Assembly: GCF_001282785.1 (NCBI RefSeq)
Contig: NZ_CVUA01000001.1
Coordinates: 186,001 to 250,000, forward strand
Reading direction: 5' to 3'
Length of the DNA: 64,000 nt
Source of the DNA: Halolamina sediminis
GTDB lineage: Archaea > Halobacteriota > Halobacteria > Halobacteriales > Haloferacaceae
Positions 1-64,000 of this stretch are shown in pieces. The stretch's first letter is position 1. Every line of letters begins with the position of its first letter. Position numbers and translations under genes: made by a program. The notes below the pieces were generated by a model. The model did no database searches. It saw only the letters and a list, made by a program, of their open reading frames with translations, and was not told where the DNA came from.

Positions 1-1
1 A

Positions 2-622
2 GAACGCCATGTAGCAGGCGATCAGGACGACCAGCGCCGAACCGACCAGATCCCGCGGGGTCGCGTTCCGGTTCACGCGCGGCTTCGGAATCCGCCCCGA
101 GCGGTCGAGTTGGAGCAGGTGGAGCTCCAGCCGCGTGAACGCGAACCGGCCGTCGAGATACGGGTAGACGTAGCGGCCGATGACGGCGCCGCTGGCGAAG
201 CCGACGACCGGCGCGACGATCCACGCCGAGACGATGACGAACATCAGCGCCCCGTTCAGCGTCCCCGTCGCCAGCCCCAGCCCGACGATGGCGCTGACGG
301 CGGTCATCGACGTCGAGGCCGGGACGCCGTAGAGGTTCGAGATCAGCAGCGAGAGCCCCGTGAAAAAGAGCACGCCGACGCTCGCCTCCGGCGAGAACTG
401 CGCTGCGGGGACGATGCTGCTGCTCATCGTGTCGATCACGTTCCGCCCGACGGTCCAGGCGCCGAGCAGCGCGAAGCCGGTGAACAGTACCCCTGCGGTG
501 ACTTTCCGGACGAGTCGGCCGCCGACCGCCGGGCCGAACGCGACCCCGGTCGAGGAACCGCCGATGTTGTAGCCGACGAACACCGCGACGAGTATCCCGA
601 GGACGGCGAGCACCGTAACCAT
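2..622 (-). CDS. Inorganic phosphate transporter, PiT family (C-terminus cut by window edge)
   Basis: Integral membrane protein that would co-transport inorganic phosphate with a cation. Reading from an ATG at 622 gives an N-terminus with the PiT signature GYNIGGSSTGVAFGPAVGG (about residues 17-35) and, after about four hydrophobic segments, the second-half-type motif YGVPASTSMTAVSA, both diagnostic of PiT permeases. The frame runs off the window start, so only about 207 residues are visible. An AT-rich stretch at 643-651 (GTATTTTCC read on the minus strand) lies about 25 nt upstream of the ATG, consistent with a leaderless promoter. It is divergent from ahcY. Family assignment is strong; substrate is inferred from the family. 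Confidence 0.85.
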   Translation of the reverse strand, partial: MVTVLAVLGILVAVFVGYNIGGSSTGVAFGPAVGGRLVRKVTAGVLFTGFALLGAWTVGRNVIDTMSSSIVPAAQFSPEASVGVLFFTGLSLLISNLYGVPASTSMTAVSAIVGLGLATGTLNGALMFVIVSAWIVAPVVGFASGAVIGRYVYPYLDGRFAFTRLELHLLQLDRSGRIPKPRVNRNATPRDLVGSALVVLIACYMAF

Positions 623-848
623 GTCCGGGTGTTCTGTGTCGAGGCGGAAAATACGAGGGGAGTGATACGCCGCTCGAGCTGTTTTGACGAACCGAGTGAA
701 CGATGTAGTTCCGTTTGACGGCGAGTGCGGGGCCACCTTCGGAGTGGTGGGACTGAACGCCGCCGCACCGTCCCTTCGGCGCGCCCGGGTGACCGTTCCC
801 GGACGCCCCTTCGACACGGTTTTGCCCACACCACCAGAACCCACAGCC

Positions 849-2132
849 ATGAGTTCCTACGAGCGCGTCACCGCGCACGTCGACGACCCCGAGGCGCTCC
901 GCGAGGAGGGCCGCCGGAAGATGGACTGGGCGCTCCAGCACATGCCCATCTGCCAGTCGCTCCGCGAGGATTTCGAGGCGGAGAAACCCCTCGCCGGCGA
1001 GACGATCGGGATGGCGATGCACGTCGAGGCCAAGACGGCGATCCTCGTCGAGACGCTCGCCCTCGGCGGCGCCGAAGTAGCGGTCACGGGCTGCAACCCC
1101 CTCTCGACTCACGACGACGTGAGCGTCGCGCTGGACGACGTGGCGAACGTCACCTCCTACGCCGTCCGCGGCGTCGACGACGAGGAGTACTACGCCGCCA
1201 TCGAGTCCGTCATCGACCACGAGCCGACGATCACGGTCGACGACGGTGCGGACATGGTGTTCCGCATCCACCAAGAGCACCCCGAGCTGATCGACTCCAT
1301 CGTCGGCGGCGCCGAGGAGACGACCACCGGCGTCCACCGACTGCGCGCGATGGACGACGACGGCGAGCTGAACTACCCGATGTTCGCGGTGAACGACACG
1401 CCGATGAAGCGCCTGTTCGACAACGTCCACGGCACGGGCGAGTCGGCGCTGTCGGCGATCGCGATGACCACGAACCTCTCGTGGGCCGGCAAGACCGTCG
1501 TCGTCGCCGGCTACGGCTACTGCGGCAAGGGCGTGGCCTCGAAGGCGGCCGGGCAGGACGCCAACGTCGTCGTCTGTGAGGTCGAACCGCGCAAGGCGCT
1601 AGAAGCGCACATGGAGGGGTACGACGTGCTCCCGATGGCCGAGGCCGCGAAGGAGGGCGACGTGTTCGTCACCACCACCGGGAACAAGGACGTGATCACC
1701 CGCGAGCACTTCGAGCAGATGCAGGACGGCGTCCTGCTGGCCAACGCCGGCCACTTCGACGTGGAGATCAACCTCGATCACCTCGACGACCTCGCGGTCG
1801 ACCGCTACGAGGCCCGCGACGGCGTCGAGTCCTTCGAGATGGCCGACGGCCGTCGGCTGAACGTGCTCGCCGAGGGCCGACTCGTGAACCTCGCCGCGCC
1901 GGTCGGGCTGGGCCACCCGGTCGAAGTGATGGACCAGTCTTTCGGGATTCAGGCGGTCTGTGTCCGAGAGATCGTCGAGAACGGCGACAGCTACGAGGCT
2001 GGCGTCCACGAGGTGCCGGACGAACTCGACGAGGAGGTCGCCGAGATCAAGCTCGCCGCCGAGGGCGTCGAGTACGACGGGCTGACTGACGAGCAGCGCG
2101 AGTACATGGACTCCTGGCAGCACGGGACGTAA
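849..2132 (+). CDS. ahcY: S-adenosylhomocysteine hydrolase (adenosylhomocysteinase)
   Basis: Hydrolyses S-adenosylhomocysteine to adenosine and homocysteine in the cytoplasm, removing the inhibitory product of methyltransferases. The 427-residue product carries CNPLSTHDD (82-90), GGAEETTTGVHRL (153-165), the substrate and NAD region VNDTPMKRLFDN (181-192) and the NAD-binding GYGYCGKGVA (221-230), all in family order and spacing. The reading frame stays open upstream to 684, but that extension is arginine-rich and unlike the family, so ATG 849 is taken as the start. It is monocistronic, with a fold-back repeat region downstream. Confidence 0.96.
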   Translation: MSSYERVTAHVDDPEALREEGRRKMDWALQHMPICQSLREDFEAEKPLAGETIGMAMHVEAKTAILVETLALGGAEVAVTGCNPLSTHDDVSVALDDVANVTSYAVRGVDDEEYYAAIESVIDHEPTITVDDGADMVFRIHQEHPELIDSIVGGAEETTTGVHRLRAMDDDGELNYPMFAVNDTPMKRLFDNVHGTGESALSAIAMTTNLSWAGKTVVVAGYGYCGKGVASKAAGQDANVVVCEVEPRKALEAHMEGYDVLPMAEAAKEGDVFVTTTGNKDVITREHFEQMQDGVLLANAGHFDVEINLDHLDDLAVDRYEARDGVESFEMADGRRLNVLAEGRLVNLAAPVGLGHPVEVMDQSFGIQAVCVREIVENGDSYEAGVHEVPDELDEEVAEIKLAAEGVEYDGLTDEQREYMDSWQHGT

Positions 2133-2205
2133 TTACTTCTCGCCGCGTTTTCCAGTGGTTTTGGTGGCGTCGCCGACGGTTTTCGAACTGGTGACTCGAA
2201 CAGCA

Positions 2206-2541
2206 ACAGCAGTTCGAGGCTAGACCACTTGCGACCGCAACCGCTCCGTACAGCCCTCATACCTCCCCAGCCGACTCACTCGCTTCGCTCGTTCGTCCCT
2301 CGCGCTGGTCGCGCCCACAAGGGGCGCTTCTGCTTCGCGCCGACCGCGACCGCGGTGCGGTGGCGGTGGACGCCTCGCGGCCGTCGACGAGAGCGAAGCT
2401 CTCGTCTGCCAATCAGAAATCTCTGATTTCTGATGACGGCGACGATCGCCGGCCGCGGGGGGAGGGGTGGGGATCCGGGGCTGTGCCGGACCTCGTGTCC
2501 GGCACCCTGCGGTCGCAAGTGGCCAACGATCGAGCTGCTGT
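2206..2541. mobile_element. MITE-like fold-back element with about 34-bp imperfect terminal inverted repeats
   Basis: Arms 2206-2239 and 2508-2541 are inverted copies matching at 28 of 34 positions, including a perfect 15-bp core CCACTTGCGACCGCA (2225-2239 against 2508-2522 on the other strand). Similarity continues inward: GGGGAGG...GGGCTGT is present on both arms. Inside are a 9-bp stem (GTGCCGGAC, 2482-2504) and a complete two-hairpin element at 2386-2438. No ORF of its own is convincing. It fills the ahcY-hjc gap. Target-site duplication and other genomic copies cannot be checked here. Confidence 0.55.
2386..2438 (+). repeat. Two-hairpin triloop element, copy A
   Basis: Hairpin 1 is GACGAGAGC-GAA-GCTCTCGTC (2386-2406), followed by the spacer TGCCA and hairpin 2 ATCAGAAATC-TCT-GATTTCTGAT (2412-2434), then GACG. 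The same order, spacing and flanks recur at 13240-13296 (opposite strand) and 35235-35289, with different but still fully paired stems. Confidence 0.75.
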
Positions 2542-2650
2542 CGCGGTCGCGGTTCGTGCTCACGTCAGCAGCATCGCCCAATCGAAACCAACCCACGAAA
2601 ACCACCCATCACCGACCGCCTTTTGCCCCCTCGTACCCGACTCTCACCCA

Positions 2651-3196
2651 ATGCCGACGAACAAGAAAGGCGACCGGCGCGAGCGCGAGCTCGTCAACCG
2701 GCTCGACGACGCCGGCTTCGCCGTCATGCGCGCGCCCGCCAGCGGGAGCGCGACCCAGCGGGAGCTCCCGGACGTGCTCGCGGGCAACGGCGAGAGCTTC
2801 TACGCCATCGAGGCTAAATCCTCCGCGGGCGACCCCATCTACCTCACCGGCGAGGAGGTGCAGGCCCTCGTCTACTTCGCCCAGAACTTCGGCGCCAAAC
2901 CCCGCATCGGCGTGCGTTTCGACCGCGAGGACTGGTACTTCTTCCACCCGGGCGACTGCTACACCACCGACGGCGGCAACTACCGCGTGAAGAAGGAGAC
3001 CGCGCTCGCCGACGGCACCGATATGGCCGAACTCGTCGGCGACACCGAGAAGGTCACCCTGGCGGAGGCGACGGAGCGCGGTACCGCTACCACGGCCGAC
3101 GACGGTGACGACCCCGACGGGGGCGTCCGGAAGCTGCTGCAGGCGGTCGCCGACGGCACCCTCACCGTCGACGAGGCGGCCGAGGCGCTCGACTGA
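2651..3196 (+). CDS. hjc: Holliday junction resolvase Hjc
   Basis: Structure-selective nuclease that cuts four-way DNA junctions in recombination and fork repair. The 181-residue protein begins [15 protein letters not shown], the usual archaeal Hjc N-terminus, and has a PD-(D/E)xK active site: E12, D41 (in ELPDV), and E54/K56 (in AIEAKSS). The nuclease core ends near residue 130. An acidic linker then leads to a small C-terminal helical segment ([13 protein letters not shown]) that lies outside the catalytic core. The open frame extends upstream into repeat DNA, so ATG 2651 is chosen from homologous N-termini. Confidence 0.93.
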
Positions 3197-3240
3197 GCCG
3201 CATCGAAGTGCTTTAGGGTGCTCCCGGGCGATTCCGGAGT

Positions 3241-3447
3241 ATGGATATCGAGGAGGGCATGGGGCGAAAGATCGTGCTCTCGATCGCCGCCGTCGCCCTG
3301 TTGATCGTCTCGTTCGTCGTCGTCGGCACGACCTTCGGTGTCGACGAGGGACTCTCCGCGACCGGCGGCCTCGCGATGCTCGGCGCACTGACCGGGTTCA
3401 TTGTCCTCATGGGGGCGCTGGGGCTGTACTTCGCGAGTCAGGACTGA
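3241..3447 (+). CDS. Small two-TM membrane protein, function unknown
   Basis: Encodes 68 residues: a short charged N-terminus (MDIEEGMGRK), then two hydrophobic helices (about 11-31 and 41-63) separated by an acidic loop, ending in ASQD. It resembles small uncharacterised haloarchaeal membrane proteins. It starts 44 bp after hjc and its 3' end overlaps the convergent priL 3' end by 10 bp (3438-3447). No function can be assigned from sequence. Confidence 0.75.
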   Translation: MDIEEGMGRKIVLSIAAVALLIVSFVVVGTTFGVDEGLSATGGLAMLGALTGFIVLMGALGLYFASQD

Positions 3448-4577
3448 GCCGGCTCCCGTTCGCGCCAGTCAACTCGCTCCTCCGGCGGCGTCTCCCGTAG
3501 CCGCTCGCGGTACAGCACGAGCGGGTGGTTCGCCCGCTCGCGGTGGTCGTTCTGGTTCGTACAGATCCCGTAGGCTTCGAGCGTCTCACACGACGGCGGC
3601 GGGTACTGCGCCCCACGTTTCTCCCCGAGTCGCTCGACCGCGTAGCGGACCTGCGCCTCGTCGAGCGTCGTGTCGGCGCAGAACGCGGCCGCGCCGTCGG
3701 CGTCGAGCCCGATCGCGGCGAGGAACGACAGCAGCGCGAACGACTCGGTGTCGTCAAGCGCCTCGCTCTCGGCCCGCGTCAGTAGCTCGTCGACACAGTC
3801 CGGGAACAGGTCGGGCACTACTGCGTCGATATCTCTGACTGCCACGCGCTCGCCGAGCAAGTCCCGCAGCGCCGACAGCGGTTCCGCGAGCGCGTCCTCC
3901 AGCCCGTCCCGGCGGTCGTCGCCGAGATCGAACGGCAGCCCCGCCGCCACGCGACGCCGGACGGCCTCCACGAGCAGCCCCTCGCCGTCGGCGCCGTACA
4001 GCTCCCCCCGACGTGTCCGGACCTCGCCGTCGGCGAGCTCACGGTTCACCAGCCGCCACTCCTCTCCCCAGTCGTCGGTGAGCAGGAGGTACTGCTCGAC
4101 GGCGACGCGGTACCAGTCGCGGTCGGTCGCGCCCGCGCTGCGGTTCTGCTCCGCGCCCGCGAGGCGTTCCTCCCGGACGGCGTCTTCGAGGCCGAACTCC
4201 CGGAGGATCCGCGGGAGCGACACCGAGGCGTCGGTCGTGCTGCGCAGGCCGTCGTCGTCGCCGGTCACGTCCTCGGCGAAGCGCGCGGCGGCCGTCGACG
4301 CCTCCGCGGCGGCGTACTTCTCGACGGCTTTCTCCTCCGACAGGAGGGAGACGAGCACGCGCGCGACGGGGTAGGAGAGCAGTTCGGCCTCGTCGCTCCA
4401 CCGCCCCGGCTCGGCGGGCGCGGTAGTTCCCTCGGTCAGCGCGCGCTCGACGCGCTCGCGGCCGCGTTCGACGGCCGGGTCGCCCGAGGCGGCGAGTTCG
4501 GGCACCGAGGCGCCCAGCTCCCCGACGGCCTCCCGGGCCTCGTCGAAGAAGGGGTAGCGGGCGTGAAGCGGCTGCAT
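3438..4577 (-). CDS. priL: DNA primase large subunit PriL
   Basis: Regulatory subunit of the archaeal-type primase that, with PriS, makes RNA/DNA primers. The 379-residue protein starts MQPLHARYPF, the conserved PriL N-terminus. Four cysteines expected for the C-terminal iron-sulfur cluster are C261, C300, C330 and C339 (in PPSCETLEAYGIC). An upstream in-frame ATG at 4610 is rejected because MQPLHARYPF is the family start and a TATA-like CTTATTC lies about 27 nt before it. It lies downstream of rfcS on the same strand, separated by a repeat element. PriS is not in the window. Confidence 0.92.
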   Translation of the reverse strand: MQPLHARYPFFDEAREAVGELGASVPELAASGDPAVERGRERVERALTEGTTAPAEPGRWSDEAELLSYPVARVLVSLLSEEKAVEKYAAAEASTAAARFAEDVTGDDDGLRSTTDASVSLPRILREFGLEDAVREERLAGAEQNRSAGATDRDWYRVAVEQYLLLTDDWGEEWRLVNRELADGEVRTRRGELYGADGEGLLVEAVRRRVAAGLPFDLGDDRRDGLEDALAEPLSALRDLLGERVAVRDIDAVVPDLFPDCVDELLTRAESEALDDTESFALLSFLAAIGLDADGAAAFCADTTLDEAQVRYAVERLGEKRGAQYPPPSCETLEAYGICTNQNDHRERANHPLVLYRERLRETPPEERVDWREREPAQS

Positions 4578-4621
4578 GACTCGCCGTTTCACAGCCCCGT
4601 GAATAAGCACTTCGGACCCGA

Positions 4622-4710
4622 CCTTTTTCGTCGTCGGGTGCGCCGGAGGCGCACCGCTCCTCGAAAAAGCTCGACGAAAAAGGCCGCTCGCTCACTTCGT
4701 TCGCTCGCGG
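4622..4710. repeat. Nested inverted-repeat intergenic element, copy E1
   Basis: The outer arms are CCTTTTTCGTCG (4622-4633) and CGACGAAAAAGG (4672-4683), a perfect 12-bp match. They enclose a second hairpin GGTGCGCC-GGA-GGCGCACC (4637-4655). The right arm is followed by CCGCTCGCTC...GCTCGCGGTCG. The right flank AAAAGCTCGAC-AAAAGG-CCGCTCGCTC is shared with elements at about 14.6 and 24.9 kb. It sits between the rfcS 3' end and the priL promoter. Confidence 0.7.
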
Positions 4711-4740
4711 TCGTGTTCGGTGTCCTCCCCGCGACCGCAA

Positions 4741-5724
4741 CTACTCCTCGTCGTCCAGCGACAGCGCCGCCAACAGCGCCTCCAGTTGGACCTGCTCGTT
4801 CGCGCCCTCGGCGATCCGGTAGTCGGCCTCGCCGAGGCGTTCGAGCAGCCGCACGACTGCGCGGTCGTCGAGGTCGAACTCCCACGCCGAGCGGTGGAGC
4901 TGATCGACGATGTCGCCGCCGGCCATCCCCACGTCGGTCAGCAGCGTGTCGAGAGTCGCACGGGCCTTCGGGAAGTCGCCGGCGACGGCGGCGGCGACCA
5001 TCTCCTCGACCTCCTCGGGGCGAGCGGTCGCGGTGACGGTGTAGACGGCCTCCTCGTCGACCACGTCGCCGGTCGTCGCGGCGGCCTGGAGATTGTTGAT
5101 CGCGCGACGCATGTCGCCGTTGGCGGCGTAGACGAGCGCGTCGAGCCCCTCGTCGGTCATCTCGATCCCCTCGGCCTCGGCGATCTCCCGGATCTGCCCG
5201 GCGACGGCGTCGTCCGAGAGGGGGGAGAAGCGGAACACCGCACAGCGGGACTGGATCGGGTCGATGATCTTCGAGGAGTAGTTACAGGAGAGGATGAAGC
5301 GGGTGTTGTCCGAGAACTGCTCCATCGTCCGGCGCAGGGCGGACTGGGCGTCGCTCGTCAGCGAGTCGGCCTCGTCGAGGAAGATGATGCGGTAGTCCTC
5401 GCCGCCGAACGCCGAGCGCGCGAAGTTCTTGATGCGGTCCCGAACGACATCGATCCCGCGCTCGTCGGAGGCGTTGAGTTCGAGGAAGTTCCCGCGCCAG
5501 TCGTCGCCGTAGATCTCGCGGGCGATCGCGGTCGCGGTCGTCGTCTTCCCGACGCCCGCCGGGCCCGTGAACAGCATGTGGGGGAGTTCGCCGCCCTCGA
5601 CGTAGCTCTTCACGCGCTCGATGGTCTCCTCCTGCCCGTGGATGTCGTCGAGCGTCTGGGGCCGGTACTTCTCGATCCAGATCTCCCGGCCCGCGGACTC
5701 GCCCTCGGCGTCGGCCTCGCTCAT
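4741..5724 (-). CDS. rfcS: Replication factor C small subunit (clamp loader)
   Basis: ATPase subunit of the clamp loader that opens PCNA at primer-template junctions. The 327-residue AAA+ protein has Walker [10 protein letters not shown] (54-62), Walker B DEAD (117-120) and the arginine-finger SRC motif (QSRCAVFRF), followed by the RFC lid and C-terminal helical domain. The start at 5724 ([10 protein letters not shown]) gives a normal family length; the open frame runs upstream to 5898 without homologous features. Its neighbours priL and hjc are also replication or repair genes, but intervening repeats suggest separate transcripts. Confidence 0.95.
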
Positions 5725-5881
5725 GGATTGAGAGGGGTCCGGGCGGGGCATAAACGGACCGGAGCACTCCCGGTTTTCTCGACGTCCAGCGACCGGTGGG
5801 TCCCCGAACGCTCCCGTGCCCTCCTCTATCGCCGTCGGCCGGAGCACTGACCGAGAACGGCCAGTATCCTTTTTGTGATCC

Positions 5882-5899
5882 ATTGATATATCTATCAAT
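5882..5899. promoter_or_regulatory. AT-rich palindrome upstream of the surface protein gene
   Basis: ATTGATA-TATC-TATCAAT is a 7-bp perfect inverted repeat in an otherwise GC-rich genome, centred about 52 nt before the ATG at 5943. A second AT-rich stretch, GGATAAAA (5914-5921), lies about 25 nt before the ATG and could be the TATA box. The palindrome would therefore sit where an upstream activator or repressor binds. Function is inferred. Confidence 0.4.
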
Positions 5900-5942
5900 A
5901 TGTCGGATGGCTATGGATAAAACCGCCGTCTGAGGGATTCCG

Positions 5943-7199
5943 ATGGCTGGGAACCGTCATTCACGGCTCGGTGTGGTGGTTCTCGTCCTTCTCCTTCTCG
6001 TAGGAGTGACTATCGTCGTGGCCGCGTCCGACCCGAGCATCGACGCCGATCCAAGCGAGGTCGACGCGGCCAACGCAACGTACGAAGTGACGGTCACCGT
6101 CGGATCACAGAGCAGCTCGCTGAACGGTCTCGAGGTCAACCTGAGTAACGCGAACTCGGACGTGAGCAACGTCAGTATCGAGGACGTGTCGACCGTCGGG
6201 ATCGATCGCGGTGACGACGAATCCGGGACGACGATCGACGAATCCGCCATGTCGGACCTCAGTAACGTCGACGTGAGTGGGGGCGGCTACGTTCTAACGC
6301 TCCGATTCGGTGGCTCGTACTCCCTGTACGACGGCGACGAGGTTGTCGTGGTCTTCGACGACGTGCAGAACCCCGTATCGTCGGGCACGTACGACGTTCC
6401 GTTGGACATCAACCCCCAGAGCAGCGGCGGCGAAGCGACCGGAACGCTCCAGATAACTGACCCCACACCCTCCCCCACTGCGACGCCGACACCTTCGCCG
6501 ACGTCAACACCGACCCCAACACCAACGTCGACACCTACTCCAACACCGACTGCAACACCGACTGTAACACCAACATCCACCCCGACCCCAACACCAACAC
6601 CGACACCGACTGCAACGCCAACACCGACACCGACTGCAACGCCAACACCGACACCGACTGCAACGCCAACACCGACACCGACTGCAACGCCAACCCCGAC
6701 ACCGACTGCAACGCCAACCCCGACACCGACACCGGCGCCTTCACCCACCGCTACGCCGACACCGACGCCCTCACCGACTGCAACGCCGACACCGTCACCG
6801 ACCGCAACGTCGACGCCCTCACCGACTGCAACGCCGACACCGTCACCGACCGCAACGTCGACGCCCTCACCGACTGCAACACCGGCTGATCCCCCGGGTG
6901 ACGGTGACGGGGGCGAACCGACATCCACGGATACGGACACCGCGACACCGACGGAGACAGCTAAACCGACTTCGACGGTAGCTGGAGCGACACCTGTGAC
7001 TCGAACCGCGACGACTACCGCAACACCGACTGTGACACCGTCGGAAACGGCTCCGCCAACCCCCACAGCGGACTTGAGTAAAGTGCCTCCCCGGATCAGC
7101 GGGGCGAACGATGAGGGAACGACTGCCGGTTGGTCGCTTAGCCTACTCCTGATCCTCCTCCTCTCTCTCGTGGTCGGTTACTACCGCTACCCGAACTGA
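5943..7199 (+). CDS. Thr/Pro-repeat, C-terminally anchored surface protein with cohesin-like domain
   Basis: A 418-residue secreted protein. An N-terminal hydrophobic segment (about 10-28) acts as signal peptide or anchor. An acidic beta-rich domain (about 30-175) of cohesin-like type follows, with several N-glycosylation sequons (NAT, NLS, NVS). A region rich in TPTPTATP-type repeats (about 177-318) comes next and is probably O-glycosylated and extended like a stalk. A C-terminal TM helix ending YYRYPN closes the protein. The stalk is encoded by a 24-bp minisatellite (from about 6606) and a 48-bp repeat (copies at 6764, 6812, 6860). Base composition is less GC-rich than in neighbours. The role, perhaps cell-surface adhesion or an envelope component, is inferred. 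Confidence 0.75.
6600..6884 (+). repeat. Minisatellite encoding the Thr/Pro stalk
   Basis: Tandem 24-bp units (ACTGCAACGCCAACACCGAC plus 4 nt) run from about 6606 to 6725. A 48-bp unit begins at 6764, repeats at 6812 and is partial at 6860. All units keep the reading frame, so copy-number change would lengthen or shorten the stalk without a frameshift. Confidence 0.85.
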
Positions 7200-7292
7200 T
7201 CGTCGACCGGCAGTTCGGGATCCGTTCGATCCTCCGAGAACCGTGCTACCCGGAGGACAACCCTCAAACCCACTCCCCACCCACCCAAACCC

Positions 7293-7493
7293 ATGCAGCT
7301 AACGGTCGAGATCGTCGGCGAGGACGAACGCACCGTCACCGTCCCCGACGACGCCGACTACGCCGCAGTCGTCCGCGAGATCGGCTACAGCTCCCACGAG
7401 GTGACCGTCCTCGTCGACGACTCGCCCGTCCCGGAGGACGCTCCCGTCGAGGCCGACCACGTTCGCGTGCTCCGGCTGATCGCCGGCGGCTGA
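7293..7493 (+). CDS. samp2: Ubiquitin-like small archaeal modifier protein, SAMP2-like
   Basis: A 66-residue beta-grasp protein ending in the diglycine (LRLIAGG) needed for adenylation by the E1-like UbaA and isopeptide linkage to lysines, or for sulfur transfer in tRNA thiolation. The HEVTVLVDDSPVPEDAPVE block and length match haloarchaeal SAMP2. The protein contains no lysine at all. In the characterised Haloferax SAMP2, lysine 58 is, from memory, the chain-forming site, and here position 58 is arginine. It lies 73 bp upstream of a redoxin-GNAT fusion gene on the same strand. Confidence 0.88.
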   Translation: MQLTVEIVGEDERTVTVPDDADYAAVVREIGYSSHEVTVLVDDSPVPEDAPVEADHVRVLRLIAGG

Positions 7494-7566
7494 GCCCCGC
7501 GCCCGACCGGTCCCGCCCGAACCGCACGGGCGTCGGCGTTTTGTACTCTCGGCTCCACGTCCGACC

Positions 7567-8712
7567 ATGAACAGCGGGTTCGTGCTGCCGAACGTCGGGC
7601 CCGGCCCCGACCCGCTCTCGCCCGCGGAGATCGAGGCGGAGTTCGCCGTGCTCCTCCTCCACCGCGACTTCTACTGCAGCGAGTGCCGCCAGCAGGTCCG
7701 ACGGGTGAAGAAACGGTACGACGAGTTCGAGGCCCGCGACGCCGAGGTCGTGTCGGTGCTGCCTGAGGACCGCGAGACCGCCGCGGAGTGGCAGAAGCAG
7801 TACCACCTCCCGTTCCCCGTCGTCGCCGACCCCGACACCGAACTCGGCGACCGTTACGAGCAGCCCACCCGGTTCGGCCTGCTGGGCAAACTCCACGACG
7901 TGATCGGCCGGATGCCGGCGGTGATCCTGCTCGACCTCCGCTTCAGCGACCCGATCGAGACGTACGCCCACCGGGGGGACTCCCGGACCGACCGCCCCCG
8001 GATCGACGAGATCCTCGACGCGATCGACCACGCCGCGACGCTCGACGCCGGCGACACGGCGGAACGCACCGCCGGTGACGACACAGCCGACGAGCGGGCA
8101 CCCGACGAAGCGAACGAACAGCCGCCCGAATCGCCGAGTGTCGACCGCGTGCCGCCGCGTGCCGAGGACGACACCGGCCCCGCCGACGCCGAATCGGGTG
8201 CGGCGAACGGGGGATCAACCGCGAGCGAGGCCCACTCCGGGGACGCAGCGACCCCGGACGAGGGGGCGGAGCTCCTCGACGGCGACCGCCGGCCGAAACC
8301 CCAGCGCCCGCTGCCGACGCCGACGAGCGTCGATCTCCCCGAGGACGTGAGACTCCGGCGCGGGAGCAACGACGACGTGGTCGCGGCGATGCGGGTGCTG
8401 CAGGGTGCGCTGCTCGACATCGACGGCTCGACGGTCCGGGACGCCGCCCCCGACGGCGAGCTGTTGCTGGCCGAGGCGGGCGACTGGATCGTCGGCGCGC
8501 TGGTGGTTCGCGACGGCCACATCGAGGGCGTCGCCGTCCGCCGGAAGCGCCGGGGGGAGGGGATCGGCTCGGCGCTGGTCGAGGCGGCGGTCGCCGACGA
8601 GGACGGCACGGTTACCGCGGACTTCCGCGCCGGCGTCCGTGGGTTCTGGAAGGACCTCGGCTTCGAGGTCGAACAGGAAGGGAGTCGGTTCTGGGGCGTC
8701 CGAACGCCGTAG
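7567..8712 (+). CDS. Redoxin-like domain fused to a GNAT acetyltransferase domain
   Basis: A 381-residue two-domain protein. Residues 1 to about 160 form an AhpC/TSA-type thioredoxin fold with the redox pair C37-x2-C40 (in FYCSECRQQ). Residues about 160-258 are an acidic, low-complexity linker. Residues about 262-381 are a GNAT fold with the acetyl-CoA-binding signature (VRRKRRGEGIGSALVEAAV) and a terminal FWKDLGFEVE block. No internal stop or frameshift is seen. It follows the SAMP2-like gene directly. Substrates of both domains are unknown. Fusion as a real protein is likely because the linker is coding-like. Confidence 0.8.
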   Translation: MNSGFVLPNVGPGPDPLSPAEIEAEFAVLLLHRDFYCSECRQQVRRVKKRYDEFEARDAEVVSVLPEDRETAAEWQKQYHLPFPVVADPDTELGDRYEQPTRFGLLGKLHDVIGRMPAVILLDLRFSDPIETYAHRGDSRTDRPRIDEILDAIDHAATLDAGDTAERTAGDDTADERAPDEANEQPPESPSVDRVPPRAEDDTGPADAESGAANGGSTASEAHSGDAATPDEGAELLDGDRRPKPQRPLPTPTSVDLPEDVRLRRGSNDDVVAAMRVLQGALLDIDGSTVRDAAPDGELLLAEAGDWIVGALVVRDGHIEGVAVRRKRRGEGIGSALVEAAVADEDGTVTADFRAGVRGFWKDLGFEVEQEGSRFWGVRTP

Positions 8713-8716
8713 CGCC

Positions 8717-10129
8717 TCAGATCAGCGGCGCGACCAGTTCCCGGCCGGCGTCGAGCACCGCCTCGACCCGGGCGACCGTCGACGCCTCCGCATACACGCG
8801 GAGTTTGGGCTCGGTGCCCGACGGCCGAACCAGCAGCCACGAACCGTCCGCACAGAGGAGTTTGAAGCCGTCGACGGTGACAGTCCGCTCGACGGGAACC
8901 CCCGCCACCGCGTCGGGGATCTGGTCTTCGAGATCGTCGAGCACGCGTTCCTTCTCCGAGTCGGGGCAGTCGAGGCTGACCTTGTCCGCGACGATTCCGC
9001 CGTGCTCGGCTTCGAGGCGTTCGATCCGCCCGTCGTACGGCTCGTCGGCCTCGATCGCACAGGCCAGCAGCGCCATCAGGACGCCGTCTTTCTCCCGGAC
9101 GTGCCCGCGGATCGAGAAGCCGCCGGACTCCTCGCCGCCCATCAGCGCGTCGTGCTCGCCCATCGCGTCGGCGACCCACTTGAAGCCGACCGCGGTCTCG
9201 ACCACGCGCTCGCCGTGGGCCTCGGCGACGCGGTCGATCAGGAACGTCGTCGACACGGTCCGGATCGCGGGCCCGGAGTCCTTCTCCAGTAGCGCGTCGT
9301 ACGTCGCGGCGAAGAAGCGGTTCTCGCCGAGGTAGCCCGCCGGGGTGATCACCGCGATGCGGTCGGCGTCGCCGTCGTTCGCGATCCCGATATCCGCGTC
9401 ACCGTCGACGACGTGATCGGCGAGCGCGTGGAGGTTCGACTCGGCCGGCTCGGGCGCGCCGCCGCCGAACTCGGGGTCCTCGTCACACCGCAGGCGCTGG
9501 ATCTCGGCGCCGGCGTCTTCGAGCACCGCGTCGGTCACGCCGCGGCCGGAGCCGTGCATCGCGTCGTACGCGACAGTGAGCCCCGAGAGATTGACGTTCC
9601 CGTCGTCAGTGCTGAACCCGTAGGAGGCCACCAGCTCCTCGACGGCGTCGGCGTGGGGGGTCACGAGGTCGTCACGGACGACGACGCCGTGCTCGCTCTC
9701 GGGGAGCGCCTCGGGCTCGCCGAGGTTCGCTTCGATGCGGTCGGTGACTTCGGGCATCGCCGGCGCGCCGTCGCCGGGGAAGTACTTGATCCCGTTGTAC
9801 TCCGGGGGGTTGTGGGAGGCGGAGAGGATCACGGCGCCGGCGTAGCCCCGATCGACGGCGTTCCACACCGCGGTCGGGGTGGGGATGTCCCGTTCGGGCA
9901 GCAGCACGTCGAACCCGTTGTCGGTGAGCACGTCGGCGACGCTCTCGGCGAACCCCGGCGAGGAGGAGCGGGCGTCGTAGCCGACGACGACGGGGGCGGC
10001 GGTGCCCTCCTCTCGGAGGTAGTCGGCGACGCCCTGTGCGACGATGCGGACGCGGTCGTCAGTGAACGTGTCGAGGGTGGCCCGCCAGCCGTCGGTGCCG
10101 AACTGGATGGCGTCAGTGGGGTCGGTCAT
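8717..10129 (-). CDS. Phosphoglucomutase/phosphomannomutase family protein
   Basis: Interconverts sugar 1- and 6-phosphates through a phosphoserine intermediate. The 470-residue protein has FGTDGWRA (10-17), the phosphoserine loop SASHNP (103-108), a metal-binding DGDADR motif, the sugar-binding loop GGEESGG and the C-terminal phosphate-binding RPSGTEPKLR. The start at 10129 (MTDPTDAIQFGTDGW) matches family N-termini; the open frame extends 14 codons further. It is convergent with the GNAT fusion gene (4-bp gap) and divergent from the FMN reductase. Specificity for glucose, mannose or glucosamine cannot be decided. Confidence 0.93.
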   Translation of the reverse strand: MTDPTDAIQFGTDGWRATLDTFTDDRVRIVAQGVADYLREEGTAAPVVVGYDARSSSPGFAESVADVLTDNGFDVLLPERDIPTPTAVWNAVDRGYAGAVILSASHNPPEYNGIKYFPGDGAPAMPEVTDRIEANLGEPEALPESEHGVVVRDDLVTPHADAVEELVASYGFSTDDGNVNLSGLTVAYDAMHGSGRGVTDAVLEDAGAEIQRLRCDEDPEFGGGAPEPAESNLHALADHVVDGDADIGIANDGDADRIAVITPAGYLGENRFFAATYDALLEKDSGPAIRTVSTTFLIDRVAEAHGERVVETAVGFKWVADAMGEHDALMGGEESGGFSIRGHVREKDGVLMALLACAIEADEPYDGRIERLEAEHGGIVADKVSLDCPDSEKERVLDDLEDQIPDAVAGVPVERTVTVDGFKLLCADGSWLLVRPSGTEPKLRVYAEASTVARVEAVLDAGRELVAPLI

Positions 10130-10220
10130 GGGTCGGAGTTGGTGGCTAAGGCTGAAAAAGGGACCCGTCACGCGGGGCGTTCCGACCCCCTTTTGGGCCG
10201 GTGTCGTGAAACGCGTTCAC

Positions 10221-10832
10221 ATGACCCGAGTCGTCGCCGTCAGCGGCAGCATGCGCGACGGGAGCTACACGAAGGCCGCCCTCCGGTACGCGCTGGACGC
10301 CGCCGAGACCGCGGGCGTCGAGACCGACCTGATCGACCTCGCGGCGGTCGACCTGCCGCTGTACGACCCCGACCGCGACACCGGCGAGGCCGGCGACGCC
10401 GCGGAACTGCTCGCGCGCGTCCGAGAGGCCGACGGCGTGCTCCTCGGCGCGCCCGTCTACCACAGCTCCTACTCCGCGGCGTTCCGGAACTTCCACGACT
10501 ACTGCGGGTTCGACGAGTACGAGGAGACCGTCGTGGGGCTGCTGGTCACCGCCGGCGGCGGCACGATCGCCGACACGCTCAACGACATGCGCAGCACCGT
10601 CCGTGGGGTCCACGGCTGGGTGCTCCCGACGCAGGTCGGCTTGCGGAACGCCAGCAGCCGGTTCGCGGAGCGCCGCCGGGAGCCCGAGCCCGACGAGATC
10701 GGCGCCGACGCCGCGTACGCGTTCGTCGACGACGACCTCCGCGCCCGGACGTGTAAACTCGGCTACCGCGTCGGCACGTACGCCCGCCGCGCGCCGGAGT
10801 TCATCCGCATCGAAGACGAGCCCGAGTGGTAG
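10221..10832 (+). CDS. NADPH-dependent FMN reductase family flavoprotein
   Basis: Flavodoxin-like fold enzyme of 203 residues. The FMN phosphate loop is GSMRDGSYTKAAL (about 8-20). The second conserved block is LGAPVYHSSYSAAFRNFHDY, followed by TAGGG. It is expected to reduce flavin or quinone-like substrates with NAD(P)H in the cytosol. ATG 10221 is chosen because the upstream open frame lies in the promoter region shared with the divergent mutase gene. The physiological substrate is not evident. Confidence 0.88.
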   Translation: MTRVVAVSGSMRDGSYTKAALRYALDAAETAGVETDLIDLAAVDLPLYDPDRDTGEAGDAAELLARVREADGVLLGAPVYHSSYSAAFRNFHDYCGFDEYEETVVGLLVTAGGGTIADTLNDMRSTVRGVHGWVLPTQVGLRNASSRFAERRREPEPDEIGADAAYAFVDDDLRARTCKLGYRVGTYARRAPEFIRIEDEPEW

Positions 10833-10875
10833 GCGAGTAGCGTGACAGTCCGGCGCCGGCGATCGAGGAAGAGCC

Positions 10876-11136
10876 CTACGCCAGCTCCGGCGTCTCCGAC
10901 GACGCGACCAGCCGCTCCTTCTCGGTCCGGGAGAGCTGTTTGATCTCGTGTTCGCGGGACATCGCCGCCGACTTCGTCTCGAAGGACTCGACGTGGACGG
11001 GCTCGACGGGGGTCCGCCCGCGGGTGTACTTCGCGCCCTCGCCGGCGTCGTGCTCGGCGACGCGGCGAGCCACGTCGGTGGTGTACCCCGTGTACAGTGT
11101 GTCGTCCGCACACGAGAGCACGTAGACGTAGTGCAC
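10876..11136 (-). CDS. GIY-YIG domain protein (UPF0213-type)
   Basis: An 86-residue single-domain GIY-YIG protein. VYVLSC (GIY equivalent) is followed nine residues later by [15 protein letters not shown] (YIG motif with the catalytic arginine), then [10 protein letters not shown] and the EHEIKQLSR helix. Small stand-alone GIY-YIG proteins resemble the catalytic domain of UvrC and homing endonucleases, but their cellular role is mostly unknown. It is convergent with the FMN reductase. Confidence 0.88.
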
Positions 11137-11262
11137 GGTCGTTCCAGTGGTGCCGGGCGCCTAAGCGGTCCGGTCCGAAGCGGCACAAAAGTGGGAGCGG
11201 GTCGGGGGCCGGCGCGGCGCTGTACCACGCCGGGAGCGTGGCGGTCGTGTGGCGATACCCCG

Positions 11263-11418
11263 TCAGTGGGTTTCGGTACGGGTCCGGTCCCGGGCGACTT
11301 CCGCGATGCCGGCGTTCGCGGCACACGAGGGGCAGGCGTCGAGCCGGCCCTGCTCGTCGGCGAACACGCGGGCGAATCGCTCGGAGACGTGTGACCCGCA
11401 GTGGTCACAGCGTGACAT
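11263..11418 (-). CDS. Small zinc-finger protein
   Basis: Encodes 51 residues starting MSRCDHCGSHVSERF. Two CxxC pairs (CDHC near the N-terminus and CPSC about 30 residues later) form a probable zinc ribbon, followed by a short basic tail. The open frame runs upstream to 11625, but that part is arginine-rich and non-homologous, so ATG 11418 is preferred. A TATA-like CATAAACC lies further upstream on the minus strand. Function is unknown, perhaps nucleic-acid binding. Confidence 0.75.
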   Translation of the reverse strand: MSRCDHCGSHVSERFARVFADEQGRLDACPSCAANAGIAEVARDRTRTETH

Positions 11419-11681
11419 CGGTTGTCCGGTATCCACCGGTACCGGCGATTGTGGGTACGCCACCCACGGGTCAATAGGTTTATGGGCATTCTGGCTCCCA
11501 CGGCGTGAAACGAACGGTTCCGGGCGTCCTCGTCGGGTTTCGTTCAGTTCCCGTCGGCCGTATGCCCCGATTTCCAGCCCCGCTCGGGACGGCGCGGCGG
11601 CGCCGATCGAGCGGCGGACCGCCACACCTAAATGTCCTGATTTCGGCCCCTGGCGCGGTCCCTTCGGTCGATTTGGGAAAT

Positions 11682-11691
11682 CTTATTAAGA
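11682..11691 (+). promoter_or_regulatory. TATA box of the small histone-fold-like gene
   Basis: CTTATTAA, preceded by the purine-rich TTTGGGAAAT, ends about 25 nt before ATG 11716. This is the spacing expected of a leaderless haloarchaeal transcript. Confidence 0.6.
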
Positions 11692-11715
11692 GGGGTCGAG
11701 TAGCTAGGGACGCAT

Positions 11716-11883
11716 ATGTCCAACCTTATCGTCAAGGCCGCCGTCAAGGAGTACCTCGATGAGAAGAACGTTGCTTCGGACTTCTACGACGCCCTGGACG
11801 AGGAAGTCGAGGAGCTGCTCGACGACGCCGCTCGCCGAGCCGAGGAGAACGATCGGAAGACGGTCCAGCCGCGCGACCTTTAA
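11716..11883 (+). CDS. Small histone-fold-like protein (DUF1931-type)
   Basis: A 55-residue acidic helical protein: MSNLIVKAAVKEYLDEKNVA, then DFYDALDEEVEELLDDAARRAEEN, ending DRKTVQPRDL. The terminal RKTVQPRDL, preceded by a long amphipathic helix, resembles the loop-2/helix-3 end of histone-fold and NF-Y-like proteins, but the protein is acidic and shorter than a full histone. A strong TATA-like box sits just upstream. It is probably a DNA- or protein-binding dimer; the role is unproven. Confidence 0.8.
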   Translation: MSNLIVKAAVKEYLDEKNVASDFYDALDEEVEELLDDAARRAEENDRKTVQPRDL

Positions 11884-11943
11884 ATCCGGAAGCAGTCGTC
11901 CGGTTTCCGTTTTTCGCGTCCTAACCGGGTAGCGATAGCGCCG

Positions 11944-12630
11944 TCAGTACGACGTGATCTCGACGCTGTCGTCGCGTCCGACGTGCACCTCGTCCACCAG
12001 CCCGACGAACAGCCCGTGCTCGACGACGCCCGGGACGGCCGACAGCGTCCGCGCGAGCGCGCCCGAATCGTCGATCTCGCCGAACGCGCAGTCGAGAACG
12101 AGGTTCCCGTTGTCGGTGACGACGGGGCCGTCCTTGCGCTCGGCCGCCCGGAGTTCGGGCTCGCCGCCGGCCGCCCGGACGGCGTCGGCGACCGGGGATC
12201 GCGCGGCCGGCAGCAGTTCGACCGGGACGGGGTGTGAGAGCCGCTCAGCCTCCTTCGTCGGGTCGGCGACGACGACGAACCGTTCGGCGGCGTTGTCGAC
12301 CAGCTTCTCCCGGGCGTGGGCCGCGCCGCCGCCCTTGACGAGCGCCCCGTCGGCCGCGACCTGGTCGGCGCCGTCGATCGCCACGTCGGGCGTCGCCTCG
12401 TCGAGATCAGTCAGCGGAATCCCGACCTCGCGGGCGAGCTCCCGCGACTGGTAGGAGGTGGGGATACCCCGGATATCGAGGCCAGCGTCGACGCGGTCGC
12501 CCAGCGCGCGGATTGCGTGGGCGGCGGTGCTCCCCGTCCCGAGGCCGACCACGTCGCCGTCGTCGGGAATCTCGGCCGCCGACTCGCCCGCCCGCCGCTT
12601 CGCGTCCTCGCCGCCGCCGGTCTGCTTCAT
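11944..12630 (-). CDS. rpiA: Ribose-5-phosphate isomerase A
   Basis: Interconverts ribose 5-phosphate and ribulose 5-phosphate in pentose metabolism. The 228-residue product has the phosphate-binding VGLGTGSTA block (about 28-36), DGADQV with the catalytic aspartate, and KGGGAAHAREK, in the RpiA order. ATG 12630 (MKQTGGGEDAKRRA) is preferred over one nine codons upstream because it fits the family start. It lies on the same strand downstream of the VOC protein gene. Confidence 0.94.
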   Translation of the reverse strand: MKQTGGGEDAKRRAGESAAEIPDDGDVVGLGTGSTAAHAIRALGDRVDAGLDIRGIPTSYQSRELAREVGIPLTDLDEATPDVAIDGADQVAADGALVKGGGAAHAREKLVDNAAERFVVVADPTKEAERLSHPVPVELLPAARSPVADAVRAAGGEPELRAAERKDGPVVTDNGNLVLDCAFGEIDDSGALARTLSAVPGVVEHGLFVGLVDEVHVGRDDSVEITSY

Positions 12631-12687
12631 GCGCCGGCGTTGGAGTGGGGGGAGCAAAGGCGCGTCGGCACGTCCGTGGGTCGGGGA

Positions 12688-13413
12688 TCAGCGGTCGATC
12701 CCGACGACGGTGACTCGGCCGCCATCGAACGAGACCGCCCCCTCGCCCCCCGTCGCGACGACTGTCAGCGGCGCCGGGGCCGCCGGCCGATCGGTCGGGA
12801 ACCACGCCCGTCCCGGCGCCGCGAGCACGAACGCGCCGGCCTCGTCGCCGAGGTACGCGAACCCCGCATCCGGCGAGCCGTCGACGTCGAACACGTCCGC
12901 GAGCGCCGCGGCGACCCTCGGGACGTCGTCCACGACGACGCCGATCTCGCCGACGTCGAGCAGCGAGTCGGGGCCGAACTCGCCGCCGTCGTTCGAGCCC
13001 GCACGCCCGTCGCGTGCGAGGAGTTCGAGCACGTTTCCCGCGGGGTCGAGGGCGTACATCGCGGTGGCGTCGAGGTACTCGTAACGGAACTGCGTCCGAT
13101 CACCGTCGGCCAGCAGGTCAGCGCGGGCGTCCAGCCACCTCGTGGCGGCGGCCGCGCTGCCGCCCGGGACGGAGAACGCGACGTGGTAGGTCGGCGCCGT
13201 GTCGGCAGTCGCGCGCCGGAACTCCACCGTCGAGGCGCCGACGTCACCAGAACGCTTCGCGTTCTGGTTGGCAGCCGAGAATCTCCGATTCTCGTCGACG
13301 GCGACGACGAACCCCTCGGCCGTGTCGCTCACGGGCAGACCGAGCCTCTCGGCGTAGAACGGGCGGAGGGCATCGGGGTCGGCCGTCGCGAGCGTGACCG
13401 AGCGGAGGCGCAT
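12688..13413 (-). CDS. VOC (glyoxalase/bleomycin-resistance fold) protein with a 19-residue repeat-encoded insert
   Basis: A 241-residue protein with two VOC-like halves. The first half begins VTLATADPDALRPFYAERLGL and continues to YALDPAGNVLELL; the second half (about 125-240) is more diverged. Substrate is unknown. Residues 40-58 (DENRRFSAANQNAKRSGDV) are encoded exactly by a two-hairpin element (13240-13296). Removing them joins VAV directly to GASTVEFRR, which restores a normal VOC beta-hairpin. The start overlaps the stop of the upstream orc1/cdc6 gene (ATG 13413 overlaps TGA by 1 nt; GTG 13416 is an alternative), so the two are probably cotranscribed. Confidence 0.8.
   Translation of the reverse strand: MRLRSVTLATADPDALRPFYAERLGLPVSDTAEGFVVAVDENRRFSAANQNAKRSGDVGASTVEFRRATADTAPTYHVAFSVPGGSAAAATRWLDARADLLADGDRTQFRYEYLDATAMYALDPAGNVLELLARDGRAGSNDGGEFGPDSLLDVGEIGVVVDDVPRVAAALADVFDVDGSPDAGFAYLGDEAGAFVLAAPGRAWFPTDRPAAPAPLTVVATGGEGAVSFDGGRVTVVGIDR
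13240..13296 (-). repeat. Two-hairpin triloop element, copy B, in frame within the VOC gene
   Basis: On the minus strand: CGAGAATC-GGA-GATTCTCG, then CTGCCA, then ACCAGAACGC-GAA-GCGTTCTGGT, then GACG. It is 57 bp, a multiple of three, and has no stop codon in the gene's frame. Its second hairpin is identical to that of copy C at 35.26 kb, and the spacer matches copy A. Confidence 0.8.
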
Positions 13414-14540
13414 CACTCCAGCCGGTCCAACACTGCCTCGGGCTCGTACGCCAGCGAGAGCGAGCGCGAGCGGCCGCGACCCTCCACGTCGGCGTACTCG
13501 GTCTCCAGCACGCCGAGCTGTTCGAGCTTCTTGACGATCTCGGAGTAGCGCGTGTAGCCGAGATCTGTCTCCTCGTGGAACGCGTCGTACACGTCGCCGG
13601 CCTGCTCCCCGCCGTGTTCGGCGACGACCCGGACCAGCGCGCGCTCGGAGTCGGAGAGCTCACGGAGGCTGCGCGCGAGGTGGACGTACTTCGAGCGCTC
13701 GTACGCCTCCTCGATGTCCTCCTCCTCGATCGTTCGCGAGCCCCGCATCTCGGCGTTGAGCCCGGCGCGGCGCAGGAGGTCGATCCCGACCCGGAGGTCG
13801 CCGCTGTCGGCGGTGAGTTCGGCGACGCGGTCGAGTTCGGGCGCCGAGAGCACGCCGTCGTGGAAGCCGCGATCGACGCGCTCCCGGAGGATGTCCACGA
13901 TCTCGGGGGCGTCGTAGGAGGGGAAGAAGATGTCCTCCGGGCGGAACACGCTCTGGACCCGGGAGTCGAGTTCGTCCATCACCGACAGCGAGAGATCGGA
14001 GGAGACCACGACGACGCCGATGCGCGCGCCGGCGTGGGTCTCGTGGGCCCGCAGGAGGGAGTACAGCGTGTCAGAGGCTTCGTTCTCGTAGAACAGGTAG
14101 TTCACGTCGTCGAGCGCGACGATGAGTACCTCCTCCTCCTCGACGAGCCGGTCGGTCACCTGCTCGAACAGCTTCTTGAAGGAGACGCCGGAGGAGGGCG
14201 GCTCGTAGTCGAACACGCTCTGGAACAGCCGCGAGAACACCGCGTACCGCGTCGAGTCGACCTGACAGTTCACGCGGACGGTCCGGACGTTCGGCGCCTC
14301 GACGCCGAGTTCGCCGAACAGCTTCTGGACCGCGGTGGTCTTCCCCGTCCCCGGCGGCCCGCGGATCACGGTGTTGAGCGGGCGGGAGCCACGGACGGCG
14401 GGCCGGAGCGCGTACTTCAGGCTCTCCAGCTGGCTCTCGCGGTGTTTGAACGTCTCGGGGACGTAGTCGACTTCGAAGACGGACTCGTCGCGGAACACGG
14501 ATTCGTCCCACGAGAGCATGCCGTCGGGGTCCCCGGTCAT
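13413..14540 (-). CDS. Orc1/Cdc6-type replication initiator
   Basis: Archaeal origin-recognition AAA+ ATPase of 375 residues: Walker A RGPPGTGKTT (about 60-69), Walker B LDDVNYL, sensor region VVVSSDLSL, and a C-terminal winged helix (about 290-375) for DNA binding. Haloarchaea carry several paralogues; which one this is cannot be told. A TATA-like GTTAAGTGG lies about 25 nt before ATG 14540. The upstream region holds a repeat element rather than recognisable ORB repeats, so this copy does not look origin-linked. Confidence 0.93.
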   Translation of the reverse strand: MTGDPDGMLSWDESVFRDESVFEVDYVPETFKHRESQLESLKYALRPAVRGSRPLNTVIRGPPGTGKTTAVQKLFGELGVEAPNVRTVRVNCQVDSTRYAVFSRLFQSVFDYEPPSSGVSFKKLFEQVTDRLVEEEEVLIVALDDVNYLFYENEASDTLYSLLRAHETHAGARIGVVVVSSDLSLSVMDELDSRVQSVFRPEDIFFPSYDAPEIVDILRERVDRGFHDGVLSAPELDRVAELTADSGDLRVGIDLLRRAGLNAEMRGSRTIEEEDIEEAYERSKYVHLARSLRELSDSERALVRVVAEHGGEQAGDVYDAFHEETDLGYTRYSEIVKKLEQLGVLETEYADVEGRGRSRSLSLAYEPEAVLDRLE

Positions 14541-14610
14541 GGCTCGATGTGACGTCGGTGACCACTTAACGGTTTACGAGCGATGGGTGGGGTGTTTGGA
14601 CTGTGTGGCC

Positions 14611-14780
14611 CGACCTTTTGCTGCGGGCCCCCGGAGAGGCCCTTGCAAAAGCTCGACCAAAAGCCTCCTCGCTCCCGTTGTCTGCGGGCGACCCACGCGT
14701 CGCCCGCATGGCCTGAGAGACGGCTCCGCCGTCTCTCTCTGGTCGCTCGTCGGCCCGCGCTCACTACGTTCGCGCGGTCG
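14611..14780. repeat. Nested inverted-repeat intergenic element, copy E2
   Basis: CTTTTGC and GCAAAAG enclose GGGCC/GGCCC, followed by AAAAGCTCGACCAAAAGCC and CTCGCTC as in E1 and E3. Two further stems follow: GCGGGCGAC/GTCGCCCGC (14683-14706) and the perfect GAGAGACGGC-TCC-GCCGTCTCTC (14715-14737). It fills the gap between the radical SAM gene 3' end and the orc1/cdc6 promoter. Confidence 0.65.
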
Positions 14781-14804
14781 GCAACCGAGAAACGCGATAC
14801 AGAA

Positions 14805-15800
14805 TCAGGCCAGCGGCGTCCGCTCCACCACGGTCCCGTCGTAGTTCGGGTACTGCTCGACGATCTCGCCGTCCTCGACGTCGCCGTCCTCGATCATCTC
14901 CTCCAGCAGCCACCACGCGACCTCGACGTGGTCGGACTTCACCGTGTAGTACTCCTCGGGCACGCCCAGTTCCTCGAAGCGCTCCGGGTCGGCGTAGCTC
15001 TTCCCGTAGACGAGCGTCCCGTCGTCGGTCACGTCGTCGAACTCCCGGCGGACGTTCCGGGCCATCCGCTTCAGCCGGCGGCGGTGCTGGGCGGCGTCTT
15101 TGAACACCGAGGTGCAGAAGTACACCTTCTCGTGGTCGCCCATCACGTCGAGGATGTCGCCGCGGCTGTCCTCGACGGCGCTCATGTGGCCCTCCTTGCG
15201 CTCGAACCCCTCCGCCTGCATCCGGCGGTAGTTCCCGTCGGACATCTCGAACTCGTTGACGTTACAGAAGTCGGCGGCGCCCTCGTCGAGGAACTCCAGG
15301 AACTCCGGCTCGGGCCGGATGCCGGGAATCTCGAACGCCGGCGTCAACCCCTCCTCGCGGGCGATGTAGAGGATCTCCTCCCACTCGGTGCCGTGCATGT
15401 CGCCCCACAGTTCGAGGGGTGGGTGGAAGCGGATCTCGTCCAGCCCCGCCTCCGCGAGCCGGCGCATGTTCTCCCGGCCGCCGGTAATCCCGGTGTAGAG
15501 GTGGATGTGGTGGTCCTCGCCGAACTCGTCTTTGAGCAGTTCGATGTAGTGGCAGGTCCGTTCGAGCACTTCCTGTGGCTCGCCGCCGGTGATGGAGGAG
15601 CCCAGCGCGTCCATCTTCTTCGCCTCCGCGATCACGTCCTCGTCGCTCTCGACGGGCCGCTCGTTGGCGTACACCTGCTCGACGTTCTTCCGGTTCTCGC
15701 CGAGGGGACAGTAGAAGCAGTCCCGCTGGTCACAGTAGCCGTAGACGAACATCACCATCTTGCCGCCCTTGGCACACTGTTCACAGCCCTTCGAGATCAT
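14805..15800 (-). CDS. Radical SAM enzyme, substrate unknown
   Basis: A 331-residue radical SAM protein. The cluster cysteines are C23, C28 and C31 (CDQRDCFYC), so the first spacing is x4 rather than the usual x3. TGGEP follows, as in the SAM-binding GGE motif. An extra N-terminal pair C6-x2-C9 and later single cysteines could bind another metal. The TIM-barrel part includes LYTGITGGRENM and EIRFHPPLELWGDMH. It is close to uncharacterised archaeal proteins of the pyruvate-formate-lyase-activase-like branch. The reaction cannot be assigned. Confidence 0.88.
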   Translation of the reverse strand: MISKGCEQCAKGGKMVMFVYGYCDQRDCFYCPLGENRKNVEQVYANERPVESDEDVIAEAKKMDALGSSITGGEPQEVLERTCHYIELLKDEFGEDHHIHLYTGITGGRENMRRLAEAGLDEIRFHPPLELWGDMHGTEWEEILYIAREEGLTPAFEIPGIRPEPEFLEFLDEGAADFCNVNEFEMSDGNYRRMQAEGFERKEGHMSAVEDSRGDILDVMGDHEKVYFCTSVFKDAAQHRRRLKRMARNVRREFDDVTDDGTLVYGKSYADPERFEELGVPEEYYTVKSDHVEVAWWLLEEMIEDGDVEDGEIVEQYPNYDGTVVERTPLA

Positions 15801-15891
15801 CAGTTACCCTCGCTACCCGGCCGAGCCCCAAAAACGGCACGGTGCGGCCGTGTGGCGGCGTCTCACGGACTCGCGGCGGCCGACGCGGCCC

Positions 15892-16082
15892 TCACTCCTC
15901 GGCTCGGAACCGAACCTCGATCGCGTCCGGCCCCTGACAGCGACGGCACCGTCGATCCGGGTCGGCTCGTACCCGCTCGCCCCGAGGCGGTCCCGGAGCG
16001 CGTCGAGCGAGCGCACTTCGAGGAGGACGTGTCCCACGACGTCCCGGCAGAACGCGGAGGTCCCCTCGAGATCGTCGACTCA
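15892..16082 (-). pseudogene. Frameshifted small cysteine-containing protein
   Basis: Two good coding segments lie in different frames. One reads VDDLEGTSAFCRDVV, then LEVRSLDALRDRLGASG and YEPTRIDGA. The other continues as CRRCQGPDAIEVRFRAEE to a stop at 15892. The switch lies near 15945, where a net one-base change would fuse them into a roughly 60-residue protein with a CxxC pair. No ATG opens the first segment (it follows the upstream stop codon in the same frame; GTG 16037 is a possible start). This is either a decayed gene, a sequencing indel or programmed frameshifting. Confidence 0.4.
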
Positions 16083-16946
16083 CCCCTTCCACGCGTACCA
16101 CAGCATCGGCGCTGCGAACACCACCGAGAACAGTCCGGCGTAGGCCACGACGACCACCCCGCCCTCGGCGGCGTCGCCGACGAGCAGGGCGAGTCCCGGT
16201 CCCGTCGCGAGCACGCCGAGCGCGAACAGCGCGACGACCGCCCGCTCGGTCCGACCGATCGGCTCGGCCTCCGGATCGGCGGTGACGCCCGCAGCGAGAC
16301 GCTTTCGGACTTCGGCAGCCTGCCCGGAGGGGACGGCGATTAGGCGGGGGTTCCGGAAGCTGTCGGCGCCACGTGCGTAGGAGAGCCGGAAGACGGTCAC
16401 GCCGATGAGGTCGAGCGATCGGACGCCGGACAGGGACCGGAGGGTGGCGGTGGCGTACTGGGTCTCCAGCCGGCCGTCGGCGTCGATACTCGCCTCGGTG
16501 TGCAGCGCCATCGCGATCACCCCGGCCGCGAAACTCACGACGGCGACGGCGCCGGCTGCGGCCCGCGAGTGCTGTAGCGCCGCGAGCATGGCAGTACCAC
16601 ACAGCGTCGACGCCGCGAGCGCGCCCCGCCAGCTCGGTGACCAGCCCTCGTAGCCCACCGACGCGGTGGTCTCACCGCTCTTGATCGCCGCCAGGACCGG
16701 CGGCCGGGCGAGCGCGACGACGACCGCGATCGCGAGCAGGAACACTGGCCCCCACGACCCCTCCAGCGCGAGGGAGACCGTGGCGACGACGGCCCCGCCC
16801 GCAAGCACGAGCGCGACGGCGCCTATCGGCCCGTAGAGCCCGTACCCGAGCAGGGAGAGCGGACGGTTCGTGTCGGGGGAGACAGTCCACGAGAGCGAGC
16901 CGTCCGCCTCTCCGTCGTCGTCGGTCGGCGGCGGGGTGGAGGGCAT
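16080..16946 (-). CDS. Multi-pass membrane protein, function unknown
   Basis: Encodes 288 residues beginning MPSTPPPTDDDGEADGSLSW. A short acidic cytosolic N-terminus is followed by two hydrophobic helices, a soluble stretch, two further helices near the middle, a soluble domain with SLDLIGVTVFRLSYARG and two C-terminal helices. The layout suggests a bacterial-PH-like domain between membrane segments, but this is uncertain. The open frame extends upstream over the divergent DUF373 gene; that part is an antisense shadow, so ATG 16946 is used. Confidence 0.75.
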   Translation of the reverse strand: MPSTPPPTDDDGEADGSLSWTVSPDTNRPLSLLGYGLYGPIGAVALVLAGGAVVATVSLALEGSWGPVFLLAIAVVVALARPPVLAAIKSGETTASVGYEGWSPSWRGALAASTLCGTAMLAALQHSRAAAGAVAVVSFAAGVIAMALHTEASIDADGRLETQYATATLRSLSGVRSLDLIGVTVFRLSYARGADSFRNPRLIAVPSGQAAEVRKRLAAGVTADPEAEPIGRTERAVVALFALGVLATGPGLALLVGDAAEGGVVVVAYAGLFSVVFAAPMLWYAWKG

Positions 16947-17022
16947 CGTCCGTCGTTGCTGCTCGGCCGAGATAAACTCCGCCCCCGAAAACAGATATGC
17001 CCCCGCGTCGTATCCCCCCGCG

Positions 17023-18114
17023 ATGCTGCTGGTCCTCGCTGTCGACCTCGACGACGACCTCGGTCGCAAGACCGGGCTCTCCACGCCCGTACTGGGCCGG
17101 GAGGACGTCGAGGACGCCGCCACGCGGCTCGCGACCGCCGACCCTGAGGACTCCGACGTGAACGTGCTGTTCCAGGCGATCCACACGCGCGACGAGCTCG
17201 CCGGCGACGGCGAGGAAGTCGCAGTCGCCGCCGTCACGGGCGTCGACGGCAGCGACGTGCGGGCCAACCGCGCGGTCGGCGAGGAGGTCGACACCGTGCT
17301 CGCGGCGCTGTCGACCGGCGAGAACGTCCGCGCGGTCGTCATCACCGACGGCGCGCAGGACGAGTCCGTGCTCCCGGTGATCCGCTCGCGGGTGCCGATC
17401 GACGGCCTGCGGCGCGTCGTCGTCCGGCAGGCCCAGGATCTGGAGTCGATCTACTACACGATCAAGCAGGTGCTGGGCGACAAGGAGACCCGCGGAACGC
17501 TGCTCGTCCCGCTGGGCGTCCTCCTGCTGGTCTACCCGATGGTGTTGATCGCCAACGCGTTCGACATCGCCGGCGTCTCGGTGCTCGGCGTGCTCTCCGG
17601 CGTCCTCGGGCTCTACACGCTGTTCCGCGGGCTGGGGCTTGAGGAGGCGGTCGACGACGCGGTCGACGAGCTCCGCCAGCTGCTGTACGCCGGGCGGGTG
17701 ACGCTGATCACCTACGTCGTCGCGGCCGCGCTGGTCGCGATCGGCGGCTGGCAGGGGTACGGCGCGGTGACCGAGGGGGCGTCGTCGGTCCCGCTGCCGA
17801 CCCAGGCCGCGGTGTTCGTCCACGCCGCGGTCGGCTGGTTCGCGGCCGCCGGCGTCACCTCCAGCCTCGGGCAGGTCACCGACGAGTACCTCGACGGTGC
17901 GTTCCGGTGGCGCTACCTCAACGCGCCGTTCTACGTGCTCGCGATCAGCGTCGTGCTCCACGCCGTTTCCGGCTTTTTCCTCCCCGGCGAGGGCGCGATG
18001 GCGATCACCGATCTCGCGCTGGCGCTGACGGCGGGGACGCTGCTCGGGGTGCTGAGCACGCTCACGTTCGCGATCGCGGAGAACCGCTTCCCGGCGAGCG
18101 CGGAAGCGGCCTGA
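17023..18114 (+). CDS. DUF373 family membrane protein
   Basis: A 363-residue protein widespread in archaea. The N-terminal soluble domain begins MLLVLAVDLDDDLGRKTG and includes VVITDGAQDESVLPVI. The C-terminal half holds about six TM helices. The acidic VDLDDD motif near the N-terminus is reminiscent of a metal- or nucleotide-binding site. Biochemical role is unknown. It is divergent from the preceding membrane protein gene, with TATA-like material in the 76-bp gap. Confidence 0.88.
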   Translation: MLLVLAVDLDDDLGRKTGLSTPVLGREDVEDAATRLATADPEDSDVNVLFQAIHTRDELAGDGEEVAVAAVTGVDGSDVRANRAVGEEVDTVLAALSTGENVRAVVITDGAQDESVLPVIRSRVPIDGLRRVVVRQAQDLESIYYTIKQVLGDKETRGTLLVPLGVLLLVYPMVLIANAFDIAGVSVLGVLSGVLGLYTLFRGLGLEEAVDDAVDELRQLLYAGRVTLITYVVAAALVAIGGWQGYGAVTEGASSVPLPTQAAVFVHAAVGWFAAAGVTSSLGQVTDEYLDGAFRWRYLNAPFYVLAISVVLHAVSGFFLPGEGAMAITDLALALTAGTLLGVLSTLTFAIAENRFPASAEAA

Positions 18115-18178
18115 ACGTTCCGCTGTGCGCGGCTGTCGCCGAGAAACACTGATACATCGGGCCGTCACGTATCGGAGC

Positions 18179-18469
18179 GTGTCCCCCGTTATCGACTACG
18201 CGCTCGTCGTCGGCTACGCCTTCCTCCTCGGCGGCATCGCCGTCCAGTATCGTCGTGGACGGCTGCGCTCGCCGCGGTTCCAGTTGCTGCTCGGGATGGG
18301 TCTCACCTGGCTGGCGTACGGTTTCCTCCCCCTCTCGGGAGGCAGTTCGGTTCCGATAGCGGAGCCGCTGCGCTTCGTGACGGACGTGCTCGCGCTCGTC
18401 TGTCTCGTCGCCGGACTCACGGTGATCTACTGGTGGTGGCGTGACGACGGCAAAACGACTGTAGACTGA
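18179..18469 (+). CDS. Small three-TM membrane protein
   Basis: Encodes 96 residues from a GTG start (MSPVIDYALVVGYAFLLGG). Three hydrophobic helices are separated by short basic loops (QYRRGRLRSPRF) and the tail is WWWRDDGKTTVD. The GTG is chosen because the upstream in-frame part is not membrane-like and lies in the short gap after the DUF373 gene. No family is recognised. Confidence 0.65.
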   Translation: MSPVIDYALVVGYAFLLGGIAVQYRRGRLRSPRFQLLLGMGLTWLAYGFLPLSGGSSVPIAEPLRFVTDVLALVCLVAGLTVIYWWWRDDGKTTVD

Positions 18470-18482
18470 GTATCGACGACGA

Positions 18483-19325
18483 CTACCGCTCCCGGCTAAC
18501 GACGTACTCCGCGAGCTGTTCGAGGTACTCCCGCGCCTCGCCGTCCTCGACGGTCGCGGTCGCGAGCGCGTCGAGCGCGCGGTCGGACTCCGCTTTCGCC
18601 CGCTCGTCGGCCTCCTCGGCCGTCAGATCGGTCACCTGGATCAGCGAGGGTCGGTCCATCTCTTCGTCCTGCCCCGCGGGCTTGCCGAGGTCTGCGGCGT
18701 CGCCGGTGGCGTCCAGCACGTCGTCGCGCATCTGGAACGCGACGCCGACGCGCTCGGCGTACTCGCCCATCGACTCGACGGTGAACCCGTCGGCGTCGGC
18801 GGCGATGGCGCCCACTTCCGCGGCCGCACGGAACAGTGCCCCCGTCTTCCGGCGGGCGAGCTCCATGTACTCCGCCTCGTTCGCGGGCTCGGCCACCAGC
18901 TCCGTCGCTTCCCCTTCGCCGAGTTCGACCATCGCTTCGGCGACGACGCCCATCGCGTGCTCGTCGGCCGAGAACAGCGCGAACGCCTCCCCCAGCAGGC
19001 CGTCGCTCGCGACGATCGCCGGGCCGTAGCCGTACTCCGCCCACGCGCTGGGGGTGCCCCGGCGGAGATCGGAGCGGTCGATGATGTCGTCGACGACCAG
19101 CGAGGCGTTGTGAACCAGTTCGATCCCGACGGCGAAGTCGACGGCGTCCTCGGGGTCGCCGCCGGCGGCCTCACAGGCCAGCAGCGTCACTGCCGGCCGG
19201 ACGCGCTTCCCACCCGACAGCGTGACGTGTGACAGCCGCTCGGCCAGCTCGGGGGGCTCCACCGACTTGACGAGCGCCGACAGGCGTTCGTCGACGAGTT
19301 CCACCCGGCGGTCGAGCGTCTCCAT
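18483..19325 (-). CDS. Polyprenyl diphosphate synthase (geranylgeranyl/farnesyl type)
   Basis: Condenses isopentenyl diphosphate with allylic diphosphates to make precursors of archaeal lipids, carotenoids and quinones. The 280-residue protein has GGKRVRP (38-44), the first aspartate-rich motif DDIID (79-83) and the second, DDVLD (201-205). It is shorter than typical synthases (about 300-350 residues) at the N-terminus but keeps all catalytic motifs. Chain length cannot be fixed from sequence. It is divergent from the methyltransferase gene, which may act on prenylated quinones. Confidence 0.9.
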   Translation of the reverse strand: METLDRRVELVDERLSALVKSVEPPELAERLSHVTLSGGKRVRPAVTLLACEAAGGDPEDAVDFAVGIELVHNASLVVDDIIDRSDLRRGTPSAWAEYGYGPAIVASDGLLGEAFALFSADEHAMGVVAEAMVELGEGEATELVAEPANEAEYMELARRKTGALFRAAAEVGAIAADADGFTVESMGEYAERVGVAFQMRDDVLDATGDAADLGKPAGQDEEMDRPSLIQVTDLTAEEADERAKAESDRALDALATATVEDGEAREYLEQLAEYVVSRER

Positions 19326-19430
19326 TACGACTATATCGGGGAGGATCGCTCAAGTACGTGACGATAGCCACCGATTCCGCCGCTCCGGAAAACCGCAGCA
19401 TTATGCCCCGCCCGCCCGAAACCGGAGGCA

Positions 19431-20054
19431 ATGGGAGTTCTGGAGGACAAAGGACGGGCACGTACCTTCTACAAGTACCTCTCGAAGGTGTACGACACGG
19501 TCAACCCCCTCGTCTGGAACGAGGAGATGCGCGACGAGGCGCTCTCCCGGACCGGGATCGAGCAGGGTGACCGCGTGCTCGACGTGGGCTGTGGCACCGG
19601 CTTCGGGACCGAGGGGCTGCTCCAGCACACCGACGACGTGCACGGGCTGGACCAGAGCGTCCACCAACTGGAGAAGGCGTGGGCGAAGTTCGGGAAGACC
19701 GACCAGGTGAAGTTCTACCGCGGCGACGCCGAGCGCCTCCCGTTCGCGGACGACAGCTTCGATCACTACTGGTCCTCCGGCTCGATCGAGTACTGGCCCA
19801 ACCCCGTCGACGCGATCGAGGAGGCCCGCCGGGTCACCAAGCCCGGCGGAACCGTGCTGATCGTCGGTCCCGACGAGCCGAGCAACAGCCTGTTCCACGA
19901 GATCGCCGACGCGATCATGCTGTTCTACGACGCCGACGAAGCCGACCGCATGTTCAGCGAGGCCGGCTTCCCCGAGCGCGAACACGTCGTGATGCAGGCC
20001 AATCCCGGGAGCCCGCGGGCGATCGTCACGATCGCGACGGTGCCCGAGGAGTAG
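19431..20054 (+). CDS. Class I SAM methyltransferase, VTE3 (MPBQ/MSBQ methyltransferase)-like
   Basis: A 207-residue methyltransferase with SAM motif I DVGCGTGFG (51-59) and motif II/III region GDAERLPFADDSFDHYW. The blocks KYLSKVYDTVNP, SIEYWPNPVDAIEEA and MLFYDADEADRMFSEAGF closely resemble plant VTE3, which methylates prenylated benzoquinone in plastoquinone and tocopherol synthesis; plant VTE3 is known to be of archaeal-type ancestry. Here the likely substrate is a menaquinone-type quinone. Assignment to quinone methylation is an inference. Confidence 0.85.
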   Translation: MGVLEDKGRARTFYKYLSKVYDTVNPLVWNEEMRDEALSRTGIEQGDRVLDVGCGTGFGTEGLLQHTDDVHGLDQSVHQLEKAWAKFGKTDQVKFYRGDAERLPFADDSFDHYWSSGSIEYWPNPVDAIEEARRVTKPGGTVLIVGPDEPSNSLFHEIADAIMLFYDADEADRMFSEAGFPEREHVVMQANPGSPRAIVTIATVPEE

Positions 20055-20077
20055 CTCCCGGCGATCGCCGCCGTTTC

Positions 20078-20572
20078 TCACTCCTCCACTCGCGTCGAGA
20101 GCGACGCGATCCGTTTCCCGTCGTGGAACAGTTCGACGGTCAGTCGCGCGCCCGGTTCGAGCGTCGGCTCGTTCGTCTCCGCGACCCGGATCGTCGCCGT
20201 CTCGCCGACCGCCCACTCGTCGTCGGTCTCGGGGTTGAACGCCCCGCTCGGGCCGCCGTGGAACCCCTCGGCGGCGAAGAAGGGGACTGGTGGCTGGTGG
20301 GCCAGTGCCTCGCCGTCGACCGCGATCTCGACCCGGAGCGCATCGAGCCCGACGGGATCGCCGCCCGCGTGGCTGATCGTGATCTGATCTCCTTCAGCCG
20401 TCAGGTCGAACGTCGCCGTCGGCGCCGGGCCGGCTAACGCGGTCGCCTGCCCGAGGAGCGCGGTTCCGACGACGGCGGCGACCGCGACGGTGATCCCGAC
20501 GAGGAGTACCGCACCGAGTGCCGGCGAGACCGCGCGGTCGGTAGTCGTCGGCGAGGGGAGCGAGGGGAGCAC
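20078..20572 (-). CDS. Archaeal type IV pilin-like protein
   Basis: A 164-residue protein whose N-terminus TTTDRAVSPALGAVLLVGITVAVAAVVG is cut here to RAVSPALGAVLLVGIT: the haloarchaeal pilin signature, with a basic-acidic leader, a prepilin-peptidase-type cleavage region and a hydrophobic H-domain. The rest is a beta-rich extracellular domain with acidic character. It stands alone here, away from the pilus locus at 54-61 kb. It probably assembles on the surface; no assembly genes adjoin. Confidence 0.85.
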   Translation of the reverse strand: MLPSLPSPTTTDRAVSPALGAVLLVGITVAVAAVVGTALLGQATALAGPAPTATFDLTAEGDQITISHAGGDPVGLDALRVEIAVDGEALAHQPPVPFFAAEGFHGGPSGAFNPETDDEWAVGETATIRVAETNEPTLEPGARLTVELFHDGKRIASLSTRVEE

Positions 20573-20610
20573 GACGGGGCTGGCCGCGCTCTCCTACTTC
20601 AACTCTCGGC

Positions 20611-21918
20611 TCAGGCGTCGAGCGTGGGCGGGTCGGTCGAGTTCGTCTCGACGTACGCGGCGGTCGTCTCGTCGCCCACTGCGAGGGCAGTGTAGCTCCC
20701 GCGCGGTGAGATCGTCCAGAGCGTGCCGTCCTCGCCGGTTCGGCCGATTGCGGTCCGCTCGGCCTGTCCCTGACTCAGCGTGATCGCGAGGTCGATCGGC
20801 TCGCCGGACTCGGCGTCAGTCACGCTGATCCGGAGCGGTCCGCCCGGGTACGTGCGGTTGACGGTGACGTTGATCCCGTTGATCGTGTTCGAGGCGACGG
20901 CCTCGGAGTCGTACTGATCGAGCGCGATGCGCTGGTACTCCTTGAACACGGCCTCCTCGCCGCTGTCGACGAACGCCGTCAGCGACCGACCTGGCCCGGA
21001 GACCGTGACGATGTTTGTCGTGCCGGAGGTGGTCGCGGAGGGGTCGCCCAGCCGGAATATGTCGGGGTAGCTCGCCTCCACCACGTCGACCGCCTCGTCC
21101 GGGCTCATCGTCGCGTCAGTGTTGCCCGAGAACTCCGCGCCGCGGTACGCCTCGCGGTAGTAGCTACCGTTGTCGACGGTCGCCAGCTCGTACCCCTCGG
21201 GGCCGGTGGTGAGGAAAAACAGCGTCGGCTCGTCGGTCCCCCGGATCGCGTCGACGGCTCGCTCACGAACCGGGCCACCGAACGTGCGCAGTTCGTACTG
21301 GATCTCCGTCGGCCGCGAGAGGCTGAACCCGTCGATCTCCTCGGCCAGATCGGTTAGTCGCATCATCCGCTGTTCGAGTGCGTCGGCTTTCGCGGAGATC
21401 GTCGCTAGCTCGACGACGAACGCCTCCGGCGAGAGTTCGCCGGCGTTGAACGCCTCGATCGCCTCCTGCTGGCGGTCACGCAGCGTGATGATCTCCGTCT
21501 CGACGGTCGAGGAAGCCTGAATGATCCGCCGGCTCCGTTCACTGTCGTCCTCGGCGGCCCGGATGTACTCCACGACCGCGGCGGTTTGGATCTCGACGGC
21601 GCTGACGTTATCGTTGAACTGCGTCGCCGGGCCGAGGTTCAGGGTCGCCCCGTCGATCTCGGTCCGCTGGACGGCGGTGTCGGGGACGACGAGTACCCGC
21701 GTCTGGTTGGCCCCGTTCGTCGGTTCGTCGACCTGTCCGGAAGTGACCGGCGTCACCGCGCTGTTCGTTCCGGACCCGTCGGTCGGCGTCGCGCCGACGT
21801 TGGGTCGGTAGTCGTCTATCACCGTGGTCTCGGTAGGTGTCGCGACGGCGCCGACGCCGGCCGGCGACACGAGCGCGAGGGAGAGGGCGAGCACCGAAAG
21901 CAGCGCGAGGGACCTCAT
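20611..21918 (-). CDS. Secreted protein with coiled-coil segment, function unknown
   Basis: A 435-residue protein with a Sec-type signal peptide (MRSLALLSVLALSLALVSPA), a Thr-rich segment, then an extracellular region with a predicted helical stretch (about 120-180, rich in E, A, R) followed by beta-rich domains. There is no C-terminal TM helix. The start at 21918 is chosen because the signal peptide begins there; the open frame extends upstream into the promoter shared with the next gene. It is divergent from a membrane-anchored wHTH gene that also has a secretion signal. No function is recognised. Confidence 0.75.
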   Translation of the reverse strand: MRSLALLSVLALSLALVSPAGVGAVATPTETTVIDDYRPNVGATPTDGSGTNSAVTPVTSGQVDEPTNGANQTRVLVVPDTAVQRTEIDGATLNLGPATQFNDNVSAVEIQTAAVVEYIRAAEDDSERSRRIIQASSTVETEIITLRDRQQEAIEAFNAGELSPEAFVVELATISAKADALEQRMMRLTDLAEEIDGFSLSRPTEIQYELRTFGGPVRERAVDAIRGTDEPTLFFLTTGPEGYELATVDNGSYYREAYRGAEFSGNTDATMSPDEAVDVVEASYPDIFRLGDPSATTSGTTNIVTVSGPGRSLTAFVDSGEEAVFKEYQRIALDQYDSEAVASNTINGINVTVNRTYPGGPLRISVTDAESGEPIDLAITLSQGQAERTAIGRTGEDGTLWTISPRGSYTALAVGDETTAAYVETNSTDPPTLDA

Positions 21919-22014
21919 CGATCCATCGTACCGCGGCCTCCCCCTTAAATCTCGCCGGAGCGCGTCGGCGGGGTGATAGAAAGCGTTTTGCCCGGGGGCT
22001 GTCACCCTGAGCAC

Positions 22015-23061
22015 ATGCGGTACGTCCTCGTCGCCCTCCTGTTAGTCAGCGCGCTCTCGGGCGCGGCGGTGGCCCAAGAGGCACCCGATATCGGCGCGGC
22101 GACGACGTTCGACGTGGATCTCCAGGCCGACGGCAACGCCGACTGGACGGTCCGGACGACGATCCCGTTCGACACCGACGAGGAGCGGGCGGGGTTCCGA
22201 CAGTACGCAGAGCGGTTCGAGGACGGTGAGGTGTCGAGTTCGCCCGGGCTCGCCTTCTTCGAGTCGGCTGCGGCGGCCTCGTCGTCGGTCGCCGACCGGG
22301 AGATGAACATCACGAGCGTCGAGCGCGAGTACACGGTGGGCAACGGCTCCGGCACACTCCAACTCCGGTTCCACTGGACGAACTTCCTCGCACCCGCCGG
22401 CGACGGGTACGAGCTCAGCGACGCGCTGCTGACCGAGGACGGGACGTGGCTGCGATCGCTCGAATCCGGCCAGGAGATCGCCGTCCGGACGCCACAGGGG
22501 TACGAGATACAGCGGAGCAGCATCGAGGCGCGACAGGAGAACGACTCGCTGGTCGTCGTCGGTCCGGAGTCGTTCGACCCACAGGAGTTCTCGATCACCT
22601 ACGCCCCGGAAGCGGGTAACGGCCCGGGGGAGTCGCCCGACTCGCCGAACGGACCCGAGGACGGTTTCGACCCCTTCGTCACGGTGTTGCTGGGGCTGCT
22701 GTTCGTCGCCGTCATCGTGCTGGCGGTGTGGCGCTGGCGCGGCGGCGAACCGATCGCCGAGGTCGCAAACGGCGACAGTTCGACGCTGTCGACCGACGAC
22801 GACGAGGCTGTCCCGGATGCGTCGGACGCCGAGGAGTCCGGCGTCGACCCCGAACTCCTCTCCGACGAGGAGCGGGTCGAGACGCTGCTCGAACAGAACG
22901 GCGGGCGGATGCGACAGGCCGACATCGTGAAGGAGACGGACTGGTCGGACGCGAAAGTGTCCCAGCTGCTCTCCCGGATGGCCGACGAGGGCAGTATCGA
23001 GAAGCTCCGGCTGGGTCGGGAGAACGTGATCTCGCTGCCCGACGGCGAGGACGAGGAGTAG
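22015..23061 (+). CDS. Membrane-anchored winged-helix regulator with extracellular domain
   Basis: A 348-residue protein. It has a signal peptide (about 1-20), an extracellular beta-rich domain (about 21-220, with NxS/T sequons), a single TM helix (about 231-250), an acidic linker and a cytosolic winged-helix domain (about 280-345; NGGRMRQADIVKETDWSDAK, then VSQLLSRMADEGSIEKLRLG). The architecture suggests a one-component transmembrane sensor. Targets are unknown; the divergent secreted-protein gene is an obvious candidate. Confidence 0.85.
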   Translation: MRYVLVALLLVSALSGAAVAQEAPDIGAATTFDVDLQADGNADWTVRTTIPFDTDEERAGFRQYAERFEDGEVSSSPGLAFFESAAAASSSVADREMNITSVEREYTVGNGSGTLQLRFHWTNFLAPAGDGYELSDALLTEDGTWLRSLESGQEIAVRTPQGYEIQRSSIEARQENDSLVVVGPESFDPQEFSITYAPEAGNGPGESPDSPNGPEDGFDPFVTVLLGLLFVAVIVLAVWRWRGGEPIAEVANGDSSTLSTDDDEAVPDASDAEESGVDPELLSDEERVETLLEQNGGRMRQADIVKETDWSDAKVSQLLSRMADEGSIEKLRLGRENVISLPDGEDEE

Positions 23062-23128
23062 CCGTCGGCTGCCCGTTCGCTGGGGCATAGCGAAAGGATT
23101 TACCCCCGGCCGTGGGAACCCTTGGGCG

Positions 23129-23926
23129 ATGAAGATTCTGGTAACCGTCAAGGAGGTGGCGGCCGTCGAGGACGAGTTCGAGATCGACGGGCTGTCCATC
23201 GACGAACGGTACCTCGAGTACGACCTCAACGAGTGGGACGACTACGCCGTCGAGGCGGCGGTTCAGATCGCCGAGGCCGCCGACGAGGACGTCGAAGTCG
23301 TCGCGGCCACCATCGGCCCAGAGCGCAGCGAGGAAACGATCCGGATGGCGCTCGCGAAGGGCGCCGACCGCGCGGTCCGGGTCTGGGACGACGCGATCGC
23401 CGAACAGACCCTGCTCGACGTGGACGCGAAGGTGAGCGTGTTCGAGCAGGTCGTCGCCGAGGAGGAGCCCGACCTCGTGCTGACGGGCGTGCAGGCGGCC
23501 GACGACGCCTTCGGCGCGACCGGCGTCGCGCTCGCGAACCGCGTCGGCTACCAGTGGGCGGCCGTCGTCAACGACCTCGACTACGCGGCCGGCGACGACG
23601 TCGCGACCGTTCGACGCGAACTGGAGGGCGGCATCGAGGAGATCACCGAGGTCGACCTCCCGGCGGTGCTCTCGATCCAGACTGGGATCAACGAGCCCCG
23701 CTACGCCAGCCTTCGCGGGATCCGACAGGCCCAGCAGAAGGAGATCGCACCACACGACCTGAGCGATCTCGGCCTCGACGCCGATACCGTCGACGGCGCG
23801 CTCAAACTGGTGGACATGTACGAGCCCGAGAGCGAGTCGGACGCGACCATCTTCGAAGGCGGCGCCGAGGAGACCGCCGCCGAGTTGGCTACCGTGCTGC
23901 GGGAGAAGGGGGTGGTCGGCGAATGA
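23129..23926 (+). CDS. etfB: Electron transfer flavoprotein beta subunit
   Basis: A 265-residue ETF beta subunit, which with EtfA shuttles electrons from flavin dehydrogenases to the quinone pool. It begins MKILVTVKEVA and contains the ETF-beta core: WDDYAVEAAVQIAE, GVQAADDAFGATGV and the conserved loop DLPAVLSIQTGINEPRYASL. Its stop codon overlaps the etfA start (ATGA at 23923), so the two are translationally coupled. Confidence 0.95.
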   Translation: MKILVTVKEVAAVEDEFEIDGLSIDERYLEYDLNEWDDYAVEAAVQIAEAADEDVEVVAATIGPERSEETIRMALAKGADRAVRVWDDAIAEQTLLDVDAKVSVFEQVVAEEEPDLVLTGVQAADDAFGATGVALANRVGYQWAAVVNDLDYAAGDDVATVRRELEGGIEEITEVDLPAVLSIQTGINEPRYASLRGIRQAQQKEIAPHDLSDLGLDADTVDGALKLVDMYEPESESDATIFEGGAEETAAELATVLREKGVVGE

Positions 23927-24882
23927 GCGAGAACGACGTACTGTTCGTCGCGGAACACCGCCGCGGCGGCCTGCGCGACGTGAGCTACGAGGGGATCTCT
24001 GCCGGGCGCGAGCTCGCGGATGCGTTGGGCGGCGAGCTCCACGTCGCCGTGATCTCCGGCCCGGTCGAGGAGTTCGCGGCGTCGCTCGACACGCCGCCGG
24101 TCGACGTGGTCCACACCGTCGACGCCGGCGAGGAGTTCGACCACGACACGTACGCGGCCGCGACGGAGGCGCTCCACGCGGAGCTGGAGCCGGCCGCGCT
24201 GCTGCTGCCGAACTCGGTCAACGGGCTCGACTACGCGCCCGCGGTCGCGGACTCGCTCGGGCTGCCGTACGCGACCGACGCGGTCGACATCGCGTACGAC
24301 GACGGGCTGGTCGTCACCCGCGAGATGTACGGCTCGAAGGTCGAGACGACCGTCGAGGTTGCGGGCGACCAGTTCGTCGTCAGCATCCGCAGCGGCGAGT
24401 GGCCCGCCGCCGACGGCGCCGGCGACGCCCAGATCACTCCCTTCGAGTTCGACGAGTCGGGCGTCGACGACGGCGCCCGCGTCCAGGGGTTCGAGGAGGT
24501 CGGCGGCGGCGACGTCGACATCGGCGAGGCGGAGTTCTTGGTCTCCATCGGCCGCGGAATCGAGGAAGAGGAGAACCTCGACCTGATCCGCGACCTCTGT
24601 GACGCCACCGGCGCGACGCTGTCGGCGTCGCGACCGATCGTCGACAACGACTGGCTGCCGAAGAACCGGCAGGTCGGCCAGTCCGGCAAGCAGGTGACGC
24701 CGAAAGTGTACCTCGCGATCGGCATCTCCGGCGCGGTCCAGCACGTCGCGGGGATGAAGGGTTCGGAGACGATCATCGCGGTCAACACCGACCCCAACGC
24801 GCCGATCTTCGACATCGCGGACTACGGCATCGTCGGCGACCTGTTCGACGTGGTGCCGGCGCTGATCGAGGAGTTCAACTAG
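23923..24882 (+). CDS. etfA: Electron transfer flavoprotein alpha subunit
   Basis: A 319-residue ETF alpha subunit. The C-terminal FAD-binding domain is clear: SRPIVDNDWLPKNRQVGQSG, then YLAIGISGAVQHVAGM and AVNTDPNAPIFDIADYGIVG. The open frame extends about 270 codons upstream as an antisense-like arginine-rich shadow of etfB, so ATG 23923 with its 4-nt overlap is the start. No ETF:quinone oxidoreductase gene is adjacent. Confidence 0.95.
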   Translation: MSENDVLFVAEHRRGGLRDVSYEGISAGRELADALGGELHVAVISGPVEEFAASLDTPPVDVVHTVDAGEEFDHDTYAAATEALHAELEPAALLLPNSVNGLDYAPAVADSLGLPYATDAVDIAYDDGLVVTREMYGSKVETTVEVAGDQFVVSIRSGEWPAADGAGDAQITPFEFDESGVDDGARVQGFEEVGGGDVDIGEAEFLVSIGRGIEEEENLDLIRDLCDATGATLSASRPIVDNDWLPKNRQVGQSGKQVTPKVYLAIGISGAVQHVAGMKGSETIIAVNTDPNAPIFDIADYGIVGDLFDVVPALIEEFN

Positions 24883-24895
24883 AAACCTGAACCTC

Positions 24896-25005
24896 TTTTG
24901 CGGGGGCATGTCCTCGCGGGCGACTGCGTCGCCCGCTGCGGCCAGGCCCCCGCAAAACCCGTTCATGCCAAAAGGCCGCTCGCTCGGGCTCCGCCCTCGC
25001 TCGCG
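24896..25005. repeat. Nested inverted-repeat intergenic element, copy E3
   Basis: Outer arms TTTTGCGGGGGC (24896-24907) and GCCCCCGCAAAA (24946-24957) form a perfect 12-bp stem. Inside is GCGGGCGAC-TGC-GTCGCCCGC (24916-24936). The right flank CCAAAAGGCCGCTCGCTC and GCTCGCGGTCGG matches E1. It lies between the etfA 3' end and the atpH promoter. Confidence 0.7.
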
Positions 25006-25045
25006 GTCGGAACTGCTCACACTCACCCCGCTCGCTTTCGCAAAC

Positions 25046-25057
25046 ACCTTATACGGC
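25046..25057 (+). promoter_or_regulatory. Promoter of the ATP synthase operon
   Basis: A TATA-like CCTTATACGG, preceded by GCAAACA, lies about 30 nt before the atpH ATG at 25085, the only clear core promoter upstream of the operon. Confidence 0.6.
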
Positions 25058-25084
25058 CCGGAAAAACCACGAACCGATCAGCTA

Positions 25085-25417
25085 ATGCCCAGACCGGAAG
25101 TTCTTGATCGGATCAAGGAGGCGGAGGACGACGCCGACGAGATCGTCGAGGAGGCTCGCCGGGAGAAGGAAGAACGGATCGCCGAGGCCCGGGAGGAGGC
25201 CACCGAGATCCGGGAACAGGCCGAAGCGGAGGCCGACGAGCTCGAGGCCGAGCGGCTCGAGGAGGCCCGCGCGGAGATCGAGCAGGAGAAAGAAGAGATT
25301 CTCGAGGAGGGCGAGGAAGAGCGCGAGGCCCTGAGCGAGGAGGCCGAAGAGAACATCGAGGAGGCCGTGGAGTACGCGGTCGACCAGTTCGTGGAGGCGG
25401 TGAATGCTCAGGCCTAA
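25085..25417 (+). CDS. atpH: A-type ATP synthase subunit H (peripheral stalk)
   Basis: A 110-residue, almost wholly coiled-coil protein rich in E, A and R (EEATEIREQAEAEADELEA and similar heptads), matching AhaH, which pairs with subunit E to form the peripheral stalk. It starts MPRPEVLDRIKEAEDD. It overlaps atpI by 14 nt, beginning the operon atpHIKECFAB. Confidence 0.88.
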   Translation: MPRPEVLDRIKEAEDDADEIVEEARREKEERIAEAREEATEIREQAEAEADELEAERLEEARAEIEQEKEEILEEGEEEREALSEEAEENIEEAVEYAVDQFVEAVNAQA

Positions 25418-27569
25418 GCGGATGAGCAAGCTCTCGGTGGCCGGCTCCAAGCAGGTGATGGGGTCGGTTATCGAGGTCGTCCACGACGCGAACGTGCTCG
25501 ACGTCTCCGAGTACGACGGCTCGTGGGAGGGGTTCCAGCCGGGCGATCCGGATGCCGACGCCGAGCAGGCCTCCGAGAAGCTGGTGACCGTCCGCTCGCT
25601 CAAGAGCATGCTCGGCGTCGACGGTGATTCGGTCGACGCCAGCCACACGGTCTCCGACGAGGAGATCGCTGCCGAGCTCCCCGAACTGCAGGATCGCGTC
25701 AACGACCTCGACGACGAGCGTGACGACCTGCGGGACGAGCTCCGCGCGATCGAGGAGCAGCTCGACGCCGCACGCCCGTTCGTCGACCTCGGGATCGACC
25801 TGAACCTGCTGTCGGGCTACGACAGCCTCGAAGTCGCGGTCGGTCGCGGCGACGAGGGCTCCGTCGAGCGGGAGTTGCTCGACGCCGACGGCGTCCGACA
25901 GTACGAGATCTTCTCCGGCGGCGACGTGCTCGCGGTGTTCGTCTACCCCAGCGAGCACGCGGAGGACGTGCTCGACGAGGCGCTCGTCGGCGCGGCGTTC
26001 ACGACGATCGACGTGCCCGACGCCGAGGTTGCGCCGGAGTCCTACGTCCGCGAACTCGAGAGCGAGAAACAGGCTATCGAGTCTGACATCGCCGAGATCG
26101 AGGAAGCCCTCGACGAGCTCCGACGCCAGCACGCCGAGTTCCTGCTGGCCGCCGAGGAGCACCTCTCGATCCAGGTCCAGAAGGCCGAGGCACCGCTCTC
26201 CTTCGCGACGACGGCGAACACGTTCGTCGCCGAGGGCTGGGTGCCCACCGAGGAGTACGAGGCGGTCAGTGCGGCGCTGAAAGACGAGCTCGGCGACCGG
26301 ATCGAGGTCGAGGAGGTCGAACGCGCCGCGTTCAAGTCCGACGGCGAGGCGGTCCACGAGCACGGTGAGGCCGTGGCGGACGGCGGCACCACGATCGGGG
26401 CGGACGAGCCGCCGGTCGTGCAGGACAACAACGGCCTCGTCCAGCCGTTCGAGGTGCTGGTCGAGGCGATCGGCCGGCCGAACTACGACGAGTTCGACCC
26501 GACCGCGCTGCTGTTCCTGACGTTCCCGGTGTTCTTCGGCTTCATGATCGGGGACGTGGGGTACGGGCTGCTGTACACCGCCATCGGCGGCTACCTCTAC
26601 ACGCAGTTCGACAGTCCCGGCTTCAAGAGCATGGGCGGCGTGACGATCTCGGCGGGGTTGGCGACGATCGTGTTCGGCGTGCTGTACGGCGAGATCTTCG
26701 GCCTACACCTCGTCTCCGAGTGGGTCTGGGGCGGCCACGCACCGCTGCACAAGGGGCTGATCCCCGAGTACAGCTACTGGGTGCCGGCGTGGATCCTGAT
26801 CAGCGCCATCGCCGCGCTGGTCCACCTCAACATCGGCTACGTGCTGGGGTTCTTCGAGGAGCTCCAGTTCCACGGCATCCGTGAGGCCGCGACCGAGAAG
26901 CTCTCGTGGATCTTCGCGATGAACGGCCTCTGGGTGTTCATCGCGAGCAAGTGGTTCGAGGGCTCGAAGCCGGAGTTCATCTTCACCGTGTTCGACAGCG
27001 GCCCCGAGGCCGCGTTCGCGCTGGGCTTCAGCGGCTTCCCCGTGATCGTCGGGCAGGCCGGGATCGGCCTGTTCGTGCTGGGCGCCGCGCTGCTGTTCGC
27101 CGGCGCGCCGGCGGAGATCGTCGAGATCTTCGACACGCTGGTGAACGTGCTCTCCTACGCCCGACTCGCGGCGGTGCTGCTGGCGAAGGCGGGGATGGCC
27201 TTCGCGGTCAACCTGTTCTTCTTCGGCGTCTACGTCGACGAGGGCGGCGGCTGGCACTTCGGCCACGGCGGGATGCCGGACGCCGACGCCGTCGCCGCAC
27301 TGGGTCCGGGTGAGACGCTCGCCTACCACGGCTACGAGGTCACCGAGGTCATGTTCGGCGGCCTGATGCACGGCGGCGTCGCGTCGCTGGTCGGCGGGCT
27401 CGTCGTGCTCGTGCTGGGCCACCTGCTCGTGCTCGCGCTGGGCGTGACCAGTGCCGGCCTGCAGGCGGTGCGCCTGGAGTACTACGAGTTCTTCTCGAAG
27501 TTCTTCGACGGCGGCGGCCGCGAGTACGAGCCGTTCGGACACGAGCGTCAGTTCAGCCGACAGGACTGA
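25404..27569 (+). CDS. atpI: A-type ATP synthase subunit I (membrane a-subunit)
   Basis: A 721-residue protein. The N-terminal cytosolic half (about 1-340) is coiled-coil rich. The C-terminal half has 7-8 TM helices with the ion-translocating arginine region (VNVLSYARLAAVLLAKAG). FPVFFGFMIGDVGYGLLY is typical of archaeal and vacuolar a-subunits. It is downstream of atpH with overlap; an ATG at 25422 is an alternative start. T-rich DNA at 27597-27610 follows. Confidence 0.94.
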   Translation: MLRPKRMSKLSVAGSKQVMGSVIEVVHDANVLDVSEYDGSWEGFQPGDPDADAEQASEKLVTVRSLKSMLGVDGDSVDASHTVSDEEIAAELPELQDRVNDLDDERDDLRDELRAIEEQLDAARPFVDLGIDLNLLSGYDSLEVAVGRGDEGSVERELLDADGVRQYEIFSGGDVLAVFVYPSEHAEDVLDEALVGAAFTTIDVPDAEVAPESYVRELESEKQAIESDIAEIEEALDELRRQHAEFLLAAEEHLSIQVQKAEAPLSFATTANTFVAEGWVPTEEYEAVSAALKDELGDRIEVEEVERAAFKSDGEAVHEHGEAVADGGTTIGADEPPVVQDNNGLVQPFEVLVEAIGRPNYDEFDPTALLFLTFPVFFGFMIGDVGYGLLYTAIGGYLYTQFDSPGFKSMGGVTISAGLATIVFGVLYGEIFGLHLVSEWVWGGHAPLHKGLIPEYSYWVPAWILISAIAALVHLNIGYVLGFFEELQFHGIREAATEKLSWIFAMNGLWVFIASKWFEGSKPEFIFTVFDSGPEAAFALGFSGFPVIVGQAGIGLFVLGAALLFAGAPAEIVEIFDTLVNVLSYARLAAVLLAKAGMAFAVNLFFFGVYVDEGGGWHFGHGGMPDADAVAALGPGETLAYHGYEVTEVMFGGLMHGGVASLVGGLVVLVLGHLLVLALGVTSAGLQAVRLEYYEFFSKFFDGGGREYEPFGHERQFSRQD

Positions 27570-27671
27570 CGTCACCTTCGCGGATCGTTTCTCTCTACTG
27601 ATTATTTTTCGGCGTGTGACGCCACCGTCAGCCGTGCGTATGTGGCCGACTCGCACGGTTCTCTCGGGGAC

Positions 27672-27690
27672 TTTGGGAAGGTTTATGACC
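27672..27690 (+). promoter_or_regulatory. Possible internal promoter before atpK
   Basis: The atpI-atpK gap is 183 bp, by far the largest in the operon. It contains a T-rich tract (ATTATTTTTC, about 27600) and then a TATA-like AAGGTTTATGACC about 70 nt before the atpK ATG. A separate transcript would suit the many c-ring copies per enzyme. Function is inferred. Confidence 0.35.
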
Positions 27691-27752
27691 GTCGTGGGGC
27701 CAACTACGGCTTGTTCGGAGACGACCGACTACGAACCCGAGTTGATACCCAT

Positions 27753-28010
27753 ATGTTCGAAAGCGCACCCCAATTCGCAAGTCTCGTACTGCAGGAAGGA
27801 GCCAGCGGCCCCGCCATCACCTCGACCGGTATGGCAGCCCTCGCCGTCGGCCTCGCCGGTCTCGGCGCAGGCTACGCGGAGCGGGGTATCGGTTCGGCCG
27901 CCGTCGGCGCCGTCGCGGAGGACGACGATCTCTTCGTGCAGGCACTGATTCTGACCGTCCTGCCGGAGACGATCCTCATCTTCGCGCTGGTCGCCATGAT
28001 CCTGGCGTAA
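27753..28010 (+). CDS. atpK: A-type ATP synthase subunit K (proteolipid c-subunit)
   Basis: An 85-residue proteolipid with a single helical hairpin. Helix 1 (about 26-44) is glycine-rich (GMAALAVGLAGLGAGYAERG). Helix 2 (about 61-84) carries the ion-binding glutamate E72 in VLPETILIFALVAMIL. The start MFESAPQF is used because the upstream in-frame part is not membrane-like. It forms the rotor ring with subunit I. Confidence 0.94.
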   Translation: MFESAPQFASLVLQEGASGPAITSTGMAALAVGLAGLGAGYAERGIGSAAVGAVAEDDDLFVQALILTVLPETILIFALVAMILA

Positions 28011-28031
28011 CTTTCCTCTCCCTTTCCGCTC

Positions 28032-28613
28032 ATGAGCTTGGAAACCGTCGTCGAGGACGTTCGAGACGAAGCCCGCGCGCGTGCCGAGGAGATACGCGAA
28101 GAGGGCGAGAGCCGGGCAGAGGAGATCATCTCGGAGGCGGAGGCCGACGCCGAGGAGATCGTACAGCAGCGCGAGCAGGACGTCGAGACACAGATCGACG
28201 AGGAGCGCGAACAGGCGCTGTCGAGCGCGAAGCTTACGGCCAAGCAGAAGCGCCTGGAAGCCCGTCGTGACGTGCTGGAGCAGGTCCGCGAGCAGCTCGA
28301 GGAGCGCGTCGCCGAGATCGACGGCGAGCGCCGCGAGGATCTGACTCGCTCGCAGCTCGATTCGGCCGCCGAGGAGTTCGACGATGACGCGGACGTACAG
28401 GTGTACGGCCGCGCCGCCGACGAGGAGCTACTGACCGACCTGCTCTCGGAGTACGAGGGCTGGTCGTTCGCCGGCACCGAGGACTGCCTCGGCGGCGTCG
28501 TGGTCAGAAGCGAGAGCTCCCGCGTCAGCGTCGACAACACCTTCGACTCCGTGATCGCGGAGGTTTGGGACGAGGAGCTCAAACGTATCAGCGAAAAACT
28601 CTTCGAAGAATGA
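28032..28613 (+). CDS. atpE: A-type ATP synthase subunit E
   Basis: A 193-residue peripheral-stalk subunit: an N-terminal coiled coil (about 1-100, rich in E, A, R, Q), then a globular C-terminal domain with CLGGVVVRSESSRVSVDNTF, the conserved subunit E block. Its stop overlaps the atpC start by 4 nt (ATGA). Confidence 0.93.
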   Translation: MSLETVVEDVRDEARARAEEIREEGESRAEEIISEAEADAEEIVQQREQDVETQIDEEREQALSSAKLTAKQKRLEARRDVLEQVREQLEERVAEIDGERREDLTRSQLDSAAEEFDDDADVQVYGRAADEELLTDLLSEYEGWSFAGTEDCLGGVVVRSESSRVSVDNTFDSVIAEVWDEELKRISEKLFEE

Positions 28614-29665
28614 GCGCCACCGGCAGTTCCAATCCGGAGTACGTCAACGCTCGCGTGAGCGCCCGGCGTGCGACGCTGTTCGACGAGGAGGACTACCGGA
28701 AGCTGGTGCGGATGAGCCCCGACGAGATCACCCGCTACATGGAGGAGTCGACGTACCAGGGGCCGATCAACCGGCTCGGTTCGCGGTTCTCCGGCGTCGA
28801 CCTCCTCGAGTACGGGCTGAACGCGGGGCTGGCGGAGACGTTCGACGAGCTGCTCGCGTGGGCGGACGGCCGCCTCTACGAGCAGGTCGCCCGCTACCTG
28901 CGGAAGTTCGACGCGTGGAACGTGAAGACGGTCGTCCGCGGCGTCTACGCCGACGCCGACACCGAGGCGGTCGAGGACGACCTGATCCATGCCGGCGAGT
29001 TCGACGACACCTTCCTCGACCAGCTGGTCGAGGCCGAGAGCATCGAGGTGATCGTCGACCTGCTCGACGGCACAATCTTCGGCGACGCCCTCGCGGCGGC
29101 CGCCGAGGAGTACGAGGAGACCGGGACGCTCGTTCCGCTGGAGAACGCCATCGACCGGGCGTACTACGAGAACCTGTTCGAGGGCGTGACGAGCGCCTCG
29201 GGCGCGGGCCCGGAGTCGGCGTACGCCGAGTACCTCCAGGCCGAGATCGACTTCCGGAACGCGCGCAACGCGCTCCGGCTCGCCCGCAGCGGCGCCGAGA
29301 TCGACCCCGCGGAGTACTACATCGAGGGCGGCGCGCTGTTCGATCCCGACGAGCTGTCGGCGCTCTCCCGGGACACCGAGCAGCTGGTCGAGCGCATCCG
29401 CGAGAGCCGGTACGGTGACGAGCTCTCGACCGCGCTCGACGACCTCGCCGAGGCGGACAGCCTCATCGAGTTCGAGCAGGCCCTCGACGCGGCACTGCTC
29501 GAGCACGCACGCAACGCGGCACACGCACACCCGATGTCGGTGTGTCCCGTGATCGCGTTCGTGCTCGCGAAGGAGCGTGAGGCGGACAACATCCGTGCCA
29601 TCGCCCGAGGCAAGGAGGCGGGGCTCGACCCCGACGATATTCGGGCGGAACTGGTGGTACGATGA
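28610..29665 (+). CDS. atpC: A-type ATP synthase subunit C
   Basis: A 351-residue subunit linking the central rotor to the membrane ring (V-type d homologue). It is all-helical, with [18 protein letters not shown] at the start and the conserved block [20 protein letters not shown] near the end. It overlaps both neighbours by 4 nt. Confidence 0.93.
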
Positions 29666-29988
29666 GCCAGGAGATCGCCGTGATCGGGAGCCCGGAGTTC
29701 ACGACCGGGTTCCGCCTCGCCGGCGTCCGAAAGTTCGAGGACGTCCCCGAGGAGGAGAAAGCCGAGCGGCTCGACGACGCCGTCGAGTCGACGATCGCCG
29801 ACGACGACGTCGGTATCGTCGTGATGCACGACGACGACCTCGACCACCTCTCGCGGGGGACCCGCGAGGACGTCGAGACCAGCGTCGAGCCGACGTTCGT
29901 GACGCTCGGCGGCGGCGCCGGCAGCGGCGGGCTGCGCGACCAGATCAAACGAGCCATCGGTATCGACCTGATGGACGACGAGGACTAA
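29662..29988 (+). CDS. atpF: A-type ATP synthase subunit F
   Basis: A 108-residue rotor subunit: [20 protein letters not shown] at the N-terminus and the loop [12 protein letters not shown] are typical of V/A-ATPase subunit F. It overlaps atpC by 4 nt and lies 2 nt before atpA. Confidence 0.93.
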
Positions 29989-29990
29989 CA

Positions 29991-31757
29991 ATGAGTCAGG
30001 CAACAGACGTCGCCGCGGAAGACCGCGGCCAGATCGAGAGCGTGAGTGGTCCGGTCGTGACCGCCGTCGACCTCGACGCCCGGATGAACGACGTCGTCTA
30101 CGTGGGCGGCGACGAACTGATGGGTGAAGTCATCGAGATCGAGGGCAACGTCACGACGATCCAAGTGTACGAGGAGACCTCCGGGGTCGGCCCCGGCGAA
30201 CCCGTCGTCAACACGGGCGAGCCGCTGACGGTCGACCTGGGTCCGGGGATGCTCGACTCCATCTACGACGGCGTCCAGCGTCCGCTGGACGTCCTCGAGG
30301 AGAAGATGGGGTCGGCATTCCTCGACCGTGGTGTCGACGCACCCGGCATCGACATGGAGAAGCAGTGGGAGTTCGAGCCCGCCGTCGAGCCGGGCGACAC
30401 CGTCGAGCCCAGCGACATCGTCGGTGAGGTGCCCGAGACCCAGACCATCGACCACAAGGTCATGGTCCCGCCGGACTACGAGGGCGGCACCGTCGAGTCC
30501 GTCGAGGAAGGCGAGTTCACCGTGCAGGAGCCGGTAGTCACCCTGGAGAACGGTGAGGAGATCCAGATGCACCAGGAGTGGCCGGTCCGTGAGTCCCGGC
30601 CGGTCGAGGAGAAGCAGACCCCGACCGAGCCGCTGATCTCCGGCCAGCGCATCCTGGACGGCCTGTTCCCGCTCGCGAAGGGCGGGACGGCCGCGATCCC
30701 GGGCCCGTTCGGCTCCGGGAAGACGGTCACCCAGCAGAGCCTCGCGAAGTTCGCCGACGCCGACATCGTCGTCTACATCGGCTGTGGCGAGCGTGGCAAC
30801 GAGATGACCGAAGTGATCGACGACTTCCCGGAGCTGCCCGACCCCCAGACCGGGAACCCGCTGATGGAGCGGACGACGCTGATCGCGAACACCTCGAACA
30901 TGCCCGTAGCCGCACGGGAGTCCTGTGTGTACACCGGGATCACCATCGGGGAGTTCTACCGCGACATGGGGTACGACGTGGCGCTGATGGCCGACTCCAC
31001 CTCGCGGTGGGCTGAGGCCATGCGCGAGATCTCCTCCCGACTGGAGGAGATGCCCGGCGAGGAGGGGTACCCGGCCTACCTGGCTGCCCGCCTCTCCCAG
31101 TTCTACGAGCGAGCCGGCTACTTCGAGAACATCAACGGCAGCGAGGGCTCGATCTCGGTGATCGGCGCCGTCTCGCCGCCCGGCGGTGACTTCTCGGAGC
31201 CGGTCACCCAGAACACGCTGCGTATCGTCAAGACGTTCTGGGCGCTGGACTCCGACCTGGCCGAGCGCCGGCACTTCCCGGCGATCAACTGGGACGAGTC
31301 CTACTCGCTGTACAAGGACCAGCTCGACGAGTGGTTCGAGGAGAACGTCGACGCCGAGTGGCCCGAGCGACGACAGTGGGCCGTCGACGTGCTGGACGAG
31401 GAGAGCGAGCTCCGCGAGATCGTCCAGCTGGTCGGGGAGGACGCCCTTCCGGACGACCAGCAGCTCACGCTCGAGGTCGCACGCTACATCCGCGAGGGGT
31501 GGCTCCAGCAGAACGCCTTCATCGAGGTGGACCAGTACTGTCCGCCCGAGAAGACGTACAAGATGCTGGGCGCGATCAAGAAGTTCAACGACGAGGCGTT
31601 CGAGGCGCTCGACGCGGGGGTCCCGATCGACGAGATCACCGCGATCGACGCCGCGCCGAAGCTCAACCGCATCGCGACCACTCCCGACGACGAGGTCGAC
31701 GAACACGTCGAGGAGCTGCGAGACGAGATCGAGACCCAACTTCGCGAGCTCTACTGA
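29991..31757 (+). CDS. atpA: A-type ATP synthase catalytic subunit A
   Basis: A 588-residue catalytic subunit. It has a beta-barrel N-terminus, the non-homologous insertion region (about 110-200), Walker A GPFGSGKT (238-245), Walker [14 protein letters not shown] and the C-terminal helical domain. No intein is present. Its stop overlaps the atpB start (TGATG at 31755-31759). Confidence 0.97.
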
Positions 31758-33196
31758 TGAAAGAGTACCAAACCATCACCGAGATTTCCGGCCCGCTCGT
31801 CTTCGCCGAGGTCGACGAGTCCATCGGGTACGACGAGATGGTGGAGATCGAGACCGCCGACGGACGAGAGCTCCGTGGGCAGGTGCTCGAGTCCGCCGAC
31901 GACCTCGTCGCGATCCAGGTGTTCGAGGGCACGAGCGGTATCGACCGCAACGCGTCCGTGCGGTTCACGGGCGAGACGCTGAAGATGCCCGTCACCGAGG
32001 ACCTGCTCGGGCGGGTGCTGGACGGGTCGGGCACGCCGATCGACGGCGGTCCCGACATCGTCCCCGACGAGCGCCACGACATCGTCGGCGAGGCGATCAA
32101 CCCCGTCTCCCGGGAGTACCCCGAGGAGTTCATCCAGACCGGCGTCTCCGCCATCGACGGCATGAACACGCTGGTCCGCGGCCAGAAGCTGCCGATCTTC
32201 TCCGCGTCGGGGCTGCCCCACAGCGAGCTCGCACTCCAGATCGCCCGACAGGCGACCGTCCCCGAGGAAGACGAGGAGAGCGAGGACGGCGAGGGTTCGG
32301 AGTTCGCCGTGGTGTTCGGCGCCATGGGGATCACCCAGGAGGAGGCCAACGAGTTCATGGCCGACTTCGAACGCACCGGCGCGCTGGAGCGCTCGGTCGT
32401 GTTCATGAACCTCGCCGACGACCCGGCCGTCGAGCGGACGGTCACGCCGCGGATGGCGCTGACCACCGCCGAGTACCTCGCCTTCGAGAAGGGATACCAC
32501 GTGCTGACGATCCTGACGGACATGACCAACTACTGCGAGGCGCTCCGAGAGATCGGCGCCGCGCGTGAGGAGGTCCCCGGCCGGCGTGGCTACCCCGGCT
32601 ACATGTACACCGACCTGGCCCAGCTCTACGAGCGGGCCGGCCGTATCGACGGCCGCGATGGCTCGGTGACCCAGATCCCGATCCTCACCATGCCCGGCGA
32701 GGACGACACCCACCCGATCCCGGACCTGACCGGCTACATCACCGAGGGGCAGATCGTGATGGACCGGGACCTCGACAGCAAGGGTCTGGAGCCGCCCGTC
32801 AACGTCCTGCCCAGCCTCTCCCGGCTGATGGACGACGGTATCGGCGAGGGGCTCACCCGCGAGGACCACGGCGACCTCAAGGACCAGCTGTTCGCGGCGT
32901 ACGCGGAGGGTGAGGACCTGCGCGACCTCGTGAACATCGTCGGTCGCGAGGCGCTGTCCGAAACCGACAACAAGTACCTCGACTTCGCCGACCGCTTCGA
33001 GTCGGAGTTCATCGATCAGGGGTATCAGACCAACCGCGACATCGGGGAGACCCTCGACATCGGTTGGGAGCTCATCTCGCTGCTCCCGAAGACGGAGCTC
33101 AACCGTATCGGCGAGGACCTGATCGAGGAGTACTACGTGGAGGACGCCTCCGTCGACGCCGACACCGACTCCGAGGAAGCACCCGCGGACGACTGA
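31757..33196 (+). CDS. atpB: A-type ATP synthase non-catalytic subunit B
   Basis: A 479-residue regulatory nucleotide-binding subunit starting [16 protein letters not shown]. It contains [19 protein letters not shown], an acidic insertion ([13 protein letters not shown], about 173-185) common in halophiles, and the [13 protein letters not shown] block. It has no canonical Walker A, as expected for subunit B. It is the last ATPase gene here; atpD does not follow, and the next gene is the thermosome. Confidence 0.97.
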
Positions 33197-33217
33197 GCCC
33201 GTCGGGGCTCGCGACCG

Positions 33218-33241
33218 GCGACCGCCGTCGGGCGGTCGCCC
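33218..33241 (+). terminator. GC-rich hairpin after the ATP synthase operon
   Basis: GGCGACCGCC-GTCG-GGCGGTCGCC, a perfect 10-bp stem with a 4-nt loop, lies 21 nt after the atpB stop. It has no T-run, so it may be an mRNA 3'-end stabiliser rather than a strict terminator. Confidence 0.4.
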
Positions 33242-33463
33242 GGAGCCTGTTGCCGTGACTGTGCGGACGCCGATTTACGGCGAGTGGCCGCGATCGTGTC
33301 GAAGCTGACCGCGATTCGCCTCAACTCCCGTATTTCGAGCGCACGCGTGCGCGAAGTACCACTTCAGCAGCGACTGCCCATCCCTACTTAAACGAGTCGT
33401 GTGAACAGTTAGCAAGCCGGTGCTGTGGCTGTATGCGTGGGTCTCTCACGGTTTGAACGTAAC

Positions 33464-33476
33464 ATCTTTATAGAAC
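33464..33476 (+). promoter_or_regulatory. Thermosome promoter
   Basis: CATCTTTATAGAA, preceded by GTTTGAACGTAA, places a TATA-like element about 25-30 nt before the start codon, typical of haloarchaeal chaperonin promoters. Confidence 0.6.
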
Positions 33477-33498
33477 CACGGACAATCTGTCGGTGAAC

Positions 33499-35181
33499 AT
33501 GAGCCAGCAACAGCGTATGGGCAACCAGCCCATGATCGTACTTTCCGATGAGAGTCAGCGGACCTCCGGGAAGGACGCCCAGGAGATGAACATCACGGCC
33601 GGCAAGGCCGTCGCCGAGTCGGTCCGGACCACGCTCGGACCCAAAGGCATGGACAAGATGCTCGTCGACTCCTCGGGCGGCGTCGTCGTCACGAACGACG
33701 GCGTGACGATCCTGAAGGAGATGGACATCGACCACCCCGCGGCCAACATGATCGTCGAAGTCTCCGAGACACAGGAGGAGGAAGTCGGCGACGGCACCAC
33801 GACCGCCGTCGTCGTCGGCGGCGAGCTCCTCGATCAGGCCGAGGAGCTGGTCGAGTCCGACGTTCACCCCACCACGATCGCGCAGGGGTACCGACAGGCC
33901 GCCGAGAAGGCCAAGGAGATCCTCAACGAGGAGGCCATCGAGGTCACCGCGGACGACTACGACACCCTGACGAAGATCGCCGAGACAGCGATGACCGGCA
34001 AGGGCGCCGAGACGGCCAAGGACACCCTGGCCGAACTCGTCGTCGACGCCGTGCTCGCGGTTCGTGACGACACCGGCATCGACACCGATAACGTCTCGAT
34101 CGAGAAGGTCGTCGGCGGCTCCATCGAGAACTCCGAGCTCATCGAGGGCGTCATCGTCGACAAGGAGCGCGTCAACGAGAACATGCCCTTCGCCGTCGAG
34201 GACGCCAACGTCGCGCTGTTCGACGGCGCCATCGAGGTCAAGGATACCGAGATCGACACCGAGGTCAACGTCACCGACCCCGACCAGCTCCAGCAGTTCA
34301 TGGAGCAGGAGGAGAAGCAGCTCCGCGAGATGGTCGATCACCTCGTCGACGTCGGCGCGGACGTGGTGTTCGTCGGCGACGGCATCGACGACATCGCCCA
34401 GCACTACATGGCTCAGGAGGGGATCCTCGCGGTCCGTCGTGCCAAGAACGACGACCTGAAGGCGCTGGCTCGCTCGACCGGTGCGACGACCGTTTCCGCC
34501 CTCGAGGACATCGAGGAGGAGGATCTCGGCTTCGCCGGTAGCGTCGCCCAGAAGGACATCGGCGGCGACGAGCGCATCTTCGTCGAGGACGTCGAGGAGG
34601 CCCGCTCGGTCACGCTGGTGCTCCGCGGCGGCACCGACCACGTGGTCGACGAGCTCGAGCGCGCTATCGACGACTCGATCGGCGTGGTCCGCACGACGCT
34701 GGTCGACGGGCAGGTGCTGCCCGGCGGCGGCGCCCCCGAGACCGAGCTCGCGCTCCAGCTCCGCCAGTTCGCCGACTCCGTCGGGGGGCGCGAGCAGCTG
34801 GCCGTCGAGGCCTTCGCCGACGCGCTGGAGGTCATCCCGCGCACCCTCGCCGAGAACGCGGGTCTCGACCCGATCGACTCGCTGGTCGACCTGCGCGCCA
34901 GCCACGACGGCGGCGAGTTCACCACGGGTCTCGACGCCTACACCGGCGACATCATCGACATGCAGGAGGAGGGCGTCGTCGAGCCCCTCCGAGTGAAGAC
35001 GCAGGCAGTCGAATCCGCGACGGAGGCCGCCACGATGATCCTCCGCATCGACGACGTGATCGCCGCGGGCGACCTCGCGGGCGGTCAGGTCGGCGACGAC
35101 GACGGCGGGGACGAGATGCCGCCGGGCGGCGGCGGCATGGGCGGCATGGGCGGTATGGGTGGCATGGGCGGCGCGATGTAA
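33499..35181 (+). CDS. Thermosome (group II chaperonin) subunit
   Basis: A 560-residue ATP-dependent folding subunit. It has the equatorial motifs [11 protein letters not shown] and [10 protein letters not shown], the hinge/apical region with [15 protein letters not shown] and the C-terminal [12 protein letters not shown]. It ends in a Gly-Met-rich tail (GGMGGMGG repeats) as in other thermosomes. ATG 33499 is preferred to GTG 33493. Haloarchaea encode two or three paralogues; which this is cannot be decided. It is monocistronic, with its own TATA box upstream and hairpin-rich DNA downstream. Confidence 0.96.
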
Positions 35182-35182
35182 G

Positions 35183-35395
35183 ATCGGTCGGAGACCGATA
35201 TTACGTAGGCAGTCGAGCTTCGCTCGACTACGTTAACGAGAGCCGGTGGCTCTCGTTCGCCAACCAGAACGCGAAGCGTTCTGGTGACGCCGATGTAAGC
35301 GAGGCGGGAAAACTCGCCAAAGGCGAGGCAAACCGCCTCGATACCGAGCGGGGAGCGCTTCGCGCGACCCGCGAGGTGACGTTCGGCCGCTAACT
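35183..35395 (+). repeat. Hairpin array including two-hairpin element copy C
   Basis: Just after the thermosome stop there are consecutive triloop hairpins: ATCGGTC-GGA-GACCGAT (35183-35199) and GTCGAGC-TTC-GCTCGAC (35212-35228). Element C follows (35235-35289): ACGAGAGCC-GGT-GGCTCTCGT, the spacer TCGCCA, ACCAGAACGC-GAA-GCGTTCTGGT, then GACG. Further CGAGGC/GCCTCG and GCGC-TTC-GCGC stems follow. The first may act as a 3' processing or termination signal. The rest of the gap to 35716 holds only short palindromes and AT-rich promoter-like tracts (35519-35526 and 35690-35700). Confidence 0.7.
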
Positions 35396-35716
35396 ACCGC
35401 CACACCGCCGATTTCCGTTCCCCCCGAAGCACCGATCGCCGAACAATTCCTGAACGACCGACGTTTTCGGACCCGATCCGGACGCTGTCGCCGTTTCGGT
35501 CGACGCGTCCGTCCGGAATTTATTAGTGAACGCGTTTCCTCCTATCAGCTACCCGACTGGTCCGTCGGGTTGTCAGAGGCAGGCCGACGAGCGGTGTCGT
35601 ATCCGTTTCCGGATACGGGGTCCCGCTTCCGATATCGGGTCCGTTCCCGAAGCTCTCCCCCGCGGCCGCCGCCTTTCGGTAGCAGAACTTTAGTTTCTTT
35701 ACGGACACGGTTCTCT

Positions 35717-36478
35717 ATGGCGGCTATCAACTGCCAAGGGTGTAACGCCACGATCGAGAGCCCGAGTTCGTTCTGCCCCGAGTGTGGTGGTGAGCTCGAG
35801 TACGACATCTGTCCGCAGTGTGAGAGCCCGCTCCCGGACGGAGCGGATCGTTGTGAGGAGTGTGGCCACGATATCGTGACGACTGCTGACGAGGACGTCG
35901 TCGCGGGCCCGTTCCGCGGGCCGGAAGTCGACGACGCCGACGAGGCGATCCGGGAGGCTGACGCCGACCTCCGAGGCATCGTCTCGGAGCTGTTACAGCG
36001 CGATCCCGACCTGATCCGGGCGTACGGCTACCACCTCAGCCTAGCAGAGCCGCCGTACGGCGTTCCGGAGGATGCGCCGAAGTCTCAGCAGCAACTGTAC
36101 GAGATTGTCGAGGGCTCCGGAATCAAGAAGAGCGTCTCCCGTCTCACCCGCGAGTTCAACGAGGACGCCGATACCGGTCCGGATGCCCCTTCCGAGGCGA
36201 ACGAGGAGTGGGTACGGGCCCAGATGGAGGAGCTTGTCGGATACGGCGCGATCGGGCGGTACGAGACGTCTTCGGAAACGAAGTACGGAGAACTGTCAGA
36301 GGTCCTGAGCGACACCCTCTCGATGAGTGCGAACACTCTCGAGGATATCGATGAGTGCGTTTCGGATACGGGGCTACCGCGGGACCTCGTCCTCTATCGT
36401 GTGCTCGACGCATCGATGAGCTATCTCGACCTCTCCGAGTACGGTGATATCGCCGCCGAAGCGGGTTCGGACGACTGA
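35717..36478 (+). CDS. Double zinc-ribbon protein with acidic helical C-terminal region
   Basis: A 253-residue protein. Four CxxC pairs (C6/C9, C20/C23, C32/C35, C46/C49) form two adjacent zinc ribbons, followed by an acidic linker and about 180 residues of mainly helical sequence with no recognised domain. Codon use is less GC-biased than in neighbours (many A/T third positions), hinting at acquisition or relaxed selection. AT-rich DNA (CTTTAGTTTCTTTACG) precedes the ATG. A two-hairpin element and a tRNA gene follow. Function is unknown. Confidence 0.75.
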   Translation: MAAINCQGCNATIESPSSFCPECGGELEYDICPQCESPLPDGADRCEECGHDIVTTADEDVVAGPFRGPEVDDADEAIREADADLRGIVSELLQRDPDLIRAYGYHLSLAEPPYGVPEDAPKSQQQLYEIVEGSGIKKSVSRLTREFNEDADTGPDAPSEANEEWVRAQMEELVGYGAIGRYETSSETKYGELSEVLSDTLSMSANTLEDIDECVSDTGLPRDLVLYRVLDASMSYLDLSEYGDIAAEAGSDD

Positions 36479-36508
36479 GGGGAGCGAACGACTCGCTTTG
36501 CTGTCGTC

Positions 36509-36555
36509 GCCGGTAAGCTCCGCCTGCCGGCTGCTCGTGGAATCTTCGATTCCAC
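36509..36555 (-). repeat. Two-hairpin triloop element, copy D (diverged)
   Basis: On the minus strand: GTGGAATC-GAA-GATTCCAC, the spacer GAGCA, GCCGGCAGGC-GGA-GCTTACCGGC (two mismatched pairs), then GACG. Order, triloops and the terminal GACG agree with copies A-C, but the stem sequences differ. Confidence 0.5.
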
Positions 36556-36572
36556 GGTGCTCAGCGGTCTCA

Positions 36573-36672
36573 CGGGCGCGGTGGGATTCGAACCCACGAC
36601 CACCGGATGGCTCCCCCCGCGGGACCACCGGGGTTAGAAGTCCGACGCTCTGTCCAGCTGAGCTACGCGCCC
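36573..36672 (-). tRNA. tRNA-Arg(UCU) with a 26-nt intron
   Basis: Mature form: acceptor GGGCGCG/CGCGCCC with G73, D-arm GCUC/GAGC, anticodon stem UCGGA/UCCGG, loop CUUCUAA with anticodon UCU, and T-arm GUGGG-UUCGAAU-CCCAC. CCA is not encoded. The intron occupies 36609-36634, between positions 37 and 38. A canonical bulge-helix-bulge forms: CUUC pairs with GGAG, the 3-nt bulges are UA|A and CC|A, and the inner helix is CCCC/GGGG. Confidence 0.92.
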
Positions 36673-36756
36673 TCACACGTCCATTACCCTCGGCGAGCAA
36701 AAGCGGCCGGGTTCGTCCCGTAGCCCTTAACCCCGCCAGCCGAGAACCCCGAGCCG

Positions 36757-37338
36757 ATGCGAATCATCGGCACCGTCGGGCTGCCGGGCAGCGGCAAGGG
36801 CGAAGCCGCCGCGGTCGCCCGGGAGGCGGGCATCCCGGTCGTGACGATGGGCGACGTGATCCGGGAAGAGACACGGCGGCGCGGGCTCGACCCGAGCGAA
36901 CACCACGGTGAGATCGCCCAGCAACTGCGCGAGGAGGAGGGCGAGACAGCCATCGCCGACCGCTGCATCCCGATGGTCCGGGAGGCCGCGGAGAGGCAGG
37001 ACGGCGAGTCGGTCGTGCTCGTCGACGGCCTGCGCTCGATGGCCGAAGTGGAGCGGTTCGTCGACGCTTTCGGCGAGGACTTCCTGCTGCTCTCCATCGA
37101 GGCCCCCTTCGACCTACGCGCCAAGCGGCTGGGCGATCGCGGCCGGGAGGCGACCGACCTCGACCGCGAGAAGCTCCGGGAGCGCGAGGAGCGCGAGCTC
37201 GGCTTCGGGATGGGCGAGGTGATCGACGACGCCGACCGCACGATCCACAACGACGACAGCCTCGAACGCTTCCGCGAGCAGGTCCGTGCGGTGCTCGAAC
37301 GCGGAACGACCGACGTCGACGACGGAGCCCACCAATGA
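36757..37338 (+). CDS. UPF0200-type P-loop kinase-like protein
   Basis: A 193-residue nucleoside-monophosphate-kinase-like ATPase: Walker A VGLPGSGKGEAA (about 7-18), VVTMGDVIREE, then VLVDGLRSMAEVE and a lid-like basic segment DRGREATDLDREKL. It resembles dephospho-CoA kinase-type proteins; the substrate is not established. Its stop overlaps the next gene (ATGA), a common archaeal pairing with UPF0201. Confidence 0.88.
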   Translation: MRIIGTVGLPGSGKGEAAAVAREAGIPVVTMGDVIREETRRRGLDPSEHHGEIAQQLREEEGETAIADRCIPMVREAAERQDGESVVLVDGLRSMAEVERFVDAFGEDFLLLSIEAPFDLRAKRLGDRGREATDLDREKLREREERELGFGMGEVIDDADRTIHNDDSLERFREQVRAVLERGTTDVDDGAHQ

Positions 37339-37751
37339 TCTACAGCATCGACGCCACGATCGAGGTCCCGGTACAGGCGACGGAGGTGGCCGATCGCGTC
37401 GAGGACGCCGTTTCCAACCTCTTCCCCGACGCGGAGTTCCGGCGCGAGCCCGACCGTTTCGTCGCCGAGAGCCACTCGCTCGACGCGTTCTCCGACGTGC
37501 TCCACGAACAGGAGATCCTCGACACCGCGCGCCGGGAGTTCTTCAACGGCCGCGACGACGAGGGGTTCGAGTTCTCCCTGAAGAAACAGCCCGCCTTCGA
37601 GGGCGTGGTCAACTTTGCGGTTGGGTCCGAGGACGAACTCGGCGACATCCACGTCCGCGTCGACGTGCGCGACCCCGACGTGGCGTCGTTCATCGACCAC
37701 GTCGCCCCGCCGACGGAGGAGGGACGCCCGGTCGATCCCGACGACCGCTGA
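37335..37751 (+). CDS. UPF0201-type RNA-binding-like protein
   Basis: A 138-residue protein with a ferredoxin-like fold pattern. It opens MIYSIDATIEVPVQATEVAD, has the conserved EQEILDTARREFF helix and ends acidic. Members of this family have an L5/L11-like RNA-binding fold, but function is unknown. It is translationally coupled to the UPF0200 kinase-like gene. Confidence 0.88.
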   Translation: MIYSIDATIEVPVQATEVADRVEDAVSNLFPDAEFRREPDRFVAESHSLDAFSDVLHEQEILDTARREFFNGRDDEGFEFSLKKQPAFEGVVNFAVGSEDELGDIHVRVDVRDPDVASFIDHVAPPTEEGRPVDPDDR

Positions 37752-37755
37752 GTCG

Positions 37756-38232
37756 ATGGCGTTCTCGGTCAGAGCCGGCGGACACGCCGGCCTGCTGCTC
37801 GCGGTGACCGGCGTCGCCGCCGTGCTCACCGGCCGCCCGTTCCTCTTTCCGAGCCTGGGCCCCTCCGCGTACCTGTTAGCGACGGCGCCCGACGCCGCAG
37901 TCAGCCGGCCGCGGAACGTCCTCGGCGGGCACGCGATCGGCGTCGTCGCCGGCCTGCTCGCGACGACCCTGCTCTCGCCGGGGGTGGTGGTTATCGACCC
38001 CCTTGCGCCCCTGTCGCCCGCAACGTTCCGACTCGCCGCCAGCGCAGTCGTCTCGGTCGCATTGACGACTGGGGGGATGCTCGCGACCGGCTCCGAGCAC
38101 GCGCCGGCGTGTGCGACGACGCTCATCGTCGCGCTCGGTCTGCTCTCGACGCCGACGGAGGGCGTCATCGTGCTCGCGTCGGTGCTGGTGCTGGTGGCCG
38201 CCGACGCGGTACTCCCGCACGCTACAGCGTGA
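37756..38232 (+). CDS. HPP family membrane protein
   Basis: A 158-residue protein with four TM helices and the HPP-family block LFPSLGPSAYLLATAP, plus TTGGMLATGSEHAPACATTLIVA. Some cyanobacterial and plant HPP proteins transport nitrite; activity here is unproven. It starts 4 bp after the UPF0201 gene, so it is likely the third gene of that operon. Its 3' end overlaps the convergent MgtE-like gene by 11 bp. Confidence 0.85.
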   Translation: MAFSVRAGGHAGLLLAVTGVAAVLTGRPFLFPSLGPSAYLLATAPDAAVSRPRNVLGGHAIGVVAGLLATTLLSPGVVVIDPLAPLSPATFRLAASAVVSVALTTGGMLATGSEHAPACATTLIVALGLLSTPTEGVIVLASVLVLVAADAVLPHATA

Positions 38233-38779
38233 GCTGGACGATCGCGAACAGCACCACCACGCCAAGCACGTCACAGCTGTTCGTGACGACGGGGAGCACC
38301 ACGTCGTCGGGGTCGAGCCGGTAGCGGTAGGCCACGTACGTCGCGCCGAGCGTGATCACGACCGCGAGCACAGCGAGTACGACGCCGCTGAGAAGCGAGA
38401 TCCAGACGACGGTGCCGACGGCCAGCCGCGCCCCGCCGAGTAGCGACTGCAGCCCCCACGCCCCCGCGCCGACGACGGGGAACAGCGTCACCGCGAGCGC
38501 GACGGTCGCGACCGCGTTGCCCGCCAGCGACTCGTCGGTCGCCGAGAACTCGAGCGTGCCGAGGTGGAACGCCGTCGAGAGCCGCGACGCGAGCACGCTG
38601 CCGAGGTTGCCCGCGGTGCCGATGGTCACTGGAACCAACACCAGCAGCGTCGGGTACCGGTAGAGCTCGGCCTCGAACGAGCCGAGCACCAGTCCAGAGC
38701 CGACCTCGACCATCGTCATCACGAGCAGCACGGGCAGCATCGCCCGCGTGATCGCTCGAACCGTCCAGTCGGTCGTCAC
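38222..38779 (-). CDS. MgtE-type membrane domain protein, half 2
   Basis: A 185-residue five-TM protein consisting only of the MgtE/SLC41 membrane domain (RYPTLLVLVPVTIGTAGNLG, DVVLPVVTNSCDVLGV). The cytosolic N and CBS domains that gate bacterial MgtE are absent. It is paired with a similar gene upstream (4-nt overlap at 38776-38779), suggesting a two-subunit divalent-cation transporter. Confidence 0.85.
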   Translation of the reverse strand: MTTDWTVRAITRAMLPVLLVMTMVEVGSGLVLGSFEAELYRYPTLLVLVPVTIGTAGNLGSVLASRLSTAFHLGTLEFSATDESLAGNAVATVALAVTLFPVVGAGAWGLQSLLGGARLAVGTVVWISLLSGVVLAVLAVVITLGATYVAYRYRLDPDDVVLPVVTNSCDVLGVVVLFAIVQLTL

Positions 38780-39357
38780 GCCCCACCCCCGAGTCCGAGA
38801 ACGACCCGCACCGCGAGCAGCAGGAACGCGACGCCGACCACGTCGCCCGTCGTCGTCACGACGGGACCGACCAGCGTGTCCGGGTCGCGCCCGCGGCGGT
38901 AGCCCGCGAACACGACGACGACCACGACCGCTGTCAGCACGACGCCGGAGAGCAGCCCCGCGACGAGGCTGACCGCCACGAGCGTCGTCACCGGCGCCAC
39001 TCGATCGCCCAGCGCTGTGAGGATCAGGAACACCGCGACGGCGGCGACGGCGCTCGCGAGGAGCCCGTTCGCGAGCGCGGCCGCCATCGCACCGCGAAGC
39101 CGTCGGTTGCCGAGGTCGACCCGGGGCTCGACTAACCCCTGGTGGAGCCCGGTCGAGAGCCGCGCGCCGAGGCTGCCGTAGACGTTCCCCCGCGTCGCGA
39201 GCAGCGCCGGCACGAGCACCAACAGCCCGGGGACCGCCCGGAGTTCGGCCTGCATCCCGCCGAGCACGACGCCCGCGAGCAGGCCGCCGACGACGCTCGC
39301 CCCCAACGCGGGCAGCGCCGACTCGTACGCCTCCCGGGCGACGGCGAGGACGCTCAT
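38776..39357 (-). CDS. MgtE-type membrane domain protein, half 1
   Basis: A 193-residue paralogue of the downstream gene: five TM helices with LLVLVPALLATRGNVYGSLG and TLVGPVVTTTGDVVGVAF, the MgtE/SLC41 repeat signature, without CBS domains. It probably forms a heteromer with the next gene for Mg2+ or another divalent cation. It overlaps neither MFS gene nor promoter; 43 bp separate it from the MFS 3' end. Confidence 0.85.
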   Translation of the reverse strand: MSVLAVAREAYESALPALGASVVGGLLAGVVLGGMQAELRAVPGLLVLVPALLATRGNVYGSLGARLSTGLHQGLVEPRVDLGNRRLRGAMAAALANGLLASAVAAVAVFLILTALGDRVAPVTTLVAVSLVAGLLSGVVLTAVVVVVVFAGYRRGRDPDTLVGPVVTTTGDVVGVAFLLLAVRVVLGLGGGA

Positions 39358-39400
39358 CGACTGTGGCGTCGGCGCCGCCGGTGAAAAAGCCCCGAGCCGG

Positions 39401-40639
39401 CTACCTCTCGCGGCTCAACAGCGCGATCAGCCCCAGCAGCGCGAGCGCGACCACGAGCGACCCGCCGAGCGCCGCGAACGCGGCGTCGTACCCGCGCGTG
39501 TCGATCAGGAAGCCGGTCACGCCCGGCGCGATCGCGCCGGCGGTCATCAGCACCGTCCGCACGACCCCCAGCCCGCCGCCGGCGGCGTCGTCGGGCAGCA
39601 GCGACATCAGGTACGCGCTCCGCACCGGGCGGAAGCCGTGGGCGCCGACCCCGAACAGGACGACGGCGGCGCCGACGGCGGCGACGCCACGGACCGAGAG
39701 CAGTAGCGCCGCGCCGGCGACGGCGGCGACGACGGTGACGAACAGCATCGGCAGCCGGCCCACGCGGTCGGTGAGCTCGCCCGTCCCCAACTGGACCAGC
39801 GCGACGACGAACAGCGCGGCGTAGATCGTGTTGCCGACGGCGCGTCCCAGCCCCGCCCCTGCGTCCGCGGCGAGGTAGCTCGGCAGGAACGCCACAACCC
39901 CGTTGTAGCCGAACGCGAACGCGACGGTGACGCCGACGAACAGCGCCACGCGTGGCGCCCGCAGCAGCCCGAGATAGCCCAGCAGCGAGCCGTCGATCCC
40001 GCCGTCGTTGTCGACGGCGCCGCGCCCCGCCAGATGTCGCGGCGTCTGCCGGACGAACAGCACGGTCAGCGCGGCGACGACGAGCCCGCTCGCGAGGAAC
40101 AGCCCGCGCCAGCCCGGCAGCGCGTAGGTGACCGCCAGCGGCGCCGCGACGCCGCCGAAGGCCGCAACGGTGTCGAGTACGCCCAGCGCCCGCCCCGTCC
40201 GCTGCTCGTGGACCGTCGCGAGCAGGCGGACGGCGACGGTCTTGTGCGCGCCCGTCCCGACGCCGATCAGGAGCATCCCGCCGACGACGCCGAGGAACTC
40301 CCCCGGCACGGTCGATGCCGGGCCGACCGGCACCGGGAGGTCGGGCACCGGGAAGGGGACGACGAGCGCGAGCGAGCCGAGGGCGGCGACGACGGCGCCG
40401 GCGGCGATCACCCGGACCGGCCCCCGGCGGTCGGCGACGACGCCCGAGGGGAACTGCATCAGCGCGTACACCGTCATCAGCGCGGAGAACGCCAGCCCGG
40501 TCGCGGTGTTGGAGACGCCGAAGGCGACCTGGAACGGGTCGAACAGCGGCGGGAACAGGTAGCGAACGAACTTCGCCATGAACCACAGCAGCGTGGTGAG
40601 AACCAGCGCGTCGTAGCGCGCGAGGCGGCGAAGCTCCAT
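39401..40639 (-). CDS. Major facilitator superfamily transporter
   Basis: A 412-residue, 12-TM permease. The loop 2-3 signature appears as GVVADRRGPVRV and its second-half echo as GELTDRVGRLPM. It starts MELRRLARYDALVL. Substrate is unknown, possibly drugs or a small organic molecule. Same strand as the downstream MgtE-like pair. Confidence 0.88.
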   Translation of the reverse strand: MELRRLARYDALVLTTLLWFMAKFVRYLFPPLFDPFQVAFGVSNTATGLAFSALMTVYALMQFPSGVVADRRGPVRVIAAGAVVAALGSLALVVPFPVPDLPVPVGPASTVPGEFLGVVGGMLLIGVGTGAHKTVAVRLLATVHEQRTGRALGVLDTVAAFGGVAAPLAVTYALPGWRGLFLASGLVVAALTVLFVRQTPRHLAGRGAVDNDGGIDGSLLGYLGLLRAPRVALFVGVTVAFAFGYNGVVAFLPSYLAADAGAGLGRAVGNTIYAALFVVALVQLGTGELTDRVGRLPMLFVTVVAAVAGAALLLSVRGVAAVGAAVVLFGVGAHGFRPVRSAYLMSLLPDDAAGGGLGVVRTVLMTAGAIAPGVTGFLIDTRGYDAAFAALGGSLVVALALLGLIALLSRER

Positions 40640-40692
40640 CGGCGCGGGCTACCCCGGCCGCGGGCAAAAAGCGCGCGGATGCGGCGAACGCC

Positions 40693-41151
40693 TCAGATCG
40701 GCGGCCGGTCCCAGCAGTCCGGACACCGGAACCCCGACTGCTCGTCGCGGCCCTCGCGGGTCACGACCCGCCGCACCGACGTTTCGGCGCCACACTCGCC
40801 ACAGCGAACCGTCCGCGCGGGCACGTAGCGTTCGGGCACCCACGCCGGCGGCGAGTTCGCGTCGTCGCCCGGCGAGAGCAGCCACTTCGGCACCGCCGGC
40901 CTGTCGCCGAGCATCACCTTCCCCATCAGTTCCAGCCCGCGCCGCGTCACCTCGATCGCGCCGCTGCGGGAGCCGGTGTAGCTGAGAACGTACCGGTCGT
41001 CGCCGCGTTCGAGTATCCGGACGTGGGTGACGCCGTCGCGGAACTCGGCGCTCCGCGTTCGGTTGTAGCCGAGTTCGGCGATCCGTTCGCCGGCCCGCGG
41101 CCGGGGCTGGTCGAACGCATCGAGCACCTCCTCCTCCGGAACGCCGAGCAC
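40693..41151 (-). CDS. Zinc-ribbon protein of unknown function
   Basis: A 152-residue protein starting at GTG 41151 (MLGVPEEEVLDAF), directly after an in-frame TAA. The N-terminal part is alpha/beta (YVLSYTGSRSGAIEVTRRGL). The C-terminus has a zinc ribbon with CGEC and CPDC. It lies 47 bp downstream of srp54 on the same strand. No family function is recognised. Confidence 0.7.
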   Translation of the reverse strand: MLGVPEEEVLDAFDQPRPRAGERIAELGYNRTRSAEFRDGVTHVRILERGDDRYVLSYTGSRSGAIEVTRRGLELMGKVMLGDRPAVPKWLLSPGDDANSPPAWVPERYVPARTVRCGECGAETSVRRVVTREGRDEQSGFRCPDCWDRPPI

Positions 41152-41198
41152 GTCCGACAGTTACTGAGCGGGAAAAAGAATCTACCGCCGACTCCCGT

Positions 41199-42587
41199 TT
41201 ATCCGAACGGCCCCATGCCGCCGAGGCCACCGCCGCCGCCGTCGCCGCCCTGCATCTTCTTCATCATCCGCTGCATGTCGCCGTCGCCCATCCCCTGGAA
41301 CTGGTTCAGGGTCTTGTCCATCATCTTGTGCTGCTGGAGCAACTCCTGCACCGTCTCCTCGTCGGTGCCCGAGCCGCGGGCGATGCGCTTGACCTGCTGG
41401 GCGCCGATGGATCGGGGGTCTTCGAGCTCCTCGTCGGTCATCGAGTCCATGATGACCTCGAAGTTGCGCATCCGGTCCTGGGTCACGTCCATCGCGTCGT
41501 CGGGGAGCTGGTCCATCATCCCGCCGCCCATCCCGGGGATCATGTCCATCACCTGATCGAGCGGCCCCATCTTGTTCATCGCGTCCATCTGGCGCTGCAT
41601 GTCCTTCAGAGTGAAACTCCCCTCCAGCATGTCCTCGGGCTCCCAGTCTTCGTCCTCGTCGCCGGTCTCCTCCATCGCGCGTTCGACGCGCTCGGAGAGC
41701 TGCTTGAGGTCGCCCATCCCGAGCAGCCGGGAGATGAAGCCGTCGGGCTCGAAGCGCTCGATGTCCTGGACGGTCTCGCCGGTACCGAGGAACGCGATCG
41801 AGGAGTCGGTCTCGTTGACCGCGGTCAGCGCACCCCCACCTTTGGCGGTCCCGTCGAGCTTCGTGATCGTCACGCCGTCGACGCCGATGGCGTCGTCGAA
41901 CTCCCGGGCCTGCTCCTTGGCGCCCTGCCCGATGGCGGCGTCGAGCACCAGGAGGTTCCGGTCGGGGTCGACCTCACGTTCGATCTCCTCGATCTCGTCG
42001 ATGAGCTCGGACTCCAGTGCGTGTCGGCCCGCGGTGTCGACGATGTGGACGTCGGCGTCGCTGGTGGCTTCGAGCCCGTCGCGGGCGATCTTCACGGGGT
42101 CCTCGGCGTCGGGGTCGCCGTAGAACGCCACCTCCGCGTTCTCGGCCATCTGCTTGGCCTGCTGGTAGGAGCCGGGCCGGAACGTGTCGGTCTGGATGAC
42201 CGCCGGGCGGAGCCCCTTCTTCGAGAACCACCACGCGATCTTGGCGGCGGTCGTCGTCTTCCCCGACCCCTGCAGCCCCGAGAGCATGATCGTCTGGGAC
42301 TCCAGCGGGATCTCCGTGGAGTCGCCGACGACCTCGACCATCTCCTCGTAGACGATCTTGAGGATGTGGTCGCGTGCGGAGGTGCCGCCGGGGGGCTCCT
42401 CGTTGAGCGCGCGCTCCTCGATGTTCGAGGAGAGATCCATCACCAGGTCGACCTCGACGTCGGCCTGCAGCAGCGAGCGCTGGATCTCCTTCACGATCTC
42501 CTGGACGTCCTCCTCGTCCAGGCGGGACTTCCCACGGAGCGTGTCCATCGTGCTCCGGAGGGAGCTCCCGAGATTGTCGAGTACCAT
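41199..42587 (-). CDS. srp54: Signal recognition particle 54 kDa protein
   Basis: A 462-residue GTPase that binds signal sequences and 7S RNA. N domain (about 1-90), G domain with P-loop GLQGSGKT (104-111), DTAGRHALE and [10 protein letters not shown], then the methionine-rich M domain (about 320-440) and a Gly-rich tail. It works with FtsY, encoded nearby at 44.4 kb, in co-translational targeting to the membrane. Confidence 0.97.
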
Positions 42588-42653
42588 CTTACCCCACTGT
42601 TGACGGCCGACCCATAAACGCTTGTCCGTCGTGGGCAGGTGGAGCCGGCAGCG

Positions 42654-43175
42654 TCACTCGCTCGCGAGCGTCCACACGTCCGCGTCCCCGCCCGTTCGCG
42701 TGTCCCGCTCGCCGACGCCCTCGATCACCTCCCGTGCGAACGCCGTGGCCTCGTCGAGATCGCCCGGCACACCGGCCTCCAGCCGGCCGAACGCCAGCTC
42801 CGCGCCCGTCCCGAGCGCGACCGGCGAGTCGTCGATGACGCTCCCGTCGGCGTACACCGCCCGGACTTGCACACGACCCTCGCCGTCCCGCGCGGCGACG
42901 GCGGCGTCGGTGCCCACGTCACGGGCCACTTCGGTCGCCAGTCGCGTGAACGCCTCGATATCGGGGTTCTCACTGCGGTCGGTTTCGTACGCCCGCCGTT
43001 TCCCGTCGAGTTCTCGCCGGAACTGGTCGGGGTCGGCGACGGCCGCCGCGCCGCAGTCGCCGAACTCGGCGAGACGGTCGGCGCGCTTGCTGCTGACGGT
43101 ATCGTTGTCGACGACCAGTCGGTCGGCGGCGAGCACGGCGCCTCTCCCGGTCTCGAACGCGACGACGGTGGGCAT
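42654..43175 (-). CDS. Proteasome-like Ntn-hydrolase fold protein, probably inactive
   Basis: A 173-residue protein starting MPTVVAFETGRGAVLAADRL, matching the first strands of proteasome beta-type subunits (TTxVG...AVLAADRR). There is no clear propeptide-Gly-Thr cleavage site, and the lysine that completes the catalytic set appears replaced (SSKRADRL). It ends DVWTLASE. It may be a regulatory or evolutionary derivative. It sits between srp54 and a divergent lipoprotein gene. Confidence 0.65.
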   Translation of the reverse strand: MPTVVAFETGRGAVLAADRLVVDNDTVSSKRADRLAEFGDCGAAAVADPDQFRRELDGKRRAYETDRSENPDIEAFTRLATEVARDVGTDAAVAARDGEGRVQVRAVYADGSVIDDSPVALGTGAELAFGRLEAGVPGDLDEATAFAREVIEGVGERDTRTGGDADVWTLASE

Positions 43176-43253
43176 GGGTCGGGGTTGGGCGCCCCGACGG
43201 AAAACCGTCCCGCGCCGGAGCGGCCAAGTGCGTCCGCGGCCTACCCCGGACGA

Positions 43254-44414
43254 ATGCCCTCCCGACGCGATCTGCTCGCGACGCTCGGTGCTGGTGCAGT
43301 CGTCGGCGTCGCCGGCTGTACCGGCCGTCGTTGCTCGCCAGTCGCCCCTGTCGGGATCGATTGGCCCCAGCCCGGCGGCGGCGCCGGAAACAGGGCCGCG
43401 GTCCCGGACCACTCGCTTCCGGCACGCGTCGGCGAGCGCTGGCGTGTCTCGATCGCCCCCGAGGACCCTGGCCTCCTCGCGTTCGCGGGTGGCGTCGTGG
43501 TCGACGGCCGGGTCGTCACCGCCGGCCGCACACGCGACGGCGGCTTCCACGGGTCTGTCGGTCTCCGCGACGGCGATCCCGGGACCTGGTACGTCACGAA
43601 CCGGACGATCGCGGCCCCGCCCGTCGTGGTCGACGGCGGCACGGTACTCGTCCACCAGACCGACACGGGATCGACACTCCATCTCTCTGACGACGGCGTC
43701 GAGGGGTGGACCCAACCCCTCGACGGCTCGGGTCCACCCACCCCTCGGGCCGTCGACGGAACGCTTCTCTGTGGCGACGCCGGCGGGCTCCTGTCCATCG
43801 ACGCCGGCCCCGGCGAGCGCCGCTGGCATCGGGAGTTCGGCGACGAACGCGAGGGTGGTGCGGTCACGTTCTCGCCGGTCGCCGACGACCGCCGGGTCTA
43901 CGTCACCGTGACCAGTTCGAGCGACCGCGGGATCTACGCGCTGAACCGACGCGACGGCGAGACCGAGTGGCTGGTCGAGGGGCCGCGCGCGTCCCGTGCA
44001 CCGGTACGCGTCGGCTCACTCCTGCTCGTTCCGACCGAGTACGAACTGCTGGCGTTCGACGCGACGACCGGGGATCGAGAGTGGTCCACGCCGACACCCG
44101 CGAACCGCCGCACCTTCCGCTCGCCCGCGGGAACTGAGTCCGGACTCGTCGTCTCCGACGGCACGGTGCTTCACCGTCTCGACCCCGGGACGGGCGAACT
44201 CGGCTGGTCGGTCGACGCCGAGACCGTCGGGCGGCCGATCGTCGTCGGCGACAGCGTGGTCGTTTCAGCCGACGGCGCCGTCGTGGCGTTCGAACTCGAC
44301 GACGGGAGCGAGCGCTGGCGACTCGATCGAACCTCGCTGGTCGCACCGCTCGCGAACGGTGTGGTGGTGCGCCGCGAGGACGAGCTGATCGCGTGTACCG
44401 CCTGCGAGAACTAG
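43254..44414 (+). CDS. Tat-exported PQQ-type beta-propeller lipoprotein
   Basis: A 386-residue protein. The N-terminus MPSRRDLLATLGAGAVVGVA carries a twin-arginine motif and a lipobox ending in Cys22 (VAGC). The rest is a repeated propeller with blades such as LFAFDATTGDREW-type motifs (ALNRRDGETEW, AFDATTGDREW, RLDPGTGELGW, AFELDDGSERW). It is probably a surface-anchored scaffold or binding protein like BamB-type folds. It is divergent from the Ntn-like gene and convergent with ftsY. Ligand unknown. Confidence 0.82.
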   Translation: MPSRRDLLATLGAGAVVGVAGCTGRRCSPVAPVGIDWPQPGGGAGNRAAVPDHSLPARVGERWRVSIAPEDPGLLAFAGGVVVDGRVVTAGRTRDGGFHGSVGLRDGDPGTWYVTNRTIAAPPVVVDGGTVLVHQTDTGSTLHLSDDGVEGWTQPLDGSGPPTPRAVDGTLLCGDAGGLLSIDAGPGERRWHREFGDEREGGAVTFSPVADDRRVYVTVTSSSDRGIYALNRRDGETEWLVEGPRASRAPVRVGSLLLVPTEYELLAFDATTGDREWSTPTPANRRTFRSPAGTESGLVVSDGTVLHRLDPGTGELGWSVDAETVGRPIVVGDSVVVSADGAVVAFELDDGSERWRLDRTSLVAPLANGVVVRREDELIACTACEN

Positions 44415-44424
44415 ATCGGGGGCG

Positions 44425-45504
44425 CTACTCCTCGTCGGCGAGCAGCTCGTCGACCAGCGCCTCGGGGTCGAACGCCCGGATGTCGTCGTACCCCTGCCCG
44501 GTGCCGAGGAACAGCACGGGCTTGCCCGTCACGTGGGCGATCGAGATCGCGGCGCCGCCGGAGGAGTCGGCGTCGGCCTTCGTCAGCACCGTGCCGTCGA
44601 TCTCGGCGGCGTCGTCGAACTCCTTGGCGCGCTCGACCGCGTCCTGTCCGGCGACGGCCTCGTCGACGAACAGCGTCATCTCGGGGTCGACCACGCGGTG
44701 GATCTTCTCCAACTGGGTCATCAGGTCGTTGGAGGTGTGCAGGCGGCCGGCGGTGTCGCCCAGCACCACGTCCACGTCGTTGGCCTCGGCGTACTCGACG
44801 CCGTCGTAGATGACCGCGGCAGGGTCACCGCCCTGCTCGTGAGAGATCACTTTTCGGCCGACGTTCTCGGCGTGCTTCTCGATCTGCTCGTTCGCGCCGG
44901 CGCGGTAGGTGTCGCCGTTCGCGAGCACGGAGCTGTAGCCCCGCTGGCCCAGCCACTCGCTCATCTTGGCGATCGAGGTGGTCTTGCCGACGCCGTTGAC
45001 GCCGGTGAACACGATCGTCACTGGCTTGTCGGCCTCGGCGATTCGCTGCTCGAAGTCGAACTGCCCGACGGAGATCACGTCGACCAGCGCGTCGTGCAGC
45101 GCGTCCTCGACCAGTTCTGCGGTGGTGTCGACCTGCTTGCGGCTCTCGCCGATCAGCTGCTCGCGCACCGCGTCGAGGATCTCCTCGGCGACGCTCATCT
45201 CCACGTCGCTCTCTAGCAGCGCCATCTCCAGCGACCAGAGCGGCTCCTCTAAGTCCTCTTCCTCGATGATGACCCGCCCGGTCGCGAGGGCGGCAGCCTG
45301 CCGCAGCCGGCCCGGGCCGCCGTCGTCATCCTCCTCGTCACTCGACTCGCGATCCGGCGCCGCGGCGGGGGTCGAGGGTTCGTCGTCGTCGGCCTCCGCC
45401 TCGGCCGCGTCGGCTTCAGCCTCGGCTTCGGCCTCCTTCTCCTCGACCTCCTCCTCGACGTCGTCGCGGAACGAGCCGAGCTTATCCTTCAGTCCGTCGA
45501 ACAT
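44425..45504 (-). CDS. ftsY: Signal recognition particle receptor FtsY
   Basis: A 359-residue SRP GTPase: an acidic, Ala/Glu-rich A domain (about 1-65), N domain, then the G domain with P-loop GVNGVGKT (168-175), DTAGRLHTS and TKADADSSGG. It docks SRP54-ribosome complexes at the membrane. It is last in the rpl39e-rpl31e-eif6-rplX-pfdA-ftsY string, 6 bp after pfdA. Confidence 0.97.
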   Translation of the reverse strand: MFDGLKDKLGSFRDDVEEEVEEKEAEAEAEADAAEAEADDDEPSTPAAAPDRESSDEEDDDGGPGRLRQAAALATGRVIIEEEDLEEPLWSLEMALLESDVEMSVAEEILDAVREQLIGESRKQVDTTAELVEDALHDALVDVISVGQFDFEQRIAEADKPVTIVFTGVNGVGKTTSIAKMSEWLGQRGYSSVLANGDTYRAGANEQIEKHAENVGRKVISHEQGGDPAAVIYDGVEYAEANDVDVVLGDTAGRLHTSNDLMTQLEKIHRVVDPEMTLFVDEAVAGQDAVERAKEFDDAAEIDGTVLTKADADSSGGAAISIAHVTGKPVLFLGTGQGYDDIRAFDPEALVDELLADEE

Positions 45505-45510
45505 GGGGCC

Positions 45511-45972
45511 TTACTGACCGCCGTCTTCGCCCTGCTGCTGCATCTGCTGCATCTGCTGTTGCTGCATCTGCTGCTGCATCTGCTGGGCGCGCTGTTCGAG
45601 CTCGGCGCTCTCCTCTTCGAGCTCGGTGATCTCCTCGCGCACCTCGCTGATGCGGTCGTCGAGGGAGTCCTTCTTCGACTCGAGGGCGTCGATCGCGTCG
45701 CCCTGCTCCTGCTCGGCCGCGTAGCCGCCGCCGAGGTCGACGATGATCTCGTCGATGTCCTGAACCTCCGCACGGACGTACGCGCCGCCGCCGAGGGGGA
45801 CCTGCACCGTCGAGCTGCTGTCGAGCGTCTCGATTGCCTCGATGGCGTCGTCGACGCCCGCCTTCTCGTCCTGGAACTCCTCGATCTCGGCTTCCTTCTC
45901 CTCGATCTCGGCGTCGAGCTCCTCGAGCTCCTGGGAGAGCTGCTGCAGCTGCTGCTGGCCACCACCCATCAT
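45511..45972 (-). CDS. pfdA: Prefoldin alpha subunit
   Basis: A 153-residue chaperone subunit with two long coiled coils (about 5-45 and 92-140) flanking a beta-hairpin core (VPLGGGAYVRAEVQDIDEII). It ends in a glutamine/methionine-rich tail. It delivers unfolded proteins to the thermosome. ATG 45972 overlaps the rplX stop by 4 nt (ATGA); a second ATG follows immediately. Confidence 0.95.
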   Translation of the reverse strand: MMGGGQQQLQQLSQELEELDAEIEEKEAEIEEFQDEKAGVDDAIEAIETLDSSSTVQVPLGGGAYVRAEVQDIDEIIVDLGGGYAAEQEQGDAIDALESKKDSLDDRISEVREEITELEEESAELEQRAQQMQQQMQQQQMQQMQQQGEDGGQ

Positions 45973-46145
45973 GCGGCGGTCACCTCCTCGATCTCGATCT
46001 GCGTCCGCTGGAGGTTGTGCTCCGCGCCGAACTGGGAGAGTACGTGCTCCTCGGCGACCGACTCGTTCTCCGCGTCGATGCTCCGCTCGAAGGCCTGCCG
46101 CCCGTCCCGGGCCTCGAACGTACCGCTCACAGTAAACTGACTCAT
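45969..46145 (-). CDS. rplX: Large ribosomal subunit protein LX (L18ae/L20e type)
   Basis: A 58-residue protein: MSQFTVSGTFEARDGRQAFE at the start, then the HVLSQFGAEHNLQRTQIEIEE block, typical of archaeal LX. It lies between eif6 and pfdA, the conserved archaeal order, and overlaps pfdA by 4 nt. Confidence 0.92.
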   Translation of the reverse strand: MSQFTVSGTFEARDGRQAFERSIDAENESVAEEHVLSQFGAEHNLQRTQIEIEEVTAA

Positions 46146-46225
46146 GGCCGAAAATGGCCGGGCGAGCGGGAAGTAGCTTCCGAAAGGGACTCCCCCAGCA
46201 GCGATGGACTCGACGGCGTGGCTCC

Positions 46226-46891
46226 TCAGTCGAGGTAGCCCAGCGTGTCCTCGATGCGGCCCAGCTCCGGCCCGGTGGTGTCCTGGCCGACGACGTAGCC
46301 GTCGTCGGTCGCGACCAGCCCCGAGCCGACGAGGGGCGCGCCGTAGTTGATGGTCCCCACGTCGGCGTACACGTCGAGGAGTGCCTCGACGGTCTCCAAC
46401 TCGGCCTCGCGGGCGTCGGGCTGACAGAGCACGCCCTCGTTCGTCGCGACTGCGGCGGTCCCGACGGTGTCGACGCCGCCCAGCGAGCCGCGCTCGACGG
46501 GCACCGCGAGCGCCTCCTCGACGACGCCGACCTGCTCGTCGGTCAGGTCGGGGTGGACGTACGCGCCGCTATCGTTGGCGAGCACGACGTTGCCGGCGGC
46601 GTTGATCTTCCCCGGCAGCCCGTAGACGGGCGTGTCGATCGCCGTCTCGATGCGCTCGCGCTCGCGTTCGGTGACCCGGCCCGAGACGAGCAGGCCGTTC
46701 TCGTTGCCGACCGCGAGTGCGCCGACGGTGTTGGAGCCGGCGACGGTGGTCGGCAGGGCGTCGACGCCGAGCTCGTCGGTCATCCCCTCGATCACGTCCT
46801 CCTCGGCGTCGGGACGGATCAGCAGACAGTCCTCGGTCGCTCGCGCGAACACCCCGACGTACGAGGAGCCGGCGAAAGCCGCGCGGAACAC
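46226..46891 (-). CDS. eif6: Translation initiation factor 6 (aIF6)
   Basis: A 221-residue pentein-fold factor that binds the large subunit and prevents premature subunit joining. Five repeated blocks are visible, such as [28 protein letters not shown] and [14 protein letters not shown]. The start is GTG 46891, 6 nt after the rpl31e stop. Same strand and operon as rpl31e and rpl39e. Confidence 0.95.
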
Positions 46892-46897
46892 GGCGTG

Positions 46898-47176
46898 TTA
46901 CTCCGCCGGCTCGGCTTCGACGACCGTCTCGCCGTCCTCGTCGAACCGTGCGGCTCGCACGCGGATCGAACTCGGGGGCTTGCTTCGTCCGCGCTCCCAG
47001 ACGGTCTCGTTGACGGCCGGGTCCAGACGGACCTCCTCCTCCTCGACGGAGAACTGGGTCGCGAGGTGCTCGGTGATGATCGACATCGCGGCGTCGGCCC
47101 GTTCCTGCTTGGGCGCGCTCTTGGCGTCGCGGAGCGGGACGGTGACGACCCGCTCCTCGAAGTCGCTTGCGCTCAT
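46898..47176 (-). CDS. rpl31e: 50S ribosomal protein L31e
   Basis: A 92-residue ribosomal protein: RVVTVPLRDAKSAPKQERAD, then RLDPAVNETVWERGRSKPP and a halophile-type acidic tail. The start overlaps the rpl39e stop by one base (TAATG). Confidence 0.95.
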   Translation of the reverse strand: MSASDFEERVVTVPLRDAKSAPKQERADAAMSIITEHLATQFSVEEEEVRLDPAVNETVWERGRSKPPSSIRVRAARFDEDGETVVEAEPAE

Positions 47177-47328
47177 TACTCGTCGATGTTAGATCGCCGC
47201 CAGTTACGCCGCTTCGGGTTGCGGGTGACTTCCATGTCGGTCTTCATCATCACCCACGCCGGCACGCGGGAGTTCTGTCGCTCCTTCTTACCGAGTCGCT
47301 TCTTCTGCGCTTTCGATTTCTTCCCCAT
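47176..47328 (-). CDS. rpl39e: 50S ribosomal protein L39e
   Basis: A 50-residue, strongly basic ribosomal protein ([20 protein letters not shown], then [14 protein letters not shown] and NPKRRNWRR). ATG 47328 is the family start; the upstream open frame is an antisense shadow of the next gene. It is the first gene of the rpl39e-ftsY string. Confidence 0.95.
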
Positions 47329-47378
47329 AGTGGCCGCCAGTTCCCTCGCTCGACGTAAAACGCTGTCCATCCGCGGGC

Positions 47379-47903
47379 TCAGGGCTCGACCCCGAGGTGG
47401 ACGGTCAGCGAGGCGTCCTCGCCGCTCCGGGCCGCTCGATACGTCCCGCAGGCCCGGTGGTTGCCGTCGAGCAGCCGCGGCGGCCACTCGCCGTCGGGCT
47501 GCCACGCGACCGCGGCGCCGAACTCCCGACCGGGGTGCTCGGCGAACCACGCGACTTTCTCGGCGGCGTCGGGAACCTCCCCGGCGACCGACTCGTCGTC
47601 CAGCCGTTCGACCGCGCTCGCGACGGTCCCGTCCTCGGCGAGCCACTCCCACCCCGACCCCGGGAACGTCCCCAGTTCGCCCACCTCGTCGCCGTCGAAC
47701 TCGACCGTGTACCACTCTCGACCGTCGACGACCGGTTCGGCGGGCTCCTCGTACGTCTCGGTGAGCTCCCGCAGGAGTCGCTCGCGGTCCCAGCCGGCCG
47801 GGTCGGCGTCGGGGTAGGCGTCTTTCCGGGCCTCCCGGTCGACCCACTCCCGGAGCACCGTCTCGACGCTGATCGCCTCGCCGCGCTCGGTCCAGTCGGT
47901 CAC
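47379..47903 (-). CDS. Acidic protein with ParB/Srx-like motif, function unknown
   Basis: A 174-residue acidic protein. The C-terminal segment [19 protein letters not shown] resembles the DGNHR core of ParB/sulfiredoxin-fold proteins, with [14 protein letters not shown] and [15 protein letters not shown] before it. This is a weak motif match, so no function is claimed. It lies upstream of rpl39e with a 50-bp gap. Confidence 0.6.
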
Positions 47904-47940
47904 GGCTCCACTCGTCGGGAGAACGGAGAAATCGGTTGCG

Positions 47941-48039
47941 GTCGCGGCTGACGGAGCAGCCTTAGTTCCGCGTCGACTTCTTCCAAGTCGGCGCGGACTG
48001 TCGCGGCTGACGGAGCAGCCTTAGTTCCGCGTCGACTTC
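47941..48039. repeat. Tandem 59-bp duplication covering a gene's last codons and stop
   Basis: A 40-bp sequence at 47941-47980 (starting GTCGCGGCTGACGGAGCAGC) recurs exactly at 48000-48039, a 59-bp period. The second copy contains the stop codon and last six codons of the DUF5828 gene plus a GGCTG/CAGCC stem. Confidence 0.9.
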
Positions 48040-48710
48040 GAACTCCCCTCGTTGTCGGGCGAGGAGAACTCCGCACCTTCGGCGGCCTCGGCGGTCTCGA
48101 CCTGCTTCTCGGTGTCGACGTGCCAGCGGTCGACCTCGTCGTCGTACTGTGCGAGCCGGTCGCTGACCTCGTCTTTGAGCTCGTCGTCGTTGACGTTCAC
48201 CTCGAACACGAACTTGGTCTCGTCGCCCCGGGAGCTGCGCTGGACGTTCGCGCTGATCAGTTCGTTGTCGAAGTAGTACGGCGCGAGCTGGGTCATCACC
48301 TTCCGGTAGACGGTGTCCTCGACGGTCCGGATCGCCTTCCGGCCCGCCGAGTCCGCCGCCCGAGTGGCGTAGTCGATGGAGTCCTGCCAGCGCTCGATCG
48401 CGCCGCCGTTGTCGCCCTCCTCGACTTTCTCGTAGGACTCCGTCAGCTTCTCGCCCGCGGACTTGATGTCGTCCTCGGGGCCTTTCCCTTCGCGCTCGCC
48501 GGGTCCTTCCTTGATGCTCGCCTGTTCGGCGGTTTTCTCTTCGACGTCCTCGCCGAGGGTTTCGTGGGCTTTCGGGCGCCACTCGTCCCACTCCTCGAAC
48601 GCCTCGCTGTCGACGCCGACGTCCCGGAGCGCACGGCTGATCCGCTCGCCGTGCTCGACGATGTCACCCCACGAGCCGCGCTGTTTGAAGCCGGCGATGC
48701 TCTCCTCCAT
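48021..48710 (-). CDS. DUF5828-type haloarchaeal protein
   Basis: A 229-residue acidic protein starting MEESIAGFKQRGSWGDIVEH. It is mostly helical, with a charged low-complexity middle (about 70-95), then YYFDNELISANVQRSSRGDE and a tail ending SSKSTRN. The upstream in-frame extension to 48773 is not conserved-looking. Conserved in haloarchaea; function unknown. Its last codons and stop are tandemly duplicated just downstream. Confidence 0.7.
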   Translation of the reverse strand: MEESIAGFKQRGSWGDIVEHGERISRALRDVGVDSEAFEEWDEWRPKAHETLGEDVEEKTAEQASIKEGPGEREGKGPEDDIKSAGEKLTESYEKVEEGDNGGAIERWQDSIDYATRAADSAGRKAIRTVEDTVYRKVMTQLAPYYFDNELISANVQRSSRGDETKFVFEVNVNDDELKDEVSDRLAQYDDEVDRWHVDTEKQVETAEAAEGAEFSSPDNEGSSKSTRN

Positions 48711-48827
48711 CTTCTCGCCGGAACGAACGTCGTGGGGCCACATAAGTCCACGCAGTCCGTGTTCCCACGGCACACGGCCGGTGCCGATGCCACTCGGCTT
48801 TTAGCGTCGGCCGGCCGACGGCCGGGT

Positions 48828-49208
48828 ATGAGCGACAGCGCGAGCAGCCCGGCGATCCCCGACCTCGTCGAGACGGACTCCCCCGACTTCCGGGCGATCC
48901 TCTCCTGCGTGTTCGGCGTGCAGGACCACGAGAGCCGAACCTATCTCGTCCTGCTGGACAACCCCGACAGCACCGTCGCGGAGCTGGCCGACGAGCTCGA
49001 CCGCGACCGCAGCAACGTCAACCGCTCGCTGACGACGCTGCTGGAGAAGGGGCTGGTCGAGCGCCGGCGCCGCCTGCTCGACCCCGGCGGCTACGTGTAC
49101 GAGTACACCGCCGTCCCGCTGCCCGAAGCCAAGGGGATGCTCCACGAGGCGCTGGACGAGTGGGTCGAGCGTGTCCACGACCGCATCGACGAGTTCGGCG
49201 GGGACTGA
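48828..49208 (+). CDS. TrmB/MarR-type winged-helix regulator
   Basis: A 126-residue protein. The winged helix spans about 25-100: SRTYLVLLDNPDSTVAELAD, then ELDRDRSNVNRSLTTLLEKG with the recognition helix and a YVYEYTAVPLPEAKGML wing/dimer segment. It lies 42 bp upstream of threonine synthase on the same strand and could be a local regulator. ATG 48828 is chosen; the upstream frame is an antisense shadow. Confidence 0.82.
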   Translation: MSDSASSPAIPDLVETDSPDFRAILSCVFGVQDHESRTYLVLLDNPDSTVAELADELDRDRSNVNRSLTTLLEKGLVERRRRLLDPGGYVYEYTAVPLPEAKGMLHEALDEWVERVHDRIDEFGGD

Positions 49209-49250
49209 TCGCCGCCCCACTTTTCTCCCCCGCGCCCCCACTCCGTCTCG

Positions 49251-50588
49251 ATGACCGACGCGCTCTCGCTCGACGCCCCGGCGCCGACCCGGCCCGACGG
49301 CGTCGACGCCGACTGCTGGCTTTCCTGTATCGACTGTGGCGCCACCTACCCGCCGTTCGCGGCGGTTCGGTACTCGTGTGACGACTGCGGCGGCCTGCTC
49401 GAAGTCCACTACGCCGACCTGCCCGACTGGAACGACTTCTCGGGCCGGGGTGTCTGGCGCTACGCCGACGCGCTCCCCTTCGAGACGGGCCGCACTGGCC
49501 CCGTCGACCCCGAGAACCCCGCAGGCGACGGCGGTCGACAGAGCGCCGCCGACCCCTGTGGCGTCAGTCTCCCCGAGGGCGACACCCCCCTTTACGAGGT
49601 GCCCGGGATCGAGGCCGACCTCGGACTCGACCGCCTCCGCGTCAAGCACGAGGGGATGAACCCGACGGGGAGCTTCAAGGACCGCGGCATGACCGTCGGC
49701 GTCGGCGCCGCCGCGGCGGTCGGCGTCGACCGACTGGCCTGCGCCTCGACGGGCAACACCTCCGCCGCCCTTGCGGCCTACGGCGCCCGCGCGGATCTCG
49801 AGACGCTCGTCCTCCTCCCCGCGGGAAAGGTCGCCGCCGGCAAGGTCGCACAGGCCGCGATCCACGACGCGCGCATTCTCGAAGTCGACGGCAACTTCGA
49901 CGACTGTCTCGACATCGTCCAGGAGTTAGCGAACCGCGGGGAGGCGTACCTCCTGAACTCGCTGAACCCCTTCCGGTTGGAGGGACAGAAGACCATCGGC
50001 CTCGAAATCCTCGAACGCTTCCGCGACGAGGAGGGCGGCTTCCCCGACCGGATCGTGCTCCCGGTCGGCAACGCGGGCAACACTGCGGCGCTGTACAAGT
50101 GTTTCCGCGAACTCATCCAGGCCGGCGCGCTTGAACGCGCGGACGTGCCCAAGCTCACGGGCGTCCAAGCGGCGGGCGCCGCCCCGTTCGTCGAGGCGAT
50201 CGAGAACGGCACCGAGGGTGTCGAACGCTGGGACCACGTCGAGACCCGGGCGACCGCGATCCGGATCGGCGAGCCCGTGAACGCGCCCAAAGCGCTGCCC
50301 GGCGTCCGGGAGACGGGGGGGACCGCCGTCGCCGTCGACGACGAGCGGATCACCGAGGCCCAGCGCGAGCTCGCACGCGAGGGGATCGGCGTCGAGCCCG
50401 CCTCCGCGGCCTCGGTCGCCGGGCTCCGAAAGCTCCGCGAGCGCGGCGAGATCGACGCCGACGAGCGCGTGGTCTGTCTGACGACCGGCCACCTGCTGAA
50501 GGACCCCGAGGCCGCGACCGCCGCCAGCGACGACCCGGAGCCGGTCGACAACGACGTGGACGCGGTGCTCGATCTCGTCGGCGAGTAG
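49251..50588 (+). CDS. thrC: Threonine synthase
   Basis: A 445-residue PLP enzyme that converts O-phosphohomoserine to threonine. It has an N-terminal zinc ribbon (C26/C29, C43/C46), the PLP lysine K143 in NPTGSFKDRGM, the STGNTSAALAAYGA loop and the phosphate-binding PVGNAGNTAAL. Ordinary length for the archaeal type. It is preceded by a wHTH regulator gene. Confidence 0.94.
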   Translation: MTDALSLDAPAPTRPDGVDADCWLSCIDCGATYPPFAAVRYSCDDCGGLLEVHYADLPDWNDFSGRGVWRYADALPFETGRTGPVDPENPAGDGGRQSAADPCGVSLPEGDTPLYEVPGIEADLGLDRLRVKHEGMNPTGSFKDRGMTVGVGAAAAVGVDRLACASTGNTSAALAAYGARADLETLVLLPAGKVAAGKVAQAAIHDARILEVDGNFDDCLDIVQELANRGEAYLLNSLNPFRLEGQKTIGLEILERFRDEEGGFPDRIVLPVGNAGNTAALYKCFRELIQAGALERADVPKLTGVQAAGAAPFVEAIENGTEGVERWDHVETRATAIRIGEPVNAPKALPGVRETGGTAVAVDDERITEAQRELAREGIGVEPASAASVAGLRKLRERGEIDADERVVCLTTGHLLKDPEAATAASDDPEPVDNDVDAVLDLVGE

Positions 50589-50631
50589 TCGGCCCGACAC
50601 GCTCTTGATGCCGCCGGCGCTCCCTCCTACC

Positions 50632-51276
50632 ATGGAGCGTACCGCCGCGCTCGACCGTATCGAGCGCCTGCTCGACACGGTCGAGTCCGACACGATGCCC
50701 GTCCCGGTCCGGGAGGTCTGGCTCTACGGTGACGCCGCGCTCGGGCTCGACCCCGTCGACCGCCTCGACGTCTACCTCACGAAGGACATCCTGCTGGAGA
50801 GTGACGACGAGGCCGCCGACCGCTTCGAGCGGGAGTACGGCGTGAAAGGCGTCGGCAGCACCGTCCGCGCCGAGTGGGCCGAGCAGTTCCCGGACTCCCT
50901 GCGCGCCAGCGAGAACGGCTACGCCGCACCCGAGAAGTGTCTGGCTGCTCACCTCACCGACCCCGACGAACCGATCCACCTCGAAGTGTGTAACGCCCCG
51001 TTCGGCGACAACGTCACCCAACGGCTGCAGGGTGCGCTGGATCGGGAGGCCTACGAACAGGTGCTCGACCCCCGTGGTGCCTGCCTCTGGATCGACGGCG
51101 AACGCGAGACCGAGACGATCGAGAAGCTCCGGGCGGGCGAGCTCGCCTTCCCGACGCTGCCGGAGGCGCTGGAGATGCTCGGCGCCGAAGAGGCGGACGC
51201 GCGCGCCGCCGCCGAGGCGGTCCAGCGGCGCCGTGCGGAACAGGACGGGGCGACCGTCCGCGGCGACGTGGTGTAG
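50632..51276 (+). CDS. Nucleotidyltransferase-like protein, function unknown
   Basis: A 214-residue protein starting MERTAALDRIERLL. The segment REVWLYGDAALGLDPVDRLD followed by VYLTKDILL resembles the strand-GS-DxD core of minimal nucleotidyltransferases, but the Gly-Ser pair is altered (YGDAALG), so activity is doubtful. The C-terminal half is helical, ending RGDVV. It follows thrC by 43 bp and converges on ftsZ2. No function is assigned. Confidence 0.65.
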   Translation: MERTAALDRIERLLDTVESDTMPVPVREVWLYGDAALGLDPVDRLDVYLTKDILLESDDEAADRFEREYGVKGVGSTVRAEWAEQFPDSLRASENGYAAPEKCLAAHLTDPDEPIHLEVCNAPFGDNVTQRLQGALDREAYEQVLDPRGACLWIDGERETETIEKLRAGELAFPTLPEALEMLGAEEADARAAAEAVQRRRAEQDGATVRGDVV

Positions 51277-51315
51277 CCGCGGCTGGCCGGTCGTGAAAAA
51301 ACGGGGAGAACGACG

Positions 51316-52515
51316 TCAGCGGATGACGTCGACGTTGCTGTTGCTGTCGTCGTGGTCGCGGCCGCCGCCGTCGCGGGCCGCGCCGCCGCGCTGGGTTGCC
51401 TCCTGTGCGTTACTCTTGGCGTCGAAGTCGACGTTCTCGAGATCGTCCTCGTTGAGCGCCCGTCGGGACTCGTTGGCCTGCTGCTGCGTGCCCGACCCGA
51501 GCACCTGCGCCGACTGGACACCAGTCATGATGGCCATGACTCGCACTTTCCCCTTGTACTCCTCCTGGATCCGGGCGCCCCAGATGACGTTGGCGCTGGC
51601 CTCCAGCCGCTCGGTGATGCTGTCGGCGATCCCTTCGGCCTCTTTGAGGGTGAGGTCGGGACCGCCGGTGATGTGGACCAGCCCACCGGTGGCGCCGCGG
51701 TAATCCACGTCCAGCAGGGGGTGGTTCATCGCGTCGTTGACCACCTCGTCGGTCTTGTTGGAGTCTTGGGTCTCGCCGACCAGCATCACCGCGACGCCGC
51801 CCTGATTCATGATCGTGGACATGTCCGCGTAGTCCAGATTGATCAGGGACGGCTGGGTGATGGTCTCCGAGATGCCCTTGACCGTCTCCGCGATGATCTG
51901 GTCCATCACGGAGAACGCTTTCCCGATCGGCAGGTTCGGGACGTAGTCCAGCAGCCGGTTGTTGTCGAGCACGATGATCGAGTCCGCCTCGTCACGGAGC
52001 CGCTCCAGCCCTTCCTCGGCCTTCACGGTACGGGCGCGCTCGACGTTGAACGGCGTCGAGACCATCCCGACGACGATCGCACCCTGCTCCTTGGCGATGT
52101 TCGAGACGACGGGCGCGGCACCGGTGCCGGTGCCACCGCCCATCCCGGCGGTGACGAACACGAGGTCCGCGTCGCCGAGCACCTCCTTGATCGTCCCCTG
52201 GGCCATCTCGGTAGCGCGCTCGCCCATCTCGGGGTCGCCACCCGCACCGAGCCCTTGGGTGAGGGACTTGCCGACGAGGATCTTCGTGTCGGCTTCGATC
52301 ATCTTCAGGTGCTGCTTGTCCGTGTTGATCGCGATGGTCTCGGCGCCCTCGACGCCGATGTTGTAGAGGCGGTTGATCGTGTTGTTCCCCGCCCCGCCGG
52401 CACCGACGATGACGATCCGGGGATCCCCGAACTCGTCGTCGTCGGTCTCGACGTCCTGCATCGATCGCTGCTCGGCCTCCGCGTTGTCGAGTGCGTCCTG
52501 AACGATGTCCTGCAT
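51316..52515 (-). CDS. ftsZ2: Cell division protein FtsZ (FtsZ2-like)
   Basis: A 399-residue tubulin-superfamily GTPase that forms the division ring. It has the nucleotide site [13 protein letters not shown] (about 38-50), tubulin signature [10 protein letters not shown] (126-135), T7-loop [11 protein letters not shown] with the catalytic acids (about 247-257) and a C-terminal acidic tail ending SNSNVDVIR. The start lies 3 nt after the cdrS stop, reproducing the cdrS-ftsZ2 pair known in haloarchaea. Paralogue assignment rests on this context. Confidence 0.93.
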
Positions 52516-52518
52516 GTA

Positions 52519-52692
52519 TTACACCTTGGCCCAGCTGCGATCACGGCCGCCGTCGGCCGTGTCGTTCTCGTTGATCATCTCACGGACGGCCGAGCGAATC
52601 GCTTCGCTACGGTTGGGGAACTCCCCAGTCTCGACCATCTGTTCGACCTCTTCGACCTGCTGTCGTGGAATTCGCAGTGTGACACGCTCCAT
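52519..52692 (-). CDS. cdrS: Short ribbon-helix-helix cell division regulator CdrS
   Basis: A 57-residue RHH protein: beta strand [10 protein letters not shown], helix [20 protein letters not shown] and [10 protein letters not shown], then a basic tail. In characterised haloarchaea CdrS is cotranscribed with ftsZ2 and controls division genes. It is immediately upstream of ftsZ2 with a 3-nt gap, and operator-like repeats precede it. Confidence 0.9.
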
Positions 52693-52706
52693 GTTGGTTT
52701 CCCCCG

Positions 52707-52855
52707 GTAAGACGAACCGGCGCGAGCCGTCGCCTACAGTCCCGCCCGGCCGGGTTCCCTGCCCCGCCGGCTCTGTAAGACGACCGTCTTACGCGTGCAC
52801 ACCAACGTAGCTATCTGATAAAAAGCTTCCGCCGGTTCCGGCCGTATGTAAGACG
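52707..52855. promoter_or_regulatory. GTAAGACG operator-like array before cdrS-ftsZ2
   Basis: GTAAGACG occurs at 52707-52714, 52775-52782 and 52848-52855, and inverted at 52785-52792. The middle pair forms GTAAGACGACCGTCTTAC, an 18-bp palindrome. A TATA-like GATAAAAAG (52816-52824; on the minus strand CTTTTTATC) places a predicted transcription start about 25-30 bp away, within the palindrome. A palindromic, repeated site suits RHH dimers such as CdrS or CdrL. Binding is inferred. Confidence 0.55.
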
Positions 52856-52879
52856 TCCGACGACGCTGTCAGACACGGG

Positions 52880-53359
52880 CTACGCGCGGTCGAACAGCTC
52901 GGAGGTCGGGCTGCGACGGCCACAGCCCGGGCAGAACGTCCAGTCCGAGCGGATCTCCTCGCCGCACTCGCAGTGTGCCCGCCGCTGTCGTTCCTCGCCG
53001 CAGTTGGGGCAGAACGAGTGGTCGGCGCTCACGGCCGCTCCGCACTGTTTACACGCCTCCTCGTCGTCGGCTGCCTCTGTCGCGAGGTCGACGTTCGCCC
53101 CGTCGGCGCCGTCGAGGCTCGCCTCCCCGTCGAGGTTGATGTTGACGGTGAGTTCGGGTGCGGTCGCCGCTCGTCCGTCGTCGGCCGTCGACTGGCTACT
53201 GTCGGCTGCGTCTCCACTCACCTCCCGCTCGCCGCCCACGTCGGGGTGGCGGTCGAGGAACTCCCGGAGCGCTTCGCGCATCACCTCGCTTTTGGACGCG
53301 TCGAGCGCGTCCAACTGCTCGACGAGCGCGTCGTCGGCGCGGAAGGTGATCTTGCTCAC
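52880..53359 (-). CDS. cdrL: Long ribbon-helix-helix regulator with zinc ribbons, CdrL-like
   Basis: A 159-residue protein. RHH domain about 1-37 (SKITFRADDALVEQLDALDA, KSEVMREALREFLDRHP), a disordered acidic region, then two zinc ribbons (CKQC...CPNC and CECG...CPGC). The GTG start at 53359 is preferred over GTG 53380 because a TATA-like CTTAA lies about 25 nt before it. CdrL is the long paralogue reported to act on the cdrS-ftsZ2 promoter, which lies directly downstream. Confidence 0.82.
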   Translation of the reverse strand: MSKITFRADDALVEQLDALDASKSEVMREALREFLDRHPDVGGEREVSGDAADSSQSTADDGRAATAPELTVNINLDGEASLDGADGANVDLATEAADDEEACKQCGAAVSADHSFCPNCGEERQRRAHCECGEEIRSDWTFCPGCGRRSPTSELFDRA

Positions 53360-53484
53360 ACCGGAATGGTTGGGTCGCACCCGTTAAGTAGTTTCCCCAG
53401 ACCCGTCGGAGCGACGGTCGTGCGGCCGTTTACGCCCGCGCTCGCGCACGCGTTGATTCACACCTTCGCCGTCTCCTCGGAAGT

Positions 53485-53494
53485 CATAAACCTC
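53485..53494 (+). promoter_or_regulatory. TATA box of the aIF2-beta gene
   Basis: CATAAACCTC lies about 25 nt before ATG 53515, giving a leaderless transcript. Divergent from the cdrL promoter. Confidence 0.55.
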
Positions 53495-53514
53495 CTCCGC
53501 CGGTTATCACGCGT

Positions 53515-54126
53515 ATGGAGTACGAGGAGCAACTCGATCGGGCGCTGGAGAACGTGCCCGAACTGGGCGGGAGCGACGAGCGACTCAGCGTCCCCGACCC
53601 GACGGTACAGAAAGACGGGGCGTTCACCCGCTTCACCAACCTCAAGGAGATCGCCGACGCGCTCTCGCGGGAGCCCGAACACCTCCACCGCGAGATCCAG
53701 AGCGAGCTCGGCACCGCCGGCCAGTTCGAGGACGGCCGCTCGCGCTACAACGGGAGCTTCTCCCAGCGGGACCTCCAGGGCGCCATCGACAGCTACATCG
53801 AGGAGTTCGTCCGCTGTTCGGAGTGTGGCCTCCCGGACACCCGGCTGGTCAACGAGGACGGGACGATGATGCTACGGTGTGAGGCGTGTGGGGCGTTCCG
53901 CCCGGTCACCAAGCAGTCCACGAGCAGCAGTCAGGAGACCTCCACCGACATCGAGGAGGGCGAGACGTACGAGGTCGAGATCACCGACACCGGCCGCAAG
54001 GGCGACGGCGTCGCCAAGCGCGGCGAGTACACCATGTTCGTCTCCGGTGCCGAGGAGGGCGAGACGGTGCGCGCCCGGGTCAACAACGTCTCGGGCAACC
54101 TCGTGTTTGCCCGCAAAGTGAACTAG
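53515..54126 (+). CDS. Translation initiation factor 2 subunit beta with C-terminal TRAM domain
   Basis: A 203-residue aIF2-beta: alpha/beta core (about 20-100), zinc ribbon C101/C104 and C122/C125, then a TRAM domain (about 146-203; GDGVAKRGEYTMFVSGAEEG, VNNVSGNLVFARK). It binds aIF2-gamma in initiator tRNA delivery. The appended TRAM is common in haloarchaea and may contact RNA. Confidence 0.92.
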   Translation: MEYEEQLDRALENVPELGGSDERLSVPDPTVQKDGAFTRFTNLKEIADALSREPEHLHREIQSELGTAGQFEDGRSRYNGSFSQRDLQGAIDSYIEEFVRCSECGLPDTRLVNEDGTMMLRCEACGAFRPVTKQSTSSSQETSTDIEEGETYEVEITDTGRKGDGVAKRGEYTMFVSGAEEGETVRARVNNVSGNLVFARKVN

Positions 54127-54219
54127 CCGGACACCGCTCCTGCCGGCCGCCGCTTCCGTGACCGTCGACGCCCTACCGCGGGGTGTCGGACGGTGGTTTC
54201 GCCGACGGACGCCGTCCAG

Positions 54220-54759
54220 TCAGCCGTCGGCCCGAACGACGACCGTCAGCGCCGTCTCCCCGCGGCCGTCGACGACACTGATGTCGTACGCGACCGCCAA
54301 CAGGTGCGTCTCGCCCGCTCGCTCCTGCACCACCATCCCGCCGATCGCCTCACAGTCGCCGAACAGCCGTCCCGAGTCGCTCGGGCAGTGCTCCGTTGCC
54401 CACGCGTCCGCGGCGCTTTCGTTGCGCTCGATCCGAACCGCGACCCCCCGTTTCACCTGCGCGGCCTCGATATCCCGCTCCCGTGGCGCGAGCGACGCGT
54501 TCACCTGTGCGACCGCGCCGGCCCGACCCTCCCACGGGTGGCCGACCGTTTCGCCGCCGGCGTCGTACACCGCGCGTTCGAGCAGGCGGACCGTCTCGCT
54601 TCCGGGCGTTTCGGGCGCCGTCGACGCCGCCACGTCCTCGTGATACCCCAGTTGGAGGTACGCAAACCCCAGCGGGATCAGCGCCAGCGCCAGCATCGCC
54701 GCCGCGACGAGCACCGTCTGCCCGCGGTCGCTCCCCCGAACCCGCGTTCCTCGTCTCAC
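54220..54759 (-). CDS. Pilus-locus secreted protein 5 (last gene)
   Basis: A 179-residue protein starting MRRGTRVRGSDRGQTVLVAA (GTG 54759, 4-nt GTGA overlap with the gene upstream). A single N-terminal hydrophobic helix follows the basic RGQT start, as in pilin-like or TadE-like proteins. The rest is extracellular with two cysteines (CPSD, DCEA) that may form a disulfide. The last gene of the pilB-led operon. Confidence 0.75.
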   Translation of the reverse strand: MRRGTRVRGSDRGQTVLVAAAMLALALIPLGFAYLQLGYHEDVAASTAPETPGSETVRLLERAVYDAGGETVGHPWEGRAGAVAQVNASLAPRERDIEAAQVKRGVAVRIERNESAADAWATEHCPSDSGRLFGDCEAIGGMVVQERAGETHLLAVAYDISVVDGRGETALTVVVRADG

Positions 54760-55163
54760 GCGTACCACACCCGAATTATCACCCGGCCACCAACGGTCGG
54801 GACCGTCGCGCGGCCAGTCGGCACACCGGTCGGACGCCGGAAGCCGACGGCGCCGTGTGGGGTCTCGACCCGGTACATGAGGTTCTCCGGCAGGATCCGC
54901 TCGACGCGGTGGGCGAGCGCCGCCCGCTCGCGCTCGAACCCCGACTCGGACTGCGTCACCTCCGAGAGCCGAGTCAGCCCGCCGTGCTGGGGCGGCTCGC
55001 GGGAGAGCACCGTCCCGGCGTCCTCCGCGTAGCGGTCGAGCTGGGCCTCGTCGACACCGGCGGCGGGCAGCCCGAGCGCGAACGTCGCCGTCGCCGCAAA
55101 CAGCAGCAGCACCCCGACGCCGGCCTCCACCATCGTGAGCGAGAGCTGGCCGCGGTCAGCCAT
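54756..55163 (-). CDS. Pilus-locus secreted protein 4
   Basis: A 135-residue protein: MADRGQLSLTMVEAGVGVLL, a RGQLS-type N-terminus with one hydrophobic helix, then a soluble domain ending VIIRVWYA. Overlaps its neighbours by 8 nt (upstream gene) and 4 nt (downstream). Pilin-like by architecture and context only. Confidence 0.75.
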   Translation of the reverse strand: MADRGQLSLTMVEAGVGVLLLFAATATFALGLPAAGVDEAQLDRYAEDAGTVLSREPPQHGGLTRLSEVTQSESGFERERAALAHRVERILPENLMYRVETPHGAVGFRRPTGVPTGRATVPTVGGRVIIRVWYA

Positions 55164-55812
55164 CGACGGTCACCCGGAGAGTGGCTTTCTCGGTTCGCAG
55201 CGGCCGGGACTCGATGCCGACCTGTGCCGTGCCGCCCTCGAAGTCGAGCGTGACCGTCTCGTACCGCGAGGGTTCGACGACGAACTGCCCCACGAGCCCG
55301 CCGGGATCGTGGAGCACGACCCGGCCGTTGGCCCGGACCGTCTCAACCGTCGATCCGGGGCCGAACGTCAGTTCGACGCGGTCGGTCCGACGGGGAAGCG
55401 TGAGCCCGTCACCGTCGCCGACGGCGACCGATCGCGAGCGCGTCGTCCGCTCGGCGACGAGCACCACTCGCTCGACGGTCGTCCCGGTGGGATCACCGCG
55501 TTCGAGTATCGTCTCCCCATCGAGCCGGACTCGGACCGAGCGGTTCGCGACCGGCGGGGCGAGCGCGCCGAGGTCGGACAGCGAGAGCGCCTCGACCGCC
55601 CCTCGGTCGAGCACGTTCTCCCGGACGGTCGTCGCGTCGGCGCTCACGAGCCGTTCGGCCGCGGCGCCCGCGGCGCGGCGCTCGCCGGCCTCGCGGTCGG
55701 CACCCGCCAACGCCCCGTCGGCGATCACCAGCCCCAGCGCCGTCGCCGACACCAGCGCGGTGAGCGCGACCGCCAGCGAGAGCAGGTTCGCCTGCCCGCG
55801 GGCGTCGCTCAT
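55156..55812 (-). CDS. Pilus-locus secreted protein 3
   Basis: A 218-residue protein starting MSDARGQANLLSLAVALTAL, again RGQ before a hydrophobic helix, followed by a long beta-rich extracellular region. Start ATG 55812 overlaps the gene upstream by 4 nt. Confidence 0.75.
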   Translation of the reverse strand: MSDARGQANLLSLAVALTALVSATALGLVIADGALAGADREAGERRAAGAAAERLVSADATTVRENVLDRGAVEALSLSDLGALAPPVANRSVRVRLDGETILERGDPTGTTVERVVLVAERTTRSRSVAVGDGDGLTLPRRTDRVELTFGPGSTVETVRANGRVVLHDPGGLVGQFVVEPSRYETVTLDFEGGTAQVGIESRPLRTEKATLRVTVDG

Positions 55813-56279
55813 CGCTCACCCCCGAGCTCCGCGCGTGCAGTGAGTTCGACGGACATCCCCCCGCGATCGCCGGTGACGACCACCACGGCGTCGTCGCTGC
55901 TCCGCCACGCGCCGTCGACCGACTCGACGCGGTCGGGGAGTGCGAGCCGGGCGCGAGCGTCGACGGCTGCGGCGGGGTGATCGAGCACCAGCGTCCGGTT
56001 CTCGACGGCGATCCGGTAGTTCTCGCCCCGGATCGACCGTGGGAGGTCGACGCCGTGGACGGTCCGCACGTCCCTCGCGGCCGGCGGCACCGCGTTCTCG
56101 ACTCGCTCGGCCGCTGCGACGACCGCACGATCGCCGACTTCGGCGCCGACCGCGTCGCGGTAGTCGGGCACCGCACCGCCGTACAGCGCGGTCGTCATCA
56201 CGCCGACGAACAGCAGGACGATCCCGACCTCCAGCGCCTTCCCGACCGCCGGCGTGACCGCTCGATCGTCCGAGATCAC
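55809..56279 (-). CDS. Pilus-locus secreted protein 2
   Basis: A 156-residue protein from GTG 56279 (MISDDRAVTPAVGKALEVGI, then VLLFVGVMTTALYGG): a pilin-like charged start and hydrophobic helix followed by an extracellular domain. Translational overlap of 4 nt with both neighbours. The RAVTP start recalls the archaeal pilin motif. Confidence 0.75.
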   Translation of the reverse strand: MISDDRAVTPAVGKALEVGIVLLFVGVMTTALYGGAVPDYRDAVGAEVGDRAVVAAAERVENAVPPAARDVRTVHGVDLPRSIRGENYRIAVENRTLVLDHPAAAVDARARLALPDRVESVDGAWRSSDDAVVVVTGDRGGMSVELTARAELGGER

Positions 56280-57037
56280 GTCTCCACCCCCAGTTCGGTC
56301 TCGTGGACCACGAGATACCCCGTCCGCTCGCCGGGGAACGCGGCGACGACGCTCCCGTGCTCGTCGCCGGCGAACGTCCGGCGGCTCGCGCTCGCGTTCG
56401 TCTCGGCGAAGTAGCGCTCCCACGCACCCGGCGTCGCGGTTTCGACCGCGAGGCGGTACTCGCCGCGGCCGAGTTTACGGCGGTCGTGGCCCGTGTCGGT
56501 TCGCAGTGTCGCCGACACGCCCTCCCCGGCGACCGAGGCGGTGCCGTTCGCGTTCAGGACGGGGAGCCCGACGAGCAGGAGCCCGTCGCCGGTCGCGATC
56601 GGCGGCGTCTCGTCCAGTATCGAGGCGTTCCCCTCCCCGCGGGCGACGGCGCCGGCGAGGAACGTCACCCGGTGATCGCCCGCCTCGAACACGATCGCGC
56701 CGACTTCGTGCTCGGCGACGACGCCGTCGCCGTCGAGCAGTCTGACCGTCCGTGGCTCGACGGTCAGGCGCCCCTCGCCGAACGCGAGGTCGTGACGCTC
56801 TACGCCCGTCGACTTCGAAGGGTCGATCGCCGCGAGCGAGTCGGTCACGCGGTCGGCGTCGGCCGCCGCGGCGTTGCTCTCGACGACGCTCCCGACACCC
56901 GCGGTGAGCGCGCCCATCGAGATCGTCGTGATCGCGAGGAGGAGTGCGACACCGACGACGTGCGACTGCGCGCGGCGGCATGGAGTGCTGTCGCCGCCGC
57001 GCTGCGATTGTGCTCGACGGCACGCCCCGTCGCTCAC
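56276..57037 (-). CDS. Pilus-locus secreted protein 1, pilin-like
   Basis: A 253-residue protein from GTG 57037, overlapping the TadC-like gene stop by 4 nt. After a basic leader comes RAQSHVVGVALLLAITTISM, the pilin-like hydrophobic core, then a beta-rich extracellular domain with several NxS/T sequons. The leader (about 29 residues) is longer than usual, so an internal start is possible. Confidence 0.75.
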   Translation of the reverse strand: MSDGACRRAQSQRGGDSTPCRRAQSHVVGVALLLAITTISMGALTAGVGSVVESNAAAADADRVTDSLAAIDPSKSTGVERHDLAFGEGRLTVEPRTVRLLDGDGVVAEHEVGAIVFEAGDHRVTFLAGAVARGEGNASILDETPPIATGDGLLLVGLPVLNANGTASVAGEGVSATLRTDTGHDRRKLGRGEYRLAVETATPGAWERYFAETNASASRRTFAGDEHGSVVAAFPGERTGYLVVHETELGVET

Positions 57038-58941
57038 GCCAGCCCCACCCCCGCAAACACCGCGGCGGTCAGCCCGGCCAGCAGGCTGGAGTGCAGCAGC
57101 GCGTCGTAGGGACCGCGGCTGGCCATCCCCGCGAACCAGCCCGCGGCGATCGAGGTCGCGACGGCGACGACCGCGAACCGGAACCGCTCGCGTTCGGGCT
57201 GGATCGCGTTCGGATCCAGCGCGAACCCGGCGGAGCCGGGCATCGCCGACAGCTGGCTGAACCCATCGAGCACGTAGAGGTCGACGGCGAGGACGATCGC
57301 GACGACGAGCAGCGCCGTCACCCAGCCGACGCCGACGTACACCGCGAGATCGCTCCGCAGCGCCTTCTTCTCGTGATGCAGCTGTCCGACCTCGGTCTGG
57401 AGCGTCTCGAACACCGATTCGGTGTCGCTGCCGGCGTCGAGCGCGCCCGTCACTAGCCCCATCGTCTGGGCCGCGAGCGGCGTGCCCACCCGGTCGACGA
57501 ACCGCGACAGCGCCGCAGTCCGGCGGTCCGTCCCGTCGGGGCTGTCCGACAGCGAGAGGTCGAACGCCAGCGACGCCACGTCCCCCTGTAGCGGGCCGAG
57601 ATCCACGTCCTCGGCCACCAGCTCGACCGCCTCGCCGAACGGCCGCCCGAGCCCGACGTGGCCCGAGACGGCGTGGACGAACTCCTGTATCTCCCGGTCT
57701 TTCGCGTCGTCGATCCGCGCGCGGCGGACCGCGACGGCGCCGACCGGGACGCCCCACGCGACGTAGCCCGCGAGCAGCGAGCCGAGGGGATGGATCCGAG
57801 CGACGTGTCCCGCACCGATTCCCACGAGTGCCAGCGGCGCGAGCACGAGCGCGGCGCTCGCGGGGTTGGTCGCCGCCGAGCGCAGCGTCGCGATCGCCCC
57901 CCCGGGTCGGCTGTACGTCACTTGCCGCTCGGTGGGCCGGAGGTGCCCGACCGTCGCCGCCGCGCCGGCACCGACGACCAGAACGAACCCGGCGGCGCCG
58001 TAAATCAGCGCCGCACGCTGGGTGACCGACCCCAACGGCGTCGATATCGGTGCCGAGAGCCCCGGCGCGAGCACGCTCATCACGGTGAGCACGACCACCA
58101 GCAGCGCGGGCATCACGAGCAGCACGACGAACAGCTCCGCGACCAGTTCGAGGAACCCCTCGTTGCGTCGCTGGGCCTGCGAGCGCTGGTGGCCGAGCAT
58201 CCGAGCCTCGAGGCCGAGGTAGTTCGCGAGCGCGTCGCCGCCCTGCTCGCTGTGCTCGCGGAACTTCAAGAGGAAAGGGGCGAGTGTGTCTCGGGAGGGC
58301 GTGTCGCGGGCGACCCGGCGAAGCCCCTCGTCCAAACTACCGGTGAGTGCGGCGGTGTTGAGCACCTTCCGCGCCGCGACTGCGGTCTCGCCGTAGGCGT
58401 CGTTTTCGGCGACTTTTCGGAGCATCGCTCGGGGCCCGTCGGCGCCGGAGGAGAGCGCGTGGAGGTAGCGGGCGGCGCCGGGGAGCGTGCGCTCGATGTC
58501 GGCCTTCCGGGCGCTGGCCAGCCAACCGAGGTAGCGACCGCCGAGCGCGATCACGCTGCGGCGGCTCACGACCCCGACAAACGTTCCGACGACGGCGCCG
58601 ACGAGCAGGCGGGGCGGTCGTGGAGCGACGCCGACGGGCGCGACCCGCGCGAGCAGTCCCGCGACCGCGTCGTACGTGCCGGGCGGCGCCGCAAGCGCAA
58701 TCGTGAGTGTCGGCACGACCGCCAGCACCGCCGCCAACCACGCGAGCCCGTGAAGTCGGGCGACGTACACGTCGAAGCCGACCCCGAGGTCGGTGCCACG
58801 GTACTGCTCGCGGTGAGCGCTGTGGCGCGCGGCGTCGGCCTCGCTCGCGAACAGCGTGTACAGCGTCCGGTCGAGCGCCGAGAGGCGAGAGGACGTGGCG
58901 TCGGCGTCGACCGCGCTGGGGGGACCGCGCTCGGTGCTCAT
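57034..58941 (-). CDS. Type IV pilus/Tad-type assembly membrane protein (TadC/FlaJ family)
   Basis: A 635-residue polytopic protein with two T2SSF-type repeats, each a cytosolic helical bundle (GAARYLHALSSGADGPRAML; EFVHAVSGHVGLGRPFGEAV) followed by TM helices, about eight in total. It is the platform that works with the ATPase encoded upstream. ATG 58941 overlaps the ATPase stop by 4 nt. Confidence 0.88.
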   Translation of the reverse strand: MSTERGPPSAVDADATSSRLSALDRTLYTLFASEADAARHSAHREQYRGTDLGVGFDVYVARLHGLAWLAAVLAVVPTLTIALAAPPGTYDAVAGLLARVAPVGVAPRPPRLLVGAVVGTFVGVVSRRSVIALGGRYLGWLASARKADIERTLPGAARYLHALSSGADGPRAMLRKVAENDAYGETAVAARKVLNTAALTGSLDEGLRRVARDTPSRDTLAPFLLKFREHSEQGGDALANYLGLEARMLGHQRSQAQRRNEGFLELVAELFVVLLVMPALLVVVLTVMSVLAPGLSAPISTPLGSVTQRAALIYGAAGFVLVVGAGAAATVGHLRPTERQVTYSRPGGAIATLRSAATNPASAALVLAPLALVGIGAGHVARIHPLGSLLAGYVAWGVPVGAVAVRRARIDDAKDREIQEFVHAVSGHVGLGRPFGEAVELVAEDVDLGPLQGDVASLAFDLSLSDSPDGTDRRTAALSRFVDRVGTPLAAQTMGLVTGALDAGSDTESVFETLQTEVGQLHHEKKALRSDLAVYVGVGWVTALLVVAIVLAVDLYVLDGFSQLSAMPGSAGFALDPNAIQPERERFRFAVVAVATSIAAGWFAGMASRGPYDALLHSSLLAGLTAAVFAGVGLA

Positions 58942-61169
58942 CGTTCGTCCTCCTCGTCGCCGCCGTCGGCGACCGCGGTCCGCCGGAGGCGTTCGACCGT
59001 CGCCGCCTCGTCGGTCCGGAGATCCGCGAGCAGGTCGAACAGCTCGTCGAACTCCCGGACGCCCTCGTCGTCGAGGAACTCGACGTAGCGACGCTTCCGC
59101 CGGAACTCCTGCTCGACCGCGTCGGGCGAGCGATCGGTCGCGGCGGCGATCCGGTGGAACAGCCGGAACCCGCGGTCGTCGGGGGTCGCGGGGTCGGTCG
59201 GCCCGGAGAGGGTGAACGCCCCGGCAACGTCGCGGGCGAACACCTCGTTGACGTGGATCGTCGTGTCGCCCTTCTCGATCACCTCTCCCGCGCCGGGCGG
59301 GAGCTTCTCGGCCTGTTCCGGCGAGAGGAACTCGACCGCCCGGGCGACGTAGCGATCGCCGCCGGAGCGGTGCGGGAAGACGACGAGGTCGATCTCTTCG
59401 AGCAGGTAGGCGGGGACGCCCTGTTCGACTACCCGGTTCACGAGCGTCCGGACGTCCTCGGCGTGGGTGGTGCCGACGACGCCGTGGCCAGTGTTGACTG
59501 TCTCGGCGAACGTCTCGAAGCTCTCGGGCGTGTTGATCTCCGCGATCACCTCCGTGTCGGGGTTGAGGTAGTTCGACTCGGTCATCAGGTTCGCCATCGT
59601 GACACGCTTGTACTCGCTCTCGTGGTCCCGCGTCGTCAGCGAGACGCCGGTCTCGTGGGGCAGGCGGACCTCTCGCGACCCTTCGTCGATCGACACCGGC
59701 CGGTCGTCGTAGGGGACGAACGGCATATGCGCGTTCATCAGTGTCGTCTTCCCCACCCCGGTCGGCCCGGAGAACAGCACCACGCCCTGATGCTCGTAGC
59801 AGAGCCAGAGCAGCGCGACGAGATCGGCCGACAGCGTGTCGTTCCGGAGCAGGTCGACGGGCGTCATCGTCTCGGCGGCCTGCTTCCGGATGGAGACGTG
59901 CGGGCCCCCCTCGCTGATGACCGGCAGCGCGACCGCACATCGCACCGTCTCGGCGACGCCCGACGGGTCGAGGTTCACCTTCGCGCTGGGGTTCGAGGCG
60001 TCGAGTTCGACCCCGTCGCTCGCCGCGAGCTGGGTAACGACGTTGACGAAGCTGCTCTCGGTATCGAATGCGAGGTTCGTCGGCACCCGGCCACCGCCGG
60101 CGATCTCGGTTCTCGGGACGACTTTCACGCGTTCGCCGACGCGGTTGGCTTCGATGTCCTCCAGGTTCGGGTCCCGGATCGGCACTGTCAGCGGCCCCTC
60201 GCCGACGTAATCCCGGAGAACGTGGTAGACGAGGTCGTCCAGCCGATCCGCCGCGTAGCGATCGTCGACCGGCGGCAGCCCCACGCCGAGATCCGCCAGC
60301 GCCGACCGGATCCGGTAGCGTGCCGACGCCAGCCACTCGCGGGTGTTGCGGCCGGTCAGTCGTCGGGAGAGCAGCCGCCGTGCGCGCTCGGCGACGAACG
60401 CGCGGCGGTCGGTGCCGCCGCCGATCACGTCCTCCGTGCTGGTCTCCCAGACGCGCTCCTTACACTCCTCGATGAGCGCCTCGTCGCCCGGGAGCAGGTC
60501 CGGCTCCAGCACCGCGTACCGGGTGGCGAACCGGTCGCTCCCGAGCATGCCGTCGCGGTAGACGACGACAGGGACGGGGTAGCCCGCGAACTCGACCTCG
60601 TAGCGCCGCAGCCGCTCGGCGGCCACCCGGTCGACGAACGCGCTGTCGGCGTCGAGATCGGTCACTGCGGGTGCGAAGTCGGTGGTGTGGACCACGAGGC
60701 TGCCGTCGGCGGCCGCCTCGCTGTCGGCGACACCCACCTCGTCGTCGAGCGCCAGCGGCGTGGCGTCGCCGAGCAGGCGGAGATCCCGAAGCGCGTGGTA
60801 GTGCAGCCGCCGTCGCGCGCCCGCGCCGCCCGAGAGTAGACCGTCGAGGGCGCGCTCGTACTTGGGCGAGAGCCCCGACTCGGCGCGCTCGACGGCGCCT
60901 TGCCGCGTGAGAGGCCGCCGGCGCCGGGTCCCGGCGAAGTGGTCGCGGACCCGATCCAGTTCGGCGCGCTCGCTCGGGGAGAGGGGCGGTTCTCGGGCGT
61001 CGTAGGCGAACTCGGCGGTCCGCTCGTCGTCCCCGTTCCGCGAGACGGTGGCGACGACGCCGGGCGTGCTCTCGTACTGGGCGAGCGTGTCGGGGGCGTA
61101 CCACGCGTCGCCGTGCTGTGGCGGGGCTGGGGCAGGCACGCGGTCGAACCGTGGCTCCGTAGTGGACAT
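58938..61169 (-). CDS. Type II/IV secretion and pilus assembly ATPase
   Basis: A 743-residue cytosolic motor. An N-terminal helical region (about 1-320) precedes the VirB11/GspE-type core: Walker A GPTGVGKTT (468-476), a Walker-B-region strand VIAEIN (542-547) and the His box TTHAED (567-572). It powers pilin assembly. The first gene of a seven-gene overlapping operon; a TATA-like TCTTAAA lies about 30 nt upstream (about 61198-61204). Confidence 0.9.
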   Translation of the reverse strand: MSTTEPRFDRVPAPAPPQHGDAWYAPDTLAQYESTPGVVATVSRNGDDERTAEFAYDAREPPLSPSERAELDRVRDHFAGTRRRRPLTRQGAVERAESGLSPKYERALDGLLSGGAGARRRLHYHALRDLRLLGDATPLALDDEVGVADSEAAADGSLVVHTTDFAPAVTDLDADSAFVDRVAAERLRRYEVEFAGYPVPVVVYRDGMLGSDRFATRYAVLEPDLLPGDEALIEECKERVWETSTEDVIGGGTDRRAFVAERARRLLSRRLTGRNTREWLASARYRIRSALADLGVGLPPVDDRYAADRLDDLVYHVLRDYVGEGPLTVPIRDPNLEDIEANRVGERVKVVPRTEIAGGGRVPTNLAFDTESSFVNVVTQLAASDGVELDASNPSAKVNLDPSGVAETVRCAVALPVISEGGPHVSIRKQAAETMTPVDLLRNDTLSADLVALLWLCYEHQGVVLFSGPTGVGKTTLMNAHMPFVPYDDRPVSIDEGSREVRLPHETGVSLTTRDHESEYKRVTMANLMTESNYLNPDTEVIAEINTPESFETFAETVNTGHGVVGTTHAEDVRTLVNRVVEQGVPAYLLEEIDLVVFPHRSGGDRYVARAVEFLSPEQAEKLPPGAGEVIEKGDTTIHVNEVFARDVAGAFTLSGPTDPATPDDRGFRLFHRIAAATDRSPDAVEQEFRRKRRYVEFLDDEGVREFDELFDLLADLRTDEAATVERLRRTAVADGGDEEDER

Positions 61170-61290
61170 GGGGTCTTGGAGACCGTTGTTCCGTTCTCTT
61201 GTTTAAGAGTTTTGACGGAGAATTCATCTCTGAAAATATCGGATTTACGCGACCGAGCGTCGTGCGTCGTCGGCTATCGAGAGTCGTCGC

Positions 61291-61995
61291 TCACTCGCCG
61301 GCGCCGACCGCGCGCCGCTGTAGCACCACCGTCGCCGCCGAGACGACGACGACGGCGAACAGGTGGCCGACCACCGCGGCGACGAGCACTGGGTGGCCCA
61401 GCACGAACGGCACCATCGCGACCTGTACCCCGGCGAACGCGACGTTGAGCGCGTCGAGGCGTGTCAGCGTCCGCGTCGTCTCGCGGTCGAACCCGTACCG
61501 GAGCGCGCGCCAGAGCCCGACGACCGTCGCCCACCAGCAGGCGCCGATCCGGTAGATCACGTCCCAGGTGATCAGTAGCAGCAGCACGATCGCGACGGCA
61601 GGCGGCTCCGGGCCCAACAGCTCCGTGACCAACGAGCCGCCGTCCCGCGGATCGACGACGAACACGTACGTCACGAACAGCACGAACGCCATCACACTGA
61701 GCGCGAGCTCGATGCTGGAACCGAACAGCAGCCGGCGGTACGTTCTCGGCGGCTGGATCCGGCGGACGGTCCGGCTGAACGTCAGCATCAGCCAGCTCCC
61801 CGCGACCGCGACGACGATCGCCGCGGTGCCGGCCGGCACCGCCGTCCAGAGGTCGTACACCGCCGCGACCGCGAGGACGATCGCCTCGAAGACGACGAAC
61901 TGCGTGAGCAGCGCGGCCCGGTCGGAGAGATCCAGCCCCGGCACCGCGCTCACGAGGCTCTCGTACACCCAGGTCTCTCCTAGATCCGGCGCCAT
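61291..61995 (-). CDS. Multi-pass membrane protein, function unknown
   Basis: A 234-residue protein with about six TM helices. It has an N-terminal soluble start MAPDLGETWVYESL and a central basic loop TVRRIQPPRTYRRLLFG. Its ATG abuts the stop of the SDR-like gene upstream on the same strand (TGAATG), so the two form an operon. No family is recognised. Confidence 0.75.
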   Translation of the reverse strand: MAPDLGETWVYESLVSAVPGLDLSDRAALLTQFVVFEAIVLAVAAVYDLWTAVPAGTAAIVVAVAGSWLMLTFSRTVRRIQPPRTYRRLLFGSSIELALSVMAFVLFVTYVFVVDPRDGGSLVTELLGPEPPAVAIVLLLLITWDVIYRIGACWWATVVGLWRALRYGFDRETTRTLTRLDALNVAFAGVQVAMVPFVLGHPVLVAAVVGHLFAVVVVSAATVVLQRRAVGAGE

Positions 61996-62901
61996 TCAGC
62001 GCCCCTCGCCGGCGGCCTCTTCGTCGAGCGCCTGCTCCACGGCCGCCTCGAAGGGGGTTCTCTCGATCGGGACCAGCGACTGGATCCGGTCGTCGGTCAC
62101 GACCACGTCCGTCGCCATCCCGTCGATCAGCGGGTACGCCACCCCCGCGGGCACGTCGGTGACGAGATCGACCCAGTACGCCGAGAGACGCGGGGTGAGC
62201 ACCGGCACCGGGACGATCCACGGCTCCCGCCCGATCAGGATCCGGCCGACGGCCGCGAGCATCTCGCGGTAGGTCAGCACCTCCGGGCCGCCGATCTCGA
62301 ACGTCCCGTCTGCGGTCTCGGGCTCGTCGAGCACGCCCACGAGATACGCGATCACGTCGTCGATCGCGATCGGCTGGACCCGGGTGGACACCCACCGTGG
62401 CGTGATCATCACCGGAAGTCGCGAGCCGAGTTGGCGGACGATCCGGAAGCTGGCGCTGCCCGCGCCGACGATGATCGCCGCCCGGAGCACGGTCAGGTCG
62501 TACGCCCCGCGGTCGAGCACCGTCTCGACCTCCCGCCGAGATCGCAGGTGGGCCGAGAGGTCGTCGCCGTCGACGCCGAGGCCGCTGAGGTAGAACACGC
62601 GGTCGACGCCGGCCCGCTCGGCCGCGTTCGCGAAGTTGCGTGCCCCCCGCCGGTCGCGCTCCTCGAAGCCGCGACCGCCGCCCATCGCGTGGATCAGGTA
62701 GTAGGCGGCGTCGACGCCCGCCAGCGCCTCGTCCAGCCCCGACGGCTCCAGCACGTCGCCCTCGAACACGGTCACGCCCTCCGGGGCGTCGTACGTCGAT
62801 CGGTCCCGGACGAGCGCCGATACGTCGTGGCCGGCCTCGAGCAGCGCCGGGACCAGCAGCCCCCCGACGAACCCGGTCGCCCCCGTGACGAGAACGTTCA
62901 T
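61996..62901 (-). CDS. NAD(P)-binding atypical SDR (NDUFA9/NmrA-like) protein
   Basis: A 301-residue Rossmann protein starting MNVLVTGATGFVGGLLVPAL, with the glycine-rich GATGFVG motif (7-13). FYLSGLGVDG replaces the classic catalytic YxxxK, as in atypical SDRs. The C-terminal part resembles the NDUFA9-like branch. It could bind NADPH as a sensor or reductase. Cotranscribed with the membrane protein gene downstream. Confidence 0.85.
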   Translation of the reverse strand: MNVLVTGATGFVGGLLVPALLEAGHDVSALVRDRSTYDAPEGVTVFEGDVLEPSGLDEALAGVDAAYYLIHAMGGGRGFEERDRRGARNFANAAERAGVDRVFYLSGLGVDGDDLSAHLRSRREVETVLDRGAYDLTVLRAAIIVGAGSASFRIVRQLGSRLPVMITPRWVSTRVQPIAIDDVIAYLVGVLDEPETADGTFEIGGPEVLTYREMLAAVGRILIGREPWIVPVPVLTPRLSAYWVDLVTDVPAGVAYPLIDGMATDVVVTDDRIQSLVPIERTPFEAAVEQALDEEAAGEGR

Positions 62902-63053
62902 GCGGGAGAGAGGGCTCGGAGGCGTTTAGGTGCTGTGACGGTGTTGACACCCTCGACTCGCCTACCGTTCCCGGGAGTTGAACGCGGGACCGAACTCGCC
63001 TCAAACCACCCCCACCGACAACCCTACCCACACCCCACTCCAACCCCGCCCAA

Positions 63054-64000
63054 ATGCGCGCCGCAGTGCTCCGCGAGTACGGCGAACCGCTCGACGTGAC
63101 CGAACTGTCCGACCCCGAGCCCGGGCCCGACGGCGCCGTCGTCGAGGTCGAGGCGTGCGGGATCTGTCGGAGCGACTGGCACGCCTGGCAGGGCCACGGC
63201 GAGTGGGCCGACGATCAGGTGCCGCTGGACTACGTGCTCGGCCACGAGCCGGCGGGTCGGGTCGTCGCGGTCGGGGAGGACGTCGACCGCGTCGCGGTCG
63301 GCGACCGCGTGGTCGTCCCGTTCAGCCTCGGCTGCGGGGGCTGTGGGGAGTGCCGGACCGGCCACGGGAACACCTGCGAGGACGGCCTCGCGCTGGGGTT
63401 CGAGTCAGACGTGCCCGGCGCGTTCGCCGAGAAAGTGGGCGTCCCCCACGCCGACCACAACCTCCAGACGCTGCCCGACGGCGTGAGCTTCCGGGACGTG
63501 GCCGCGGTCGGCTGCCGGTACATGACCGCGTTCCACGCGCTTTCCCACCGCGCCGACGTGGGCGGCGGCGACTGGGTCGCGGTCCACGGCTGCGGCGGCG
63601 TCGGGCTCTCGGCGGTCCAGATCGCCGACGCGCTCGGCGCGCGACCGATCGCGGTCGACGTGAGCGACGCCGCGCTCGCCCGCGCCGCGGACGTAGGCGC
63701 GAGCGAGACGGTCGACGGGAGCAACGCGGACGCAGTTGAGCGAATCCACGAGCTCACCGACGGCGGCGCTGCGGTCAGCCTCGACGCGCTCGGCCGCGCG
63801 GAGACCGCGCGGAACTCGGTCCGCTGTCTGCGCTCCCGCGGCACCCACGTGCAGGTGGGGCTGACGACCGACGCCGAGAAGGGCGAGGTGTCGCTGCCGA
63901 CCGACTGGATGACCCGCTGGGAGATCGACTGGCTCGGCTCGCGGGGGATGCCGCCCGCGCGCTTCGAGGAACTGCTCGCGATGGTCGACGACGGCACGCT
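63054..64000 (+). CDS. Zinc-dependent alcohol dehydrogenase (3' end beyond window)
   Basis: About 315 residues of an MDR-type alcohol dehydrogenase are visible from ATG 63054. Catalytic-zinc ligands are C38 (CGICRSDWH) and H64/E65 (GHEPAGRV), structural zinc cysteines C94, C97, C100 and C108, and the NAD-binding GCGGVGLSAVQ (about 181-191). The C-terminus is cut by the window edge. Substrate unknown. Confidence 0.9.
   Translation, partial: MRAAVLREYGEPLDVTELSDPEPGPDGAVVEVEACGICRSDWHAWQGHGEWADDQVPLDYVLGHEPAGRVVAVGEDVDRVAVGDRVVVPFSLGCGGCGECRTGHGNTCEDGLALGFESDVPGAFAEKVGVPHADHNLQTLPDGVSFRDVAAVGCRYMTAFHALSHRADVGGGDWVAVHGCGGVGLSAVQIADALGARPIAVDVSDAALARAADVGASETVDGSNADAVERIHELTDGGAAVSLDALGRAETARNSVRCLRSRGTHVQVGLTTDAEKGEVSLPTDWMTRWEIDWLGSRGMPPARFEELLAMVDDGT

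Follow-up and report, generated by a model that had tools for sequence, protein, structure and literature searches.

A VOC/glyoxalase-like gene of Halolamina sediminis is interrupted in frame by a short palindromic element that belongs to a real multi-copy family with compensatory stems, and the likely explanation is that a mobile palindromic repeat, spreading in a REP-like manner, has invaded the gene. In this reading the insert would be one copy of a non-autonomous mobile repeat found throughout the haloarchaea. Its mobilisation is inferred, as is, from sequence alone, its translation. The window, meaning the whole stretch of DNA that was analysed, is 64,000 nucleotides long, and the features in it that bear on this interpretation are collected in Table 1.

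The VOC insert and its empty sites

The host protein matches the Pfam family Glyoxalase_6 (PF18029, E 7e-8). On the minus strand, from 13296 to 13240, the insert reads GACGAGAATCGGAGATTCTCGGCTGCCAACCAGAACGCGAAGCGTTCTGGTGACGTC. An earlier note on this DNA had claimed that a palindromic element of 57 bp lies inside the gene, leaves the frame open and encodes 19 residues, and this held in both the sequence and its ORF, with the VOC frame staying intact across the insert. On both strands the insert folds more stably than its dinucleotide shuffles (z -4.1 and -4.3, equalled by 0 and 1 of 200 shuffles, respectively). A single-sequence AlphaFold model of the protein is poor (mean pLDDT 38), placing the insert between two predicted strands and being otherwise unusable.

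Table 1. Positions of the VOC gene, its insert and the related copies in the window
Feature	Position	Strand	Basis and remarks
Host gene, VOC/glyoxalase-like, 242 aa	12688..13416	(-)	open frame; GTG start at 13416, ATG at 13413
Net insert, 57 bp, encoding DENRRFSAANQNAKRSGDV (19 residues)	13240..13296	(-)	missing from orthologues
Full match to element model R1, 61 positions	13241..13301 (genome C1:199241-199301)	(-)	covariance model search of own genome; 81.2 bits, E 2.5e-24
Hairpin 1, CGAGAATC-GGA-GATTCTCG, perfect, 8 bp with 3-nt loop	13276..13294	(-)	folding; compensatory changes, helix 2 of alignment
Spacer GCTGCCA between hairpins, conserved	13269..13275	(-)	alignment of copies
Hairpin 2, ACCAGAACGC-GAA-GCGTTCTGGT, perfect, 10 bp with 3-nt loop	13246..13268	(-)	folding; compensatory changes, helix 3 of alignment
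Second copy, non-coding, within larger composite intergenic repeat	2381..2439	(+)	R1, 79.3 bits; flanks common to other copies
Third copy, non-coding, isolated, flanks unshared	35230..35290	(+)	R1, 80.4 bits; flank comparison

A search for VOC orthologues at E 1e-15 across the order returned only the gene itself, and a relaxed search among relatives recovered the orthologues. In four congeners these read FVVAV/GASAMEFR or similar (the slash marks the junction) and are exactly 19 residues shorter, while in a fifth congener the match is split by the same gap. The earlier note had proposed such an alignment and had predicted that deletion of the insert would join VAV to GAS, which is precisely the junction that the orthologues show. 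It had also stated that its reading of a repeat having invaded a coding gene would be refuted if orthologues always carried the insert or if the element were found nowhere else in the genome. Neither outcome occurred, and the reading is supported by the orthologues without the insert together with the abundance of the element in the genome and the order. The VOC insertion is likely to postdate the split of this Halolamina lineage from its congeners.

Orthologues have precise empty sites in five genes (VOC, DapA, DapF, a phosphoesterase and an MFS transporter), the S9 peptidases and TnpB lying outside that comparison. Within the genus, the empty versions lack 19 residues in DapA, 17 in DapF and 15 in both the phosphoesterase and the MFS transporter; the DapA insert is common to one other congener (G119). 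The structure of M. jannaschii DapA (2yxg) likewise has a 19-residue gap at the place of the insert.

An alternative possibility is that the VOC gene is decaying into a pseudogene and that the in-frame length of the insert is mere luck. In favor of this view, a small domain would have to accommodate a large insert, which lies inside the VOC fold. Against it, the frame is open, and the dN/dS of the VOC gene with its insert against orthologues (0.29-0.46) is in the same range as that of insert-free pairs (0.20-0.43). The other insert-bearing genes behave alike, with values of 0.16-0.23 for DapA (0.19-0.24 in insert-free pairs), 0.22-0.30 for DapF (0.20-0.32) and 0.18-0.27 for the phosphoesterase (0.14-0.33). 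These values are pairwise and share branches. The four interrupted genes tested are still under purifying selection, and decay of the VOC gene is very unlikely. As for the insert peptide in VOC, whose translation is an inference from the gene, it is unlikely to have a function in its own right.

The repeat family in the genome and across the order

When the 61 nt of the VOC copy were compared with their own genome by BLAST (self-match E 6.7e-26), eight further near-full-length matches were found, with E from 1.7e-19 to 2.5e-11, in addition to about a score of partial matches. Relatives of the element had been claimed at 2.39 and 35.24 kb, outside genes, and this held, as variants rather than identical copies: the copy at 35.2 kb is 84% identical to the VOC copy (BLAST), and the copy at 2.39 kb, shorter by 2 nt, has stems of a different sequence. 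A covariance model built from 22 copies (R1) finds ~50 sites at >=25 bits in the 2.84-Mb, one-contig genome, the mirror hits that the palindrome gives on the opposite strand having been merged for this count.

These copies bear on the possibility that the insert is an ordinary, lineage-specific expansion of a VOC loop whose likeness to the repeats is due to chance. Loop length varies among VOC proteins, which speaks for such an expansion. Against it stand the eight other matching sites in the genome, the two perfect hairpins and the fact that the peptide recurs in the genes for DapA, an SSF symporter, RlmE and an antitoxin, and the possibility is all but excluded. Chance likeness as such is refuted by the copies elsewhere.

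The element is ~59-61 nt long and consists of hairpin 1, the spacer CTGCCAA and hairpin 2, and its two ends carry CGTC and GACG, respectively. Its boundaries could be set because copies at unrelated sites share only ~60 nt. The consensus is CGTCGACGAGA..TCTCG-KCTGCCAA-YCAGAA..TTCTGR-TGACG, and nearly all 22 copies have CGT at columns 2-4 and GACG at columns 57-60, the last base of the left tag being variable (CGTC, CGTT or CGTA). In the alignment of these copies 97.9% of the stem cells are paired, as opposed to 30-42% in slid controls, and 51 stem cells are double-changed against 21.0 in shuffles, with 0 of 500 shuffles as high. The loops switch freely between GAA-like and TTC-like triplets.

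Most copies in the genome are intergenic. Many of these sit in composite repeats of ~200-480 nt, such as the one at 2200-2547 of the window, which is common to many places in the genome; the blocks of these composites include GGGGAGGGGTGGGGACTCGG, GTGCCGGACCTCGTGTCCGGCAC and TGCGGTCGCAAGTGG. The VOC copy, the DapA copy and several isolated copies lie outside composite repeats. At C1:2125822-2125910 of the genome, two copies of opposite orientation are arranged back to back with one hairpin 1 in common. The element also overlaps the end of a putative dnaK (..DFEDVDEDE/DS-stop), whose stop codon falls within the hairpin 1 loop, both in this genome (C1:1659641-1659708) and in Halalkalicoccus paucihalophilus (L168:7262-7329), so that this position is common to two distant genera. 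A repeat of a different kind, a direct array of ~500 bp with a 12-nt period, occupies 6426-6931 of the window.

Across the order, R1 has matches at E <=1e-8 in 239 of the 293 genomes sampled and in 79 of 87 genera, and the number of matches per congener genome varies from 5 to 110 (mirror hits included). The organism names of matches rest on a single scan of public genomes with a core pattern, in which the named matches were mostly Halolamina (H. salifodinae, H. pelagica and H. rubra), with others in Halobellus, Halarchaeum, Haladaptatus, Halocatena and Halalkalicoccus; the same scan gave bacterial matches that are possibly due to chance. The element is carried by haloarchaeal plasmids, and a search of phage records with it gave no match.

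It could also be proposed that the element is an RNA element under selection, such as a terminator or a processing or regulatory hairpin, that sometimes overlaps genes. The strong conservation of the stems by compensatory change and the intergenic position of the majority of copies are in keeping with this proposal. It is nonetheless unlikely, given the in-frame copies in the middle of unrelated enzymes, with exact empty sites in relatives, and a copy number of ~5 to 110 among congeners, both of which would be unexpected for a conserved regulator. Furthermore, no Rfam family matches the insert region.

In-frame copies and how they may arise

Many unrelated genes contain the element in frame, read in a single frame and orientation; this is shown, with translation again inferred from sequence alone. 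Eight genes of the genome carry it in this way (VOC, DapA, DapF, two S9 peptidases, the MFS transporter, the phosphoesterase and a histidine kinase), DapA and DapF lying 3 kb apart. In other haloarchaea, two in-frame copies stand in tandem in the tail of an SSF symporter and also in RlmE/FtsJ, and further hosts include a phosphoribosyltransferase, an M20 peptidase, another S9 peptidase and two unnamed proteins. In four genera the element forms part of the C-terminus of an AbrB/MazE-type antitoxin, the gene of which adjoins a probable PIN-type toxin gene. The two-gene unit of antitoxin and probable toxin is seen in Halobellus, Halarchaeum and Halolamina (L140:1117-1858, L175, L180 and L163). 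A search for like inserts in unrelated families had been suggested by the earlier note, and the outcome is ~15 genes from a dozen families.

The in-frame survey considered all six frames and demanded high third-position GC on both flanks. With the exception of TnpB, all in-frame genes share the same frame and orientation and the peptide (V)(D/A)E....S.A.Q....SGD(V/A). In the family of TnpB, an RNA-guided endonuclease, the element is reversed and read in another frame, as RRHQNSESSDWRTRHDVSRQRQT, directly behind the zinc ribbon and close to the gene's 3' end. Loci of this type occur in several genera (L202-L212, e.g., L202:1345-2799(-)).

The histidine kinase presents a special case. R1 matches the kinase of the own genome at its ATP-binding N-box (E 8.5e-7), and kinases across the order have N-box inserts of the form NAVEHGSTGNQTQSGDAVEHG (NAVEHGSTxxxxxxxDAVEHG), which combine a 7-bp hairpin spanning the codons of Val-Glu-His with a TGGCAA-like spacer, a second hairpin and a repeat of (A/S)VEHG; one such insert is a tandem pair. 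The third bases of Val and Ser, which are synonymous, are complementary in 29 of 39 cases against 15.2 expected (0 of 20,000 shuffles as high), and those of Glu and Gly/Ser in 27 of 39 against 17.6 expected (P ~0.001), although the shuffles ignore shared ancestry. R1 gave no convincing recovery of kinases in other genera. A relation between the kinase inserts and the mobile element is thus not established at the level of sequence, and a common origin, while plausible, is put forward only as a possibility. A bolder reading, as easily doubted as believed, is that the N-box insert is an ancient copy of the element that was kept, spread through the family and is still nucleic-acid-shaped, the last point resting on the covariation of synonymous third positions on the hairpin arms. 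If this were true, a selfish palindrome would have given a family of signalling proteins one of its conserved features.

The preference for one frame may be related to the target. In 43 probable genes of the window, coding-strand CGTC falls as xxC-GTC in 514 of 558 cases, and therefore a sense insertion directed by CGTC lands in the observed frame. GACG occurs 844 times in the same genes, at least as many as CGTC, so reverse insertions would be expected to be equally common; that, TnpB apart, reverse in-frame copies are absent despite this expectation points to selection. Only two frames have a net acidic composition, the observed one and another that is more hydrophobic; the remaining four are basic. 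By inference, an acidic frame should suit the acidic proteins of haloarchaea.

In VOC, three congeners have CGTC at the empty junction, and the filled site is flanked by CGTC on either side. The empty junctions of the phosphoesterase and of DapF likewise contain the motif, in one congener each, but an exact CGTC is missing from those of MFS (which has CGTG) and DapA. The MFS insert lies between two copies of a 13-bp repeat, CGACGTCGACGAG. The target duplications are short or have decayed, and they are in part ambiguous: because the ends of the element, which read CGTCGACGAG and TGACG, resemble the target, duplication and preference of the target cannot be fully separated.

No mobilising enzyme has been identified, the own genome holding only fragments of Y1 transposases. 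One possibility is that the repeats are shrunken relatives of IS200/IS605 (terminal-only PATEs) moved by Y1 TnpA, and that the in-frame copies are relics. In support of this, a 52-bp, terminal-only, palindrome-bearing PATE that is possibly still mobile has been described in Haloquadratum (PMC3119063), four congeners have intact Y1 genes, and the TnpB gene family carries a copy in its 3' part in many genera. However, ten Y1 loci of the genus contain no credible R1 match (best E 0.096), the own genome has ~50 copies although its Y1 transposases are all fragments, congeners show no agreement between number of copies and number of Y1 genes, and PATEs are said to lack target duplications and inverted ends, whereas the element has CGTC/GACG ends. 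This origin is regarded as unlikely. Two narrower proposals are also unsupported: one would make the repeat a terminus of an intact IS200/IS605 element in the genus, whose Y1 loci have no R1-like ends, and the other would tie copy number among congeners to the number of Y1 transposases.

Under the preferred explanation, that of a mobile palindromic repeat with REP-like spread, copies would spread as hairpin DNA, as REPs and REPINs do, by means of an enzyme acting in trans, for which a Y1/HUH-type nuclease is a first guess. Insertion would prefer targets containing CGTC and leave a short target duplication. Sense insertions of 3n length would enter the frame for a hydrophilic, not-basic peptide and may be tolerated in loops, while frame-breaking or reverse-oriented copies would be purged.

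Relation to known palindromic repeats

The earlier note had likened the insert to the palindromic elements of Rickettsia, and this is apt with respect to behaviour, although the CGTC-tagged REPs of bacteria are equally close. RPEs are palindromic repeats found in frame in unrelated protein genes, where they encode a conserved peptide, and also between genes (PMC10969869). The present element similarly lies in frame in unrelated ORFs, with ~15 genes and insert-free orthologues for five. It differs in its archaeal host and in its unit of ~60 bp with two short hairpins, as opposed to ~150 bp in RPEs. Sequence kinship between the two is not expected, and the likeness rests on behaviour.

CGTC-tagged REPs have a tag beside a short hairpin, usually occur as inverted pairs, have some copies in frame and are not known to have a dedicated transposase; they include the Rickettsia RPE-4 and RPE-6 as well as dRS3, and the survey that describes them covers bacteria only, with none from archaea (PMC3733652). 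The CGTC motif at the end of each hairpin is a shared feature. The first two stem pairs, which are A-T in these REPs, are C-G and G-C in hairpin 1 of the element and A-T, C-G or T-A in hairpin 2, and the stems of 8 and 10 bp with loops of 3 nt contrast with stems of 8-9 bp and loops of 4-5 nt. The REPs have an unpaired tail fitting CCA, and the spacer of the element has CCA or TGG depending on the strand; the tails appear to differ, with an ambiguous correspondence. REPINs resemble the element in combining a pair of REP hairpins into a single replicating unit that carries no gene. They differ in their GTAG tag and their tie to RAYT transposases, the element having a CGTC tag and no partner found, with only Y1 fragments in the own genome.

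The earlier note knew of no such description for haloarchaea. This held for coding repeats, of which no earlier haloarchaeal account was found in the open-access literature searched, but not for non-coding mobile ones, as PATEs and SMRs had already been described in Haloquadratum walsbyi. Like the element, these are short, transposase-free, palindrome-bearing mobile repeats of a haloarchaeon (PMC3119063); they are described as IS605-linked or enigmatic and not as coding (PMC3119063). PATEs are tied to IS605-type ends. No such tie was seen for the element, as no R1-like ends are present in ten Y1 loci from the genus, a comparison that did not extend to PATE sequences. PATEs are also said to lack terminal inverted repeats and target duplication; the CGTC/GACG ends of the element pair and repeats flank the VOC and MFS inserts, but the ends resemble the target and leave this comparison ambiguous.

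For annotation, repeated segments of 15-19 residues in unrelated haloarchaeal proteins may be genomic repeats and not domains. The covariation in histidine kinases suggests that such insertions can become fixed in a protein family, and how palindromes without genes move, and how often selfish DNA seeds protein segments, are now open to testing. In-frame invasion of proteins by palindromes was known before mainly from Rickettsia and some REP-rich bacteria; here it occurs in Archaea, in free-living halophiles and on the scale of an order, and a single genus offers filled sites together with their empty counterparts.
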